Of a stretch of DNA of 64,000 bases, positions 1 through 64,000 are shown in pieces. Source of the stretch: Eretmocerus hayati (Eukaryota > Arthropoda > Insecta > Hymenoptera > Aphelinidae); the NCBI GenBank assembly GCA_029851415.1, contig CM056742.1, positions 148,061,121-148,125,120 of the forward strand, read 5' to 3'. Both the position numbers and the translations under genes were made by a program. Each line of letters opens with the position of its first letter. Positions within the stretch are counted from its first letter, which is position 1. Under the pieces are notes generated by a model. It was given only the letters and a program-made list of their open reading frames with translations. It had not been told where the DNA came from and did not search any database.

Positions 1-23
1 TAAGTTAATCCAGAAGCGTAATA

Positions 24-946
24 CACTACCGGTCAAAAGTTTAAGCTCACCCAAAATTTTTTTTTTCAATTATGTGAGTTGAACTACTCGGCTCTATTTG
101 ACCGTAGAGGACTCTTCCGGAGCTCATTTTAAAGGTTTTTTCACGTAGTTTAAGATGGACTTATTCATTTTAATCCGTACGGATCGGGACCTTTCCAATT
201 TGAGCTTGGAAAAGTGTCAATATAAACGATTTTTGGGAGAATCTTTTGGCTCCTGCCAATTTGAGCCACATGAATGTTTCAATGTGGGAGTTGTGGGATA
301 TGAAAGTACCAGTCTAGAGCTTCAAAATCCGTTTTTGAACGCCCCTCTACGCCACTTCCAGTCCGAGCTATGACACTTTCTCTGAGGGAAGATTTTTCGG
401 AAAAACTAGCACTCCAATTCGAGAGAGATACAGAGACGCATTTTTATGAAGTATAATCATCATTTCTGTCATCTTTTATCAACATCTTGATTAAGGAAAC
501 GAGGAACCTTTGAAATATGCCCCAAAAAGTGAATTTTCTCGTCATTTTTGAATCCAGGTGCTAGTTTTTGCGAAAAATCTTCCCTCAGAGAAAGTGTCAT
601 AGCTCGGACTGGAAGTGGCGTAGAGGGGCGTTCAAAAACGGATTTTGAAGCTCTAGACTGGTACTTTCATATCCCACAACTCCCACATTGAAACATTCAT
701 GTGGCTCAAATTGGCAGGAGCCAAAAGATTCTCCCAAAAATCGTTTATATTGACACTTTTCCAAGCTCAAATTGGAAAGGTCCCGATCCGTACGGATTAA
801 AATGAATAAGTCCATCTTAAACTACGTGAAAAAACCTTTAAAATGAGCTCCGGAAGAGTCCTCTACGGTCAAATAGAGCCGAGTAGTTCAACTCACAAAA
901 TTGAAAAAAAAATTTTTGGGTGAGCTTAAACTTTTGACCGGTAGTG
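24..946. mobile_element. Foldback MITE, Tc1/mariner-like ends, TA target duplication
   Basis: The two halves are reverse complements with a constant mirror sum of 970: arms about 24-412 and 558-946, spacer about 145 bp. The termini read CACTACCGGTCAAAAGTTT and its complement, flanked by TA at 22-23 and 947-948. A TA duplication with CAC-starting ends is typical of Tc1/mariner-type elements. The arms are nearly identical, so the insertion is fairly young or gene-converted. The 72-codon ORF in each arm is simply the same arm read twice and is not a gene. Confidence 0.9.
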
Positions 947-1320
947 TATCTCGTGCAAGTTGCTTTTATGTATCTTGACTGAAATTTGAGATATATATGT
1001 GAGCATTTTAGCGATATAAATCATGGTATCTCACAACTAAAATCAAAGAAAGTGTTTCTAGAGCTACTGATGAAGAGTATACAGAAAATTATTTCGAGGG
1101 CATTCGGACTATCCACGGTCGTCAAATCGCGCGGATCTGAAAAGAGAACTTGAGACCCGCATATAAGTCTCCTAGTTCCATTTTCGAACAAAATTACCTA
1201 TTATATCTTCACTGTTCGTCAGGATCAGTGTTAGTAATTGGTAAAAGAGGCAAATCTCAAATTTGGTGAATTTTGAACATCCCTTGGTTCATTTAGAATC
1301 AATTTTTGTCTGGATCGATA
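947..1320. other. Unannotated AT-rich spacer
   Basis: No ORF, RNA gene or repeat structure was seen between two inverted-repeat elements. Confidence 0.5.
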
Positions 1321-1361
1321 GGTTTATTCGATTATGCGGGTCACAGCGCTCGGATCGGTCC

Positions 1362-1583
1362 GGTCTCGTCCATCACCGAACGCGCGTTCGGACAAAAGTT
1401 CGCTCGGAGCGCTCGGAACGCTCCGTCCAAGATTTTCAGCCGAGGAGAGGGGAGGAATCGTCCACAGCATTAGAAACAGGCTGTCTCCCCTCTCCCCGGC
1501 TAGAAATCTTAGACGGAGCGTTCGGAGCGCTCCGAGCGAACTTTGTCCGAACGAGCGTTCGGTGATGGACGAGACCGTGTGGG
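1362..1583. repeat. GC-rich internal inverted repeat of the ribozyme element
   Basis: Arms 1362-1465 and 1480-1583 are complementary with few mismatches (shared blocks such as GAACGC, GTTCGGACAAA and TTCGCTCGGAGCGCTC). As RNA this would form a roughly 100 bp hairpin immediately 5' of the hammerhead region. ORFs read through it on both strands are mirror artefacts. Confidence 0.85.
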
Positions 1584-1697
1584 GTACATAATACCTCACA
1601 TGCGCAATAGATGGATGACAGATCCAGCTCCTTTCCCGCAATCGACGGCTCAAGACCTCGATTAGTATATAAGAGCGCATAAGTGCTTCATCGCCAA

Positions 1698-1780
1698 GCG
1701 TCCAGGGCACCACCTGCAACTCCAGCCCTGCTGATGAGTCCGGTTACGATGAACCAGGTTGCAGGTGGGGGACGAAACGC
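1698..1780 (+). ncRNA. Hammerhead self-cleaving ribozyme (stem III open)
   Basis: All invariant parts occur in order. Stem III 5' strand GCG plus U and the cleavage-site C are at 1698-1702, giving a GUC triplet with predicted cleavage after C1702. Stem I is CAGGGC (1703-1708) pairing with GCCCTG (1725-1730). The conserved CTGATGA is at 1731-1737. Stem II is GTCC (1738-1741) pairing with GGAC (1770-1773). GAAA is at 1774-1777, and CGC (1778-1780) closes stem III. Every helix is fully complementary. Loop I (1709-1724) and the stem II insert share an 11-nt complementarity (1710-1720 with 1758-1768), which could be a tertiary contact or an alternative fold. Within stem II, GGTT and AACC (1742-1755) form a small hairpin. 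The order of strands makes this type III topology. Activity is inferred, not shown. Confidence 0.85.
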
Positions 1781-1985
1781 ACAAGAGCCTTCTGCTCGAG
1801 CGTAGTAGAATCATTCATTAGTAGTGGATAAGCCATCAGCCTATTCCTACAACCGGACCAATCCGAGCGCTCCGACCCGCATAATCGAATAAACCTGATA
1901 TGAACGATCGGAACTTTATCGCTCGTGGGAATTTCAAATCATATTATTACATGACTTGGCTAATGCGAACTAATTTTATGTTACT

Positions 1986-2170
1986 AGTGCCCAAAAATCG
2001 CAACTTGAACATGATTTTTGAGCACTCGTAACATAAAATATTGTATGACACTGTGTGCGGACGGGTAGTTTTGTTACGAAGGACTTATAACACTCGCTTC
2101 GCTCGTGTCATAACCAGTCCACCAGTCCTTCGTACAAAACTAACCGTCCACGTGCAGTGTCATAAAATAC
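1986..2170. repeat. Palindromic repeat family, copy 1 (second copy at 59298-59482)
   Basis: The unit contains a shared non-palindromic head (AAAATCGCAACTT..) followed by a palindrome of about 115 bp ending in GTGCAGTGTCATA. The loop reads CACTCGCTTCGCTCGTG. A diverged copy in the same orientation and order of parts lies 57 kb away, so this is a dispersed element family. Confidence 0.8.
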
Positions 2171-2172
2171 TA

Positions 2173-2322
2173 TTAATCAACGGATTTGTTGATTAAGTGA
2201 CATAGATTGATATTGGATTACTCCAATTCGATCTATGTACCTTCAGGCTCCTCGCAATCTGAGTGTTGCAACTTGAAGGATTTTGATGGAATCTAATCTC
2301 AATCAACAAATCCGTTGATTAA
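2173..2322. repeat. Small MITE-like palindrome with 22 bp perfect termini
   Basis: The termini TTAATCAACGGATTTGTTG (2173 onward) and their exact complement ending at 2322 flank about 105 bp of AT-rich sequence. The middle also has a short inverted repeat around the motif GATCTATGTA. No protein is encoded. Confidence 0.8.
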
Positions 2323-2348
2323 AATTAGCTTGCATTAGCCGAGTCATG

Positions 2349-2793
2349 TTCATGTTCCATGATGGCATTGCAATCATTCTGTAAGCCTTTGTCCCATGTA
2401 TAGATTCATTTGGATGATGAACAAAACTGCAAGCAATGATTTTCAAAAACGATCGTTGAACGTACCTACACAACTATGGAGTTATGGCCTTCAACAACGC
2501 TTTTAACCTTCAACAACGAATTCGATTTTTCTAATTCATTCTTGAGAAGCGATTCTGGAAATGAAAATATAACATGATTTGACGTAAATGTTCCTGATTG
2601 GAAGACTCACACTCGAGCTCACACTGTAATTTTGAATAACTCGCTCGATTAAGTTCTCGCTGAATATTAATAAGATAATATTCTCAAGAATTCTCAGCAT
2701 TGAATTTGCATTGGTCAGACATTTCTCTGTGACTCAATACAGTCAACATTTATGTTGTCAACAGGTCGTATTTCACTTATACTCACGATGATA
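2349..2793. other. Unannotated spacer
   Basis: AT-rich DNA without a convincing ORF or repeat between two repeat elements. Confidence 0.5.
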
Positions 2794-3741
2794 TAGCAAG
2801 GGAGCTGACGATTTTTTTTGTGCTAGACTCCGGGAGAGCTGAAAAAGAGATATGTTATGTGCGGCACCTTAACTAAGCCTTTGGCGTTGGTCGGCGATCT
2901 CGAAACCGATACGAACTATTTTTTATTGAATTTTTTATAATTTTTTCAAAAAAGTTCTTGTGCTATATGTTCGTATTTCTGTATTTTTCACAGATGGTAG
3001 ATTGCGATGTGTAATTACGAAAAAAAATGGTCGGCGATCCGTAACTTGTTACGAAGATGGTCAGCGCGAGGATTAAACAATTTTTTGTTACCAACAAAAT
3101 GGATTTTTGACAAAATTATAATTCGACCTCGTAAACTAATTGTTCTTATTTTGCACTACTTGAAAATCATAATTATTTAATTTGCACACAGTTATGACAT
3201 CTCCTGATGGCCACATAACCTTGTGGCGCTTGTACAGGTGCGCCATTAAAATCGGATACCCAAAAAATCTGAAAAAACTCCATGATTCGTGTGACGGCTT
3301 TAGTATTCAATATACATTTGCTCACCTCACTGCAAGGTCCAGAAATAGTATAGAAAAAGCTATGACCATTACCAGCATGTCGCTACATGACCCTTGAATG
3401 TTATTTTGACTTTTGCTCAAAATCTACGGCAGGTACAAATTTTTTTGTCAGGACCTTTTTTGTTCATTTTGAAATTGTCTACAAACTTATTCCTCATCAT
3501 TTTTCCTCTAAAATGAGCCCTTCCCGAGATACAAGCGTTCAAACACGGGAAAAGTATTTTTCTTGTATGCAAAGGAATAAAAATACCAATCTAGCCCATA
3601 TTAACTTTATGCAACGAAGATTTTTGCTTAATTACAAGTGATTATCCATAATGGTGAAATGTCAGACGCAATGAAAGAATAATGCAATTGTACAGGGCTA
3701 TCCATCAATACAAGGAAGTTTGAAAGGTGTAGTATTCTATC

Positions 3742-3882
3742 TCAATCGTGTTCTTCTTCTTCGATGTCAGTATCGCTGTCCTCGTCGCTACCACCATCGG
3801 CCCTATATCTTCTATAATCGATATCATACAGTATGTGTGCGTCCTCATCCTCCGAGCTTGAAGACGTCTCTTCATCATCACC
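3742..3882 (-). CDS. Acidic C-terminal coding segment, left-arm copy
   Basis: Exact mirror of 6915-7055 in the left arm. Read on the - strand it gives the same 46-residue Asp/Glu/Ser-rich tail followed by a stop. It is preceded by a pyrimidine tract and CAG, so it could be a terminal exon. It is either the working copy or its duplicate; the two cannot be told apart by sequence. No family is recognised. Confidence 0.35.
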   Translation of the reverse strand, partial: GDDEETSSSSEDEDAHILYDIDYRRYRADGGSDEDSDTDIEEEEHD

Positions 3883-3950
3883 TGTACAGTAAGATAATGA
3901 TGGTTGTTTAAAAATAGTGAGCGAAAAAGTTCAGATCAAATGGAATAGTT

Positions 3951-4334
3951 TCATACAGTTTCATCTATTCTACCAAAAAAGCTCTTAAGAGGGATGTTGC
4001 TAACGTGAACGATCTTTTTTGCACCGATATCCATCGTAAGGTCCAGACGGAATTTTGGTCCAGTGGGTCCAAAGATGTTGAAAGTAGAGTTGTTGGTGAC
4101 AATTTTTTTTTTCCCCCTAATAGAAACTTCATTTGAATAATGTCTCATGAATTTCCAAAATAATTGGTATCGGCCAATGGAATTACGATCGAGAGAACGT
4201 ATACCTTTAGGCCATTGAAATTGAGAAAAATGAGTCGTAGGGGAAGTTCCAAGAGGAGAACCACCGCAACTTTTCCATACACCTAAATATAGAAAAAGAT
4301 TAATTTCCACACTTTGGGGAGGACGTTTCCGCAA
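3951..4334 (-). CDS. Unrecognised 127-codon ORF of the giant foldback element
   Basis: This ORF starts outside the left arm (4261-4334) and runs into it, ending at a stop near 3951. The protein is basic in the middle (RGKKK near residue 74), with aromatic-rich stretches and a C-terminus ending FFGRIDETV. Residue composition looks protein-like rather than random. The right-arm counterpart (6538-6846) is frameshifted by one base in the A run that encodes the lysines, so only this copy stays open across it. The acidic segment 3742-3882 lies just downstream on the same strand and could be a further exon. No domain or family is recognised. It may be a remnant of the element's own protein or chance coding in a repeat. 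Confidence 0.35.
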   Translation of the reverse strand: MRKRPPQSVEINLFLYLGVWKSCGGSPLGTSPTTHFSQFQWPKGIRSLDRNSIGRYQLFWKFMRHYSNEVSIRGKKKIVTNNSTFNIFGPTGPKFRLDLTMDIGAKKIVHVSNIPLKSFFGRIDETV

Positions 4335-4529
4335 AAATCTAGTATTGCTAAATTTTTATGTCAGGTCAGTGTGGTATTAGTGTGACCCCTAATTGCAAGA
4401 CTACAAAGGATCTAGTCACTTTTTTCCAAAGTATGTGATGGTCTAATTACAATTTCAAAACCCCGAAGCTGTAGCTCAAACCCTTTGGCCGTGAGATCAA
4501 TTTTAGTGGCGAAATTTCAGGTCCGTGTG

Positions 4530-4750
4530 TTGCTTCAAAATGTCAGATCCGTGTGACGCTACCGCGTCTCCATGTTATCCTTGTGGTACCGATAAGGGGG
4601 AAAATTCACATCCATGCGCGAGTTTATTCATACATCATATTTTTCAAAGAGTCAAAAAATACATCTTAGAAGCTTTGGAAGTGAGATTTAGGCCTGGCAC
4701 ATTTTCAAAACCCAAATATCGAAATTTCCACGAAACTACCGATGTACATA
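4530..4750 (+). repeat. Diverged dispersed repeat, copy 1 (copy 2 at 13745-13900)
   Basis: Shared blocks in the same order include GTCAG.TCCGTG near the start, AATACATCTT, TTTGGAAGTG, TTGGCACATTTT-like sequence and CCCAAATATCGAAATTT. Both copies sit close to a foldback of the same family (5283-5595 here, 13420-13732 there), which suggests they travel as one composite unit. Confidence 0.6.
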
Positions 4751-5282
4751 CAAACGACGGGTTCATTTTGTGGAACTTGCTGCAGTGAACGTGTCAAAGA
4801 TTATCAAGAGCTCCAAATTTTACTTGTCCGTATCGAGAACGTATGTGAGCCCGTCCACTGCGACGATAGAATATAGCATTCCGTCGTACAGTGCCAGAGA
4901 GTACAAACCCATGATTTTGCACCTAAAAAAGTCAAGCATATTTGGATTTCATCAGTGTCATGTATATTCACGAAATCCCAACGAATTAAGTGCACGGTGT
5001 GCGGGTACCGCATCGCCTCAAATGGAATGAAAATTATAAAATTAGAGATCTTTTGGGTTTTTCGCTTTCTTCCAAAATATGAGTCCGTGTAAATTCCATC
5101 ACCGCCCTCTCCATAGTTCACTACAGTCTATCTCTACCGACTGGGCATTTGCACCTGGAATTTGGAAAGGCTGTCTATATAAATTATGCTTCTGATAGTT
5201 GTTACAGAGTTTTCAGTTATTATTGGAGAAGGTGACTGCGACAAAGAGTAGTCACTTTTTCGGTCGAACTCGCGAGGAGGTG

Positions 5283-5595
5283 CACCAACCTAGCGGGTCC
5301 TGGATCTTGACGAAACTTTGGGAATCACCCTATTTTTGTGTAAAATGAAGCTATCTCCAAGGGTCTAATCCAATGGGCTTTCCCCTGTCTTAAGATACAG
5401 CCATGGAGGTTATCATTGTCAGTATATCTATATATGTGTCATCTTAACCTAGGCCTAAATGGACAATGCTAATCTCCATAGCTGTATCTCGGGATGAGAG
5501 GCCCATTGGACGAAACCCTTCCGGGTATCTTCATTTTTCACCAAAACAAGAAATTCTCAAAGTTTCGTCAAGTCGCAGGGTCTGCAAGGTTGGTG
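5283..5595. repeat. Foldback repeat of the CCCATTGG / AGGCCTA family, copy A
   Basis: Left CACCAACCT and right AGGTTGGTG mark the outer ends. The arms share ACTTTG.GAAT, AAAATGAAG, CCAATGGGC, AGATACAGC and ATGGAG blocks as reverse complements, with considerable divergence, so the element is old. The centre (GCATTG-like block, AGGCCTA) matches copies at 13420-13732 and 14337-14618. Confidence 0.75.
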
Positions 5596-6417
5596 TTCCC
5601 TTTGTCAGCCTCGATAGCCGTTCCGCTATTTTCCCTATCCCTCCTATCATTCGAGATTCCCTCACAATCCCCCTGAAATCGGAATTTTGCCTGATTTAAG
5701 GGCAATAGTGGCCATGAAGCCTACGGATTGTATTTTAGCTCCTTGAGACAGGCAATTGATTTGTGCTTTCTTTAATTCTTACATAATACAAAAAAATCGA
5801 AATTTCCACCAAAAGCTCCATTATAATCATTCCCAAATCCACTGCATTGAAATTCTGGCTCAACCAGCCGATAGATATTCTCAAAAAAATCGTGATTAGT
5901 CAGCACGGAATTCCAACCCCCGAGATTTTGATGAGGATGAAAAGGCGTTTCAAAACCTCTTTTAGTTTCGGTCGATATCTTGGTCCCAGATTCATCTCTA
6001 AGTATTTGTCTGACCCATTGATTTTGTAGTCCAGGAACCAATAACACGTATTTTTAACCCCCTAGAGCCATAGGTATAAATTTCGGGTGCCACAATGCCA
6101 CGTGAGCACATTTTTGAATAAGAAAAATCGTATTTCTTGCCAAAAATATGAATGTAGGTCTTCAGGAGCGCTTCACATAGAATGTTTTATCACATATTTC
6201 AAATTTTGACACTATTTTCCGTCAATCACATGCACTCCAAATTTTTTTGTAGGCTATTTTGCACTCAAAAGTGAGTCCCAAGATGATGGAATGAATGGGT
6301 CAATCCAGGTGACAATGAGTTAATATTGTTTTCGATACACTGTGCGTAAAAGTGCACTTTGCGCACAGTTTGTCGACTTTTACTCACAGTTTATCGAAAA
6401 GTATAGTTAGATACACG

Positions 6418-6519
6418 GCCGTAAAACCTATTATTCGCATCCTCGTGATGATTCCGACCCTCGCCTGCGGCTCGGGCCGGAAACCCATCACTCGGACGCG
6501 AATAAAACGTTTTACGCCC
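6418..6519. repeat. Short GC-rich MITE inside the giant foldback
   Basis: Termini GGCCGTAAAAC..ATTCGC and GCGAAT..GTTTTACGCCC are inverted copies around a centre containing CCGACCCTCGCC and GGCTCGGGCCGG, itself palindromic. About 100 bp, non-coding. Confidence 0.7.
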
Positions 6520-6537
6520 TTGGATCGAAATGTACTA

Positions 6538-6846
6538 TTCTCCTCTTGGAACTTCCCCTACGACTCATTTTTCTCAAGTTCAATGGCCTAAAGGTGTACT
6601 TTCTCTCGATCGTAATTCCATTGGCCGATACCAATTATTTTGGAAATTCATGAGACATTATTCAAATGAAGTTTCTATTAGGGGGAAAAAAAAATTGTCA
6701 CCAACAACTCTACTTTCAACATCTTTGGACCCACTGAACCAAAATTCCGTCTGGACCTTACGATGGATATCGGTGCAAAAAAAATCGTTCACGTTAGCAA
6801 CATCCCTCTTAAGAGCTTTTTTGGTAGAATAGATGAAACTGTATGA
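6538..6846 (+). pseudogene. Frameshifted right-arm copy of the 127-codon ORF
   Basis: Mirror of 3951-4260. Reading from the left-arm frame, the run of nine A at about 6686-6694 is one base shorter than its partner, so the reading frame changes after the lysine-rich stretch and the FFGRIDETV end is reached only in another frame. The initiating region of the left copy is absent because it lies outside the duplicated arm. Confidence 0.5.
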
Positions 6847-6914
6847 AAATATTCCATTTCATCTGAACTTTTTCGCTCACTATTTTTTGCCAACCATCAT
6901 TATCTTACTGTACA

Positions 6915-7055
6915 GGTGATGATGAAGAGACGTCTTCAAGCTCGGAGGATGAGGACGCACACATACTGTATGATATCGATTATAGAAGATATAGGGCCGA
7001 TGGTGGTAGCGACGAGGACAGCGATACTGACATCGAAGAAGAAGAACACGATTGA
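6915..7055 (+). CDS. Acidic C-terminal coding segment, right-arm copy
   Basis: From GGT at 6915 the frame is open for 46 codons to TGA (7053-7055). It is dominated by Asp, Glu and Ser, with a central DIDYRRYR stretch. The composition is far from random and argues for real coding at some time. A candidate splice acceptor (TTACTGTACAG) ends at 6915, so the segment may be a last exon joined to sequence upstream. The same segment occurs in the left arm on the opposite strand. The function is not recognised. Acidic tails of this kind occur in many nuclear and transposon proteins, so no family is claimed. Confidence 0.35.
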   Translation, partial: GDDEETSSSSEDEDAHILYDIDYRRYRADGGSDEDSDTDIEEEEHD

Positions 7056-8003
7056 GATAGAATACTACACCTTTCAAACTTCCTTGTATTGATAGATAGC
7101 CCTGTACAATTGCATTATTCTTTCATTGCGTCTGAAATTTCACCATTATGGATAATCACTTGTAATTAAGCAAAAATCTTCGTTGCATAAAGTTAATATG
7201 GGCTAGATTGGTATTTTTATTCCTTTGCATACAAGAAAAATACTTTTCCCGTGTTTGAACGCTTGTATCTCGGGAAGGGCTCATTTTAGAGGAAAAATGA
7301 TGAGGAATAAGTTTGTAGACAATTTCAAAATGAACAAAAAAGGTCCTGACAAAAAAATTTGTACCTGCCGTAGATTTTGAGCAAAAGTCAAAATAACATT
7401 CAAGGGTCATGTAGCGACATGCTGGTAATGGTCATAGCTTTTTCTATACTATTTCTGGACCTTGCAGTGAGGTGAGCAAATGTATATTGAATACTAAAGC
7501 CGTCACACGAATCATGGAGTTTTTTCAGATTTTTTGGGTATCCGATTTTAATGGCGCACCTGTACAAGCGCCACAAGGTTCTGTGGCCATCAGGAGATGT
7601 CATAACTGTGTGCAAATTAAATAATTATGATTTTCAAGTAGTGCAAAATAAGAACAGTTAGTTTACGAGGTCGAATTATAATTTTGTCAAAAATCCATTT
7701 TGTTGGTAACAAAAAATTGTTTAATCCTCGCGCTGACCATCTTCGTAACAAGTTACGGATCGCCGACCATTTTTTTTCGTAATTACACATCGCAATCTAC
7801 CATCTGTGAAAAATACAGAAATACGAACATATAGCACAAGAACTTTTTTGAAAAAATTATAAAAAATTCAATAAAAAATAGTTCGTATCGGTTTCGAGAT
7901 CGCCGACCAACGCCAAAGGCTTAGTTAAGGTGCCGCACATAACATATCTCTTTTTCAGCTCTCCCGGAGTCTAGCACAAAAAAAATCGTCAGCTCCCTTG
8001 CTA

Positions 8004-8460
8004 ATAGAAATGAAAAGTGATGTCCAAGCTTGTGTTACTTAGGTGCTATCACATTGAGTGGACATGTGATAGAAATGGAGAAGACCATACCAAGTAGTCG
8101 CTGCCAATAATTTCAAGAATGTAATTAAGCTCTATACTACACTACATAATTATTCAACCAGAAATTATTGGATCGAAGCTACCTACCTCAATGTTAAATT
8201 CATTTGATGATAATGCATTTGTCATTAAAGCACCTTAGCAGGAACGATCAGCCACCGTTAGCAGATCTCAATTGCACCTTGCAGCATGCATCAGCCAGCA
8301 TCAGCGTACCGTGGCGTACCGAATGCATCAGCGTACTTACCATGGCACACCGCATCAGTACTTACCTCGTGCATCGCGTAATCTTCTGTGGAAAGAGGGA
8401 GTATGCATTCTGCTATAGTGCAAGCAGGTGGCGCCGTAAGAGCGCCTAGCGGCAGGAATG
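8004..8460. other. Unannotated region with clustered GCATCAG motifs
   Basis: No gene seen. Between 8285 and 8380 the words GCATCAGC, GCGTAC and TACTTACC recur several times, a short degenerate tandem pattern of unknown meaning. Confidence 0.4.
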
Positions 8461-8939
8461 CATTTCTCAATTCAGCTCACGAACTCACGCTCAAACCTCC
8501 CAATACCTCCTAAAATCGTGTACTCTCGTGTACACACGCGGAACAAGAAAGAGCGAGATACAATAGCTGAACTTTCAAACCCATCACATCAAATATCCTG
8601 CAACCCTAAATAAAAAAATAATAAAGAGAGGGACCCAGCACACCTGCTGGGTCGCAATGGTGCATATGACACGCCGGAGAACGTTTCTAATAACCCATGC
8701 TGCTGCCAAATATTGTTTCACAGCCAATGATAACGGCGAGACGTAGAGAAAAACGCGATTGCTCGATCGCATCATCATCATCATCACTATCGAGAAGAGG
8801 CATATGCTGATCGCGCGGTTATTGCTGATGCTGCCGGGACGTGTTTGTTATATATACCATCATATATGCTTACTTATATATATTCTGATGCGTGTATGTA
8901 TGTATAACCGCACGGATTCCACTGCGTGCGACAGAGAAA

Positions 8940-8944
<5 letters not shown>

Positions 8945-8973
<29 letters not shown>
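8945..8973. repeat. (GA)n microsatellite
   Basis: About 14 uninterrupted GA units, followed by another short GA run. It produces repetitive Ser-Leu or Arg-Glu ORFs on both strands that are not genes. Confidence 0.95.
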
Positions 8974-9748
8974 TAAGAGAGAGGGTGAGCCCAATGCTAT
9001 AGCATCGCAGTCTACTCGCGAGTGTGGCTCGAGAGCTGTTCTGAGGCAGACATATCGCAGGCGCTGGTCGCACGCTGCCGGCGCGCACGCGAGTGCTGCA
9101 GCAACAAAACGTTGTGTCTCAAGGCTCTGCATGTGGGACACCTCCACCAGGTCGATTGCAAATATTATTTGGTTCCGCGTGTGCAGTTTTTTTTTTTTTC
9201 AAAGCGTGAAAGTATATCAATATAACCTGGTATACCATGTAAATTGAAATTTAAACATCAAACAAGTGCGCGATGTGTGCAGAAGACTGCGATCGGCGAC
9301 CGATTTTAATACTTATAGTCGACGTCTTCGTCGCCTGCAGCGCTGCAGCCCTTCGTAACGGCCCTCCGGACACCCTCTCTGATGTTGCGTGATGCCTGGT
9401 ACCATCTGTAATATTATTAGTGAAATATTAGTGTAGTTCATCCAACTCATGCAAGGATGAAAAACATGGCTCATGTAACGAGCCGTTGTTCCTGAATACC
9501 ATCGATGTTCTCGTGTATATAGAGAAAGAGAGTGCAACGTAGCCTCGTTTTCTTCTCAGTGCGTTTATATATATATATATATATATGTACCAGTTCTGTG
9601 TTCCCAATCTCGCTTACATAGGTATATTAATACCAGTGCCCCAAAGTGCTTGATGGTGATGAAATAATAATCGGTACCAAAATAATAAAACCTTGAAATT
9701 TAAATGTGTACCTAATAACCGATATAGCAAACCGAGCAAAACGATCCC

Positions 9749-9898
9749 ATGGCGGCGCGAAAAAGAAAGCCCGTTGAAGAAATCAACGATAATAATAATA
9801 GAGAGTGCAGTGCGTGTTTACGTCGAGCCGATAAGGCCCCACCGACGACAATACGACAACGACGACGAGCTTTATTAGCAGCTCGTATTGCCCCATAA
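9749..9898 (+). CDS. Possible upstream small ORF, 49 codons, strong start context
   Basis: ATG at 9749 sits in GATCCCATGG, a good initiation context, and the frame is open for 49 codons to TAA (9896-9898). The peptide starts MAARKRKPVEE and is very basic, with an RQRRRA stretch. It lies in the CpG-dense candidate 5' region. It could be a translated upstream ORF of a kibra leader or simply chance; there is no homology claim. Confidence 0.2.
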   Translation: MAARKRKPVEEINDNNNRECSACLRRADKAPPTTIRQRRRALLAARIAP

Positions 9899-10260
9899 TA
9901 ATCAGCTGTCAAAGTGCATCGTGGTTATATATAGTGCCCCTTGTGCTGGTGATCGTCTGCTCTCGTTGTATTATATACTCTAGGAGTTGGAGAAGCTCGT
10001 CGCAGAGGACGGCCACGGGCAAGCAAGCAGTTTTTTTTTATTTTGGTAAAAATAAGGAGAGCCGCGCCGAGCGCGCGCGCTATCATCACGCTAACGGTGG
10101 AATTCCGCTCAAGCTCGGCAGGAATCTGAAGGCGGGGACTGTGACGTCACTCCGCTCATGATAATGAGGTAGGTTCAATGATGGCGGCGCGGTGGCGGTC
10201 GCGCGCCCGCTCTCCTCTCTTTGCCCTGTCATCTACATAGCTCTTTCGCACATTATTATA

Positions 10261-13029
10261 TATGGGTATTATCGCGATAATTTAAACATTTTGTGTCCAA
10301 AAATTCACAAGTTGAAAATTGACGACCCGCGTTTCTATACCAACTTTATTCATTCCTTATCGTATACTGTATGATAATATGTGATAAAACATGCAGAAAT
10401 TTTTTGGGACGAGTTGAAACGGTATATGTCATTTTCACATGTACAGGCCTGCGTGAGGAAAGTTGGACATCTCGTTGGACATGGACCTGACATTTCCGGT
10501 TTTTGACGTTTTATTGATTAGCGAGAAATCCTGTCGCGATGGGACTGAATGACTTTGAAATTCGTGTTCGGATGGTTGATTTGAGTCGGAAATACATGCT
10601 CTGAAGCAGATGATTTCATTTCCCCGTCCAGATGATGTCATTTCTTGTTCGTGCTATTGAGTATCCCAAGGAACAGCTTTTATTAGAATGCACGGGACTG
10701 ACATGGGGCATGCGGTAGCCGTGCAGCACGTCCGTAAAGTTCCATTCACGACTTATGTGAAATTTTTAATCTTACAAAGTTTGAGATGAGTTGTCTAGTT
10801 ATTGTTATCTTCCGACTTGTACTCGACAACTCAACGTTCAACTCAAATCATTGGATTATTGCAGAAAAGTGGAAACCACTAGACGTCTGGTACATCCTAA
10901 CCTGTAATATACACTTATTTTTGTTCCAATTTATTCTCGAATTCTTTTGCGATTTGAGCTAAACGACGAGTTTTCTCACTTGAATGGCATTACTCGTCGC
11001 TAAGAATGCACAGAGCTGACTTTTCGACCTTTAATCCTTGAAAATAAAAAAGATGAGTGGCTGTAACTTTAGTACCAGGTGTATTTCAATAGATTACGTG
11101 TTGGAAAATTTGAGTGAAGTGATTCGGAGTTTGCTCGTCTGAATGCATGATCATAACACGTTCTGGGTAAGTTATCGCGATAATACCCATATAGATATAG
11201 ATACTGCTCAGCTGCTGCAGCTTTACGATAAAATACTGAATACTACTCCTAAATCTAAAAGGTTTTCAAGATCTCGCACGTGTGTTTAATGTGGGTGTGC
11301 ATAATATAGAAAACTGCCTGCAGAGTGAAGCTTATACATTGCAATCCGCTCATGAGGAGGATGAGGAGAAGGAGAGATTATTTCTAGGTCTACTTTTTTA
11401 CTCGCACCGTGTTGGTGCTCGCGAGCAGTAAACTCCCGGCATGAGAGCAATGTGGCCTGCATGCTGTGGCTGCTGTTGATGCATGCTGCTACCGTGCACC
11501 GACTTACTTAGGTGCTCTCTGTATAGTATGATTCTGGCCCCGCACTAGAATGCAATATGTATATGTATATAAGTTTCAACTGTGATACTATGATGTTGGT
11601 GCAGACTACGATCGTTTCATTTTTTTTATTATTTTATTATAAGTAGATGAGAGATCGGTTGCACGTTGCGCCATCGCTCGCGCTGTCATACTAAAAGAGC
11701 CGCAGCAGCAGACTATATGTACTGTTTGAGATGCTGCGTGGCTTATCAGAGTGCAATGCGAGGTGCAATGCCTCACATGGTGCAGTGATTAGACTCTTTT
11801 TTAATAATTCTGACAATTTTGTTTTCAATTTGGAATTGTCAGAGCTGTATTTGATGACGTATGGATTAAGCGATAACTACTTGCGATGTAGTCAAATTTT
11901 TCTTGAAGATTGTTTGTGGAACTCTTACATTGTTAAATTTTAACAGCCAAGAGATCCAAATTTGTATAGCATACTTTTTGATTCATATGTAATTCATTGC
12001 TCGATGAAGAGGCTTTAGAAGTGGTCAAAAAGTAGTATCCTCTATCACTAGAGAAATTCACTGGTCTGCTCACTTGAATCTATTTTGAGTTGATGTAGTT
12101 TTGGATTGCCGAATAATTGATGGATTGTAGGTGCCATTAAGTACAAAAACGAATACTATTCATCGATCTATTTACTACGATGTTGAATATTCGTTGTATT
12201 ACTCCACTTCTCCAATCGTATGTATCCGACACAATATCCTGCATCTAAGCTTATTAGCAAAAAAATTTCTACTCCCTAAGCGTGACAACCACTACGGGTG
12301 TCCGAATAGTCAAGGAGACACTCCTGATATTGATGTAATACAGGTTATCTAATCGCCTCAAATCCTCTAGATTCTTCACACATGATACTCCTTGGTTGAT
12401 ATGTAATTATATGACTTCTATTTCGATTCACACAACTCTATAACTTGTCAAAATAAGCTGCAAAAAGCCATTTGCGTAATACTTTCTCGTTTCCTGTCGA
12501 TGTTTTAAAAATTGAAAATCATGAAAATCTTCCCATGTTATTCCCGTCCAATCTACAACACTTTTCATTTTCCGTATCAACATTTGTGTCATCAAATTAA
12601 ATTCCTCATCTGAGAAATAAGATTCCTCAATCACAAAATTGAAGGTTTAACATCTATCAAAAATATTCTGCAAATTCACTTGCAAGTCTAAATTCCGTAG
12701 TCGATGTTATAATTCAGTTTCCAAGTTAGTAGTTCTCTGGGGTCATAATGAAACGAGGGAATTCGCTTGAAAATGCGTGGGCCCATTGCAAGAGAGGGTT
12801 GAAAAATGTATCAATTGTTCAAAGAGATTCCCGGAAATTGGCGCAAGTTTTCGAACGGCATAGAAATGGAGATGAAATTTAAATTTCCGCAAAATGTAAA
12901 TGTTGATCGAAAATCTATAAATCAACAAATCTCTTCAGCATGATGAAAAACTACAGAAGGACAATTTTAGCATATATGCTGCAACGCTTGGCTGATAAGT
13001 ACAGCTCTTGGACAAACTTAAGTTTGTCA
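10261..13029. other. Unannotated non-coding region
   Basis: No convincing exon, RNA gene or long repeat was seen. 11340-11560 is somewhat GC-rich, with TGCATGCTG repeats. All ORFs are short and look random. Confidence 0.5.
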
Positions 13030-13419
13030 ATCAATCAGGGTTCGTCGCCGAGACCCTATTCCCCTATTTTACCCTATTTTAACCCTTTTCTGGACTTTCC
13101 CCTTTTCTTCCCCTATAATCGGCCCAAAGACCCTTAAAGTACCCTAAAATGCGGTTTTGACGATTATTTCTTGCCTAAAATTTTACTCGCTCAGTTTTCC
13201 TCGATGAAAGTGAATATACCTCGTTCCAATCATTTCCGCGTCAACTTTTTCTCTGACATTATCGTCCATGTGTAACTTTTCTATGCCCCAAAGTATCGAA
13301 ATAGTTGATCTTCGCACTTCGGGGAGTAATTTTTTGCGAAAATTCACTTTTGCTAGATTCTTTAATCGCAAGGCCCGTGCTTATCTGGAAGTCGGCTTCT
13401 TTCAAAATAACCCAGGAGG

Positions 13420-13732
13420 GTGTTTCAGATCCGGGTCACGGATTTGGCTGAAACTTGAGAAATAGTCTCATTTCAACACCAAAAGATGAAACCCGAAATC
13501 ATAAGACCCTAACGCTCAAGCGTTTCCGAGCTACAGCCAAGGACATTAGCATTGTAGGTATACCTATATGTATGATTTTAAACATAGGCCTGTATGGGCA
13601 ATGCCAATGTCCTTGGGTGTAGCTCGGAAACGCTCGAGCGTTAAGGTCTATAATTCTGGGTATCCTCTTTTGGTGCTGAAAGAAAACTATCTCCAGAGTT
13701 TCAGCCGAATCCGCGATCCGGATCTGAAACAC
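13420..13732. repeat. Foldback repeat, copy B of the AGGCCTA family
   Basis: Outer arms GTGTTTCAGATCCGG and CCGGATCTGAAACAC. Inner arms CGTTTCCGAGCTACAGCC and complement. The centre holds ATTAGCATTG, CATAGGCCTG and GCAATGCCAATG. It is better preserved than copy A and sits within the 13036-14236 element. Confidence 0.8.
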
Positions 13733-13744
13733 TATTCTGGTAAA

Positions 13745-13900
13745 ATCAAATTTAGTGTCAAAATGTCAGGTCCGTGCTTTGCTACCGTGTCATTTGCGGG
13801 AATACATCTTGCATATTAGAATGTTTGGAAGTGGGACTTGCGGTTGGCACATTTTGGATTCCCAAATATCGAAATTTTCGCATATACGACCCTCAACACA
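13745..13900 (+). repeat. Diverged dispersed repeat, copy 2 of the 4530-4750 family
   Basis: Contains GTCAGGTCCGTG, AATACATCTT, TTTGGAAGTGGG, TTGGCACATTTT and CCCAAATATCGAAATTT in the same order as the first copy. Confidence 0.6.
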
Positions 13901-14336
13901 CGATACTTCTGTCGTCGCACAGAAACCAAGGTCTGTGCCCGTTCACAGAGTGCTCAGATTTTAAAATGAAAATGCATGATCCTGCGAATGATTCTGGGGG
14001 TGTTATAATTCGTCCTCTTGGCTTTTTCCTTTCATTTACAAAGTCAATGTGCTCTGGGAACTGAAACGCAGTCGAAATCGAGAATCTATGACAAACGAAC
14101 TCATTGCAAAGTGAATGGATTGAGAACAAAGAAGTGCTGTGTAATTTTTCAAAACTCCCCTATTTAGTACCCTATTTCCTGACATTATTTTCCCCTATTC
14201 CCCTATTTTCGGGTTGCTGAGTGGCGACGAACCCTGATCAATTGATTCAGAAATTTTGATAAATTATTGATTTTTATAGTTTGATGTTCAAGAAAGAAGT
14301 TGCAATAGAAGAGCTAGAATTGACTGACAAGGGAGG

Positions 14337-14618
14337 ACCACAGTGTTTGGGTCGACAATCACCTCCAAGATTTTTCTATAGTTTTTGGTACTGCCCAGAA
14401 TATGAACAATCCAGAGTAACTCCGTCCAATGGGCCTCCTGTGCAGAGATACGGCTACTGAGATTAGCATTGCTCATATAGGCCTAGTGCTAACGTTTTTG
14501 ACCATAGCGCTGAACAGGAGGCCCATTGGGCGGACTTACTCTGAATTCTTTATATTCTAGGTAGTACCAATCTGTAAAAAAGTTTTGGAGGTGTTTGACG
14601 ACCCAAACACTATGGTCT
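14337..14618. repeat. Foldback repeat, copy C of the AGGCCTA family
   Basis: Outer arms ACCACAGTGTTTGGGTCG and CGACCCAAACACTATGGT. Inner CCAATGGGCCTCCTGT and complement. The centre has ACTGAGATTAGCATTG and TATAGGCCTAG. It is the clearest match to copy A through the CCAATGGGCCTC..AGATAC.GCTA..GATTAGCATTG block. Confidence 0.8.
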
Positions 14619-17600
14619 CTTCTTGTGAGTGTATCACTGTATGATTGGGAGCCACCCCTGAAAAATGCATGCAGATCAGTCAAATCTTTCTCAAGATCTG
14701 CGGAAAAAGAATCGCAAATTAGAAATGAGAAGAAATCAAAATTCAAGTCAAAATTCTTTTTAGCGTCATAATAAATCGGTGAATATGGCTCAGAAAGGAC
14801 TGAGCTCATACCCTGAGGTGATTAAACAATGCCTCAAACTTTCGAAGTGATCGATGAAAGTGCATGTAAGTTTTCCAGCGACATAGAAAGGAAAATTTTT
14901 TTTGAGGATAAATGGAAGTCGCAATCGAAATTCCGTATTCACCAATCTCTTCAGAATGATCAAGGAATACTTGACCAACAAAATCGGGAAATTCATAATG
15001 CGAGTCTTGGATGTTATGGCCTGGGAGTCGTGTTGAATTTTAGGTGATCAATTCGACTTAGAAGCGGGGGAGTATTAAGAATCTGGAGCTCTCAATGGAC
15101 TGGGCTCATGACTGTTCAATCTAGCACAAACCCTCAAAATTTCAGGAAGATTATTGGTTGGAGGATACGGGAGATATCGCGGCACAATGGAAAGACAACA
15201 TACATATACACACACATACGGACATACATATGTGCACAAAGTGTGATACATACTGTCAAGCTTACTTCATACATGTGAGGTCATTTTGAGCAAAAAGTCG
15301 AAATAGGGTGTCTTAAATTGGCTGAATAAAATCGAGAATTGAATATTCCACTCAGATTATTGTTCTAATTGGTAGTATTTGTATCAAGAAATATATCCGC
15401 ATCAGTTTGGTGTCGGAGGAAAAAACACGATTTTTTTCAATTGAGCTTGACATTTTAACGGAACTGCTCAAATTGTAACGTCTGTGTACTGTAACTCCTA
15501 TGAAAAATCCAATAATCAACTCCCACTAGTGGTCAAGGTTTTTTTTAAGACCTTCAGGCTACCAGTAAAAGTCGATTATCACATGTCTAAAAGGAGCTCA
15601 GACAACTTTGAAGCAGGGTCAAAAATCGCTATCTGCTCTCAGCAAATAGCTCCCAGAAGTTGCTAGGCTTAATTTTCGGCCTTGGACAATGTTTTTCTTG
15701 AAAGTACTAGTCTCAACAAAGAAAATGCGCCTAAGAACGTCCGAAAAAGTCGAGTTTAGTCGGAGCTATGATTCCCTCAAAATAGGCTGAAAACGGACCT
15801 AAAATGGACTTTTTATAGGCCTTAGGGCCCAGGGGGGCCTTTCAAAAATCAACAAAAAAATGTTCCGTGCTATATTAAGGTAGTACTAAGAGAAAAAAAA
15901 TTTCTGGGATCTTTTCCAGGGCCCCCTGGAGCAGGCATTCTGTGTGAAATGCTCCGATATACAGACCAGGATAAAATGAAATGTGTGCTCGGAACTGAAA
16001 ACGAACGACATGTATCCATATCATATTTCCACTGGATAATTTTATGCTAATGCCCAAGAGAAAAACTTTTAAACAATGGATTAGAGTATCCATATCCCGG
16101 CATATTCGAAATACAAACAATTCTCTCTACCGTCACTTTTGTGGGTCTACAATTTCTCGTCTAACTGGGTGTGCATAATGTATTAAGTCACAAATTTTGA
16201 CCCATAGATTAATGACTGTTTGCGAGATTGTTCGTCTGTCGATGTACAATTATGTATGTAAGTGAAGATGGTGTTGCCTATACTTGAACCAGTATCACGA
16301 TTCAATCAACCCTGGGTGGTTGCATACCATAGTAATAATCATCCACTCGCAATGAATATTTGACATTCAAACAAGCTTTCTTCATTTTCTCTGTCGCAAA
16401 CATTGTACTATAAAAGAAATGAATAATATTTGTGCCCGTCCAAGACGAGTTTAGTATTGGCTCAAAATAGTTAGTTGAAGCCTATTTCAGTTGAAAAGGA
16501 AAATAAGTTTGTCGTCTAATATATTTGCCTCCTACTCATTTTCTTCAACATCTCTGGCATTCCTTACACCTGTCGAATCTCAGATGAATGTGTTGCGTCT
16601 GTGTGCGCTTGATGGTTGAGTCTCTTGAAGTTTGATGAGCTCATTTCATCAAATATTTGCATCTCAAATATCCGTTTATTCGTGATCAGGTATGCTTGTG
16701 AAACAACCTGTTGTATCAGATCGAAATTGAAGGCTTTTATTGACGGTACGCGTCATTTTGGAAGCTCCGTTTAGGTGTCGTGATTTCATACAGTTCATAC
16801 ACACCAAAGGTGAAAAAAGTTGTCAGTTCCTGAGCAGACCTCGCACGGATTGACCCCTGCTGACACATAGATACTAAAAAGATCGAATATGACAGGGACT
16901 TTCCGTCCTGATCCGAGACCAGTCCATGATACGCTTTTGTACATCGCACATCGAATTTACTGGTTTAGACGAGGGTTTAGAACGTCACGATCGAGTGAGG
17001 AATGACAAAAATATCAAAATCAATATTTTGAGAAACTCCTAATTTCAGCTTTTTGCCTTACTTTTGAAATGGAGAATTCGTTTCTAATGCAATATTTTCA
17101 CCTAACGGATAAAGAAAAAATACCGAAAATCAAATTTGTCCACCTGTGTGATGGCTTGGGATCGTACGAAACTCCCTAGTGTTCATTTTCCAAATGCATG
17201 GAATATCGATTTTTTCTTTCGATTTACCGCTATTTTTTCATGTTGCTTGTGGTCAAAAACTCATTAAGCTACCATGCAACTTCCATTTCGGCGTATGCTT
17301 TTCCACGTTATTCATCAGATGGCGATGTGAACGTATTATAGAATCCAAGCATCATTATTCAAGTGGATATATGCTCGGATAAAAATGATTCATTTTGATC
17401 ATCTGGAAATAAGTGCATCATTCTCCTCGTGAATAATCGTCTAATACGTTTATCGGATATCTTGGTAATGAATTCCAATCATCTATGACAGCCTTTTCAA
17501 ACTGTTCATTTTCCATTTTTGAGGTGAATACATCGTGCCAGCTCATTAACCTTTAGATAATGGGAATTCTTCGCGAGAAAACGGCCTTCAATTAGAAAAA

Positions 17601-17909
17601 AAAATCCCCATGTATAGATTATACAATTTTTTGTATCTCCTTCTGCTAGGAATGTTTCAAATTGTTTTATAGACTAACTTTGAACAAGAGATGAAGAAAT
17701 TTTTTTTGTAGGCCGAATTTCACGACAGGTGGTTGGAGTTAAGGTATGTCTCCGGGTTATTTGAAATTAAGAGAATCTTCTGTGGATTTGTATGGTGGTT
17801 CAACTATCCATAACACACCTTCTGCTGAAATTTCAAGGAGCCTGTCCATTTTGTTTTCGAGTATTCGATGTTGGAAGCTCGACCCGATTATAAATAGTTT
17901 CAAGAGACT
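14619..17909. other. Unannotated non-coding region
   Basis: No exon or RNA gene seen. 15185-15240 carries a short CA/TACA-rich tract. The remainder is AT-rich with random short ORFs. Confidence 0.5.
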
Positions 17910-18120
17910 TGATAGTTTGATCTGATCTTGATCAAGATTTTTATCCAATCTTGATCCAGAAAAGTGACGCCTATACTGGATCAAGCTTGAACCTTTTACT
18001 TAATTTTGGCACGTGTCGTAGTCCGCTCGGCTGTCACAGAATACACTTCGTCGTTGATTTTCAAATTGATTTTAATATGCATTCATCATCCCCAAAGCTT
18101 GCGCGTGTCGATGGATATCA

Positions 18121-19453
18121 GCAGGGTTATCCCGACTCGACTATACCATACATACTCCAAGTTTACAAACTAGCAGCCTAGGCGCACGGCCGATACATAT
18201 TATGTCGTCACTGATACACAACCCAATGAAATGATCTGAAATTCTGCACACACATAGTTGAAGAGCATTGTTTCCATGTAGTGAAAGATGTGTGGCTCGA
18301 TCTGTGGTGAAAAACGGTCCCAGAAAAATTAGAAAAATCATAGCATTTTTTAAGATTTTCATAAGCTCCTTCGACGCAAGCATAATTTTCGACATGCGAG
18401 AAAGTTTTTCAGTTTTGAACTACAGCAAAACTCAAAGCGAGAAAGTTGTTCGAAATCGTCTAAATAATGTTAATTCCCAAGATTCAGATCGATTGATGCA
18501 ATAAAAAAAAAGTTTCAGTAGTTTTCGTATTCCGATCTTTAGCGGCTGAAACGAGCTGAAAGGTACAATCTGAGTTCACGGGGCGCCTCGACAACGATCT
18601 CAATCAAAGTCTTAGAACTTTTTTCCTATTGCATCGTTCGATCTGAATCTTGAATATTAATAATTCAATTTAGACCCTTCCAAATAACTTTCTCGCTTTG
18701 AGTTTTGCTATAGTTGAAAACGGAAAAACGTTCTCGCATGTCGAAAATTATGCGTGCTTCGAAGGAGCTTATGAAAATCTAAAAAAAGGCTATGATTTTT
18801 CTAATTTTTAAACGCTTTTATTCTACTTCGCCTTGGCCATAGTTCTGATCATGGTATTTTTTCCCCATTTCTGGAACAAGATTTTGGCTTCCTGTTTCTC
18901 GTTCGCTTAGGGACCCCATGATTGACGACTTCAATCAATTGAGTAGGGAGGGTAGACAATTGAGCGTTAGCGGTCGTACGCGGTGGGGGCGGGGGGGGGG
19001 AGGTTGTCCTTGACTACAGTATCTGCTGCACGTAATGATGAGTGTGTGACATTCTAATACGAGACACCCATAGGGCTTATAGGCTGTCCAGTGTTATACG
19101 CATAGTTTCTTATGTACCGTGCAATTCCTTTCTGCGCGATTCTTTTTTATCGGTTTCTCAAATTCTATCTCTAATACACTACGCCGAGCTCCGACACGCC
19201 GTGTGGATCAGTGAATAAAAGCGTTTTTTTTAAAATTTTTTTTAACCTTTACTTATTCTGGGACCGTTTTTCACCACAGATCTTTCACTACATGGAAGCA
19301 ATGCTCTTCAACTATGTGTGTGCAAAATTTCAGATCATTTCATTGGGTTACGTATCAGTGACGACATAATATGTTATTGGCCGTGCTGCGACTAGGCTGC
19401 TTATATGCATAGTTTGTAAACTTGAGTATGATGTGGAGTCGGGATAACCCTGC
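18121..19453. repeat. Foldback element, right arm split by an insertion
   Basis: GCAGGGTTATCCCGACTC (18121) pairs with its complement ending at 19453. The pairing continues through GTCACTGATAC, GAAATGATCTGAAAT, AACTATGTG and GGACCGTTTTTCACCACAGA. The inner part (CTCAAAGCGAGAAAGTT, ATAAGCTCCTTCG) pairs with 18590-18805. The right arm is broken between about 18808 and 19228 by an insert absent from the left arm. Confidence 0.85.
18810..19224. mobile_element. Insertion within the foldback arm, AAACGCTTTTATTC ends
   Basis: Starts AAACGCTTTTATTC near 18810 and ends GAATAAAAGCGTTT near 19224. It lies exactly where the right arm of the surrounding foldback loses pairing, which dates it as younger than that element. 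It contains a G-run near 18985-18997 and no coding capacity. Confidence 0.65.
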
Positions 19454-20205
19454 AGTACAACTACTCCTCAAACATAGAGGCTTGAAGCCGTAACATGTAC
19501 GGCACATTGAACTATCATCATGGGTAACGAGAGGCATTTCAGAATTTTTTAGGTTAGGTAACTTACTCAAGGGAAAGAATATAGTATCTGATACTGAATG
19601 ATTACATTGATGAGCGTTCATGTGTAGCAGTACAAGCCGGTCCCGAGCAGCTTTCTTATTATATGAATACGCACGGTTTATAGGTTATGTCAAATTTTTA
19701 TAAACAATAAGCTGAATTATAGGAGAGAAGCATCAAATCTCTTCAGAATTAAGATGGAAAGACACTGGACAACTCGTATTCCTACACTTTACAGTTAACA
19801 ATAAATAAACTTGATAAGAATCAAAACTCTATTTGTGTCGATCACATTAAAATCATGAACTTGTTTCAAGTTAGTGTGAATAATTCACACTTCTGACGAA
19901 TTTTCTATACAAGTATCATATAGATCGAGATATCAATTTTATTCTGAGTAATGAAGATCCCGTAATTCCTCGATCTTCAAGATCATAAACGCATATGACC
20001 GAAAACTCCTCACGCACAACATAATTACTGCTGAGCATGATCCAGACCTGGGCTTAGAGCCCCCCCCCCCCCAAAAAAAAATCATAGTGACCCTAGAAAT
20101 ATCAAGAAAATTGTTCAAGCTTAATCAAGTAGTAGTCACATTTCTGGATTCAGCCTTGATCAAAAAGATCAAGTACTTTATCCAATCTTGATCAAGGATT
20201 CAAGT

Positions 20206-20690
20206 TTGTCTCCAATCGGGGAGCTCGTAACACGCGAAGGATAGGAATGGCGCGGCGCATCAGAAGGCAACTTTTTTGGTTTGTTCTCACGAATGCTCTG
20301 ACAATTATTTAGAGAACTTGCTGAAAAATTGATATGTCATTCATTGAAGTGTTGTTTCATCCTTGCCAAAAATAAGGACCCGAGCCCATTTATTTTGTTC
20401 ACACGAGGGCTCGAATGTTTGTGGTTTTTGTCCGCGCGCAATACTAATTTTCTGCCTCGCGGAGAGCGTGTGTATGTGGGCGTGTACGTGCACGAGCTGC
20501 TTTGTTGTGTATATACGCGATTGTACATTAAGAAGACGGCGAGGTTGCGTTGCTACCAAAACAACATGGCTCGCTTAAACTTTTCATCCTGATTGTCCCA
20601 GGAGACATACCTCAGGTAGTTAGACTCAATTTTTGAAATAACATAGTGACCACCAAAAAATTGAAATCCCTAATTTCCTCGTGCAAAATG
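20206..20690 (+). other. CpG-enriched stretch just upstream of kibra exon 1
   Basis: 20215-20570 is richer in CG than its surroundings (CGCGCGC, GGCGTGTACGTGC) and includes CAACATGGC and a donor-like CTCAG|GTAGTT near 20612. It may be part of a proximal promoter or leader for kibra. No distinct gene is visible. Confidence 0.35.
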
Positions 20691-20697
20691 CAGAATC

Positions 20698-20704
20698 TAT
20701 AAAA
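20698..20704 (+). promoter_or_regulatory. Candidate TATA box proximal to kibra start codon
   Basis: CTATAAAACG occurs 111 bases before the kibra ATG, with initiator-like GCAGACTT (about 20738) at a suitable distance of about 33 bases. This would give a leader of about 75 bases without splicing. The distal region at 8460-10260 is the competing promoter candidate. Confidence 0.3.
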
Positions 20705-20814
20705 CGCAGCTGAGCAGTAACGGAGAAAGAGCGGTGCGCAGACTTGCCGTACCCAAAAATTCATTAGCCCTTAATGATCCTAATATTTTTGATGAATTTA
20801 GACTGCAGTAAAAT

Positions 20815-20942
20815 ATGCCAAGGAGACGGAATGGGGAGATACCGCTTCCGGACGGGTGGGACGTTGCGCAGGACTACGATGGAAAAGTCTACTTCATTGA
20901 CCACAACACAAGGAAGACAACTTGGATCGATCCACGTGACAG
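20815..20942 (+). CDS. kibra: kibra coding exon 1 (start codon and WW domain 1)
   Basis: kibra (WWC1 orthologue) is a cytoplasmic/apical-cortex scaffold that acts with Merlin and Expanded upstream of the Hippo and Warts kinases and binds PPxY-containing partners through its WW domains. The exon gives 42 codons plus 2 bases, starting [15 protein letters not shown]. Residues about 9-42 form a complete first WW domain: LPDGW, the VYFIDH strand, TTW and IDP, with both signature Trp residues and the terminal Pro. The start is chosen because an in-frame TAA lies at 20809-20811, just before the ATG, and because the known family begins a few residues before this WW domain. It ends GACAG|GTACGG, a good donor. 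Failure to splice would add about 25 residues and stop at 21018. Confidence 0.95.
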
Positions 20943-21479
20943 GTACGGTATTTATGGTTATTTCATATTTGTGGTCACTTCAAGATATCCATGGAAGAAC
21001 CCTTCCATATCCTGGTAAATTTGATGCCATTATTAATGAAAAGTGCACGGTTTTAGATCCAGGATTTCTCCTGGAGCAGAATTATATTACTTTCGATGAA
21101 TACATAATAAAAGTTGTCGGACAAAACCGATGAAGAAGATATTGGAAAGCACCTAAGTTATTAGATCAGGAAAAAATCCGGACAAAATCAATGGTTGCAA
21201 ACTAAAAAAGTCAAAAGGGGTAAAACAATTAGAGCTCTTCTTCATGAGTTAGGGGTTTCTCCGTTTGCATTTTTTGAAGTACAGTTGTAGAGTTTGCTGA
21301 AAAGTTCTCCGTCTGTTGTCCATAACTGATGTTATAGGTATCAAACAATTTACGCAAAAATGATGTTTGTCTTTGGAAGTCACCGATGTAGTCTTGTAAT
21401 AGAAGAATTCCATTTAATATCAACGACACATGGAAAAATTTGATGCCTCGAATCGGTCCCTCGTGATTTTCATTCAATT

Positions 21480-22610
21480 CTATGGTCCATATTATAAACT
21501 TTTCACCCACCAGCAGAACCCAAGAAAATTTTGAAGACGCCTCCGGTGCTTTCTTTGTCTTGCTAATTCCATCAAAGCATAAGAATCACGATCTTTTTCT
21601 CATGAATTATTGTATATTTCTTGAGTTTGGCTCAAGACAATGCAAAGCAATTTACATCATACGGAAGATCTTGAAGAGCCTTATCAAAAATGACCTTGAG
21701 AATTTCCGTTCAGTTTTTCTATAGGCTCTGGCCAGACCCTGATGAGGCCTCTTTTTTCTAACTTTTCCAAAATGTGCTTTCTCATGCCAAATTGCATGAT
21801 CTCTACGATGGAACTAATCGAAAGTTGTTTTTTGCTGTTTTGTGCGTTTTTTTGACAATTCTTCTATTCTAATTCTCTAACCTTTCATAAAACAGAGTTT
21901 TGCGCTTGCGCGTGATTTCGCACATTCCAAGGTAGTTCAAATCGGAAGATAAGGAAATTTCCTTCGAAATGACTACTTGCGAGTGCAATTTGTCCGAGTA
22001 TAACTAAAGATACCTGGTTCCTCACACATGAAGATTATTCACACCACTAGCAGCATTATATAGGGCTCGAGGTTCTGGCTCAGGGCATAGATAGACTCGA
22101 GAGGTCATCTCTCTCTGACCGCCTTTCTTTTCAATCAAACTGCTGTGACTACTTGACTACCTGGGGACGTGAAATTGAGTTTTGCAAGTGGTCGTTTTGG
22201 AGACATTTCTCTCAGCTTTCGAATGAGATCGTTTAGAAATTCGCGCAAAAATCCCTGCTGTCTGATTGGTCAGAAAACTGAAAATCAAAAAATTGACAAG
22301 AAACGCATAAAACAGCAAAAAAAAACTTCCGACTAGTTTCATCTCAAAGATTATGCAATGTCTCAAAAGATTGGACGAAAATTTTCAAGATCATTTTTGA
22401 TTGGGCTTTTCAAGATCTTTCGAATCGCGTTGCATTGTCTTGGGCCTAACTCGAGCAATGTTATACAACTCATCAGGAAAAGATCATGATTTATATACTT
22501 TGATTGAATCAAAAAGCAAAACAGAAATAGCTCCGGAGGCTTCCCCAAAATTTTCTTTGGTTTTTCTAGTGTGTGAACAGTTTATAATATGGGACATAGA
22601 ATCGAACCGA
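21480..22610. repeat. Old foldback element in intron 1
   Basis: The left segment 21480-21870 and right segment 22260-22610 are diverged reverse complements. Examples are ATGGTCCATATTATAAAC with GTTTATAATATGGGACAT, CTCATGAATTATTGTAT, TTGGCTCAAGACAATGCAA, GATCTTGAAGAGCC and TTTTTTGCTGTTTTGTGCG. The centre carries TTTCCTTCGAAATGACTACTT, resembling 60190-60225 in the 59655-61020 foldback, so the two may be related. Confidence 0.75.
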
Positions 22611-24043
22611 AATTATGGGATACCGATCCGACCACCATTTTTGATGTGTTGTTTTTGAATGAAATTTCTCTTGTTAATTTCTGTGTCAACATATCACTGC
22701 ATCATTGAGTACTTTCGTACGTTTGAGAGAAAAATCTCCGAGGATATGTTTCAAACCACCACCAACTTTGACCTTTGTTTTTGCTCTTACATGTTTAAAA
22801 TCCATCGCAAAGTTCAGAGGTAGTTCTTTGAGAACGATTTCGAACTACCCAACATCTTGACAGTTCGCAGGATACTGAAGCGAATTCGACAGTGCCTTTC
22901 CTTCTTCGATGGTGAATCGGCTGAAAGTGAACGAACGCGCGTAACGAGAGATCGCGGTTTCTCTCTATCTTTCTGAGGTCCCGCGAGTTTTCGCGTTGAA
23001 GCGCCCTGACACACGTTACGTGCACGCTGTCGCTCTGGGTGTAATGAGTCAAGTTGCATTCCGAATACCAGTGAGATGATATCCGCAACTAACCTCGTAA
23101 TATTAGGAATATGGTGTTGAGCATTTTTCTCTAATTTCGACCATTATTGTGCAGAGTAGAGATCTTGTACCTCCAACTTGATATTTGTACGAGTAAGAAT
23201 TTTATAGCGGCCAAAATTTTGGACATATAGATCTGGGAGTTAACCCAAAGAACCATGATTCTTGATCTTGAGCTTTATTCGGGTAGCAACGATGCACATT
23301 ACTTCTGAGGCCCTTGTACAAAATCTTTGCTTGATGGGAATTAAACACATGCATCTTCTTGATTGAAACCGAAATTCAATCAAAATCGTATCCTGTACAA
23401 TTAGTCATTAAATAACGTGATTAGATCAACCGACACAAATTAAAACAACCAAACCTTTTAAGAACTTGTTGATGAGTTTGTTGACCCACGAAGAATGATT
23501 GAAAAAGTCTGATGTGGTCCATTTTGTGTAAATGGATTATAATAATTCTTTCTGATAACTATTTTTTGATATGATCAATTATCAGTCGCTCGGAAAAATT
23601 TTCCCAATCCGAAAAATCAATCAAAGAATAATATTTCTAAAATTTCTCTATATTATTTGAGAGGCCTCCAATCTTCTGAGCTTTCAACTATCAATGCAAA
23701 AACTCAATCTCAACACATGTAGAAACGACCTCACTGTCAGCCTGGGCGCCTGGTAATGCTTTCGTACGCTTTCAAATCTCCCAGGAAAATCTGTATTTTG
23801 AGGAGCTGAATCGATTTTTCGAGGTCGCTCTCCGCCGACGTCCAGCAAAGTTTTCGCGAAGAACAAAGATTTTTGGCACTCGACGCATAATATACTATTT
23901 TTGGCCAAAATCTCAGTCCTATTATGCGCGAAGCATTAATCACATTCACAAAACGGTGATATCAAACACGTGTCTAGGGGCTACCCGTGACCCATATAAA
24001 TATATAAAATAATATTATTATAACCGTATTGTATCGAAGAGTC
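22611..24043. other. Unannotated intronic region
   Basis: 22795-23060 is CpG-enriched (GCGCGTAACG, GTCCCGCGAG, CACGTTACGTGC) and may be a short regulatory island. The rest is AT-rich, with nothing recognised. Confidence 0.4.
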
Positions 24044-24328
24044 TCAAAGTGCAGAATCGCGTGCTGCTTTGATAGGGTCAATCTCGTTGAGCAAGCCGTT
24101 GAATATTGTGCTGGCGTCAGCGATAAGCTGTCGGTTATGCCGTCGGTTACTTGAAGAATGCTGGCTCTTCGAGATCAGGCTCACGAGCTGAACCTCATGT
24201 GCAAGTACGTATAAGACCTCCTGGAAGGTTATAGGCTTATGAGGGAGGGTGAAAGTCGCATTCCGTGTTGGCTGCTGCTGCATGCTGCCGTCGCGGTTTG
24301 TGTGCTCCAGATCGGCGCCATTTCCCAT
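24044..24328 (-). CDS. Candidate intronless nested gene, 94 codons, product unknown
   Basis: This frame is much more GC-rich at third positions than the flanking AT-rich intron, which is the main reason to think it is real. The protein starts MGNGADLEH, has a Gln run (MQQQP) near residue 17, then a helical-looking stretch (PITFQEVLYVLAHEV near 33-47, LIADASTIFNGLLNEIDP near 68-85) with few charged breaks, and ends AARDSAL before TGA. No signal peptide or membrane segment is visible. A DRE-like motif lies about 40 bases upstream of the ATG, as in many insect housekeeping promoters. No canonical AATAAA was seen downstream. I do not recognise the family. It could also be one exon of a longer - strand gene or a retrocopy. 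It lies antisense inside kibra intron 1. Confidence 0.5.
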   Translation of the reverse strand: MGNGADLEHTNRDGSMQQQPTRNATFTLPHKPITFQEVLYVLAHEVQLVSLISKSQHSSSNRRHNRQLIADASTIFNGLLNEIDPIKAARDSAL

Positions 24329-24366
24329 GCATTGGGGAATCGATCAACAAAAATTTAACGTTCTTA

Positions 24367-24374
24367 CATCGATA
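24367..24374 (-). promoter_or_regulatory. DRE-like motif upstream of nested ORF
   Basis: CATCGATA differs at one position from the DREF site TATCGATA and lies about 40 bases before the ATG of the - strand ORF. Such elements mark constitutive insect promoters. Confidence 0.3.
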
Positions 24375-26318
24375 TTTGACGAGCCGGAGTCCGGTGAACT
24401 CGATCAGATTTCATCGTCGGGAGCTCATGATTCCTCTCTCAATATTTGCGTTTTAGAACGACCTTTCGAGTGTGAATTGGAAGATTCCAGGGTGTTATTT
24501 CGATAAAATTTCGAGATTGATATTCAGCTTTTCAATCAAAAAGTATCGTGGAAAAATTTGCCATAGAACTGATAATGTTGGCCTTTGACTTGTTACAGAG
24601 AGCATGCCGTGGGTGAGTGATGCGAGAACGTATTAAAGAAACCGCACATTCGTCAGTCATGCATGACTGTCAGGACATGACATGACATGTCAGGTTAACA
24701 GAGTGTGTCAAACTCCGAATAGAATTTACGGCGAGCTTTCGGCGCATTCTTCAATGAAGCTATTTCACCTTGCGAGCTTTGAAAAGTGCTCCTGTTATGT
24801 CTCTATTCAATGTAGATGTTGTGGGGCCAAAACTTTACCATACACGTTACTTCAGCAATCAAAAAAGCTCGCAAAAATGTCCCTTTCGATAGTGAACCCG
24901 AGTTCCGAAATTCAAGATTAAGATATTCTTGGTAACATGATTTTAGTAAAATCGTATACATTTTGATGACAGTCATTTTGTCAGTTGGATTTTTTTAGTT
25001 TTCTAGTCTGGAAATAATCATGCTGAGACCCATTACGAAGCGATGAAGACCAATGTTTCCAAGTGAATGATCAAGTTAATTCTATCTCTCGTTAACTTGA
25101 TGAACGTATTGTTCTTCTAAAATTTGAAAACAGTTTTAGGTGATCTCAATTAATAGGCCTAATGAAGAGAAGATACGAAGGCGTAAAGTCGAAAGAGTTA
25201 TGAAGACCAGAGAATGAGAGAATACATTATGGATCTCGCTTGGCATCTGTTGGCCATCTGTTCCATGAAAAAATACTTGGCATTTTACTCTTCTTCTCAA
25301 AATTCTCTTCTTTTTTTTTGCCCTCAAATTTTTTACTGTCCAGATCAAGAAATATTGTTGCTTATCATATGGGATTCCCACGTTGAGCTTGTATCCCAGT
25401 TTTAATGAGTAACAAGAGTATGGCTGTCTCTGCCCAATAACTCTTCATTTTATCCACATAATGGATGACCGCAATAGATTATTACCGCATTCCGCTGAAA
25501 TGGGAAACTCAGTTTAGATACATCTCGATAAAAACAACGTATGAAGCCTTGAAAATCATCCACTGATTTTAGGATCATGTCGTCTGACCGCGCATGATCT
25601 ACAGCAAAAATACCAATGGTCCATCCGGGTCCATCTTATCGATGGAAACTTGTTAGTTTCATTGAGGAACATTGTAATTCAATTGTCATCTTCATTGAAA
25701 AACCGTTTACATTAGAAGTCACTTTCATCTTGATCAATGTTTTTGATAAGTGGGGCTACGTATGACTCATTAACTTCCTCACCTGTCCCGTTGATTCAAC
25801 TCATTGACTGAGTCACCCCAATTCGAATAGCGATGAAAATATTCTTGTCCAATTGATAAGAAAACATTAACTCTAACCATATCTCTGTCCCTTGAAACTC
25901 CGATGTTACGATCTTCAACTCTTCTCGTGTACTAGTCATAAAAATTTGCTTCAGAGAGTCTAACGTTATGCATCTCCTTTGTAACTAGTATGATGTTTGA
26001 TCAGTATATAATTAGCCATAAAATATTTTTTTTTTATATACAACGGTCGTTCAAAGAAGAAAGAAAGTTCAAACTAATGAAATGATTGAATTCTTGGGTC
26101 AGCGTCATCATGAGCTATTAACATCAGGAGTTAACTCGATGACTTATCCTCCAAAAATGTCCTTCTTGCACAACAGAGAACGTGAAACAAAGGCGAGCTA
26201 TCAATCAGAAGAAATCATGGCTCTATTTTGTAGCAGTTATATAGCTTTCTGTCATTATGGAGAGAAAAAATTTTGAATTTGTGACCTCGACATACGAGAA
26301 CACAAGATTAACAAATTG
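24375..26318. other. Unannotated intronic region
   Basis: AT-rich, with short random ORFs. A small direct cluster of CATGACA words occurs at 24655-24695. No gene or long repeat seen. Confidence 0.5.
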
Positions 26319-27300
26319 TAGACTAGGCAAAACTACCGCCATCGTTTGCAAAAATAGGTTAATGGAATTTTTTTGTGAGATCCTCTCCGGAAGACCCTCC
26401 TGATCATGGAGACGTTTGGTCCCAAGCCGAATTCCGATGCAACATTGTTCAAACCGAAATTGTTTAAAGAATTTGATGAAATTGTTTATTTCGAATTGAA
26501 ACCAATTTTATGAGGTGATTGGAAGCATTATGAACAAAAAGTTACTCTTGTCATTTTTTCTAAAAGCCATCATTTTCGAGCTACAAGCGTTTCAAAGTTG
26601 AAAAAACACGAATTTTGCGATTTTGCACGTTAAATAAAGGTAACAACAAAGCGAGAAATCTATGTTCTCTGGGTCGGCATCTGTTCACTAGGGTGTCCTC
26701 TACAAGTTCCAATAGCAAATGTCCATGGTTCCGACTTAGAACCTTCCGTTTTCCGGAAGTTTTCAATGCACTGTTTTCAATGGATCTGAGTTTGACTATA
26801 TATACCGATCTGCGATATATATAGCTGTACTGGCGCCTGTAGAAACAGTGCTTTGAAAACTTCCGGAAAAAGGAAGGTTCTAAGGCGGGACCATGGACAT
26901 TTGCTATTGGAACTTGTAGAGGACACCCTAGTGAACAGATCCCGACACTGAGAACATTGATTTCTCGCTTTGTTGTTACCTTGATTGAACGTTCAAATTC
27001 GCAAAATTCGCGTTTTTTCAATCTAAAAATGCCGATAGGTCAGAAACAATGGCTCCTAGAGAAAAATGACAAGAGTAACTTTTTGTTTAGAATGCTTCAA
27101 ATAACCTCGTAAAGTTAGTTTCAATTCCAAATAAACAATTTTGTCAATTTGTTTAAACAATTTCGGTTTAAACAATTTTGCATCGGAATTCGGCTTGGGA
27201 CCAAACGTCTCTATGACCAGGAGGGTCTTCCGGAGAGGATCCCACAAAAAATTCCATTAACCTATTTTTGCAAAAGATGACGGTAGTTTCGTTTAGACTA
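26319..27300. repeat. Foldback element with about 450 bp arms
   Basis: The arms pair from TTTGCAAAAATAGGTTAATGG (about 26346) and its complement (about 27275) inward through TCCGGAAGACCCTCCTGA, GGAATTCGGCTTGG-type, AGGGTGTCCTCTACAAG, CCATGGTCC-type and ACTTCCGGAA blocks. They meet at a centre near 26800-26830 (TATATATACC and GATATATATAG). ORFs of up to 146 codons here are mirror artefacts. Confidence 0.9.
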
Positions 27301-27989
27301 TTTCAATCTTTAGATCGAAGCAATAATTATCTCTTCTGCCATAGTCAATATTTTTTACAAACGATCTCGAGTAACAAGAGTATCAGGCAACCCACAAATG
27401 GAGTTTACCAGGAACATTCTCTTCCGAAGATAAGGGCTCAATCTGTTCCTCATAATTTCAATCCATAAGCGCCACTAACGATAGGTTAAATCTCTTACAT
27501 CCATGTGAATATTATTTCATGCTCTTCAGTGGTCTAACATCTTGTTCTGGGTCCTACCTAAGTGATTGTTTTTGAGGTCTACCAACGGTCTGTGAGTTTC
27601 TAGGCTACTTTCAAAACATTATATGGCCGTATTTACATATTGTCAAGAATGACTCGTCTCTGTGTGACGAGCTATGCCAACACTATTTTACGCTTCCCGA
27701 GATTTTAATCAGGTTCGAGTGTACAGGTGTCTTTCGGTAATGTAAATGAGACTTTTTTGACTGATAATGCACCTCCAGAAACATCCAAAATTGTGAGAAA
27801 TCTCGTTATGACGCTTCAGATGACCGGTCTAGGAAGTGAATTTCTTTCATGTTATATGAGATTTAATGTGAATTTCCGCCATATTAGAACCCCAAAGAAG
27901 TGAACACAGTAAAAAAAACAACATATTTACCCGTTTTTAGATGGTCCCGGTCTCTATGGATTACAATACAAGCAAATCTCTCCTTTTGC
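27301..27989. other. Unannotated intronic region
   Basis: Nothing beyond AT-rich sequence seen. Confidence 0.5.
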
Positions 27990-28720
27990 GGAATGCTGGA
28001 CTTGGCATACCTCTCGCTCTCGCCAAATTCCCTGCTTGGCTCGAATCGGACGATTCGCGTTCGCATACACACATCAGAATTCCGAGCTCAGAACGTTGGA
28101 CGTGCAGATGAAGAGAGCCATGCGGATTCGAATACTCGCGCGATTCCGCTTTTCGCATTCCAGCCAGAAATATCGTGGCGCGTTTACCTTGTCGGCTGAC
28201 ATCTCGCGCACAGCTGCGCGAATCCTTCTACATATATATCTGCTCAATATATCTACATAGCTATGTACTTCGCGTGTATTTTACGCCAAAGGTCTTTTCT
28301 GGCTTTTCGCGAAACATCGTCTTTAGCATCAGATCGCCATCGTCGTCGCATCATCACCACGGCTATACCATGATCATCATCTTTGCCGTCGTCATCGCAG
28401 TCTTCGCCATCATTAATATCTTCAGTCTCATTGACTGATGTGTTGGCATGTGCTTTAAGCTCCACAGAGAAAAAGAAAGAGAGAGAGAGGAAGCCAAAGC
28501 CGCTTGGCAAACCGTGACACAAATTGCCGGTCGAAGAATGACTCTCGCGCAAGCAGCTCGAAAATTTGATACGTTCTGCCTTCTTTGGGCTTGAGCGATC
28601 CAAGACAGCGAATCTGAGCGTGCTCTTCGATCGGTATATACCTATATAGAAGCCCCTCGCACGCGCTCTTTTTCGCTTACGAGGATCTATTGATCGGACA
28701 CCCATTTGTATTGGACCTTA
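27990..28720. promoter_or_regulatory. CpG-dense intronic island, candidate enhancer or alternative promoter
   Basis: CG dinucleotides are frequent (CGATTCGCG, TCGCGCGATTCCGC, GTCGTCGC), with a short GA tract near 28468-28485 and TATA-like stretches near 28636 and 28720. ORFs on both strands look compositionally driven. It resembles the 8460-10260 region and may be a regulatory region of kibra. Confidence 0.3.
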
Positions 28721-30059
28721 TGTATATAAGTTGTCACCTGGTGCTGTATTGGATGCTCAGCCAAGCCTTCCGCTTTCATTCGAGATTGTCATTGCCATAG
28801 AACCATGGTATCTTATATTGAAGCAGTATTGGGAACTAACATGCGTGTTATTTTAGATGGCAGAAAAAAGCAATATGGCCGAATCCTGAATCTCTTCCAT
28901 AAGAATAACACGGAGGAAAGATAAGAGCGCTTATCGAATGTTAGCTCCCAATAGCCTGTCACGATGTTGGTTGATGATTGAATACGCCGAGTCTCATCTC
29001 ATTTTTCATAGAGAACATGTCTTTCACCGAATTCATTTTCATGGCAGATCAATATCACACCGTGGTGAACGAGGTGGTAAGGTAACTGTCCGTATTATGG
29101 AACACCTTGAACTGGGAGCGTGAGATAGTTTATTGCCATATGGGATAAGTATCTTAAAATTTGCCCGTTACTCTTTCAATATGATTGAGAAGTGTCACAA
29201 AGATTGTGATGGATGAAAAACTAGTCTTAAAGAAGTGAAGGTCAATTTAATATTAATCTAAAATATTGTGAGAGAGCAGATCCCAACTATGGAACAGAAT
29301 TTTCACCCATGTACCTGCTGTTCCATGCCCTATGTCCTTATTACGGTACACCATAAATACCAGGGATTTGAGTGGTTTTTTGCAGTTTTGCGACTTTCCT
29401 GACCATTTTCTATGTAATTTGGAGCTTGGGCCGCTGAGTCAATTGAGCGTGGCCATTTATGCTCAAACCCGGCGTTCCACAGTTATGAACATTTTTCAGA
29501 ACAAATTCACGGATTTTTGTAAATATTTTGGAAAATGAGCATTTTCATAGGGCAAGTAACGAGATCAAAGTTGAAGAGCACGATATCTCCTATAATAAAG
29601 GTCCTTACAAGTTTCCCGGAAAATCCAATAGGGAACCAGGAAAGAGGAAAATTCGTCACCCGAGCGCTATCCTCCCCATAAGAGTCTATTGTGAGCGCAT
29701 ATTTTTTTGTCAACAGTCTCAACCGATTTTCTGGTTTCCGCTTGGGTTGTCTGGGAAACTAATCCTGAAAATCTGGACCAAATAAAATAGTTCAACTTCA
29801 ACTTCAATCCACTGTCGGTTCTGACCATTGTAATCAAAATTATAGGTATATTCAAGTTATAAGATGAGTTATGCATATTCGACTATAGATTTTTCTCATA
29901 AAAAACCAAACACATATTTAGGATTTTGTTACTGTGTCCGACAGTTTTTCATTCATAACAGTCCTATTTGTTGAAAACATACGAAACCCATCCTATATTG
30001 AAATTCTACCCAAAATTGATATTGATATGCTTCCACTTTTTACACTCAAGCTGATGTTA
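28721..30059. other. Intronic region with a decayed repeat fragment
   Basis: 29520-29640 is a diverged match in the same orientation to 40795-40905 (GAAAAT.AGCATTT..., GATCAAAGTTG.AGA, AAAGGTCCT.ACAA.TTTCCCGG), part of the 40341-42556 foldback. The rest is unremarkable. Confidence 0.5.
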
Positions 30060-31232
30060 CACTGTAAAAAATTTGTGGGAAAAACTGCAACCAGTGGTTG
30101 CAGTTTTTCCCTCAACTACTGGTTTATCCCAAAAATCAACCAGCTGGTTTATAATCAACCAGCTGGTTGATTTTTGGCACAAACCATTGGTTGACTACCT
30201 ATCCAACCACTGGTTGACTTTTTTCCCACAACGAATATATAAGGATGAATGCGGCACCCACGATATTGGTCGATGGTGGTCTCCGGTTGACACTTTTGAT
30301 TCGGAAAAACAAGTTTCGTCATTTTTTTTCACAAACAAAGAGGGATAAACATTAGCCCCGGTCGCGTATGGACGACAAAGCGGGTTGCCTGTCCTGCAGG
30401 AGTCGAATACACGTCGTAAGACTGGAGGGATGGATAGATGGACGGATGGGGTGGGAGGGTAGATGGGATGGATGGATGGATGGATGGAACGGAATAGAAC
30501 GGACCGGAATGGGGCGAAATGGAACGAAATGAGGCGAAATGGAACGGAGTCTCATTGGATGGAGGGGAACGGAACTGGCCGGATGGGGCAAAATGGAACG
30601 GGCGGGGCAAAATGGAACGGACTCAAATTGGATAGAGGGGAACGGAACTGGCCGGGTGGGGCAAAATGGAACGGGCGGGGCAAAATGGAACGGAGTTGAA
30701 TTGGGTGGAATCGACCGGAACGAAATGGATTCCATATCATTTCGTTCCATTCCGTTCAATTCCGTCCCATTCCGGTCCATTCCGTTCAACTCCACTCCGT
30801 TCCATTCCGGTCCGTTCCGTTCCATTTCGGTCCGGTCCATTCCGTTCCATTCCATCCATCGATCCATCCATCCCATCTACCCTCCCACCCCATCCGTCCA
30901 TCTATCCATCCCTCCAGTCTTACGACGTGTATTCGACTCCTGCAGGACAGGCAACCCGCTTTGTCGTCCATACGCGACCGGGGCTAATGTTTATCCCTCT
31001 TTGTTTGTGAAAAAAATGACGAAACTTGTTTTTCCGAATCAAAAGTGTCAACCGGAGACCACCATCGACCAATATCGTGGGCGCCGCATTCATCCTTATA
31101 TATTCGCTGTGGGGACAAAGTCAACCAGTGGTTGAATTCCAACCAGTGGTTGAATTCCAACCAGCTGGTTGATTTTGACAGCAAACCACTGGTTGACGAT
31201 TTTGGTGGAAAGTCAACCAATTTTTTACAGTG
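30060..31232. mobile_element. Foldback element, CACTGTAAAAAATT family, copy 1
   Basis: Flanked by TA (30058-30059, 31233-31234), with ends CACTGTAAAAAATT and complement. Each arm contains several copies of a palindromic 14-mer, CAACCAGCTGGTTG or CAACCAGTGGTTG variants. Next comes about 170 bp of near-identical arm (TATATAAGGATGAATGCGG, TCTCCGGTTGACACTTTTG, GCGGGTTGCCTGTCCTGC). The centre is a GGAAC/GGAAT-type minisatellite that changes strand halfway. Arm near-identity suggests youth. TA duplication and CACTG ends fit a Tc1/mariner-type MITE. Confidence 0.9.
30420..30925. repeat. Pentamer-based minisatellite core (GGAAC / ATGGA)
   Basis: From 30420 to about 30735 the + strand is ATGGAACGG-type purine-rich DNA with longer units (GGGGCAAAATGGAACGGGC, repeated). 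From about 30737 to 30925 it is the pyrimidine-rich complement (CCATTCCGTTC). It therefore folds on itself, and the long ORFs across it (Arg/Asn/Gly- or Pro/Phe/Ser-rich) are not genes. Confidence 0.9.
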
Positions 31233-31851
31233 TAGATTGATGTTAAAAAACAATTTATTGGATTCCAATATTGAATCACTCCAATGAACTTGGAATGAAT
31301 CTTAAAAAGAATGTAAATTGTAATGGCAACTCTTCAGATGTAGCTCTAGCACAGGATTCCTTATACAAAATAAATCACTTCAAGCAGCAATCAACGCTTC
31401 AAGTTCAATCATTTCTGAGTCATCTATACAGAACATTGGTTCAGAGAAATAGTGGTGGATTTTACTCACCATGTTTCAATGCTGATTAAGGTCAAATGCC
31501 TTGACTTGATTATATCTTGATAACATGAACACATAAGACTCAAAAACTAATAGAATGTCACTGTACTGCGAAAATTCCTCCTTTTGCACATGAATGAATG
31601 TTAAAGGGCTAACTCGTATTAAGCTCGTCAATTTACACAATATGTTTGAGAAGTTTTCCTCATGCCAAAAGCTTGTCTCTTATTGTGAAGAATGTACACA
31701 AAAATTCTTGTTTTGAGTAACTTTTTTGTAGTAGCTACTACTGTCGTGAAGAAAAAATACACACAGATTATAAATATTATTGCATTTCAAGAATTCTACT
31801 AGGCACTAGCACAGGGATGAACCTGAGGCATAGGCCGTAACACCCACCATG
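31233..31851. other. Unannotated intronic region
   Basis: AT-rich; nothing recognised. Confidence 0.5.
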
Positions 31852-32243
31852 CTTTAAGGCGATGCGGTCACCGTGCAACCCGGAAATTATATCTTATTTG
31901 GATGTAAATCAAAAAATTTCCACGAAACGAAGTCGGAGACGATTTGTCCATTACGTATCATCACCTGAGTTGTGGTGGACAACTAATTATTTGTAACCAA
32001 TCACAAGACTATCATTAATGAACGAGAATAACTTGCCCGCGGGTACTTTCTAACCTACAAATTGGCACATTTTCGTTCACAAAACTCTCAAAATCTAGTC
32101 CGATTTGGGCCAAACGAAGAGTTATCCAGGCCAAGTTAGATGACAATAAAGCCTGGATAACTCGCCGTTTAGGCCATAATGGAAAAGATTTTGAGAGTTC
32201 TGTGAACAAAGTTCAGCGTGCACGGTGACCGCATCGCCTTAAG
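31852..32243. mobile_element. MITE-like element with 25 bp TIRs and internal inverted repeat
   Basis: The ends share AAGGCGATGCGGTCACCGTG (left 31856 on) with the complement at 32219-32243. Inside, 32075-32095 and 32187-32207 (GTTCACA.AACTCTCAAAATC) form a second inverted repeat around GAGTTATCCAGGC. Non-coding. Confidence 0.8.
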
Positions 32244-32875
32244 CTAAATCCAAGGGTGACGGGGCCGCGTCGGGGCTCACGGCAGGTTGGTGTGAGCCGA
32301 GAGGCCGGCCGACGGTCTGTCACTCAAAGTTCGAAAAGTCTTGACTCGTCACGACACTATCACACCTTAGGTCGCGGCGAGAGGGCGAGAGTTGAAAAAT
32401 GTAAATGCGTTATCGATACAAATGACTCGAAGTGAAAATGGCACGACCGTGCTTTACACTGGACACTGTGGGGGCGTGCACATTTGTTCCGGCCCTTTTG
32501 AGTTTAAAGCACTTGGCGCAGAGCGACACTGAAATGTTCGTGGGATTGAGGAGAGAAAGGGTTGAATTGAATACACGGGAATTATGCACACACTTGACGC
32601 GGTAGCCGACACTACAGTATAACTTCAGGTTTAACACACATAATACACACACTAACCGATTATAATAATAATTAAGAATAAACAGATGTAAGGATCGCGG
32701 CCCTCTGCAAGACCGCGGCGTAACGTGACGTGAATATAGCGTAAGCGAGTCGGGGCGCACAGACGCGGTCAATGGCGTGACGCGCGTAGTGGCCGGTCAA
32801 AGATTTTAGATCCGAATGAAGTGGAGTGAAGTGAAGTGCCGAGCCAGTGCTCGGCCCGCCTTATATACCTACCGG
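32244..32875. other. GC-rich stretch of unknown origin
   Basis: Unlike its surroundings it is CG-rich (GGGGCCGCGTCGGGG, GGCCGGCCGACGG, GACGCGCGTAGTGGCC) with a TATA-like CTTATATACC at 32861. It could be a promoter island, a solo LTR or part of the unit with the minisatellite that follows. No ORF is convincing. Confidence 0.35.
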
Positions 32876-33115
32876 GATGGTCATCCGCGGATTTCCCGGA
32901 TGCCGCCCGAGGGCATCCGCCCAAAAGCTGGATTCCACCCGTGGTCATCCGGTGAATTGCCGGATTCCGTGGCATCCGCCGATTTCCTGGATTCCCCCGA
33001 TGGTCATCCGCAGAATCCGTGGATTCCGCGGATGCCGCAAGGGCGTCCGGGAAATAGGCGGACGGCCATCGGATGACTCACCCGTGGGCATCCGCCGAAA
33101 ACGCGGATGCCGCAA
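32876..33115. repeat. GC-rich degenerate tandem repeat (CATCCGC / GGATGCC)
   Basis: TGGTCATCCG recurs at about 32877, 32942 and 33000, giving a unit of about 60 bp. Within units the words GCATCCGC, GGATTCC and GGATGCCGC alternate, so the array is also rich in short inverted repeats. The reading frames through it are low-complexity. Confidence 0.75.
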
Positions 33116-36100
33116 ACAACTTATGCGTAAACAAGCTTGGGTAGGAATGAAGTCTATTTGATTATGTATCAAATTGATATGTAAGCGGGTCATGGCATGA
33201 GCTGCGCACGTCAAGGGCTTTGCTCGATTCGGGGCTTTCAAAGAGAAATTGAACCCCACAATGAGAATCATGACATAATCTCTACTCTGACACTTATTCA
33301 CTTTATCTGCACTAGAATATCTTGAACAAGAAGCTGAAGCAAGTGTGACAATGGTATATCAGGAACACATCCTACGTTGAAGGACAAAAAGCCAAACTAA
33401 TGTTCGCACTCTTACAAACAATGATTTTTGTATTTCCTGCTCCTCAACAAGTACATTCGCCAGCCTGCAATTATGTAGATGCATTCATAGTTCACCAAAC
33501 ACGTTGTGTACAAGATATGCCCCTCACCCAAGCAGGATCTAACAACTTTGAAGTTATGATGAGGGCAGACATACATAATTTTCAGATTAAACTCTTATAC
33601 TGACTTATTTGACTTGAAGAAGGCCTCATGAAGGGCTTAAAGCTCGTTCGAGCACTGTTTTTTTTAACAATATCACCTAAACGAGGCTAAAATTCACTTA
33701 GATAAGAGTCCCATATCCACGGCCAAATGTATGTGGGAAGTGGAACACCAATCTGACTGTTCCATAACCACGGACATCTGAGCCACCGCGGTACATGGAA
33801 AAAAACCGATATATTTAAAATATCCAACTGAAATAAGGCACAAATCAATTGTATATAGGAATAATAACGTTTTATTAATCATTTATAAGCATTTCTTCAA
33901 GTCTAATAATTGATTAATTCATTTACTAAGCATAGTTTATGAAGCACTTCCATGCCCAATGAAGGGTCGGAGCGAGCAGTAGATTGCAGTCGAGAGCGCG
34001 GATCAGCTTCACAGACAGTTTTTCAATTAAATATCTGTCATAGAACTGTGAATCTTTCTGAAATTAGTTCACCAATATCAAAAGTTGACGTTAAAACTCT
34101 CACCCAGAGTCGAGGTGGGATAAATTTTCTGGGAAAATCGATTTTTATCAAGTGTTCTACCTATACGAACAGTGCGCCATACTACGGAGTTACCTTAAAT
34201 GATCTTGAAAAGAATCTGGTTTAATTCCAAATTTTTTTTTTAGAGTCCGTTAGATTATTCTGGATAGACATTCAGTGATTCTAGAGCTATCGAATTTATA
34301 AAGATAGTTCTACCAATTTCCTAGTGATAAATTGTAGCTGTTTTCACCAAAATGAGTCAATTTATTGGTCGGACCACGTGGGTGGTCCTGAGTCAGTCCT
34401 GAACGGTGAATTTCGAATTTCCAAAAAAAGTCCCTTGGCAATTTCTCTATCGTTGATCACTTTTCGGATACTTTTAATGGCGTTATTCAGAAGAGCCCTC
34501 ATTTATGTAGTATAATGCGGACAGTTGAGGTCAGCTAATTCGGTCTTGGTCAGGTATCAACCACTATCTCCTTTCAGCTTCTGACTCCATATTATGAAGA
34601 TAGGTATTGAATGTCACAATAGTCACCATCCCCAACTCCACAGCTCTAAATCTGAAATTTTAGTTCGAGAGAGGGTGGTTTCTGCAGAGCTTCGCCAAGT
34701 TTTTCTTCATAATCAGTTTAGGATTAGAAATCGAAAGAAATTGTTCCAGGGATGATAGGATGCCCGACAAGAGCCAATTCACAAGTTTCATCCGCATAAA
34801 AATCTACGACATGAGGTATTAGTCCCCGATTTAAACAGCCGCCAAAACTATATCTCGATTTTTTGAAAATCTGAAACTCATTCACATCGCTGGCTTGGAG
34901 TAGCCGTATGAAATTCTAGTTTGTGGCCTTCATATCGCTGAATGTGATTTGCATGAAATGTCAATGGCCGTATTTCTATATTATATCAGGATTTCACAGG
35001 GACGATTGATTGGTCGAAGAACCATCCCCAGAATATGCATATTTTCTCATAAACTTTTCATGTGAACTTATATGACAGTCAAATTAATTAAAGAGTAATG
35101 ATACTTCAGCTTCTTCTAAAAAAAAACTTGGAAATGTCTATTTTTTTGGAGTATGCATCTTACTGTGCCTTTCACGATTGACACAAAGTCTTTACTCAGG
35201 TAGAATCACTCAAGAGTTCATCATCTGCTCATCAGTGGGGAACATTTTTAGAGCCGAGAAGAGGTTTATGCAAAAATGTTCTCTATCCCTATAGCTCGGC
35301 CACCCGTCCAATATTTATGTATCCTGGTGAGCGCAATGAGCTTGATAAATCAGCCAATCCAGCTGGCTTTAAAACGAGAATCGCGCTGCCCTTGGGGCAT
35401 GCATAAACGCTTGTGCTCGCGCTCGAACGAGAAAAGTTGCCAAGGATCGTACAGGTAGCTCGTTGACACCTACGTGCAACCCACGCAGCTTCGGATGACA
35501 CGCGAGCATTATTCTCAATTCACATTTTTCTCATCTTGCCGTTGATGTTGCTCGCTTTCGCTAACTACTCCTTACATTTTCTTTTGTATCGAGAGTGAGC
35601 ACAGTTTCGCCATCGGTCTTTGCAGCTTTCTATATCCTTCCATAAACCCAAACTTGTTTCAATTGAAGTTGCACTGGTGCTGCTGCCGGAAGCCTTTTGA
35701 GATATTATAGCTTCTGGTACACTGCGCATGGAATTCAATGCTTTGAAGAGGCTCTTGCGAGCGGAACAAACCTAAATTTTGCCGAACTAGGATTTCAGTT
35801 TGATGAATTTTCATCTTTTGAAATCTATCAAACTCTTATTCACCAATATCTGGAAAGTGTTGAGCTAAATAATTTCAATCAGTCATTCTCCATGAAAATC
35901 TTGATCTAATCTCGTGGATTGGAATGAAGGAACATGCGTTAACTAAGTAAGGATTGTAGAGGAAGTGGGGGACTCCCAATTTCTTACGCTAAATATATGT
36001 GAAAGTGAACAATTTTCTATTAAAAAAATCTCGGAAGGGGTATAGGGTGGGTCTAGCATGCTGACATTTTTTTATTTGTCATTTATGGACGTTCCCTAAC

Positions 36101-37395
36101 GATGGCGCGACTCGGATCAGCTTGAAATATCGGATTGTCACCAGTACACTTCACACATGGCTCTTCTGAATTCTGCAACTCTTGCCTCCAAAATCATGAC
36201 CAGCGAGATTTACAGAATTTGAGTTGCAAAATGGTTCGATTTGCTCCAAGATGAATCTAGATTGACCAAATACAGTCAGTCAGATGATAGAGAAGGAGAA
36301 ATAATATCAATGTTACGCACTGAGAGTTCGAAGCCCCAAGATGCTATTACTGAATTACTCTTGATGATTGATGAGAACGTGCGAGAATTTCCTGAGGACA
36401 AAAAATGACTGTGATTATGCGATTCATGAAACCTTTGGAAGAATGTACAAAAGGATTTTTATCCCATGAGTTATCTTGAATAACTTTTCTTGTGAAAATT
36501 TGTCTGAGACTCTCGCAAGCTTGGTGATACTTAATTTTAAGCGTGTCTCAAGTTAGTGACAACTTGTGAGATTATACTTACGAAGAGATATTGTCAGAAC
36601 AAAGTGTAAAGACTCTCACATCACGAGATCACAAATAGAATCCCAGAACGGTGGTATGAAATTCTCCCTTGCAAAAACGTCGATTGCTCGTGTTCAGAGT
36701 GATGTAGAAGAATTTTGAAGAATGCATCTCAAAGATGAGAAAAAAATGCTAACTTTCTGTGGTTTTGGATTTTTCTCCCAGCCCTCCTTGGTACCTGAAA
36801 AAGGTGATGTAATTTAAAAGATTTCGAAAAAAACCGTTTCCACTATATGTGCTGTAATTCGGACGCGGATCAAGATGGAACAATTCTGCAAAGAGCATCT
36901 TGAAGAGCGGAAAAAATCTCATTCGCAAGGATTTTTGATTATTTTTTACGTCGTGCGAATGAGAGTGTGAGAGCTCTCAAATTAGCCAAAACCGTAGTTT
37001 TTGCCATTTTCTGCTGTTCTCACCTGTATTTCATTAAAAATCCGAGAATCTGGAAAATATGTTGTAGCGGTTATATTTTGAAAATTCAATCATAGATCAT
37101 TATAACAATCAAAATAATTACATCACTTTCTAAAAATGATAATTCGGACTTTATATCATGAGTTGATTTCACCTAGCCTAAATACTTTCAAAAATTCCAA
37201 AAACTCATTTCGTCGGAATCTACACTCGCAATCATGATTTGAATGCTCAATACAAGTCGATACAAGTATTTTCAGCGTCGAAAATCTCAAAACTTGAATG
37301 TCAAAATTTGAATTGAATATATACTCGATATCGAGAAGAAAAATGCAAGCCTGGGTAAAGCAAGAAAACCTGAATTGGACAAAAAAAGAAAAAAA
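33116..37395. other. Unannotated intronic region
   Basis: No gene recognised. 35270-35480 has some CG enrichment. 36100-37140 is AT-rich, with no long ORF. Confidence 0.5.
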
Positions 37396-37463
37396 ATTCG
37401 GTCTCGGGAATCGATCCCGAGCCTTGCGCATGCGAGCCTGTCTCACTGCCACTTGCGCTAATT
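37396..37463 (-). ncRNA. tRNA-like sequence, probable SINE head or tRNA pseudogene
   Basis: On the - strand an A-box-like TAGCGCAAGTGG (37449-37460) is followed by a B-box region with a 6 bp stem CTCGGG / CCCGAG around loop ATCGATT (37403-37421). The loop differs from the tRNA T-loop TTCGANN at its first base. The sequence runs into a T-rich tract at 37381-37396 that could be a Pol III terminator. The D and anticodon arms do not fold cleanly, so a working tRNA is unlikely. Confidence 0.55.
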
Positions 37464-37802
37464 CTCGCTATAACTGATTAGGCTCAAATGTTGCTTATAA
37501 GCGTCGAAACCCTATAAAGGGCCAATGATTTGAGATTTATTTGTGTCGTTTATCACCATGAATAACAACCGGCTATATTATCCATGGCCATTCGTTGATA
37601 TCCAAATAACAGAATCCAACAGAATGGATCGAAATAAGACGGTTGTTGCATCGACTGATCAAAACAAAACAAGTACGGCCGCAACAGTCCTACTCCTGTC
37701 TTATGCTGTGTGAGTTTGCGGAGGGAGTCGGCGTATGTGTAGCGTGTGGGTTTAGCGTGAGCTGAATAGCTATATGTCAACACAAAGTGCCAAAAGTGCC
37801 AA

Positions 37803-37823
37803 ACACACACACACACACACACA
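37803..37823. repeat. (CA)n microsatellite
   Basis: About ten CA units. Confidence 0.9.
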
Positions 37824-37922
37824 GTCCAGCAGATCTGCCGACTCTCTCGCATGGCAAATTTTCTCACCTGGCATCCCGGGACTTGGAAATAATATTACCA
37901 TCGCGGACACGGACTTTGGCGT

Positions 37923-38097
37923 AATACGATCGTCGTAGTATGATAGTACTACTGACAGTATTACTGCAGTAGAGGAACATAGTACTAGTGTAGTAACACT
38001 AGATCGTGCTACTGCAGTAATCTGCATCGTACTACTACAGTAGTACGGTGATGAGACAGTAGCGCTATACTGTAGTAGTACTAGAGTAATACGCTTT
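37923..38097. repeat. Cluster of short TACTGCAGTA-type palindromes
   Basis: About 175 bp made largely of overlapping palindromic words such as AGTACTACTG, TACTGCAGTA, CATAGTACTAGTG, CTACTGCAGTAA, GTACTACTACAGTAGTAC and TACTGTAGTAGTACTAG. The array can fold in many ways. No protein is encoded. Confidence 0.8.
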
Positions 38098-39044
38098 TTT
38101 CTACCAGGGTGAAGATGAAAGATATAGGTGGGCTTGAGAAGTACCGGGAGCCCTGAAGCGATCCATCTAGATGTCGCTCAGGACTCATACGCACTAGGAT
38201 CCATTACTGGTCTAGACGAGGGGGGGGGGGGGGTAATTCTCCTGATTGGCTCTTGCATACTCAGCAATCACGTGTTTTGTGAATGGGGACGCATCTGTGT
38301 GAGTGTGCTCGCACAGTTGCGCCCGTGTATGTGTTGGTCGCTGAATATGGCGGCTGGCGTACCATGTCTAGACCTGTTAATTGTAGGGACCTTAATATAC
38401 GCACAGAGGCGAATAGAATTGTGAATAGCGCAAACTGCGGGTGCTGGGGCTGGAGCCTGGGGCGGAGAAGTTGTTGTATGCTCCTGTAGGATACCAAGAT
38501 CCTCCTCGCCAAAGGACTGGGGTCGGGGAGTATACGCCCGTCTCCCAGGATCAACAAAGGATACAGCTTTCGGTTAACCGAGGCTGGAGAGTCGTTACTC
38601 TCCCAAGAACTTCCCTTGCGGGGAAGGGGTGGGGGCGTGCGGTACGCCAATGATTTTGCGCGTCTTACATATGAGATTGAATGATCAATTCGTTAGGAGG
38701 AGCAAGATTCTGTCCTCCATCTGGTTGTAAGTCTGCGAAAACTATAACGGCTACTCTCCGGTCCACGCTATGGCCATGGAAATGTATGCAAATGATTCCA
38801 ACGCTTGGATAATTTTTACATTATTGGTGGATTTTCGACAGACTTCCGAGCTCACATCAAGACATTGGAATTCAGCGACTCGAAATATCAATTTTGGTCA
38901 TATTTTCAGTTCAAATGGTTTTTAAAGTCAACCATTTGAAATAATTTCAACTCAAAATACAGTGCCTAGTTCATAATGCCTTTCCTTCTTCCAAATCTAG
39001 CCCTTAAGGTGAGGCTGTAGTCCGCCATAAGCTCTAAGTCCATT
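38098..39044. other. Unannotated intronic region with G-run
   Basis: A run of about 14 G at 38220-38233. 38270-38660 is GC-rich (ATATGGCGGCTGGCG, GGGGCTGGAGCCTGGGGC), with overlapping low-complexity ORFs on both strands. No gene recognised. Confidence 0.4.
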
Positions 39045-39349
39045 TGGAGGATATGTCGACTTTTACTCAACCAAATGACGTGGGATTTCATATGCATCTA
39101 CAGAATACATGTCTAAGAGGGCTATGAAGCCAAATGTATCGATTTCCTACAAAAAAGTATCCAGACGAGGTTCACTCGAGACGTCGTATATTGCCGCTCA
39201 TTAGTAGACGACGTTTGAGTACACCTCGTCTGGATACTTTTTTGTAGTAAATTAAGACATTCGGCTTCGTGGCCCCCTTCAGACATGCATTGTGTAGGTG
39301 CATGTGAAATTCCAAGTCATTTGATGGAGTAAAATTCGAGTTATCCCCC
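39045..39349. repeat. Foldback repeat with conserved inner arm
   Basis: The inner arms CTACAAAAAAGTATCCAGACG and its complement are nearly perfect around CGAGACGTCGT / ACGACGTTTGAG. The outer arms (GGATAT..CTTTTACTC, AAATGACGTGG, GGCTTC-type) pair with more mismatches. Confidence 0.85.
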
Positions 39350-40340
39350 GAACGGATTCGCGAACGGATTCAAGGCTACATTCAATATGGCGGCTAACTA
39401 CGGCCTAGCCCTGAATGACACACCCCAAAATCGATGTTTTATTGCCAAGCATGTGGTCCTTTCCAGTCTTGACGAAATTGAACGTATCTGGGCAAAATGA
39501 GCTTGAAAAAAGTTCGTGGGTTGAGGTACACCCCCAGTGCCATTTGAGGTAAAATATTGGTTGGGGTCAATCTAATCCAGTGTGTCATTTAAGGGTTAAG
39601 ACATTCAAAGTCCTCCCAAGATTTTGTGAGGTGAATTCGTCGATAATTGATGAGCTTCGCTCTGCAATGATTCGAAATGAAATCCCCGAAGAGAGCAATC
39701 TTGGAAGATTCTTTCTTAGGAGATTGACACAGAAAAGCTTGTTAGCTGTTGTGATGTACAAAAACGAGCTATGTGGATGCTGTGTAATGAACTATATAAT
39801 CATGAGTGTTGATACGCACCCAGAAACCCCCGAAGTGTGACAACTAATTAATGTTCGTGGTTTAGCAAGTATCAAAGTGAAGATATATTGCATACTATAT
39901 TCCTTATTGATGGAAAGTCAGAAGTCTGAGATATACACCGAAAAGTCCCATAAAATTGCACCTTCTTGACACGTATGGTTGGATTTCCATGATCATAAAG
40001 GAACCATCTTTTTCTGTATGTTTCTCAAAGTTTATCATTTTCGTTTTCCGATTAGCGCCCTTTTTCTTATCCACGCCTCACAGGTCTGGTAATAAAAGTA
40101 CCAAAGAAGAATGTTAACTTGTATGAGTCTTGGAATAAATGCAATCGAGTTGCGATGGCATGTGCGCCAACGTAGACATACTCTCGACTCATTGGTTTGG
40201 TATCGCAAACTATAGCTATTTCATCTTTGATAACGATGAGAAAAACGCCAGTTATGCGCATTGCCCGACTACAGCGTCATCGTGATGTAATGGCACTCCT
40301 AGCTATCAATTCAAAAACACGTTTCGTGGTGTGTCTCTCC
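39350..40340. other. Intronic region, mostly unannotated
   Basis: Contains AATATGGCGGCTAAC (39385), echoing 38363, and the ORF described at 39580-39840. Nothing else recognised. Confidence 0.4.
39580..39840 (+). pseudogene. Weak GNAT-acetyltransferase-like fragment
   Basis: The 86-codon frame reads like a protein between residues about 15 and 68. It has an acidic-start helix (SSIIDELRSAMIRNEIPEE), a middle (FFLRRLTQKS) and a beta-like LLAVVMYKNELCGCCVMN. That order (long helix with an Glu-Pro-like turn, then S-LAV...G-hydrophobic) recalls the N-terminal half of insect arylalkylamine/dopamine N-acetyltransferases, but no catalytic acetyl-CoA loop is present and the frame stops soon after. It lies inside kibra intron 1 among repeats. 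It may be a decayed retrocopy or chance; confidence is low. Confidence 0.2.
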
Positions 40341-42556
40341 ACTATGGGATCTTGCAGAAAGGACGTCCGCGGTTTTTTCCAAGATTTTGGACCCCTCCCC
40401 CCTCTTGTCACACGTGGTCACATTTCGTGGATAATACCCCCCGTCATAAGGACGTCCGAATTTTTCAAAATTTTTCATACACCCTCGACTGAAAATTGAC
40501 ATTGAAAAAATAAACTTCCCCCATACAGAGGTTTTCCGAGAAATATGTTGCGTCTCACCATTTCTATTGTCGAAATTTATCGAAATCGGATTTGAAATTG
40601 TAATTAATTGCAAACAAGTCTAACTCATCGATTAATTTGAATTAGCTCGTATTGAGAATGATGTCGAGATTCTTTTTTTTTTCTCGGGAATACCTCTGCT
40701 TGCTGAATTGATTTTTTGAGGTTCCTTGGACGAATTCATTTGCCAACCCTTTGTTATTAACAATTTTTAGTGCAAAATTAGGGTTTTTTACCAATATCTT
40801 GAAAAATATGCATTTCCCGGGGAAAACACAAGGGGTCAAAGTTGTAGATCGCAGAATTTTCCACAGGAAAGGTCCTCACAACTTTCCCGGGAAACCCAGT
40901 CCTCAGCCTATAAACGCGTGGAAAGCGTCCGGCGCGGTTATGGCCTTTAATGGGCAGCCAGCGCATCCCTTCTCAATTTTCATATAGCTTCGATTCTTGA
41001 ATGTTGTCGGGTTCCATTATGCGTTGTCATGAACGAAATCTATTTGATAAATACAGTCATAATAACAACACATATCTTGTTAGCATCATTATTGTACGCT
41101 CACTGCCGAAGAGGGAAGTGTTTGATCATGTTTGAAAATCCAATGATTTCTCACAACAAAACGAGTCGCCGATTTTTCCAGGGAAATTGTGGTAGGTGGT
41201 GGGAAATCGTGGAAAGCAGGGAACATAATCCCGAAGTTGCAGTACTTATCAGAGACATTGCACCATTATAGTCGAGACTTCACGCGTGTGTCCTCTAACT
41301 CCCCCGATTTCACCCACCCACCACAACTTCCCTGGAAAACTCGAGGGAAAACTAGGCGACTCGTTTTGGTGTGGGGAATCATTGGGCTTTCAAACATGAT
41401 CAAACACTTCCCTCTTCAGCTGTGAGCGTACAATAATGATGCTAACAAGATATGATTTTTTTATTATAGCTGTTTATAACAAATAGATTTCGTTCATGAC
41501 AACGCATAATGGAATCCGGCAACATTCAAGAATCAATTCAATGATTCAATTAACACAGAAATGAAACGAAGAATTGTTAGTAACAGTTTAGCAGTCTCTC
41601 GGTGGAAAATCGAAAATTTCAGATCTCTTCGATATCGAAACGATGTTATTGTCAAGTTTACATCTTCCTCTTTCGAATGGGCTTGGTTCCATCTCGATAT
41701 TTTTGATATCATCGAAATTATATGAAAATTGAGAAGGGATGCGCTGGCTACCTATATAAGCCCGTGTTAACCGCGCCGGACGCTTTCCACGCGTTTATAG
41801 GCTGAGGACTGGGTTTCCCGGGAAAGTTGTGAAGACCTTTCCTGTGGAAGATTCTGAGATCTTCAACATTGACCCCTTATGTTTTCCCCGGAAAATGCAT
41901 ATTTCGCAAGATATTGGTAAAAAACCCTAAATTTGCACTAAAAATTGTTAATAACGAAGGGTTGGCAAATGAATTCACCCATGGAACCTCAAAAAATCGA
42001 TTCAGCGGGTGGAAATGCATACGGAGGCATAGATTGGCGCCCAGACTATTTATGCTTAGCTGCTACCACGAAATCATGATCAGACCCCGTGGGTTGATTT
42101 GTGTCTTTGTAGATAGCTTTATATTCAAGGGATATCATCACTAAATATAAACCTTGAATATAATCTGCAGCGACAAATCTTCAAAAGTAGACTTATATGA
42201 TGGTATATTTCTTCCAAATCGAGCCGTAAACCTGATGATTGTTTTGAAATTCAAAACTCCTACGATTAGAGCCGCGGTGCAATTGTTGTCCATCGGATCA
42301 CTATTACATTAATGCCGCATGACCGTCAAAGCTCTATTCATGCTTGTGGACGTTTCACTGTACATAAAATTCTTTTGAAACTTGAAACTTTCTATCAAGG
42401 CGTCTCGCACCCAATGGAATATCTGATTTTTGATTCCGAGTAAGTGGACGTCCGAATGTTCATACAACCCCCCTCGTCAGCAGTCACAAAAAGTCACACT
42501 TTAGACGACCCCCTCCCCCCCTCTGAGCGCGGACGTCCTTTCTGCAAGACCCCTAT
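40341..42556. repeat. 2.2 kb foldback element
   Basis: Outer arms: ATCTTGCAGAAAGGACGTCC (about 40349) and complement near 42550, with CCCCTCCCCCCTC and GGACGTCCGAAT-type blocks. Inner arms are well preserved: TTTCCCGGGAAACCCAGTCC, AAACGCGTGGAAAGCGTCC, GAGAAGGGATGCGCTGG-type, GTACGCTCAC and GAAGAGGGAAGTGTTTGATC, converging on a centre near 41255. The right arm has extra sequence at about 41525-41700 absent from the left. ORFs here are arm mirror images. Confidence 0.88.
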
Positions 42557-42794
42557 GCATTCACCTTATCTTTTATTCTCTCGATATTCTCTATAATTCT
42601 TGGCCCCCATGCTTATGTATACTTTGTTGTGACCACCCCATGTTCTGGTGCTTCGAGCGAGTAGGGTGGCATCTATATCGTGTACTTGGAATGTGGGTTA
42701 TGATATCACTGATGTCAATCAAGATCGAAAGGATCCTCTGATTCGTATTAGTTGTGTAAGCTTGATTCTACGATTGCTCATTATGGACGTATTA

Positions 42795-42948
42795 GGCTGC
42801 GGCTACATGCAGCAAAACAATTGGCGCGAACGCCGATAAGCCATGAGTGCGACAAGGAGATAAGAGTGGCGCCAAATGGCCTGTCCTTGTCGCACTCACG
42901 GCTGGTATAGGCGTTGCCGCCAAACGTTTTGCTCATGTGGCCGCACCC
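42795..42948. mobile_element. PIF/Harbinger-like MITE, TTA duplication (copy 1)
   Basis: Ends GGCTGCGGCTACATG and CATGTGGCCGCACCC, flanked by TTA at 42792-42794 and 42949-42951. It is palindromic almost throughout (CTTGTCGCACTCA..., GAACGCC-type). The 3 bp TTA duplication is characteristic of PIF/Harbinger. Confidence 0.85.
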
Positions 42949-42951
42949 TTA

Positions 42952-43336
42952 CATCCGTCGACGACACTTTAAAAAGTGTCCAAAGTGTCTAACATTTGTG
43001 TATCATTCAATCACATGCTACTTATAAAACTTGTTAAGATCTTAGAGATTAACGTCATGGACGCGGAATGTAAGGGTCATATTTGCGATAGCCTTGCGCT
43101 TCCACGCAGGTGTGCGCGTGAATGCCAATGAAGGAATTGAAAGGTCGCTCTTAACCGAGTGAGATCAATCGTTCTGAACGAGTTGCAGACCCCAATAAGT
43201 TTTGATATTTACTCGTGAATTCATCTGATAGCTCATAATACTGACAATGCATTTTGTCGTACGGAATCTGTTCTTTGCTGTGTGTCTCTGTTTTACCAAT
43301 CAAAGAACAACGAGAGGCTTTTTATGAACATGTCTA
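42952..43336. other. Unannotated spacer
   Basis: Nothing recognised between two MITE-like elements. Confidence 0.5.
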
Positions 43337-44581
43337 CACTGTAAATAATTTATAGTCAGTATTTCAAGTACTGCTTGAAATTTGTCTACAAACACTGTGC
43401 TTGAATCGATTTTTCAAGCACGTGGTTGAAATATGGATTCAGCAATAAATTTCTAGCACGTGGTTGAAATTGAGTAATGTGCCTGATTGGCTGTCTTGAT
43501 GTATTTCAGCATACATTAAATTTCGTACCAACTCAGAATCTGTACATCTATTTTGGCACGCAGTGGTCCCGCGGAAATCGATATTTAGCTATGTGATTCG
43601 ATATTTTGGTAGGTATATCTCTGAACTGCACGGCACCCACTCAAATTTTGCCTAGAAACTATAGCCAATGACCAGGGTCTGAGTGATGCGGGTCACCGAT
43701 TTGCCGATTGAATCGCACATGAGTTGATTACGTGTAGATGTACCACGGCTCAAGCATACAATATGAATTGTATGCTTGAGCGAGTAAATTTAGGGATGTC
43801 AGGAGAGACAGTGGATTAAAAATGGAAAGCTGTTGGGAATAAACAAAACATACATATATTCTTCATAAGTTTGTCAACAAAATAAGAACTAACTCAGGCA
43901 CGTGAATTTTTAGTAATCGATTTGCACATTTTTTCTAATGTCGAGCTAGAGAACGATCGATCACCAGGAATCTTGGAAAGTATTTGATAGGCTCTGACAT
44001 TAATGATTAGTAACATATTCCTCAAAACAGTTCGAAACAAAAAAAAATTCAACGTGGTCACTAGAGAATTCAGATTCTAAATCGAAAGCCATACAACCTA
44101 TAATTCTTTTCTTTGGTTTTATAGCTCTATATCACCTCATACTACAGATTCCTTAAAGCTACTAAAGAATAGTTATCAAGTGTTTTACACTTAACTCGGG
44201 AGATTCAGATTCTCCGGGTGTAGAAGCGATTGACAAATCATATTCAGCCAGTGGTACGGTTCACAAAGAAAATGATTCATTATCGTACAGATTGAGTATT
44301 TTTTCTATCAAGTGTATGAACCTCGAAATAGTCCGGGTACTTACACCCTTATAACAATCATCGTAGTTTTGTGTTTTGTATATTCTATCATAGCTATAAA
44401 GAATCAATATTCTCGGTCGTCCACATTCAAACATTCATTGAGTTTCACTCATGTTGGCTGAATTTCAACCACGTGCTTGAATTTTGATTTAACCACGGTG
44501 GTTGAATTTTAACCACGCTTTCTTGTATTCAACCACTGTGGATGAAAATTTTGGTTGAAATTCATGCAGGTTCTTACAGCG
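43337..44581. mobile_element. Foldback element, CACTGTAA family, copy 2
   Basis: Starts CACTGTAAATAATTT after TA (43335-43336) and ends TTCTTACAGCG followed by TG, a likely decayed TA. Subterminal palindromic motifs are TTCAAGCACGTGGTTGAA-type on the left and TTCAACCACGTGCTTGAA-type on the right. They are variants of the CAACCA..TGGTTG motif of 30060-31232, so it is a diverged relative with a different 900 bp centre. Confidence 0.75.
43749..43780. repeat. Perfect 14 bp hairpin with 4-nt loop
   Basis: CTCAAGCATACAAT, loop ATGA, then the exact complement. It lies in the centre of the 43337-44581 element. The stem is too short for a usual microRNA precursor. Confidence 0.85.
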
Positions 44582-44894
44582 TGATAAGAGGGCGATATTT
44601 TTGTGCTCTCTGATTACGGGAAAGCAGTAATTGTGTTCGCCAGGTTGATTAGTTCAATTAGTTTTTGAGACAAAAGTTCGCTTGTTTGTTGTTGTGAAAG
44701 ATGGATTGGAAAATTTGTGGAATATAACACGATCTGCTTCCATACTTGAATAGCCATGTCTCGAAAAGTCTCGCGCGCGAACAGTTGTGTTCAGTAAATC
44801 AAACTTGTTGCACAATCCAGTTTCTGTGGAGAGTTTTCTACGCCACCCAAAGCATCTTGATTATGCTTTAGGATTATTACACTTTTGTAGTATC

Positions 44895-47074
44895 ATATCG
44901 ACGCCTCTTACGAAGAGTAACACACCCGCTAACAACTACGAAAATTAACATTCTGTTACTGGGGGTGAAGATTAAAGCTTACGCGTTAAGCCCACGAAAA
45001 CTAACACTTAAATTCCTCAACGCCACGAAGATTAACATTTACGCCTCAACGGCACGGAGCACTTACTCCTCAAACTGCACGATGATTAACACAATCGCGC
45101 GTTTTCTTCTCGAACGGAAACTAAGTAGCCCACGAAATGTAACACATTCTCCTTAGCAGGCTGGAGACTAACACATTCACTTGCCGTTCATCGCCCCGTC
45201 AAGGAGAATGGCTTTGTGACGTGGGCACCCGAATTCGCAAAGAAATTATGAAAAAAATACTATCTAACTGTGCGTCTTAAGCGCGTTCAGAAATCGTTTT
45301 GAAATCAATTGTGGGTATCATCGTTTGTCAAAAAAAAAAAAATAAAGGCGTTTTTGGGTGCTGGGAAACTTGAATAATTTTTATCTCGACAACCGTACAC
45401 TCTGGGAATTGTGCGTTTAGTGCGGTCAATTGTGCGTAGTTTTTCCTACAAGTGATTATTTTTACTTTATCGAAACTTAACTTATTTCTGTAAAAAAATG
45501 CCGAGAACAGATTTTAAGCGGTTGTGCACGGTCGCCGGAGCAGATGACGCGGCGACGAGGTGAACCATCGCGTCCACCCGGTGATTCGTGTTTGACGAAT
45601 TCGATGTTCTTGGAAGAGAGAACGATAGTTTCTTGGACACCGATTATGCAGCTGAAAAGCTAAACCATCCCTCATGGGAGATCATCGCTGAGGAGATAAC
45701 AGAACTTAGCTAAGACAGTGGTTTCGCGTTTCAACACTAAACCATCCTTCTTGGGAGATGAGCGCCGAGGAGATAAGAGAGATTTAAGCAGAATTTTGGC
45801 TAATTAATAAGTATTTTCGTGTTTACATAGCAGCCGATAGCAGAGAGACTGAGAGAGACGCTACGGCGCATGCGCTGGTCTTGCATCTTCTTCTGCTCCG
45901 CAGCTTGCCAAGAAGCAGTTTTAACTGATTACCGACCCAAATAATGGTGAACTTTGAAAATTACAAATACCTCAATATGAAAGAAAGCACGCGCAATCGA
46001 TCGCATCAAACGCACAATCCCGAAACTGGACGATAGCCGAGAAAAAAATTGATCAAGTTTTCCAGCACCCGGAAACTTCTTTATTTTTTTTTGGAAAAAT
46101 CATAACATCCACAATTAAATTTCAAACGGGTGAAAGTCAACTTTTACCGACACTCCAAATCCTCACTTATTTAATTATTTCCACAAAATCTACGAGATGT
46201 ATCAAAAAAGTGCTTCCAAGAAGCCCTGCTACAGCTTCAGATCTATCAGTTAAAAAGAGAAACGAGTGAATTGAGCGAATATAGCCTCCACAATCAACTT
46301 TTGAAGATTACAATTGAATTGAGAAATCTGCACTTTACCGACACTCGAAATCGCTACTTATTTAATTTTTCCCACGTAATTTAAGAGATAAATAAAAAAA
46401 AGTGCTTCCAAGAAGCCCTGCTAAGTCTTCAGATCTATCGTTTAAAAAAAGAATCGAGTGGATTGAGTGAATATTGCCCCCACAATCAACTTTTCAAGAT
46501 CACAATTGAACAAATTCGACTTTGACATCCCCTTAAGACGCACAATTAGATAGTATTTTTTTCATAATTTTTTCGCAAACTCGGGTGCCCACGTCACGGA
46601 GCCAAGGAGGCTGTATAATATTTTTCATTCCATATCGAGACGAATGTGTTACTACTCGCGTTGCTGGGGAGAATATGTAACTTTTCGTGGCGTCAAGCCG
46701 AATTAGATTTAGCCTCTATCGCTTCAAAGATGAAGTGTGTGAATGTGTTAGTCTTCGTGCCGTTGAGGAGAATGTGTTGCTTTTCGTGGGTATAAGACTA
46801 CTATAAGGGTACTTGGTCCTCGTCACTTTGAAGGAAAACTTGTGCGAGTGTGTTAGTTTTCGTATCATTAGGAGTAAGTATTAGTTTTCGGTAAGTGTTA
46901 GTCTTCGCGGCGTTAAGGAGTAAGTGTTGATCTTCGTGGTGTTGGAAAGTAAGTACTAGTTTACGTGGGCTGGCTCAACGAGAAATTGTCATTCTTCGAG
47001 CCATCAACGGAAAAACGTTAAACTTCGTAAGCCACAAGCGACGAGGAATTACTCTTCGTAAGAGGCGTTGATAT
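44895..47074. mobile_element. FB-like foldback with tandem-repeat arms
   Basis: Ends ATATCGACGCCTCTTACG and near-complement. Each arm is a degenerate array of units of about 22-30 bp based on CCACGAAGATTAACACTTA / TAAGTGTTAGTCTTCGTGG, with at least eight in each arm. Then comes a shared inner block (GTGCCCACGTCACGGAGCC-type; TTAAGACGCACA) and a 1.3 kb middle with direct repeats. Drosophila FB elements likewise have inverted arms built of short tandem repeats. No protein of an autonomous partner is seen. Confidence 0.85.
46134..46520 (+). repeat. Two direct repeats of about 190 bp in the FB-like core
   Basis: TTACCGACACTC recurs at 46144 and 46334, AAGTGCTTCCAAGAAGCCCTG and CTTCAGATCTATC follow in both, and each ends at CCACAATCAACTTTT. 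Mild divergence. A further pair of about 100 bp repeats (AACCATCC.TC.TGGGAGAT) lies at 45663-45790. Confidence 0.8.
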
Positions 47075-49216
47075 AATGATTGTACCCATAAATAATTGGT
47101 TTTCGAGAAGCTTACAGATCCATCGATGCTTGTCTAAACGAATTTCAGGGATTCGACAGTCTTCAGACATGGTGAAACAATGGTCTAGTCAGATTGAAGA
47201 AAAAAAACTCCGAGTCTCACCATGCCATCAGCTTCAATTTGAAACTAGAACTTCTCAGGGCTGAAAGCATACTGTTATATACGTAGTTCGATCTTTATAA
47301 ATTTTCTTTATTTTTATTCTTTACAGTTAAAAAAATTTGAATGCACCAAAAAACAGCCATCATAGGGAAATACCAACCTCAATTTATTCGGTACCGGAAA
47401 GGTACCATTTATTAGCCCTCAAATACCTGCAATTATTCCAAATTCATGATTCTTTTTGAAGACGGTGAAAGAAGATGTTCCTTTCGAATTGAATTATGAA
47501 GTCCATCTTGAAGAGTTTTAAATACTTTGCCAAAATCATTCTTGATGTCGGTCTGCATGAATGGAAAATTTAGTTGCCCCTAGTCTAGCTTGATATTTCG
47601 AAGAGAATACGAGGGACGCATGGCCAGCTATTAAACCTGTTCGGTAACAAAAATGCAGCTCCATATCACGGCAATCCTTCCAGCGCTCTTTGCCCATATT
47701 TCTGCCAACAATAGCATGAACCTAGATTCAATATTAATCTCAATCGACCAAGGGAAACTCGCAGTGCTTGCAAGCTCACACATACAATTTTCGTCCAGTT
47801 GCGCGCGTCGGGGTTTTCGTCACTCAAAATATGCGAATGCCGTGCGTTCACGAAAATAACACCGGTGAGAGAATGACGTCGATTGGCGTACGACTGGCCT
47901 CGTAAATCTCGGTTTATATCGGCTTTTGCCCCACGTCGTCGACCTTGTGTGCCTCGTTGCCGCCGTCTCCGGCTCTGAGCCAAGTATTCTACACAGATGT
48001 GGATTGCGGTGAATGGGCCTTCTGGATTGAAGGAATGGCAAATATGTTACATTACCGCGAGCTTTTGCAGTATTTTTGGTGATTTGTTTGCAAGCTAGTT
48101 GATTCGACATGAAAAATTTGAAGAGAGTCAAATCAAGAAGTTCATTCGGAACATCGACTGGGTCGAAGCTGAAATGTTTTCTTCACACATGACTATTAAT
48201 GTGTCTCCGATTGTTTTGCACACCAAACAAAATTTGGAAGTTGAAAACGTTCAACATGATTTGTAATTACACTGCACATTGCCTTCTACAACATTTTCTT
48301 GCTTTTCGATGAAAATCATATTTCAATGAATTGACAGAAGGATTCTCTGGATTATGAAAGTTTTCAATTCTCAATCGGTGGGCTAATCTTGAATTAACCA
48401 TTCTAGAATCATTTTTTTAGAGAATGTTAGTACCATGGAATACACCTAAATGAAAAACAATAAAAAATCAAGATTTAAAAACTGTCATTTATCATCTCAT
48501 CTCCAATCAAAAACCAAAATTGAGTACGTGAAAGTTCACTATGATGCCGTATTAGGCGGGTTTCCAAGTTGACTATGGAAAAATTACTTGATCACTTACT
48601 CTCTGAGATATTTTTCAATTACACTCCTAGTCTAAGTTAGAACTATCTTGCCAAAGAAAATTTTAACGAACGAAGCTAAAGCAACTCACCACTGGCCTTG
48701 GCATACCACAGCGTACAAGTGACTTGGAGACGTTTTCAATGTTCAATTTGTCGCAATCAGTACCTAAGAATACGAGTGCTGCATCTCTTTCTGTTCATGC
48801 TCTGTCTTGATTTTTCCAGTAAGTTTTTATTATTTTATCCCTGTCAAAGATGCCGTTATTTTTTAATAAAAAAAGTGCCGACATTATTCATGTCCAATTA
48901 TGTTTCCTCATTCAGATTTACTACCGGTAAGAATGAGAAAAATTTTTTACGTATTAATTATGGTCACGAACTTACTCTAAATTCACCAGTTATATCCTTG
49001 AGGTAGTACTGTCGTAATCTCACTTTTCAAAATGTTCGAGGTGTTTGAACCTCCATCAGTTCAGCCCAAATTATTGTATTGATCTGATCCTACTCTATTC
49101 AAAATTTCAGAGACCTACATGATTCGTATAACCGGAAATAGCAACCCACAAACATGGAAATTTCTGTCTCATTCGTGACCTCACGACGTATTTAGGTAAG
49201 ACGCGCTCGCTCACCG
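47075..49216. other. Unannotated intronic region
   Basis: No gene recognised. 47790-47990 is CG-enriched (GTTGCGCGCGTCGGGG, GTCGTCGACC). Confidence 0.45.
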
Positions 49217-49240
49217 ACACACACACACACACACACACAA
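49217..49240. repeat. (AC)n microsatellite
   Basis: About twelve AC units followed by a CG-rich patch to 49300. Confidence 0.9.
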
Positions 49241-50200
49241 CCCAAGCTCGCGCTCACGCAAGCGTGCAGCAGCCGAGCAGGCCGCTGCACACCTGTTTTT
49301 CGGCGGTTTTGATTCTTTCGAATGTTTTCCTGACTTTCACACGTCGGCAACATGCACGTTTCTGAATGATATTCCATTCGCCTATAAATGATGCATGCTT
49401 GGGCAGTTGCTCGTCGCGGTAACACTGTTAAATTTCGAGATATGGCTCATTTCGTGGTCATCACCCATAAGACGCCGTGTTAAATTCCAATACTTTAGAC
49501 ATTTTTTTCTCAAAAATAAGGTCGGCAACCTGCATATTTCAAAACTACAATGGATTCGTACCATCACGGAGTATTTGCCATAATTTTTCCAAATCGAAAT
49601 GACTGAAAAAGTTGAGGCGCTGGTGCCTAAATCACTAGAGTATGGGAGCTCAGAAGTATTTTCGCAAGCAACCCAAGCATCTGAAATTTTATTTCAGTAA
49701 TTTGTAGGTATGCCAAATACTAATAATGAGTATGATTTCATCAAAATTCATCAGGTCAATCGACTCACGACAGTACTACCTTAAACACTTGAAACTCGAA
49801 ATACTTTTCATTCACTAAAATTGAGATTGACTAGCTTCAAAGACATTTGAAGCCAGTTCATTTTAAGGCTTCTTTGGATTCCGACCTTCACAAAGAAATC
49901 GCTTCCATCAGATTGAATCTCAGCAAACGCAGGAATCATAAGGTTAGAAATGTCGTACAATTTTTTGGGTTTGCCATACATCGTGATTTAGTTTGAATCA
50001 TGATACTCAACCGCAGCTGAACCATATTAGGTGCACTCGCCGCACAAAAATTCTGAAAAAGCTTTCGATTGCTGGACTGTTGTTTGCATCCAAAGCAAAT
50101 CGTTTGTGGGTCTTTATGGTCGTAACTTTATCCAAATACTTTCAGAATTGGAATCTGTTTTCAGTATTTCGAGTAGCAGCCCAGGGACAAGGAAGCTTTT
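49241..50200. other. Unannotated intronic region
   Basis: Short random ORFs only. Confidence 0.5.
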
Positions 50201-50203
50201 TTA

Positions 50204-50454
50204 GGGTGTGTCCACAAATAAAGCGCATGAGCCGTAAGCCGGCGTACGCCGAGCGTGCGCTGGCGCACGGCTAATGGGCCGCTCACCAAATTTGAGCCGG
50301 CTTGGATGTTATTCACGTTATTAGCTAATCCAAAACAGAACTTGAGTCTATAGCTATCAAAAACGATAGACGATCTCGTAGCATACCGATGCATAACACA
50401 CAAGCGGGTTCAAATTTGGTGAGTGGCTCATGCGCTTCATTTGTGGACACACCC
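50204..50454. mobile_element. PIF/Harbinger-like MITE, TTA duplication (copy 2)
   Basis: Ends GGGTGTGTCCACAAAT and complement, flanked by TTA at 50201-50203 and 50455-50457. The inverted repeats (through GCGCATGAGCC) are about 31 bp. The left subterminal part is CG-rich (GCCGGCGTACGCCG). Non-coding. Confidence 0.88.
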
Positions 50455-50559
50455 TTAGATTTATTCAGAATTTATGTCCTGTGAGTGTACCACATCGTAT
50501 CACATTCAAAGAGTCAAAATCTTTTTGTGTGCAGCCTGATGATTGTCTCCCTCAACGAA

Positions 50560-51840
50560 CCAAGTCGATCAAACCGACAAAACATCATTTACAAATCCTT
50601 TACATAATGAGGCGTCGGAGTGCTCACCATTCACGATGACGCGGTATGTACGATGCGTTCCTCTATATGAGCACTCTCGTGAGCACTGCATATTATAGGC
50701 CGCAACGGCTCTAGAATACGCGGTGAGTATTAGCCGCGAGCGTTTTCGCAACGTTCCAGTATGTACTTCATAATATGCCCACGTATATCGGTCTGTATAT
50801 ATACGACGCTTTCAAGTGCAGCACCAAGTTTTACACACCACTGCTCTCCGCCATCGTATATATAGACGACCGGTCTATTCCTCCTCCTCTCCTCCTCCTT
50901 GTCTCGTCAGGAATTTGCCCAGCTCGTGAAAGTGAAAACCAGCTCTCCACGATGTGCTTTTGCGCCCCGAGACATATATGTATGTATAGAGGAAAGCCTG
51001 ATGCGATACGCGGACCCGTGGGATCCTTTCCTGTTCATGGCGACTCTTGGACTATATCCTGGCGCCGCCGAGAAAAGCGATACGATGCACTCTCTTGATG
51101 TCTTCTAATATGATATTGTGCACCCTGATGGTGCGTATATACATCAGAATAATAATAGTATCGTAGAAATCATACGCGCGTTCGTCAGAGAGTCACGGCG
51201 CAGAGAATTGATCTGGTGCGATAAAATGATCCCTCATGGCGCCAGCTCACGTGCTTTTGATGCAGCGCCCCCTCTATTTTTTTTATTTATTCTCAACGTC
51301 AACGCATACCTGCACGCGAGTTGTTTTCTATGCAACGTGGTCTCGCTGTCGCCTTATGTCTTTCTCTCCCTCTGTATGTTGTTGTTGCAATCATTATCGT
51401 AGTCTATACGTGAACTGAATATCGTACGATGAATTGTGTTGTGTCTGAAAAAAAAGTCAAAGGAGTTTCGCGGAGCGTTGATTTCAAGCTGAAGAGAATT
51501 TGATGGTGACAGTAAGTTTCCCAGTTTGTGCCATTGGTGGCGCGCGACGAAGCCATGGGCCGCTCGCAATCTTTTTTCGCAAACGGGAATTCACGAGCGG
51601 TACCTTGGTATTCGATTTTCGATCGATTCTGGTGCGACAAGAGGGAGGGAGAGGAACGATGAACAGGTATGGCGAGTTTGGAGAAGCGGGTTTACTTCGG
51701 AACGCGGATCAGATACTGACGTCATACTCACAAGTTATGCCGATGTACGTGTGTATTTATCAAAATACCGACACACTCATATTCCTCCTCCTCATTCATG
51801 TTTCCTCCATCTTTTCTGATTTTCAAGTCTGATTTTGAGC
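50560..51840. promoter_or_regulatory. CpG-enriched intronic region, candidate regulatory island
   Basis: CG-rich words, TATATA stretches (50796, 50857), CTCCTCCT tracts and several overlapping ORFs on both strands (none with a recognisable product) set it apart from the AT-rich intron. It may be an enhancer or an alternative kibra promoter; a real unrecognised exon cannot be excluded. Confidence 0.25.
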
Positions 51841-53268
51841 TTTTTTTATTCAAAAAATGTTCAGCTGTATGGATGATCTTGACAAATACCTTCACAGTCG
51901 GTTTCTGACAAAAATTGCCATAACTCGGCTTCCGTGGGTCGAAATGAGACGTTCTTAGGCTCATTTTGAAGCTCTCATCAACGACTACTCAAGTATGTAG
52001 AATTCGAAAATGATGTAGGTTTTGGGAAATTATTGAGAGTACATGAATAAGTGTTCCTAAGTTATCCCAGTTTCTGAAAAAAATTACATATTTCTTAGTT
52101 TTTACTCTACAAAATTGAAATTGGCTATGGATACTCCAATGTAACAATGGATTCGTCGAGACATGTGTACAGACAAGTGGAATCTAGCTCAGCTGCCTTG
52201 GATTCGACCTATATCAGAACCACACTACTTTTTCCGAGAGACTGTTTGTTGGGTCGAAAACATACTTCTGAAGAAGTCAAAACGGATTAAAAGTGGTTGG
52301 AGGCCTTCGCGCCGGTACAAAACATTGTTTATAAGTGAAGAGAACCGGTATTAAGGCCTCAGGATCATCTGCCTAGCCAACTGTGCGTGATAACCTCTTT
52401 TTCATGGGTTGTTCCAAAGTTACCCCGGGCAGTTATACCTTATCTATTTTAATCTCTCATTGATGAAATAATTACTTGAGTACGTCAGCATTTCTACCAA
52501 GTATGAGAAGAGGTGGCCGAAATTGGGTGAGCGAACAGAAAAACCATAATAAGGCGTTTACTGCTCGCGACAACAACACATAACCTCATGTGATAGCGCG
52601 CTACTGCACTACGCCGCAGGCCGAGAACGCGCGAGTTATCGTAGTCTTCGGGGAGCGCATCAATTCTGATGTGTATCGTATCGAGTTTGCACGCGCCTCA
52701 GAGATCACCGCCGGGAGGTGGCCCTCACACATGCATCATTTTGTTCATCGTGTACTACGGGTACCCGTATGTTATATGAGAGTATATATGCGCGTTGCAC
52801 ATACGGCAAATGTGCACCTGCTCGTATACAAAACGAGGAGATTTCGATGCGTGTTGGAATGTCAAGGTAGAGAGGAGCATCATGAACTGATGCTATATGG
52901 ATGCTTTTGAATCTGAAGACGTGCGTCGACGCCCCGAGGGCGCTCTGCAAATCGTTTTTTTTCTACCCGGATTTATTGGTTTACAGACGCGCATGTTTTG
53001 CTTCAGGGATATCGAGTGTGCGAGTGTGAGAGAGCTACTAAAAAAATGCGCGTACATTCCTAATGACATCCTTGCCATGCCTGTATTTCCCTATGATGCG
53101 TTGCCATCATAAGATCGGATGTGAGCGATACGAGTTACGTTGAAGAAGAGGGTAGAAAAACGAAATCTTTGAAAACATTCCTCATCTTAGTGTCCCAAAA
53201 AGATTTGGCAAGAAATCATGTCCATACTCATTCTTATGTGGATTTACACCTTTCTTTAATTTTCTGAG
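51841..53268. other. Intronic region with a second CpG-enriched patch
   Basis: 52560-53110 is CG-enriched (GCGCGCTAC, GAGAACGCGCGAG, CACGCGCC) with ATATATGCGCG. No recognisable product. The rest is AT-rich. Confidence 0.35.
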
Positions 53269-53392
53269 TGAACCTTCCCCCCTGCCCGTGTGGCACCTGC
53301 GAAAAGAGTGAGATTCACTTTTTCGGAGTGAAAATTCTACTCGTGACCGAGCGAATCTTACTCTTTTCGAGTTGCCACAAAGGGGGAGTTCA
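53269..53392. repeat. Small palindromic MITE family, copy 1 (copy 2 at 56309-56424)
   Basis: TGAACCTTCCCCC..TGTGGCA..GAAAAGAGTGAGATTC pairs with its near-complement ending CCACAAAGGGGGAGTTCA. The centre is TTTTTCGGAGTGAAAATT. Confidence 0.8.
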
Positions 53393-54292
53393 ATCCGAAT
53401 AATTAAGAGAAGAGTTATCGTCTTGTATTTTATTATTAAGTTTTACCTCGAAAGCAGAGAAGTGTGTAACATCTTTGGTGTGGTTCTTGGTGCGGTATAC
53501 ATGTAGCACCATAATAGCAAAGAAGATTAGTTGAAAATCTAAAAAATGATCAATTCCATGAACAATCTGTCAATCTAGGAAGGTTATGGAAACGTACACC
53601 ATATGTTTTATGGAACGTTGTTTCGAACAAACAAATTGAACAATCATTGAGTATCAAGAAGTTCTGGTTATATCAAAACTGTTCATTTTACTGCTGACAC
53701 CCCGAAACCTTCCCTTGTCGCTTGATGGTCGCTCTACTGCGGCTATTACCAAGCTAATTAGGAATGAAGAATAACGAAGGAATGTGAATTAATGAAAACT
53801 GATTGTGATTATCACTAACACGTATGACCAGTTCAATGCGTATATTTAAAATACTAACAAGGAATGATTTGATGGAGAGCCACTAGGCTGCTAATCTGCA
53901 TACTATAATCTCTTATTTTATCGTAAAATTCTTGTGGTCTGTGTCTTTGCCTTGAATCTTCCCAGACCGTATAGCCATCGAGCTTTGAGCACCGTAGAAC
54001 TAATTTGAATGTTTCCGATTGCCCATATGTATACTCGTGTATTTTCTCTCTTGAAAAATGATTCCGCGCGATTGTTATGTGCCATGATGATATCAGTTTA
54101 AGAAAAGTGAGATAAATGCTTTTCTGTACTTCAGTAGATTTTCATGACGAATATAGGTTGCGCCAAGTTTAACAAATCCAACTTAATTCACGAAAAATTC
54201 AAAGATATATGAAACTAACACCCATGAAATACAAATTCCAAGAACCTTAAACCTTGATATTCCACTTAGAGCATGTTTTTTTTCATTTTCAG
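53393..54292. other. End of kibra intron 1
   Basis: AT-rich sequence leading to the exon 2 acceptor. Nothing else recognised. Confidence 0.6.
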
Positions 54293-54402
54293 ATTCACTA
54301 AGCCTCAAACATTTGCTGACTGCATCGGCAATGAGCTTCCTCTTGGTTGGGAAGAGGCGTATGACAAGCACGTGGGTGCTTACTACATCAACCATGTTAA
54401 CC
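54293..54402 (+). CDS. kibra: kibra coding exon 2 (WW domain 2, first part)
   Basis: Acceptor TTTCATTTTCAG|A joins AG|A to give Arg43, then [16 protein letters not shown] (44-59). The linker sequence [18 protein letters not shown] is a kibra/WWC hallmark. WW domain 2 starts at [10 protein letters not shown] (58-67) and continues through [10 protein letters not shown] (70-79). The exon is 110 bases (1 + 36 codons + 1) and ends AAC|C with donor GTGAGT at 54403, phase 1. Frame is preserved from exon 1 with no stop. Confidence 0.95.
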
Positions 54403-54937
54403 GTGAGTACATTTTTTCATAATAAGTTTGGATTTCAAGTTGAGTTTCAAGATAGATGTTCTCTGAAACCTTATCTCTAAATCAAAAGAGTTGCACCAAC
54501 AACAGTGGATACGTTACGACGTAAATCATATCAATCTCCTAACTCCTGGACATTTTCTGTCGCGAGCTTGCATATTTGCGATCCAAACTTGGATTGTCTC
54601 GATTCTTTTTGAGGACCTTGGAGTGAACTTTGAAATGAGTTGTGATTGTACGTCAAAAAAATGTTCAAACGTACCAGGCTCAAAGACTTGGATCATTACG
54701 GTACACTTCAACTGGTACAGGCTCGCCATGAAGAATCATCCTAGATAGCTCCATACATAATATACCAAAGCTACTATCTTAAGCCAGGAATCGATGACAA
54801 ACCCACACATACTATTCGATACAGAAGAACAAACATATTCTGAGATTTTTCTGGCTAAAGCGTTCGAAATGCAGTTAGTCTTGCATAATTATGAAGTTCA
54901 ATTTGTAAACCTTCCAAAACTGAATTTATGTTCACAG
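54403..54937 (+). other. kibra: kibra intron 2 (535 bp)
   Basis: Donor GTGAGTAC, acceptor TTTATGTTCACAG. It splits WW domain 2. ORFs through it on either strand do not resemble proteins. Confidence 0.9.
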
Positions 54938-55032
54938 AAACGACACAACTCGAGGACCCCAGACAAGAGTGGCGTGCTATCCAGGAGGCTATGCTCCGGG
55001 AGTATTTGCAGACCGCACAGGACGCACTTGAG
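54938..55032 (+). CDS. kibra: kibra coding exon 3 (end of WW2, start of coiled coil)
   Basis: The split codon C|AA gives Gln80, followed by TTQLEDPRQEW (81-91), which completes WW domain 2 with the terminal Pro87. Where a canonical WW domain has its second Trp there is Leu84, as in the family's known WW2. Residues 92-111 (AIQEAMLREYLQTAQDALE) begin the conserved helical region that leads into the coiled coil. The exon is 95 bases (2 + 31 codons) and ends GAG|GTCAGT, phase 0. The rest of kibra (coiled coils, C2 domain, aPKC-binding end) is not in the window. Confidence 0.94.
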
Positions 55033-55198
55033 GTCAGTTCTTTTGACAAATATATCCCAAATTAGGTTGCATTTATGGGTAATCAAGGTCGAACTAAGGT
55101 GTTCAATTCACTTGTATTTTATAGGCATCCCTAACTACAGGCAAAATTGTCTAGGAAAAATCTGACATGAATGAGATTTAATACTCCCTGTGATGTGT

Positions 55199-55809
55199 TA
55201 TTCGCTCCGTGCTTGGTGGGAGCGCTATCTAGCGGCCTCCCCCGCAAACGCTGCGAGCGAAAGCATGGGCAAATACTGGAGGAAAACATACACGCAAGAC
55301 ATAGGCACAGCAGTATATTTCCATTCTACCGAGAAAACCGCTTCACCAACCCAAGGACACTGAGCGACAAAGTTGTAGTGCCACTAATAACGAAGAGATT
55401 GAGCCCTTGTGAGCCCCAATCAGAGCAAAATTCGGAAAGTTTTAGTAATCGAAACTTCTGAAGCGGGCCTCGCGGCTAAAATGGCGGATGGCGGTGGCGT
55501 TTGGAGCAGACGAGCCGACCGAGATTTCCTATACATTCAGGATGGTTCGCTTGACGCTCGTACTTTCACTCACCCAAGTTGCCTCAATTTTGATCAAATA
55601 ACGATGCGCAATAGCTCAAAAAGTTCGTCATATAAAACTCATACGGGTTTAGTGCGTGGTTTTCTAGTTATCCTGTTCTGAACGTGTATGCCGTATGCTG
55701 CAGTGTTACTTTTCCTCCAGTTCAATGCGCAGGCTGAGTCGCGCTTTGCTCACCATGGGCGCCTCGGTCGATTTTTTGAACGGCAAAACGGCGTGGCACG
55801 GAGCGAATA
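55199..55809. mobile_element. GC-rich element with TATTCGCTCCGTGC termini
   Basis: TATTCGCTCCGTGC at 55199 and GCACGGAGCGAATA ending at 55809 are exact inverted copies. The body is CG-rich (AAAATGGCGGATGGCGG, GGGCGCCTCGGTCG). A short inverted repeat, AGTCGTCC / GGACGACT, lies just outside. The 90-96 codon ORFs inside have no recognisable product. Confidence 0.7.
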
Positions 55810-55935
55810 GTCGTCCCTAACCCGTGGTTTACGGACGACTATGAATACCAGTGGTAGTTCCCGTGATTAACAGCCAAGCGCGGAGCCAGCATTCAGGTTG
55901 GGGGGGGGGGGGTGGCGGCGGCGATTTTCGATGTA

Positions 55936-57033
55936 TATATGTTACCGTAAAAGCCCGAAATCCGTGATTGCCGGGCATTCACTAGTGGATACTCTGGTCG
56001 AGGCCAGTCACTAGTGAAATCCCGGAATTCGTAGCTGATATCGTTGCTGAGGCCATATTTCGGGCTTTCACTAGTGATTGTCAGCATTCACTGGCCATTG
56101 ACCAGTGATAGTCAGCATTCACTGGTCTCGACCAGTGATTGTCAGCATCCACCGATCCAGACCAGTGAATGTCAGAGATCGGAAGAATTGGGGAATGGAA
56201 GTCGAATAAAATATCAAACACATTGCCTCGTTATCCCAAGTTTCCGAGGCAGGTTGGAATATGGAAAAATCAAGGTATAGTGTTCAATACTCTCTCAACC
56301 TTTCCGTATGAACCCCCACTCTGTGGCAACTCTGAAAAGAGTGAGTTTCACTTTTTTGGAGTGAGAATTACGCGGGCCCGAATGAATCTCATTATTTCCG
56401 AGTTGTCACAAAAAGGGGACTCACTCAGAATGGTTGAGGAAGTATGGCCTCTTTATTCATCACCCATCCAAGGAGGTCAGGAGTTCCTGATTTCCAACCT
56501 TCATCTACTGAGGTAGCCGTGGCGCACAAAATTGAAAGGACAATTGTGTCAGCATGAGCAGTGTGTCATGTATAATCATAAGTGAAACGTGTATGTCACT
56601 CAACCCTAGTCATTGACAATTATTTTCTATGAGATATTTCTGAGATCTCCAAGTATTTGTCAAAACATTTTATTGACAACTCCTCATTGATGGTTATATA
56701 ATCGACATTTCTCCATATTCCAACCTGCTTCGGAAACTGGGGATAATGAGACAATGTGTTTGACATTTTATTCGACTTCCATTCCCCAATTCTTCCGATC
56801 TCTGACATTCACTGGGCCGGGTCAGTGAATGCTGACATTCACTGGTCGATGCCCAGTGAATGCTGACAATCACTAGTGAAAGCCCGAAATATGGCCTCAG
56901 CAACGATATCAGCGACGAATTCCGGACTTTCACTAGTGAATGTCAGCATTCACTGGCCTCGACCAGTGAATCTTAGGATTCACTAGTGAATGCCCGGCAA
57001 TCACGGATTTCGGGCTTTCACAGTAACATATAC
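55936..57033. mobile_element. Foldback element built of CACTAGTG and CACTGGTC palindromes
   Basis: The outer arms (AAGCCCGAAATCCGTGATT) pair with the complement near 57010, arms about 330 bp. Inside each arm a unit of about 30 bp recurs: TTCACTGG..CGACCAGTGA plus TGTCAGCA, itself palindromic, along with several CACTAGTG. The inner arm (GATCGGAAGAATTGGGGAAT) is very well matched. The spacer contains the independent MITE 56309-56424. Confidence 0.88.
56309..56424. repeat. Small palindromic MITE family, copy 2
   Basis: Shares TGTGGCA.CT..GAAAAGAGTGAG, TTTTTTGGAGTGA and the complementary GAGTTGTCACAAA..GGGGA with 53269-53392. Inserted in the spacer of the surrounding foldback. Confidence 0.8.
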
Positions 57034-57735
57034 ACACATACACACATGCACTCGATGGAAATGCAAGTTATTCAGCTCGTGCGATATTTTATTGAAATGC
57101 GTTCGTGGATGAATCTATCAATAGTAATTATGGTTAATTGTTTATAATTATTAGGATTTATAACAACAATAAATGCAATTTCTGTCTCAGAACACATGAA
57201 TTTCACATCAAGTTCGATGCATTCGGGGGGGGGGGCGATTTGAGCATAAGAAGGGATTTGGGGGAGGGGGGCGATCGGCCCGTCGCCCTCCCTCTGTATC
57301 CGCGCCTGTTAACAATGGGAAAAAGGACACATTAATTTGTCGTTGTCCAACCTAAAAATCACAACCTTGGACATAATTCTTTGATAGTCGGGTACAAATT
57401 ATCGTGGGACTGTCCGTATCTATATAGACTTCTCCAGGCTATTCACAGCTCGATTCACAGGTCTTGAGTGCTCTTATGTCATTGACTTTTATTCCCTCAT
57501 TTTGCTACGTCTCTAAAACACTATATGCGCCTATTCGATCGATTAGCCAGGGACATTCACAACTCAAGAATGTGGATGAGAGGTACGAAATGTTTTGATG
57601 TTCATGTTGGCGAGAACATGAGCACAGTAAGAGTTTCATGACAAATGTGCCAAACTCTCCAGAGCAGATGTTCTCCGTCCTGAAGGTTCCCTTATTCGCT
57701 CCACGGGTGTGATTCTCTGGCAAATGTGTAGAGAA
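57034..57735. other. Unannotated intronic region
   Basis: Contains a G-run at 57225-57234 and a G-rich tract at 57260-57270. No gene. Confidence 0.5.
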
Positions 57736-57738
57736 TTA

Positions 57739-57937
57739 GGGTGATGACAAACCAGCGTGCTATGAGCGCGCTATCGCACGCCATGTCACTAAATTCATTC
57801 CTGCGAACCCAACCATCGATGGATTGAATTTATTCTTACAATGCCATGTCATGAATTATGGAAATGAGTCTTGGGCTCGCAGGTCCAATTTAGTGTCGTG
57901 TCGGGTGGTGTCATGTCAGCATTGTATGTCATCACCC
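57739..57937. mobile_element. PIF/Harbinger-like MITE, TTA duplication (copy 3)
   Basis: Ends GGGTGATGACA and TGTCATCACCC, flanked by TTA at 57736-57738 and 57938-57940. The inner pairing includes ATGTCACTAAATT with AATTTAGTGTCGTG-type sequence. Confidence 0.82.
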
Positions 57938-57940
57938 TTA

Positions 57941-59297
57941 GATTAGGATGAGTGGCTGGATCTCAAACACGTCACGATAGAACACTTTTAAGTCAAAACC
58001 TACGAGATCCGTGCCGGTTGATATGGCCCGTTTGCCGAGAACAAACGTTGAACACGCAAAAAAACTCCTACACACATTTCTCTTATTCTCAACAAATGAT
58101 TTTATATTGTCCAAATCATGATAATATCTTAAAGCATAGTCTATGGAGTATTGGTTACTTCCGTGAAATCTTGCTTGCTTAGTGTCTCAACAAATTCGTC
58201 CAGCCACTGAGCTTTTCGTTGCTTTCATTTCAATTCAATATGTCGTGTGCTCGTTTGAAGTCGTAGGCCATCAGATACCAGAGTGAAGTTTTCGGTGTGA
58301 GAAGTACTGGTAATTTCCTCTTTTTTTGCTTAAAAAAAGTATTACTAACAAATTCCACGCTCTAACTATGAAAAAAATAACAATATGAGATACCGTAAAC
58401 GGGAATAAAGGTGAACACCTGGGTGACTTTTTAACTTTTTTGTTGTTGCGTTCACTCTTGACTGTAGTGTCTCACTCTGGAGCATTCTGTAGGCACTCAT
58501 TTAATTGCTTTGTCCAAGAGCTTCGAATTGAAAGCTTGCACGATTTTTCAAAATGACCTGATCGATAGTGAGCGCAAAATTAAAAGTGTTACAGAGTCAC
58601 CCCGGCGTCTACCCTAATTTTGCATAAATGCAGACAGTCGTGAGTTTCTCAAGGTTGATCAATGGAGTGTGAAAATCTTGTTTCAAGATTCTGTAATTAC
58701 TTTCTTTTCCATTACGAAATCGTTGCTTGAATTTGTACAGGACAATCCTGTACAAAGTCTTGATGTTGCAAGAGTGTATAGAATTGAGCAGTTGACTGAT
58801 AGTTCGTAATTAACAACCACAAAATTTTGAAGAACATGCTTCAAAGCTTCATGTGAGAATTTTGTTATAAATACTTGAGAGCAACACGATCTGTTCAAGT
58901 ATACGTATCTCTGTGAAATTATTTCAGGCATCTGAAAATTCGATATCATTGGAATATATCTCTCAATTGAATGAAGGTCCTGTGCCATAGATTCAAAGAA
59001 ACCAGTTGACCGCCTTCAAATGTCAAGTGATATTCTCGTCAAGGACAGTTCCAGTCATCACTATGGGTCCGTGTTTTTCATACAACTCGAATAGCTTTGA
59101 ATTCCTATGCAAATCAGGAACCGCTTAATACTCCTTCTCATCGTCATTTCCATTATTATGCTTTCTTTTCTCCTTGTTTCTTGCCCTAAATCTTCTACTC
59201 AATTCAAATTCTTTGACTTATCAGCTCGAGTATCAGCTGATACATCAATCTCTTTCTCTACTCGATAAATTTGTATATTGATTCAATATTTTTATAG
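57941..59297. other. Unannotated intronic region
   Basis: AT-rich, short random ORFs, nothing recognised. Confidence 0.5.
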
Positions 59298-59482
59298 CAC
59301 TCTAACCTAAAAATCGCAACTTTGAACATATTTTTTGGATTCTCGTGCTATAAAATATCGTATAAGACTGCGTGCAGATGGGTAGTTTTGTTACGAAGGA
59401 CTTGTGGCACTCGCTTCTCTCGTGTCATAAACATTCTTTCGTACAAAACTAACCCATCTACGTGCAGTGTCATAATATGCTA
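59298..59482. repeat. Palindromic repeat family, copy 2 (copy 1 at 1986-2170)
   Basis: Same head (AAAATCGCAACTT), same palindrome (GGGTAGTTTTGTTACGAAGG with complement) and loop CACTCGCTTCTCTCGTGTCAT as copy 1, with several substitutions and a shorter loop. Confidence 0.8.
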
Positions 59483-59654
59483 TTTTAAAATGGCAATTCC
59501 ATGAACCATCTCTTCAATCTGTCAAATTAAGAAATGGACAAGAAGAGATCTGGTGAAGTTCCTCTTCATTGTAAGCAATTGATGGATCCAGAAACCATTA
59601 GGCTTTGTTCTCTCATAGAATAAAGAAGCATATTATGACCAGTTCTGCGTGAAA

Positions 59655-61020
59655 CAAACCTACAAAAAAGGGCCATGTCTCAGATTTTTTTCGTAAACTT
59701 TTTATTCGATTCTATGATGCAAAATATGAAATTTTCACTACCTATGGTTCCCCAAAAAATTCTTCCAGGTATCTCCGACGTACGTTACTTGATCCTTTTG
59801 AATATTTTCCAACGTAATAATTTGGGTATTTTTTTCATGAAAATACATATTGTTCAAGCCCGATTAGAGATACAGAGATACGGTTTGCGGATTTCGAAAG
59901 GTCTTGAAAGAAAACCTATCAAAATCGGTCTTGTGGAGTTGATCTTGAGGTGGTGGGTGGTTTTATCAGGCGAAAAAGTGAAAAATGTAGAAAATTCAAT
60001 TTGGAAATTTGATAGTTCATATGAAATTTCATGTTTTTTTTAGGAAAAAAGAGTAGTCCCAAATCTCTTTTACGCATTTTGAGGCGTGTTTTTGCTATTT
60101 TTCACAAATAGATTTTTTTCAGGCTTTCGGACATCGCCTGTTTTTTGCGCAGGCGAGGGAATTTGGATCTCTTGAACCAATTTCATTTGAAAGCCAAGGA
60201 AATTTCTTTCAAAACGACTACCTAACGAAGACAATTTCATCCTTTTGGGCCAGAGTTGCAGCGTTCAAGAGACTACTGAATCTCGATGATTTTCAAGATG
60301 TGCGTCGGAGGCACCGGTGACAGTGGTGGAGAAAATCCACGCCTGCCCCCGTCCGATGACGTCCCCTGGTTTGCCACCCTCGAGTTGATACGTTGTAGCT
60401 CTGGTTCAAATTCATGGAATTTACTTCGCCAAGTGGTCATTTTGAAGGAAATTTTCTCTGCTTTTCAATAAATTTGGCTTTAGGAATCCAAATTCTTGCG
60501 CATGCGCAGGAAACAGATGATTCTTAATCACGTGGAAGATAGATTTGCAGATTTGCAGAAAATAGTAAAAACAGGCTTTAGGACACGAAAAAATGTTTGG
60601 GACTATTTTTTCCTGAAAGAATTCAACATTCCACAACAAATGAAAAGTTTCCAAGGTTCTAGAAATTGGGTTTTTGGGAAATTGAATTTTTTATATTTTT
60701 TATTCTTTTGCCGATGAAACCGCTCATAATCTCAAAATCAACTGTACAGCACCAACTCATACGTTTTTTGAAGAGCTTTCGAATGCCACAAACCAAATCT
60801 CTGTACATCTAATCGGATTTGAGGAATATGCATTTTATTGAAGAAAATACCCAAACGTTGAAGAATATTCAAAATAATAAAATATTGCACGTCGAATATA
60901 CGTACAAAAATTTTTTGGGTCCCCTCAGGTGGCGAAAAGTTCATTTCGTACCATAGAATTGAATAAGAAAGTTACGAGAAAAATCTGAGACATCTGAGAT
61001 ATGACCCTTTTTCGCAGGTC
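59655..61020. repeat. Diverged foldback element with about 350 bp arms
   Basis: Left ATGTCTCAGATTTTTTTCG, AGTTTTCACTACC-like and GATCCTTTTGAATATT pair with right blocks near 60880-61005. The two apparent proteins (59675-60043 and 60738-60944) resemble each other only because they are the same arm read on opposite strands. The central part has a shorter inverted pair around AAGGAAATTT.CTT and CTTTAGGAATCCAAATTC-type words. Confidence 0.8.
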
Positions 61021-61196
61021 TGGTCGCGCGGAATTATACATATAGGTGATGTTTAACTCTCAGGAACAAGAAATGCAATAATTTTCGTGCTCCAGAATCT
61101 TCGATTTGTCACCAAATTTGTAGGATGAATGTTCTTGTTTTTTTTTTTTTTCACTTCGCTGTCAGATATTGGAATTTCAGATATTAGACAAGACTA

Positions 61197-61430
61197 CACT
61201 GTATAAAATTTTTCCGAAAAACTTTAACCAGTTGGTTGAATGAAGAATTCAACCAGTTTGGTTGAATATTCAACCAATGTGGATTATCACAATCTGTCCG
61301 TGCGGTTCCTGCATATCAGGTTGTCTACCTGAGAGGAGTAGAATATAATGGATGGTCATATGGGTAGATAAGGATGATAGAGGGGTGGACTAATGGATGC
61401 AGTTGGTTGAATGAAAAGTTTTTTACAGTG
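61197..61430. mobile_element. MITE of the CACTGTAAAA family, copy 3
   Basis: Flanked by TA on both sides (61195-61196, 61431-61432). Ends CACTGTATAAAATTTTTC and TTTTTTACAGTG. Left subterminal CAACCAGTTTGGTTGAA and right GCAGTTGGTTGAATGAA match the motifs of copies 1 and 2. The centre is ATGGATGG-type, recalling the copy 1 minisatellite. Confidence 0.85.
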
Positions 61431-61432
61431 TA

Positions 61433-62001
61433 GAGTAGTATTTGTGTCATTTAATAGATACATCAGTGAGACCTCATTTCGTGAAATTTAATCCTTAAAA
61501 CGAGGGATAAAATTTATTCATGCCTTGTTGAATTCAAATTGGTACTGTGACCAGACTGATATACGTAACCACTATGCTTGTCACTCTGTGCCTTTGTGTT
61601 TGTTGGAAATATTCTTCATGCGTTTTAAATATGTTGGATGGAATAGACGAGAGTGAAGTATATCTAAAGAACAAATCGACGTAATCTGTAATAATATTAA
61701 AAATATTGAAGTACTATGGTACAATATTGAACCTTGTATTTTAAGCCAGTCATTTCAACTTTGACACACGGTTAGCCGGTCGCGTGCTTTGCGATGCATG
61801 TGGCATGGTATATAACCACGAGGTAGATTGGAATGCCCCTCGTTCATTCCCGTCCCTTCCGTCTTTCTCTCTTTCACTTCTTATGTCCTGTACTCTCCTC
61901 TCTATCCCTACATCACTCTTCTCTCTTTCTCTTATATACTCTCGCCGATCTTCCATCCGTAATATAACCGATATCTCCTCTCTTGCAGAACTCTGCAACA
62001 A

Positions 62002-62004
<3 letters not shown>
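61433..62004. other. Unannotated intronic region
   Basis: AT-rich, becoming CT-rich toward 62004. No gene. Confidence 0.5.

Positions 62005-62097
<93 letters not shown>
62005..62097. repeat. (CT)n-(CA)n compound microsatellite
   Basis: About 70 bp of CT units directly followed by about 23 bp of CA units. It creates repetitive ORFs on both strands that are not genes. Confidence 0.97.
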
Positions 62098-63528
62098 TCT
62101 CTTGCGTTGACTGCTCGGTCGATCCCCCCTTACGTATATATACGGCCATCTCTTCTCGTCCTCGACGCTTCTTTCACGCACCCTTCCAATGTTATACGAG
62201 CGACTACCGGAGTTACGCTCGTATGGGGCAGCCAAAGTCTGATTTTGAAGACTCTTGAATCCTTTCCTCTCCTCTTCTCCTTTTACATATATAGTTCGCA
62301 ATTTTTTCCTCTCTGCCTATCTTACCTTACCTTCGTTTTTTCGCCCCCCCCCCCCACTCCACCCCATACCCAAGGCGATACTTTTGAAAAGAAAATAGAA
62401 AAATCAAAAATGATCTAACAGAATTTTCGAATTGAGTATTCTCTCGTTAATACATGGTTGCAAACCTCTTTTGATTATAGGAAAATTCGTTTTTCTCCTC
62501 TTTTTGAGATTTGACCACATACGCTCGACTCTGGGTCAATTATTCGAGGATTCCAAGTGTATCCTCTGAGATGAATAAAGGTAAAAAGCTCATCAAACAT
62601 GATGAATAAGTCGAAACAACAGGAAGCAGATCCACCCGGAAGTTGATCTGAATTCCCGAAAATTCCCTTTTGTACTTCGGACTTTTTGAGCAAGTAGTAC
62701 CATGTGCTCTTGAACTTACCTATGCAATGTCTTTATCGTCTTAGATTACAAATTATATGCTGACTCGTTCTTACAATGGAGTTGGAGGCCTTTGATTGTC
62801 TCTCGGATTGTCTCCTATACCCAAAATTAACAAACCACTACAGAAAATTACTTTTTGTAGAGGTTTGGTAGACTGTGTCGTGTGAAATCCAGTTGGACCT
62901 CCTCCATTTTTATTAAAACTTTTAATGACCAAAGCAACTTTTTTGTAGACTCTCTTCTCATCCTCACTTCTCTTTTAATACTCAAAATTTTTGTTCTCTC
63001 CTAGCTTTGTTCCCATTCACTTCACTCCGTTTCTTCTCACTCATCTGAGTATTCATCTATCTCTTCGTTTCTTCTCTTTTTTCTATGTTCGAGAATTTAT
63101 CCTTTATTGCTCTCCCCCTTGTCGATTTTCTGAGTAAACTTCAAAGTTATCTCTCGAATTGTAGTGGGCTATCGTTCCTCTGCAGTTTCAAGTCTTCTGG
63201 TTTTGTCTGTGGATGTATCTATATACCGTAACGTCGATTGGCAATCTTATTCTGATATTCTTACTCCTCTGATTGATATAAAATCTTCAGATGAACATAG
63301 ATACCAAAGAGTTAGTTTGGCGACTTTCATGGAGTTTGACGGAAATTCTTGTGGTGTTTTGACTGCCGTAACAATCTCGTTGGTTGAGATTGGTTTTTTT
63401 CACAGTAACACGCGTCATTGGCATTTGCCTCGAAGGAGGTCCGATAAGTCGTATTGACGAAGTAGAATCAGTCCTATGACAAAATGATTTTCATGGTTTC
63501 AAGCGAACTTGATCCCCTTGGCGGTGTA
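62098..63528. other. Unannotated, CT-rich intronic region
   Basis: Pyrimidine-rich in places (62260-62360, 62940-63125) with a C-run at 62345-62356. No exon with kibra-like sequence was found. Confidence 0.5.
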
Positions 63529-63851
63529 CACTCTAAATCCCTTCGACGTCATCGCTCTTCGACGTGAAATCAGTTCGAATTCGACGCGAAATTACGTCGA
63601 AGCCTTCGGGGCCGCGTTTCGATGTCGAAGCTTCGGACTCGATGCTTGAATTGGTGCAAACGTAATTTCTTCATTCGAATGAGGAGTTAGAGAAGTTGAA
63701 ACATAAACGTGATCATTCAGCTCTGCTACCAATGAATATTTTGATCAGAATGCTGAGTGAGCTGAAGAGGTTTAATCCTCAAAAAATTGAGATAATTTAT
63801 CTGTGATTTCACGTTGAAGTGGTCGAAATCACGTCGAGGGAATTTAGAGTG
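63529..63851. mobile_element. TA-flanked MITE with CACTCTAAAT termini
   Basis: Ends CACTCTAAATCCCTTCGACG and the near-complement (CGTCGAGGGAATTTAGAGTG), flanked by TA (63527-63528, 63852-63853). Subterminal parts repeat TTCGACGTGAAATC / GATTTCACGTTGAA variants. TA plus CAC ends fit a Tc1/mariner-type origin. Confidence 0.82.
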
Positions 63852-64000
63852 TATCTCTTTTCAAGTTGATGAATCCTGGAAACAAAAAACGAACAGAAAC
63901 AACGAGAGATGTGGCCTTGTCAAACACGTCTTGTTTTGACTTTTGATAGACTGTCAAATTTTGAGCCAACAAAATTTCACTACCATACATTTCTTGAGTC

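Follow-up and report, generated by a model that had tools for sequence, protein, structure and literature searches.

A type III hammerhead ribozyme in the LTRs of a probable retrozyme of the wasp Eretmocerus hayati

A 274-bp sequence in the genome of the parasitoid wasp Eretmocerus hayati (Chalcidoidea, Aphelinidae) is very probably the solo LTR of an animal LTR retrozyme, an element with a type III hammerhead ribozyme in each LTR that would cycle through RNA circles. It was met in a window of 64,000 nucleotides (positions 148,061,121 to 148,125,120 of the forward strand of contig CM056742.1, assembly GCA_029851415.1), and all positions below count from the first letter of that window. Copies elsewhere in the genome have the anatomy of an LTR element, have moved recently, and share a ribozyme that is conserved and covaries between families. 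The unusual point is an LTR retrozyme in an insect, not, as the original prediction proposed, a ribozyme-bearing element with terminal inverted repeats (TIRs). That prediction correctly saw a mobile, non-autonomous carrier, but took for it the TIR element, here called a MITE, when the carrier is the LTR retrozyme inserted into it. The features are these:

1317-1319 and 1897-1899, no strand: GAT/GAT flanks of the MITE, from the sequence
1320-1896, no strand: foldback MITE that received the insertion, about 300 bp when the insertion is left out (inverted repeats; genome copies; uninterrupted copies L070-L073)
1320-1364 and 1852-1896, no strand: TIRs of the MITE, 45 nt, 93% identity (inverted-repeat search)
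1361-1577, no strand: inner inverted arms of the MITE (inverted repeats)
1574-1577, + strand: left target-site duplication ACCG of the LTR insertion (sequence; single copy in L070-L073)
1578-1851, + strand: solo LTR of the probable retrozyme, family A, 274 bp, TG..CA (the same as the direct repeats of complete elements elsewhere)
1666-1673, + strand: TATA box TATATAAG, 32 bases upstream of the ribozyme, start to start
1698-1780, + strand: type III hammerhead ribozyme, predicted cleavage between 1702 and 1703
1710-1720, + strand: 5' strand of the pseudoknot, loop I / stem II, CCACCTGCAAC (11 of 11 pairs kept in the four variants compared)
1758-1768, + strand: 3' strand of the pseudoknot, GTTGCAGGTGG, in the 3' bulge of stem II (variant comparison)
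1852-1855, + strand: right target-site duplication ACCG (sequence; single copy in L070-L073)

A genome search with the 575-bp inverted-repeat unit gave 496 candidate places, 40 of which were scored, with 77 matches in those 40. The unit proved to be two separate repeats in the genome: the LTR (query 258-531, corresponding to window 1578-1851) and the remainder, which is the MITE. At the scored places, the 274-bp LTR recurs mostly at 95-100% identity (one divergent family at 85%), and is often repeated directly two or three times at intervals of about 600 bp. For family A, the regions of the 39 other scored places were fetched and considered together with the window, and full-length LTR matches defined 41 insertion groups. 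A perfect 4-bp target duplication encloses 31 of them, while the remaining 10 include cases where the second LTR matched in part only. The layout is LTR, internal region, LTR, non-coding, with a hammerhead in both direct LTRs. Twenty internal regions were found, 321-361 bp in length. All of them begin with the sequence [TA]TGGT(G/A)AC directly after the LTR, like a primer binding site (PBS), and all finish with a G-rich tract, GGGGGGAGTGGC or a near match, like a polypurine tract (PPT). The exact 18-nt primer site, TGGTGACCCCGACGTGAT, presumably the complement of the 3' end of tRNA-Trp, is present in 7 of the 20, the variant TGGTAACCCGCG(A/T)CG in 11, and another variant in 2 (both from L033). 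It is possible that the divergent sites serve another tRNA or that they have decayed. The site thus resembles the tRNA-Trp complement, some copies being divergent, and its letters look unlike those for tRNA-Met, the primer described for plant retrozymes. Counted as LTR plus internal region, the unit has a length of about 0.6 kb (A), 0.48 kb (B), or 0.52 kb (C; for families B and C see below), and a whole retrozyme measures about 0.75-0.9 kb.

By a looser grouping rule, the insertions sort into 21 singles, 19 pairs (of which one is family B), and 2 triples. Five of the 19 pairs have identical LTRs and are therefore recent insertions. The triple L033 lies between intact GCGT duplications and fits either rolling reverse transcription or unequal exchange. 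The internal regions of L033 and L068 are strongly unlike the others of family A, with LTRs more than 95% identical to that of the window, as if internal parts had been exchanged. Frames for Copia-type gag and Pol_BBD (Pfam) were seen near a single family A LTR copy, at L058:3072-4300. As for the coding content of the window itself, 10 of its 170 open reading frames were scanned, and no Pfam family rose above the cut-off.

How might such an element multiply? RNA polymerase II would start at the TATA box of the LTR, near the first base of the ribozyme, if the spacing between the two is a guide. The ribozymes of the 5' and 3' LTRs would both cut after GUC, releasing an RNA of about 0.5-0.6 kb, the length of one LTR plus the internal region. 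A host RNA ligase could join its ends into a circle, and the joining would reconstitute the LTR across the junction. Reverse transcription on the circle would then be primed by a tRNA at the primer site and, with a whole LTR spanning the joint, would not need the usual first strand jump. Reverse transcription may go round the circle more than once, an idea that the two tandem triplets fit without proving it. Reverse transcriptase and integrase would be supplied in trans by an autonomous LTR element, probably Gypsy, and integration would produce the 4-bp duplication, which is itself observed. In the window, the element would have entered the MITE, and recombination between its LTRs presumably left only one of them later on. 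A scan of 39 loci for the exact primer site away from the usual LTR end brought no autonomous partner to light: the two sites flagged both lie at an LTR end with one changed base. The E. hayati genome paper describes a recent burst of Gypsy insertions, and its available text has no instance of the word "ribozyme" (PMC13116730).

Alternatively, the element may be an ordinary TRIM that transposes by a linear route, its hammerhead serving some purpose other than circularization, perhaps the trimming of a capped 5' end or the setting of the 3' end of the RNA. The primer site, polypurine tract, and 4-bp duplication are those of a normal LTR element. Furthermore, the TATA box lies 36-37 bases before the cut and the usual distance from TATA box to start is about 30, so transcription would begin only a few nucleotides before the cut, and 5' trimming is conceivable. 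However, cuts in both LTRs would destroy a normal genomic RNA with its terminal R repeats, so a linear route would have to avoid cleavage, and plant LTR retrozymes of like layout are described as making circular RNA (PMC4918200). The TRIM explanation is on balance unlikely, and a cycle through RNA circles is preferred. TRIMs are known from Hymenoptera: PbTRIM of ants (PMC3532108) and Helenus of chalcid wasps (PMC10886601) are likewise described as short non-coding LTR elements, mostly below 1 kb, with PBS and PPT, and PbTRIM also as having solo LTRs and 4-bp duplications. They differ in that PbTRIM has a tRNA-Leu primer and Helenus has tRNA-derived sequence in its LTRs, and the accessible portions of the two papers report no hammerhead in either. 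ARAGORN found no tRNA in the window, nor did Rfam at gathering scores, though a partial tRNA-like stretch could escape both.

The hammerhead can be read directly from the + strand, and every element listed by the original prediction is present: stem III (GCGU/ACGC), the cleavage triplet GUC (1700-1702), stem I (CAGGGC/GCCCUG), stem II (GUCC/GGAC, continued by GGUU/AACC), and the core segments CUGAUGA (1731-1737) and GAAA (1774-1777), all in the correct order. The core CUGAUGA/GAAA/UH and three helices with stem III open are those of a type III hammerhead, in support of the topology that had been claimed for it in an animal genome. A strict descriptor of the motif matches one site in the whole window, 1698-1780, and nothing in 300 random windows of the same dinucleotide make-up (Markov-1; 19.2 Mb, both strands), so chance occurrence is indeed unlikely. 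A covariance match above threshold, on which the original prediction had staked itself, was not obtained: Rfam Hammerhead_3 (RF00008) aligns at 1698-1780 with 25.2 bits (E=0.0012, 151 nt searched), below its gathering score of 48.5. The alignment spans model positions 4 to 51 of 54 with long loops, two of which contain 16 and 27 unshown nucleotides against 1 and 7 model positions, and the low score is due in part to the cost of such loops. At gathering scores, no Rfam family was reached in the whole window, and an E-value search of 901 nt returned no hammerhead among the 21 matches listed. Antisense matches to the Hammerhead model, at about 15-20 bits, mirror the self-complementary stems of the ribozyme and do not represent a second one. 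We hold that the genome-wide evidence outweighs the low score, and the ribozyme is predicted from its sequence to cleave itself. The core pattern extended by GC also matches 99 stretches in viral contigs, only a sign that the extended wording fits real hammerheads; phages are reported to carry them (PMC7229834).

Searching the genome with the exact core/stem II pattern gave 208 places, as against none for the reversed pattern. The 100 of these that were listed comprise 85 that are A- or B-like, 10 of type C, 4 of type D, and 1 of type E. Family B was found by a search with the divergent LTR (373 candidates, 40 scored, and 20 regions fetched, L181-L200). Its LTRs end in CTACA, its unit is about 479 bp, a hammerhead lies in both LTRs, and six pairs have a primer site and polypurine tract like those of A, the 18-nt site being exact in two of the six. 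A duplication with at most one mismatch is found at 12 of the 20 loci (9 exact), 3 are without one, and 5 have no recognisable LTR end. The LTRs of L196 and L197 look like mosaics of families A and B, which suggests template switching or gene conversion.

One element of family C, L210, was read whole. It has 250-bp LTRs with a hammerhead in both, a 267-bp internal part, the target duplication TTTG/TTTG, the exact primer site, and a G-rich GGGGGGGAGTCT before the 3' LTR. By blastn, its LTR matches that of A only over the ribozyme and 17 nt beyond (LTR 121-220, E=8.6e-28), and the other matches, of 13-15 nt, are at chance level. This element, its LTR otherwise unrelated to that of A, has kept the ribozyme, the TATA spacing, the primer site, and the length of the duplication. 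The spacing from TATATAAG to the ribozyme, start to start, is 32, 32, and 31 bases in A, B, and C. Of types D and E, only some 100 nt apiece are known. The type D hammerhead of L205 (C2:44888666-44888766; others at L204, L206, and L207) has stem I CGGAAG/CTTCCG, a loop I of 27 nt, and a loop II of 14 nt, with GTCTAC/GTAGAC complementary between the loops. In the other three, the 5' side looks decayed.

The original prediction overlooked that loop I (1710-1720) is perfectly complementary over 11 nt to 1758-1768, a segment contained in the 14 nt of the 3' side of stem II. Covariation was judged from an alignment of A, B, C, and E, one sequence each (four distinct sequences), D being too different to align. 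Across the four variants, 98.2% of 113 cells are paired, and five pairs have changed on both sides: four of the eleven in the pseudoknot and one in stem III. None of 500 shuffles reaches either figure, nor the covariation score of the alignment. One further pseudoknot pair has gone from G-C to G-U. The number of further pair types (6) is no greater than in shuffles, 343 of 500 reaching 6. With partners slid by 1-3 columns, only 36-50% remain paired, a comparison that favours the real structure insofar as the structure was drawn from the window sequence, one of the four. In its upper part, stem II is conserved in kind although poorly aligned, and two of the pairs there have a non-standard cell. 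A covarying pseudoknot could serve as a search model for hammerheads that Rfam ranks below threshold.

Families A and B were also compared copy by copy (63 of A and 25 of B, leaving aside the mosaics L196 and L197 and copies of the A set shorter than 262 nt). Fixed differences occupy 3 of 83 ribozyme positions, 19 of 120 positions on the 5' side of the ribozyme, and 21 of 59 on its 3' side, the last being partly an alignment shift. The ribozyme thus differs less than the 5' part (p=0.006) and less than all the remaining positions compared (40 of 179; p=5e-5), and the three differences that it does show concern two bulge bases, both unpaired, and the pair that became G-U. Among the 64 copies of the A set, a shared second base occurs at 1 of 83 ribozyme sites, an unpaired loop base, and at 14 of 191 sites outside (p=0.044). 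Private mutations per site, on the other hand, number 0.0106 in the core, 0.0123 in the stems, 0.0129 in the pseudoknot, and 0.0144 outside, close to neutral everywhere, as expected because copies drift once inserted. The original prediction had named random substitution of the core in other copies as evidence against itself, and on this the result is split: single copies change in a near-neutral fashion, but where families differ, the changes mostly lie outside the ribozyme or are compensated within it. Of 68 ribozyme copies (two from family B), 56 have an intact core, 58 have all stem pairs, 57 have all pseudoknot pairs, and 47 are intact in all three respects, according to a test at fixed offsets that counts shifted copies as broken.

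Could the motif be a dead relic or a chance resemblance? The Rfam score below gathering would be in keeping with this, as would a private mutation rate in the core nearly that of the rest of the LTR. But a strict descriptor without a match in 19.2 Mb, a genome pattern seen 208 times against none reversed, two-sided changes that keep the pairing of stem III and pseudoknot between families, and identical LTRs in several pairs make such a history highly improbable.

How the ribozyme folds can be considered through calculated energies. The nested fold of minimum energy in the region (-33.6) differs from the hammerhead, and so does the best nested fold in which loop I stays unpaired (-20.8). By itself, the hammerhead comes to -16.5 and the pseudoknot helix to -22.5; in such a calculation, the two together would compare well with the nested folds only if their energies simply add, and an 11-bp helix formed from a 16-nt loop may be strained. 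Perhaps the 11-nt complementarity acts as a tertiary clamp, as the covariation suggests. Or perhaps it acts as a switch, allowing a change to the nested fold, whose stability exceeds that of the hammerhead by itself. The predicted fold of the circle is weakly more stable than those of shuffled sequences (z=-1.83, 1 of 20 shuffles at least as good).

The MITE that received the LTR is itself repeated. Its left part gave 187 candidates in the genome, of which 40 were scored, and the four copies that were fetched (L070-L073) are all uninterrupted at the point where the window carries 274 bp and a duplicated ACCG. They match the flanks of the window, joined across the 274 bp and one ACCG, at 91-95% identity with no break at the joint. 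The window thus contains a solo LTR, with duplication ACCG, inside a MITE. MITE sequence accompanies the LTR at 3 of the 40 scored places: the window, L031 (a complete retrozyme in a different MITE copy, at a site shifted by one base, with CCGG duplicated), and L057 (a triple at another site of a MITE copy, without clear duplication), the last two being insertions separate from that of the window. The TIRs of the original prediction are real, but the ribozyme is not common to the copies of the TIR element, none of the four having it at this site. The window copy does lie between 45-bp TIRs, but the uninterrupted copies, the separate insertions, and the rarity of MITE sequence beside the LTR refute the TIR element as primary carrier of the ribozyme and leave a non-autonomous DNA transposon that spreads the hammerhead by cut-and-paste the least probable explanation of all. 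MicroRNA-like Rfam matches on 1394-1545 and 1969-2043 are below gathering and are explained by hairpin DNA, such as the foldback arms. The strong inverted repeat at 1969-2043, which adjoins the MITE and has only those sub-threshold matches in Rfam, is probably another small foldback element.

The wasp LTR retrozyme can be compared with known systems, by description and not by sequence. Plant LTR retrozymes are described as similarly non-coding, with a type III hammerhead per LTR, 4-bp duplications, PBS, PPT, solo LTRs, multimers, and hundreds of base pairs between ribozymes (PMC4918200, PMC12029980, PMC11722881). Their definition also includes end boxes common to Ty3-gypsy. The wasp element differs in its animal host, in the length of its LTRs (250-274 bp, against a reported 300-400), and in its loop contacts, an 11-bp Watson-Crick pseudoknot, whereas those of plant type III hammerheads are said to be non-Watson-Crick (PMC7936874). 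Animal non-LTR retrozymes share with it a hammerhead, a non-coding mobile element, an animal host, and tandem units, but PMC7229834 describes them as carrying type I hammerheads, making RNAs of about 170-400 nt, and lacking LTR, PBS, and PPT. The wasp element differs in all of these, being of type III with LTR, PBS, and PPT. The division into plant elements (LTR, type III) and animal elements (non-LTR, type I) is repeated in PMC12029980 (2025) and in PMC11722881 (a 2024 review), and the genome-wide set from the wasp crosses this line as drawn in those sources up to 2025.

Pseudoknotted type III hammerheads have been described in insects (Drosophila pseudoobscura and the genomes of termites and dipterans) and in HDV-like RNAs (PMC7936874), and these share with the wasp ribozyme the type, the loop-loop pseudoknot and, where genomic, an insect genome. 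They differ in that, in the HDV-like RNAs, loop II pairs with a 4-nt motif located within an internal loop of a long helix I, and in that the genomic motifs of termites are isolated; the accessible part of the same paper states that no similar motif was found in hymenopterans. Work in preparation on elements with type III hammerheads in "bacteria or insects" is announced in PMC7761336, and related cases may thus already be known to other groups. Among the open-access papers listed, judged by titles and the beginnings of abstracts and with preprints outside this scope, none names an animal LTR retrozyme. Whether LTR retrozymes arose by convergence, common descent, or transfer becomes testable with the wasp set, which also offers an experimentally accessible insect for asking whether RNA circles made by ribozymes template LTR retrotransposition.

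A more general proposal, advanced tentatively and with more doubt than belief, is that animals possess their own class of LTR retrozymes, independent of those of plants. According to this model, a selected, pseudoknotted type III hammerhead would sit at the transcription start of several otherwise unrelated LTRs, and the circles, primed by tRNA-Trp, would enter Gypsy-type machinery to give a sometimes multimeric cDNA inserted next to RTGGCG (CTCF-like) sites.

Plant contamination was ruled out as a source of the elements, since each of the four large contigs carries LTR copies. A pygopus frame lies at L055, a locus with LTR copies, and has 100% identity over 98% of the query to E. hayati QAD02_020548, and the best solved relative of this frame is "PROTEIN PYGOPUS" (3zpv).

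Some observations concern the insertion sites. In the flanks of 31 family A insertions (L031-L069 and the window), TGGCG oriented toward the insertion was counted 15 times at distances of 8-30 bases from the duplication, against 0.74 expected from far flanks, a post hoc count that is inflated by targets in shared repeats (L066/L184 and L032/L069). Eight of the 15 lie at -17/-16 and five at -10. Three were seen at 12 insertions among L181-L200, with 0.21 expected. Several of the sites read AGRTGGCGC, a CTCF core. L066 (family A) and L184 (family B) are inserted at the same target sequence, with duplication GTCC in both, within copies of what is apparently another repeat; this target is possibly an insertion hot spot. 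Finally, contigs C1 and C4 (L074 and L077) start with a telomere-like CCCATAA / TTATGGG array. The chalcid telomere repeat given in PMC8977481 is TTATTGGG, and the TTATGGG of the contig starts is one base shorter.
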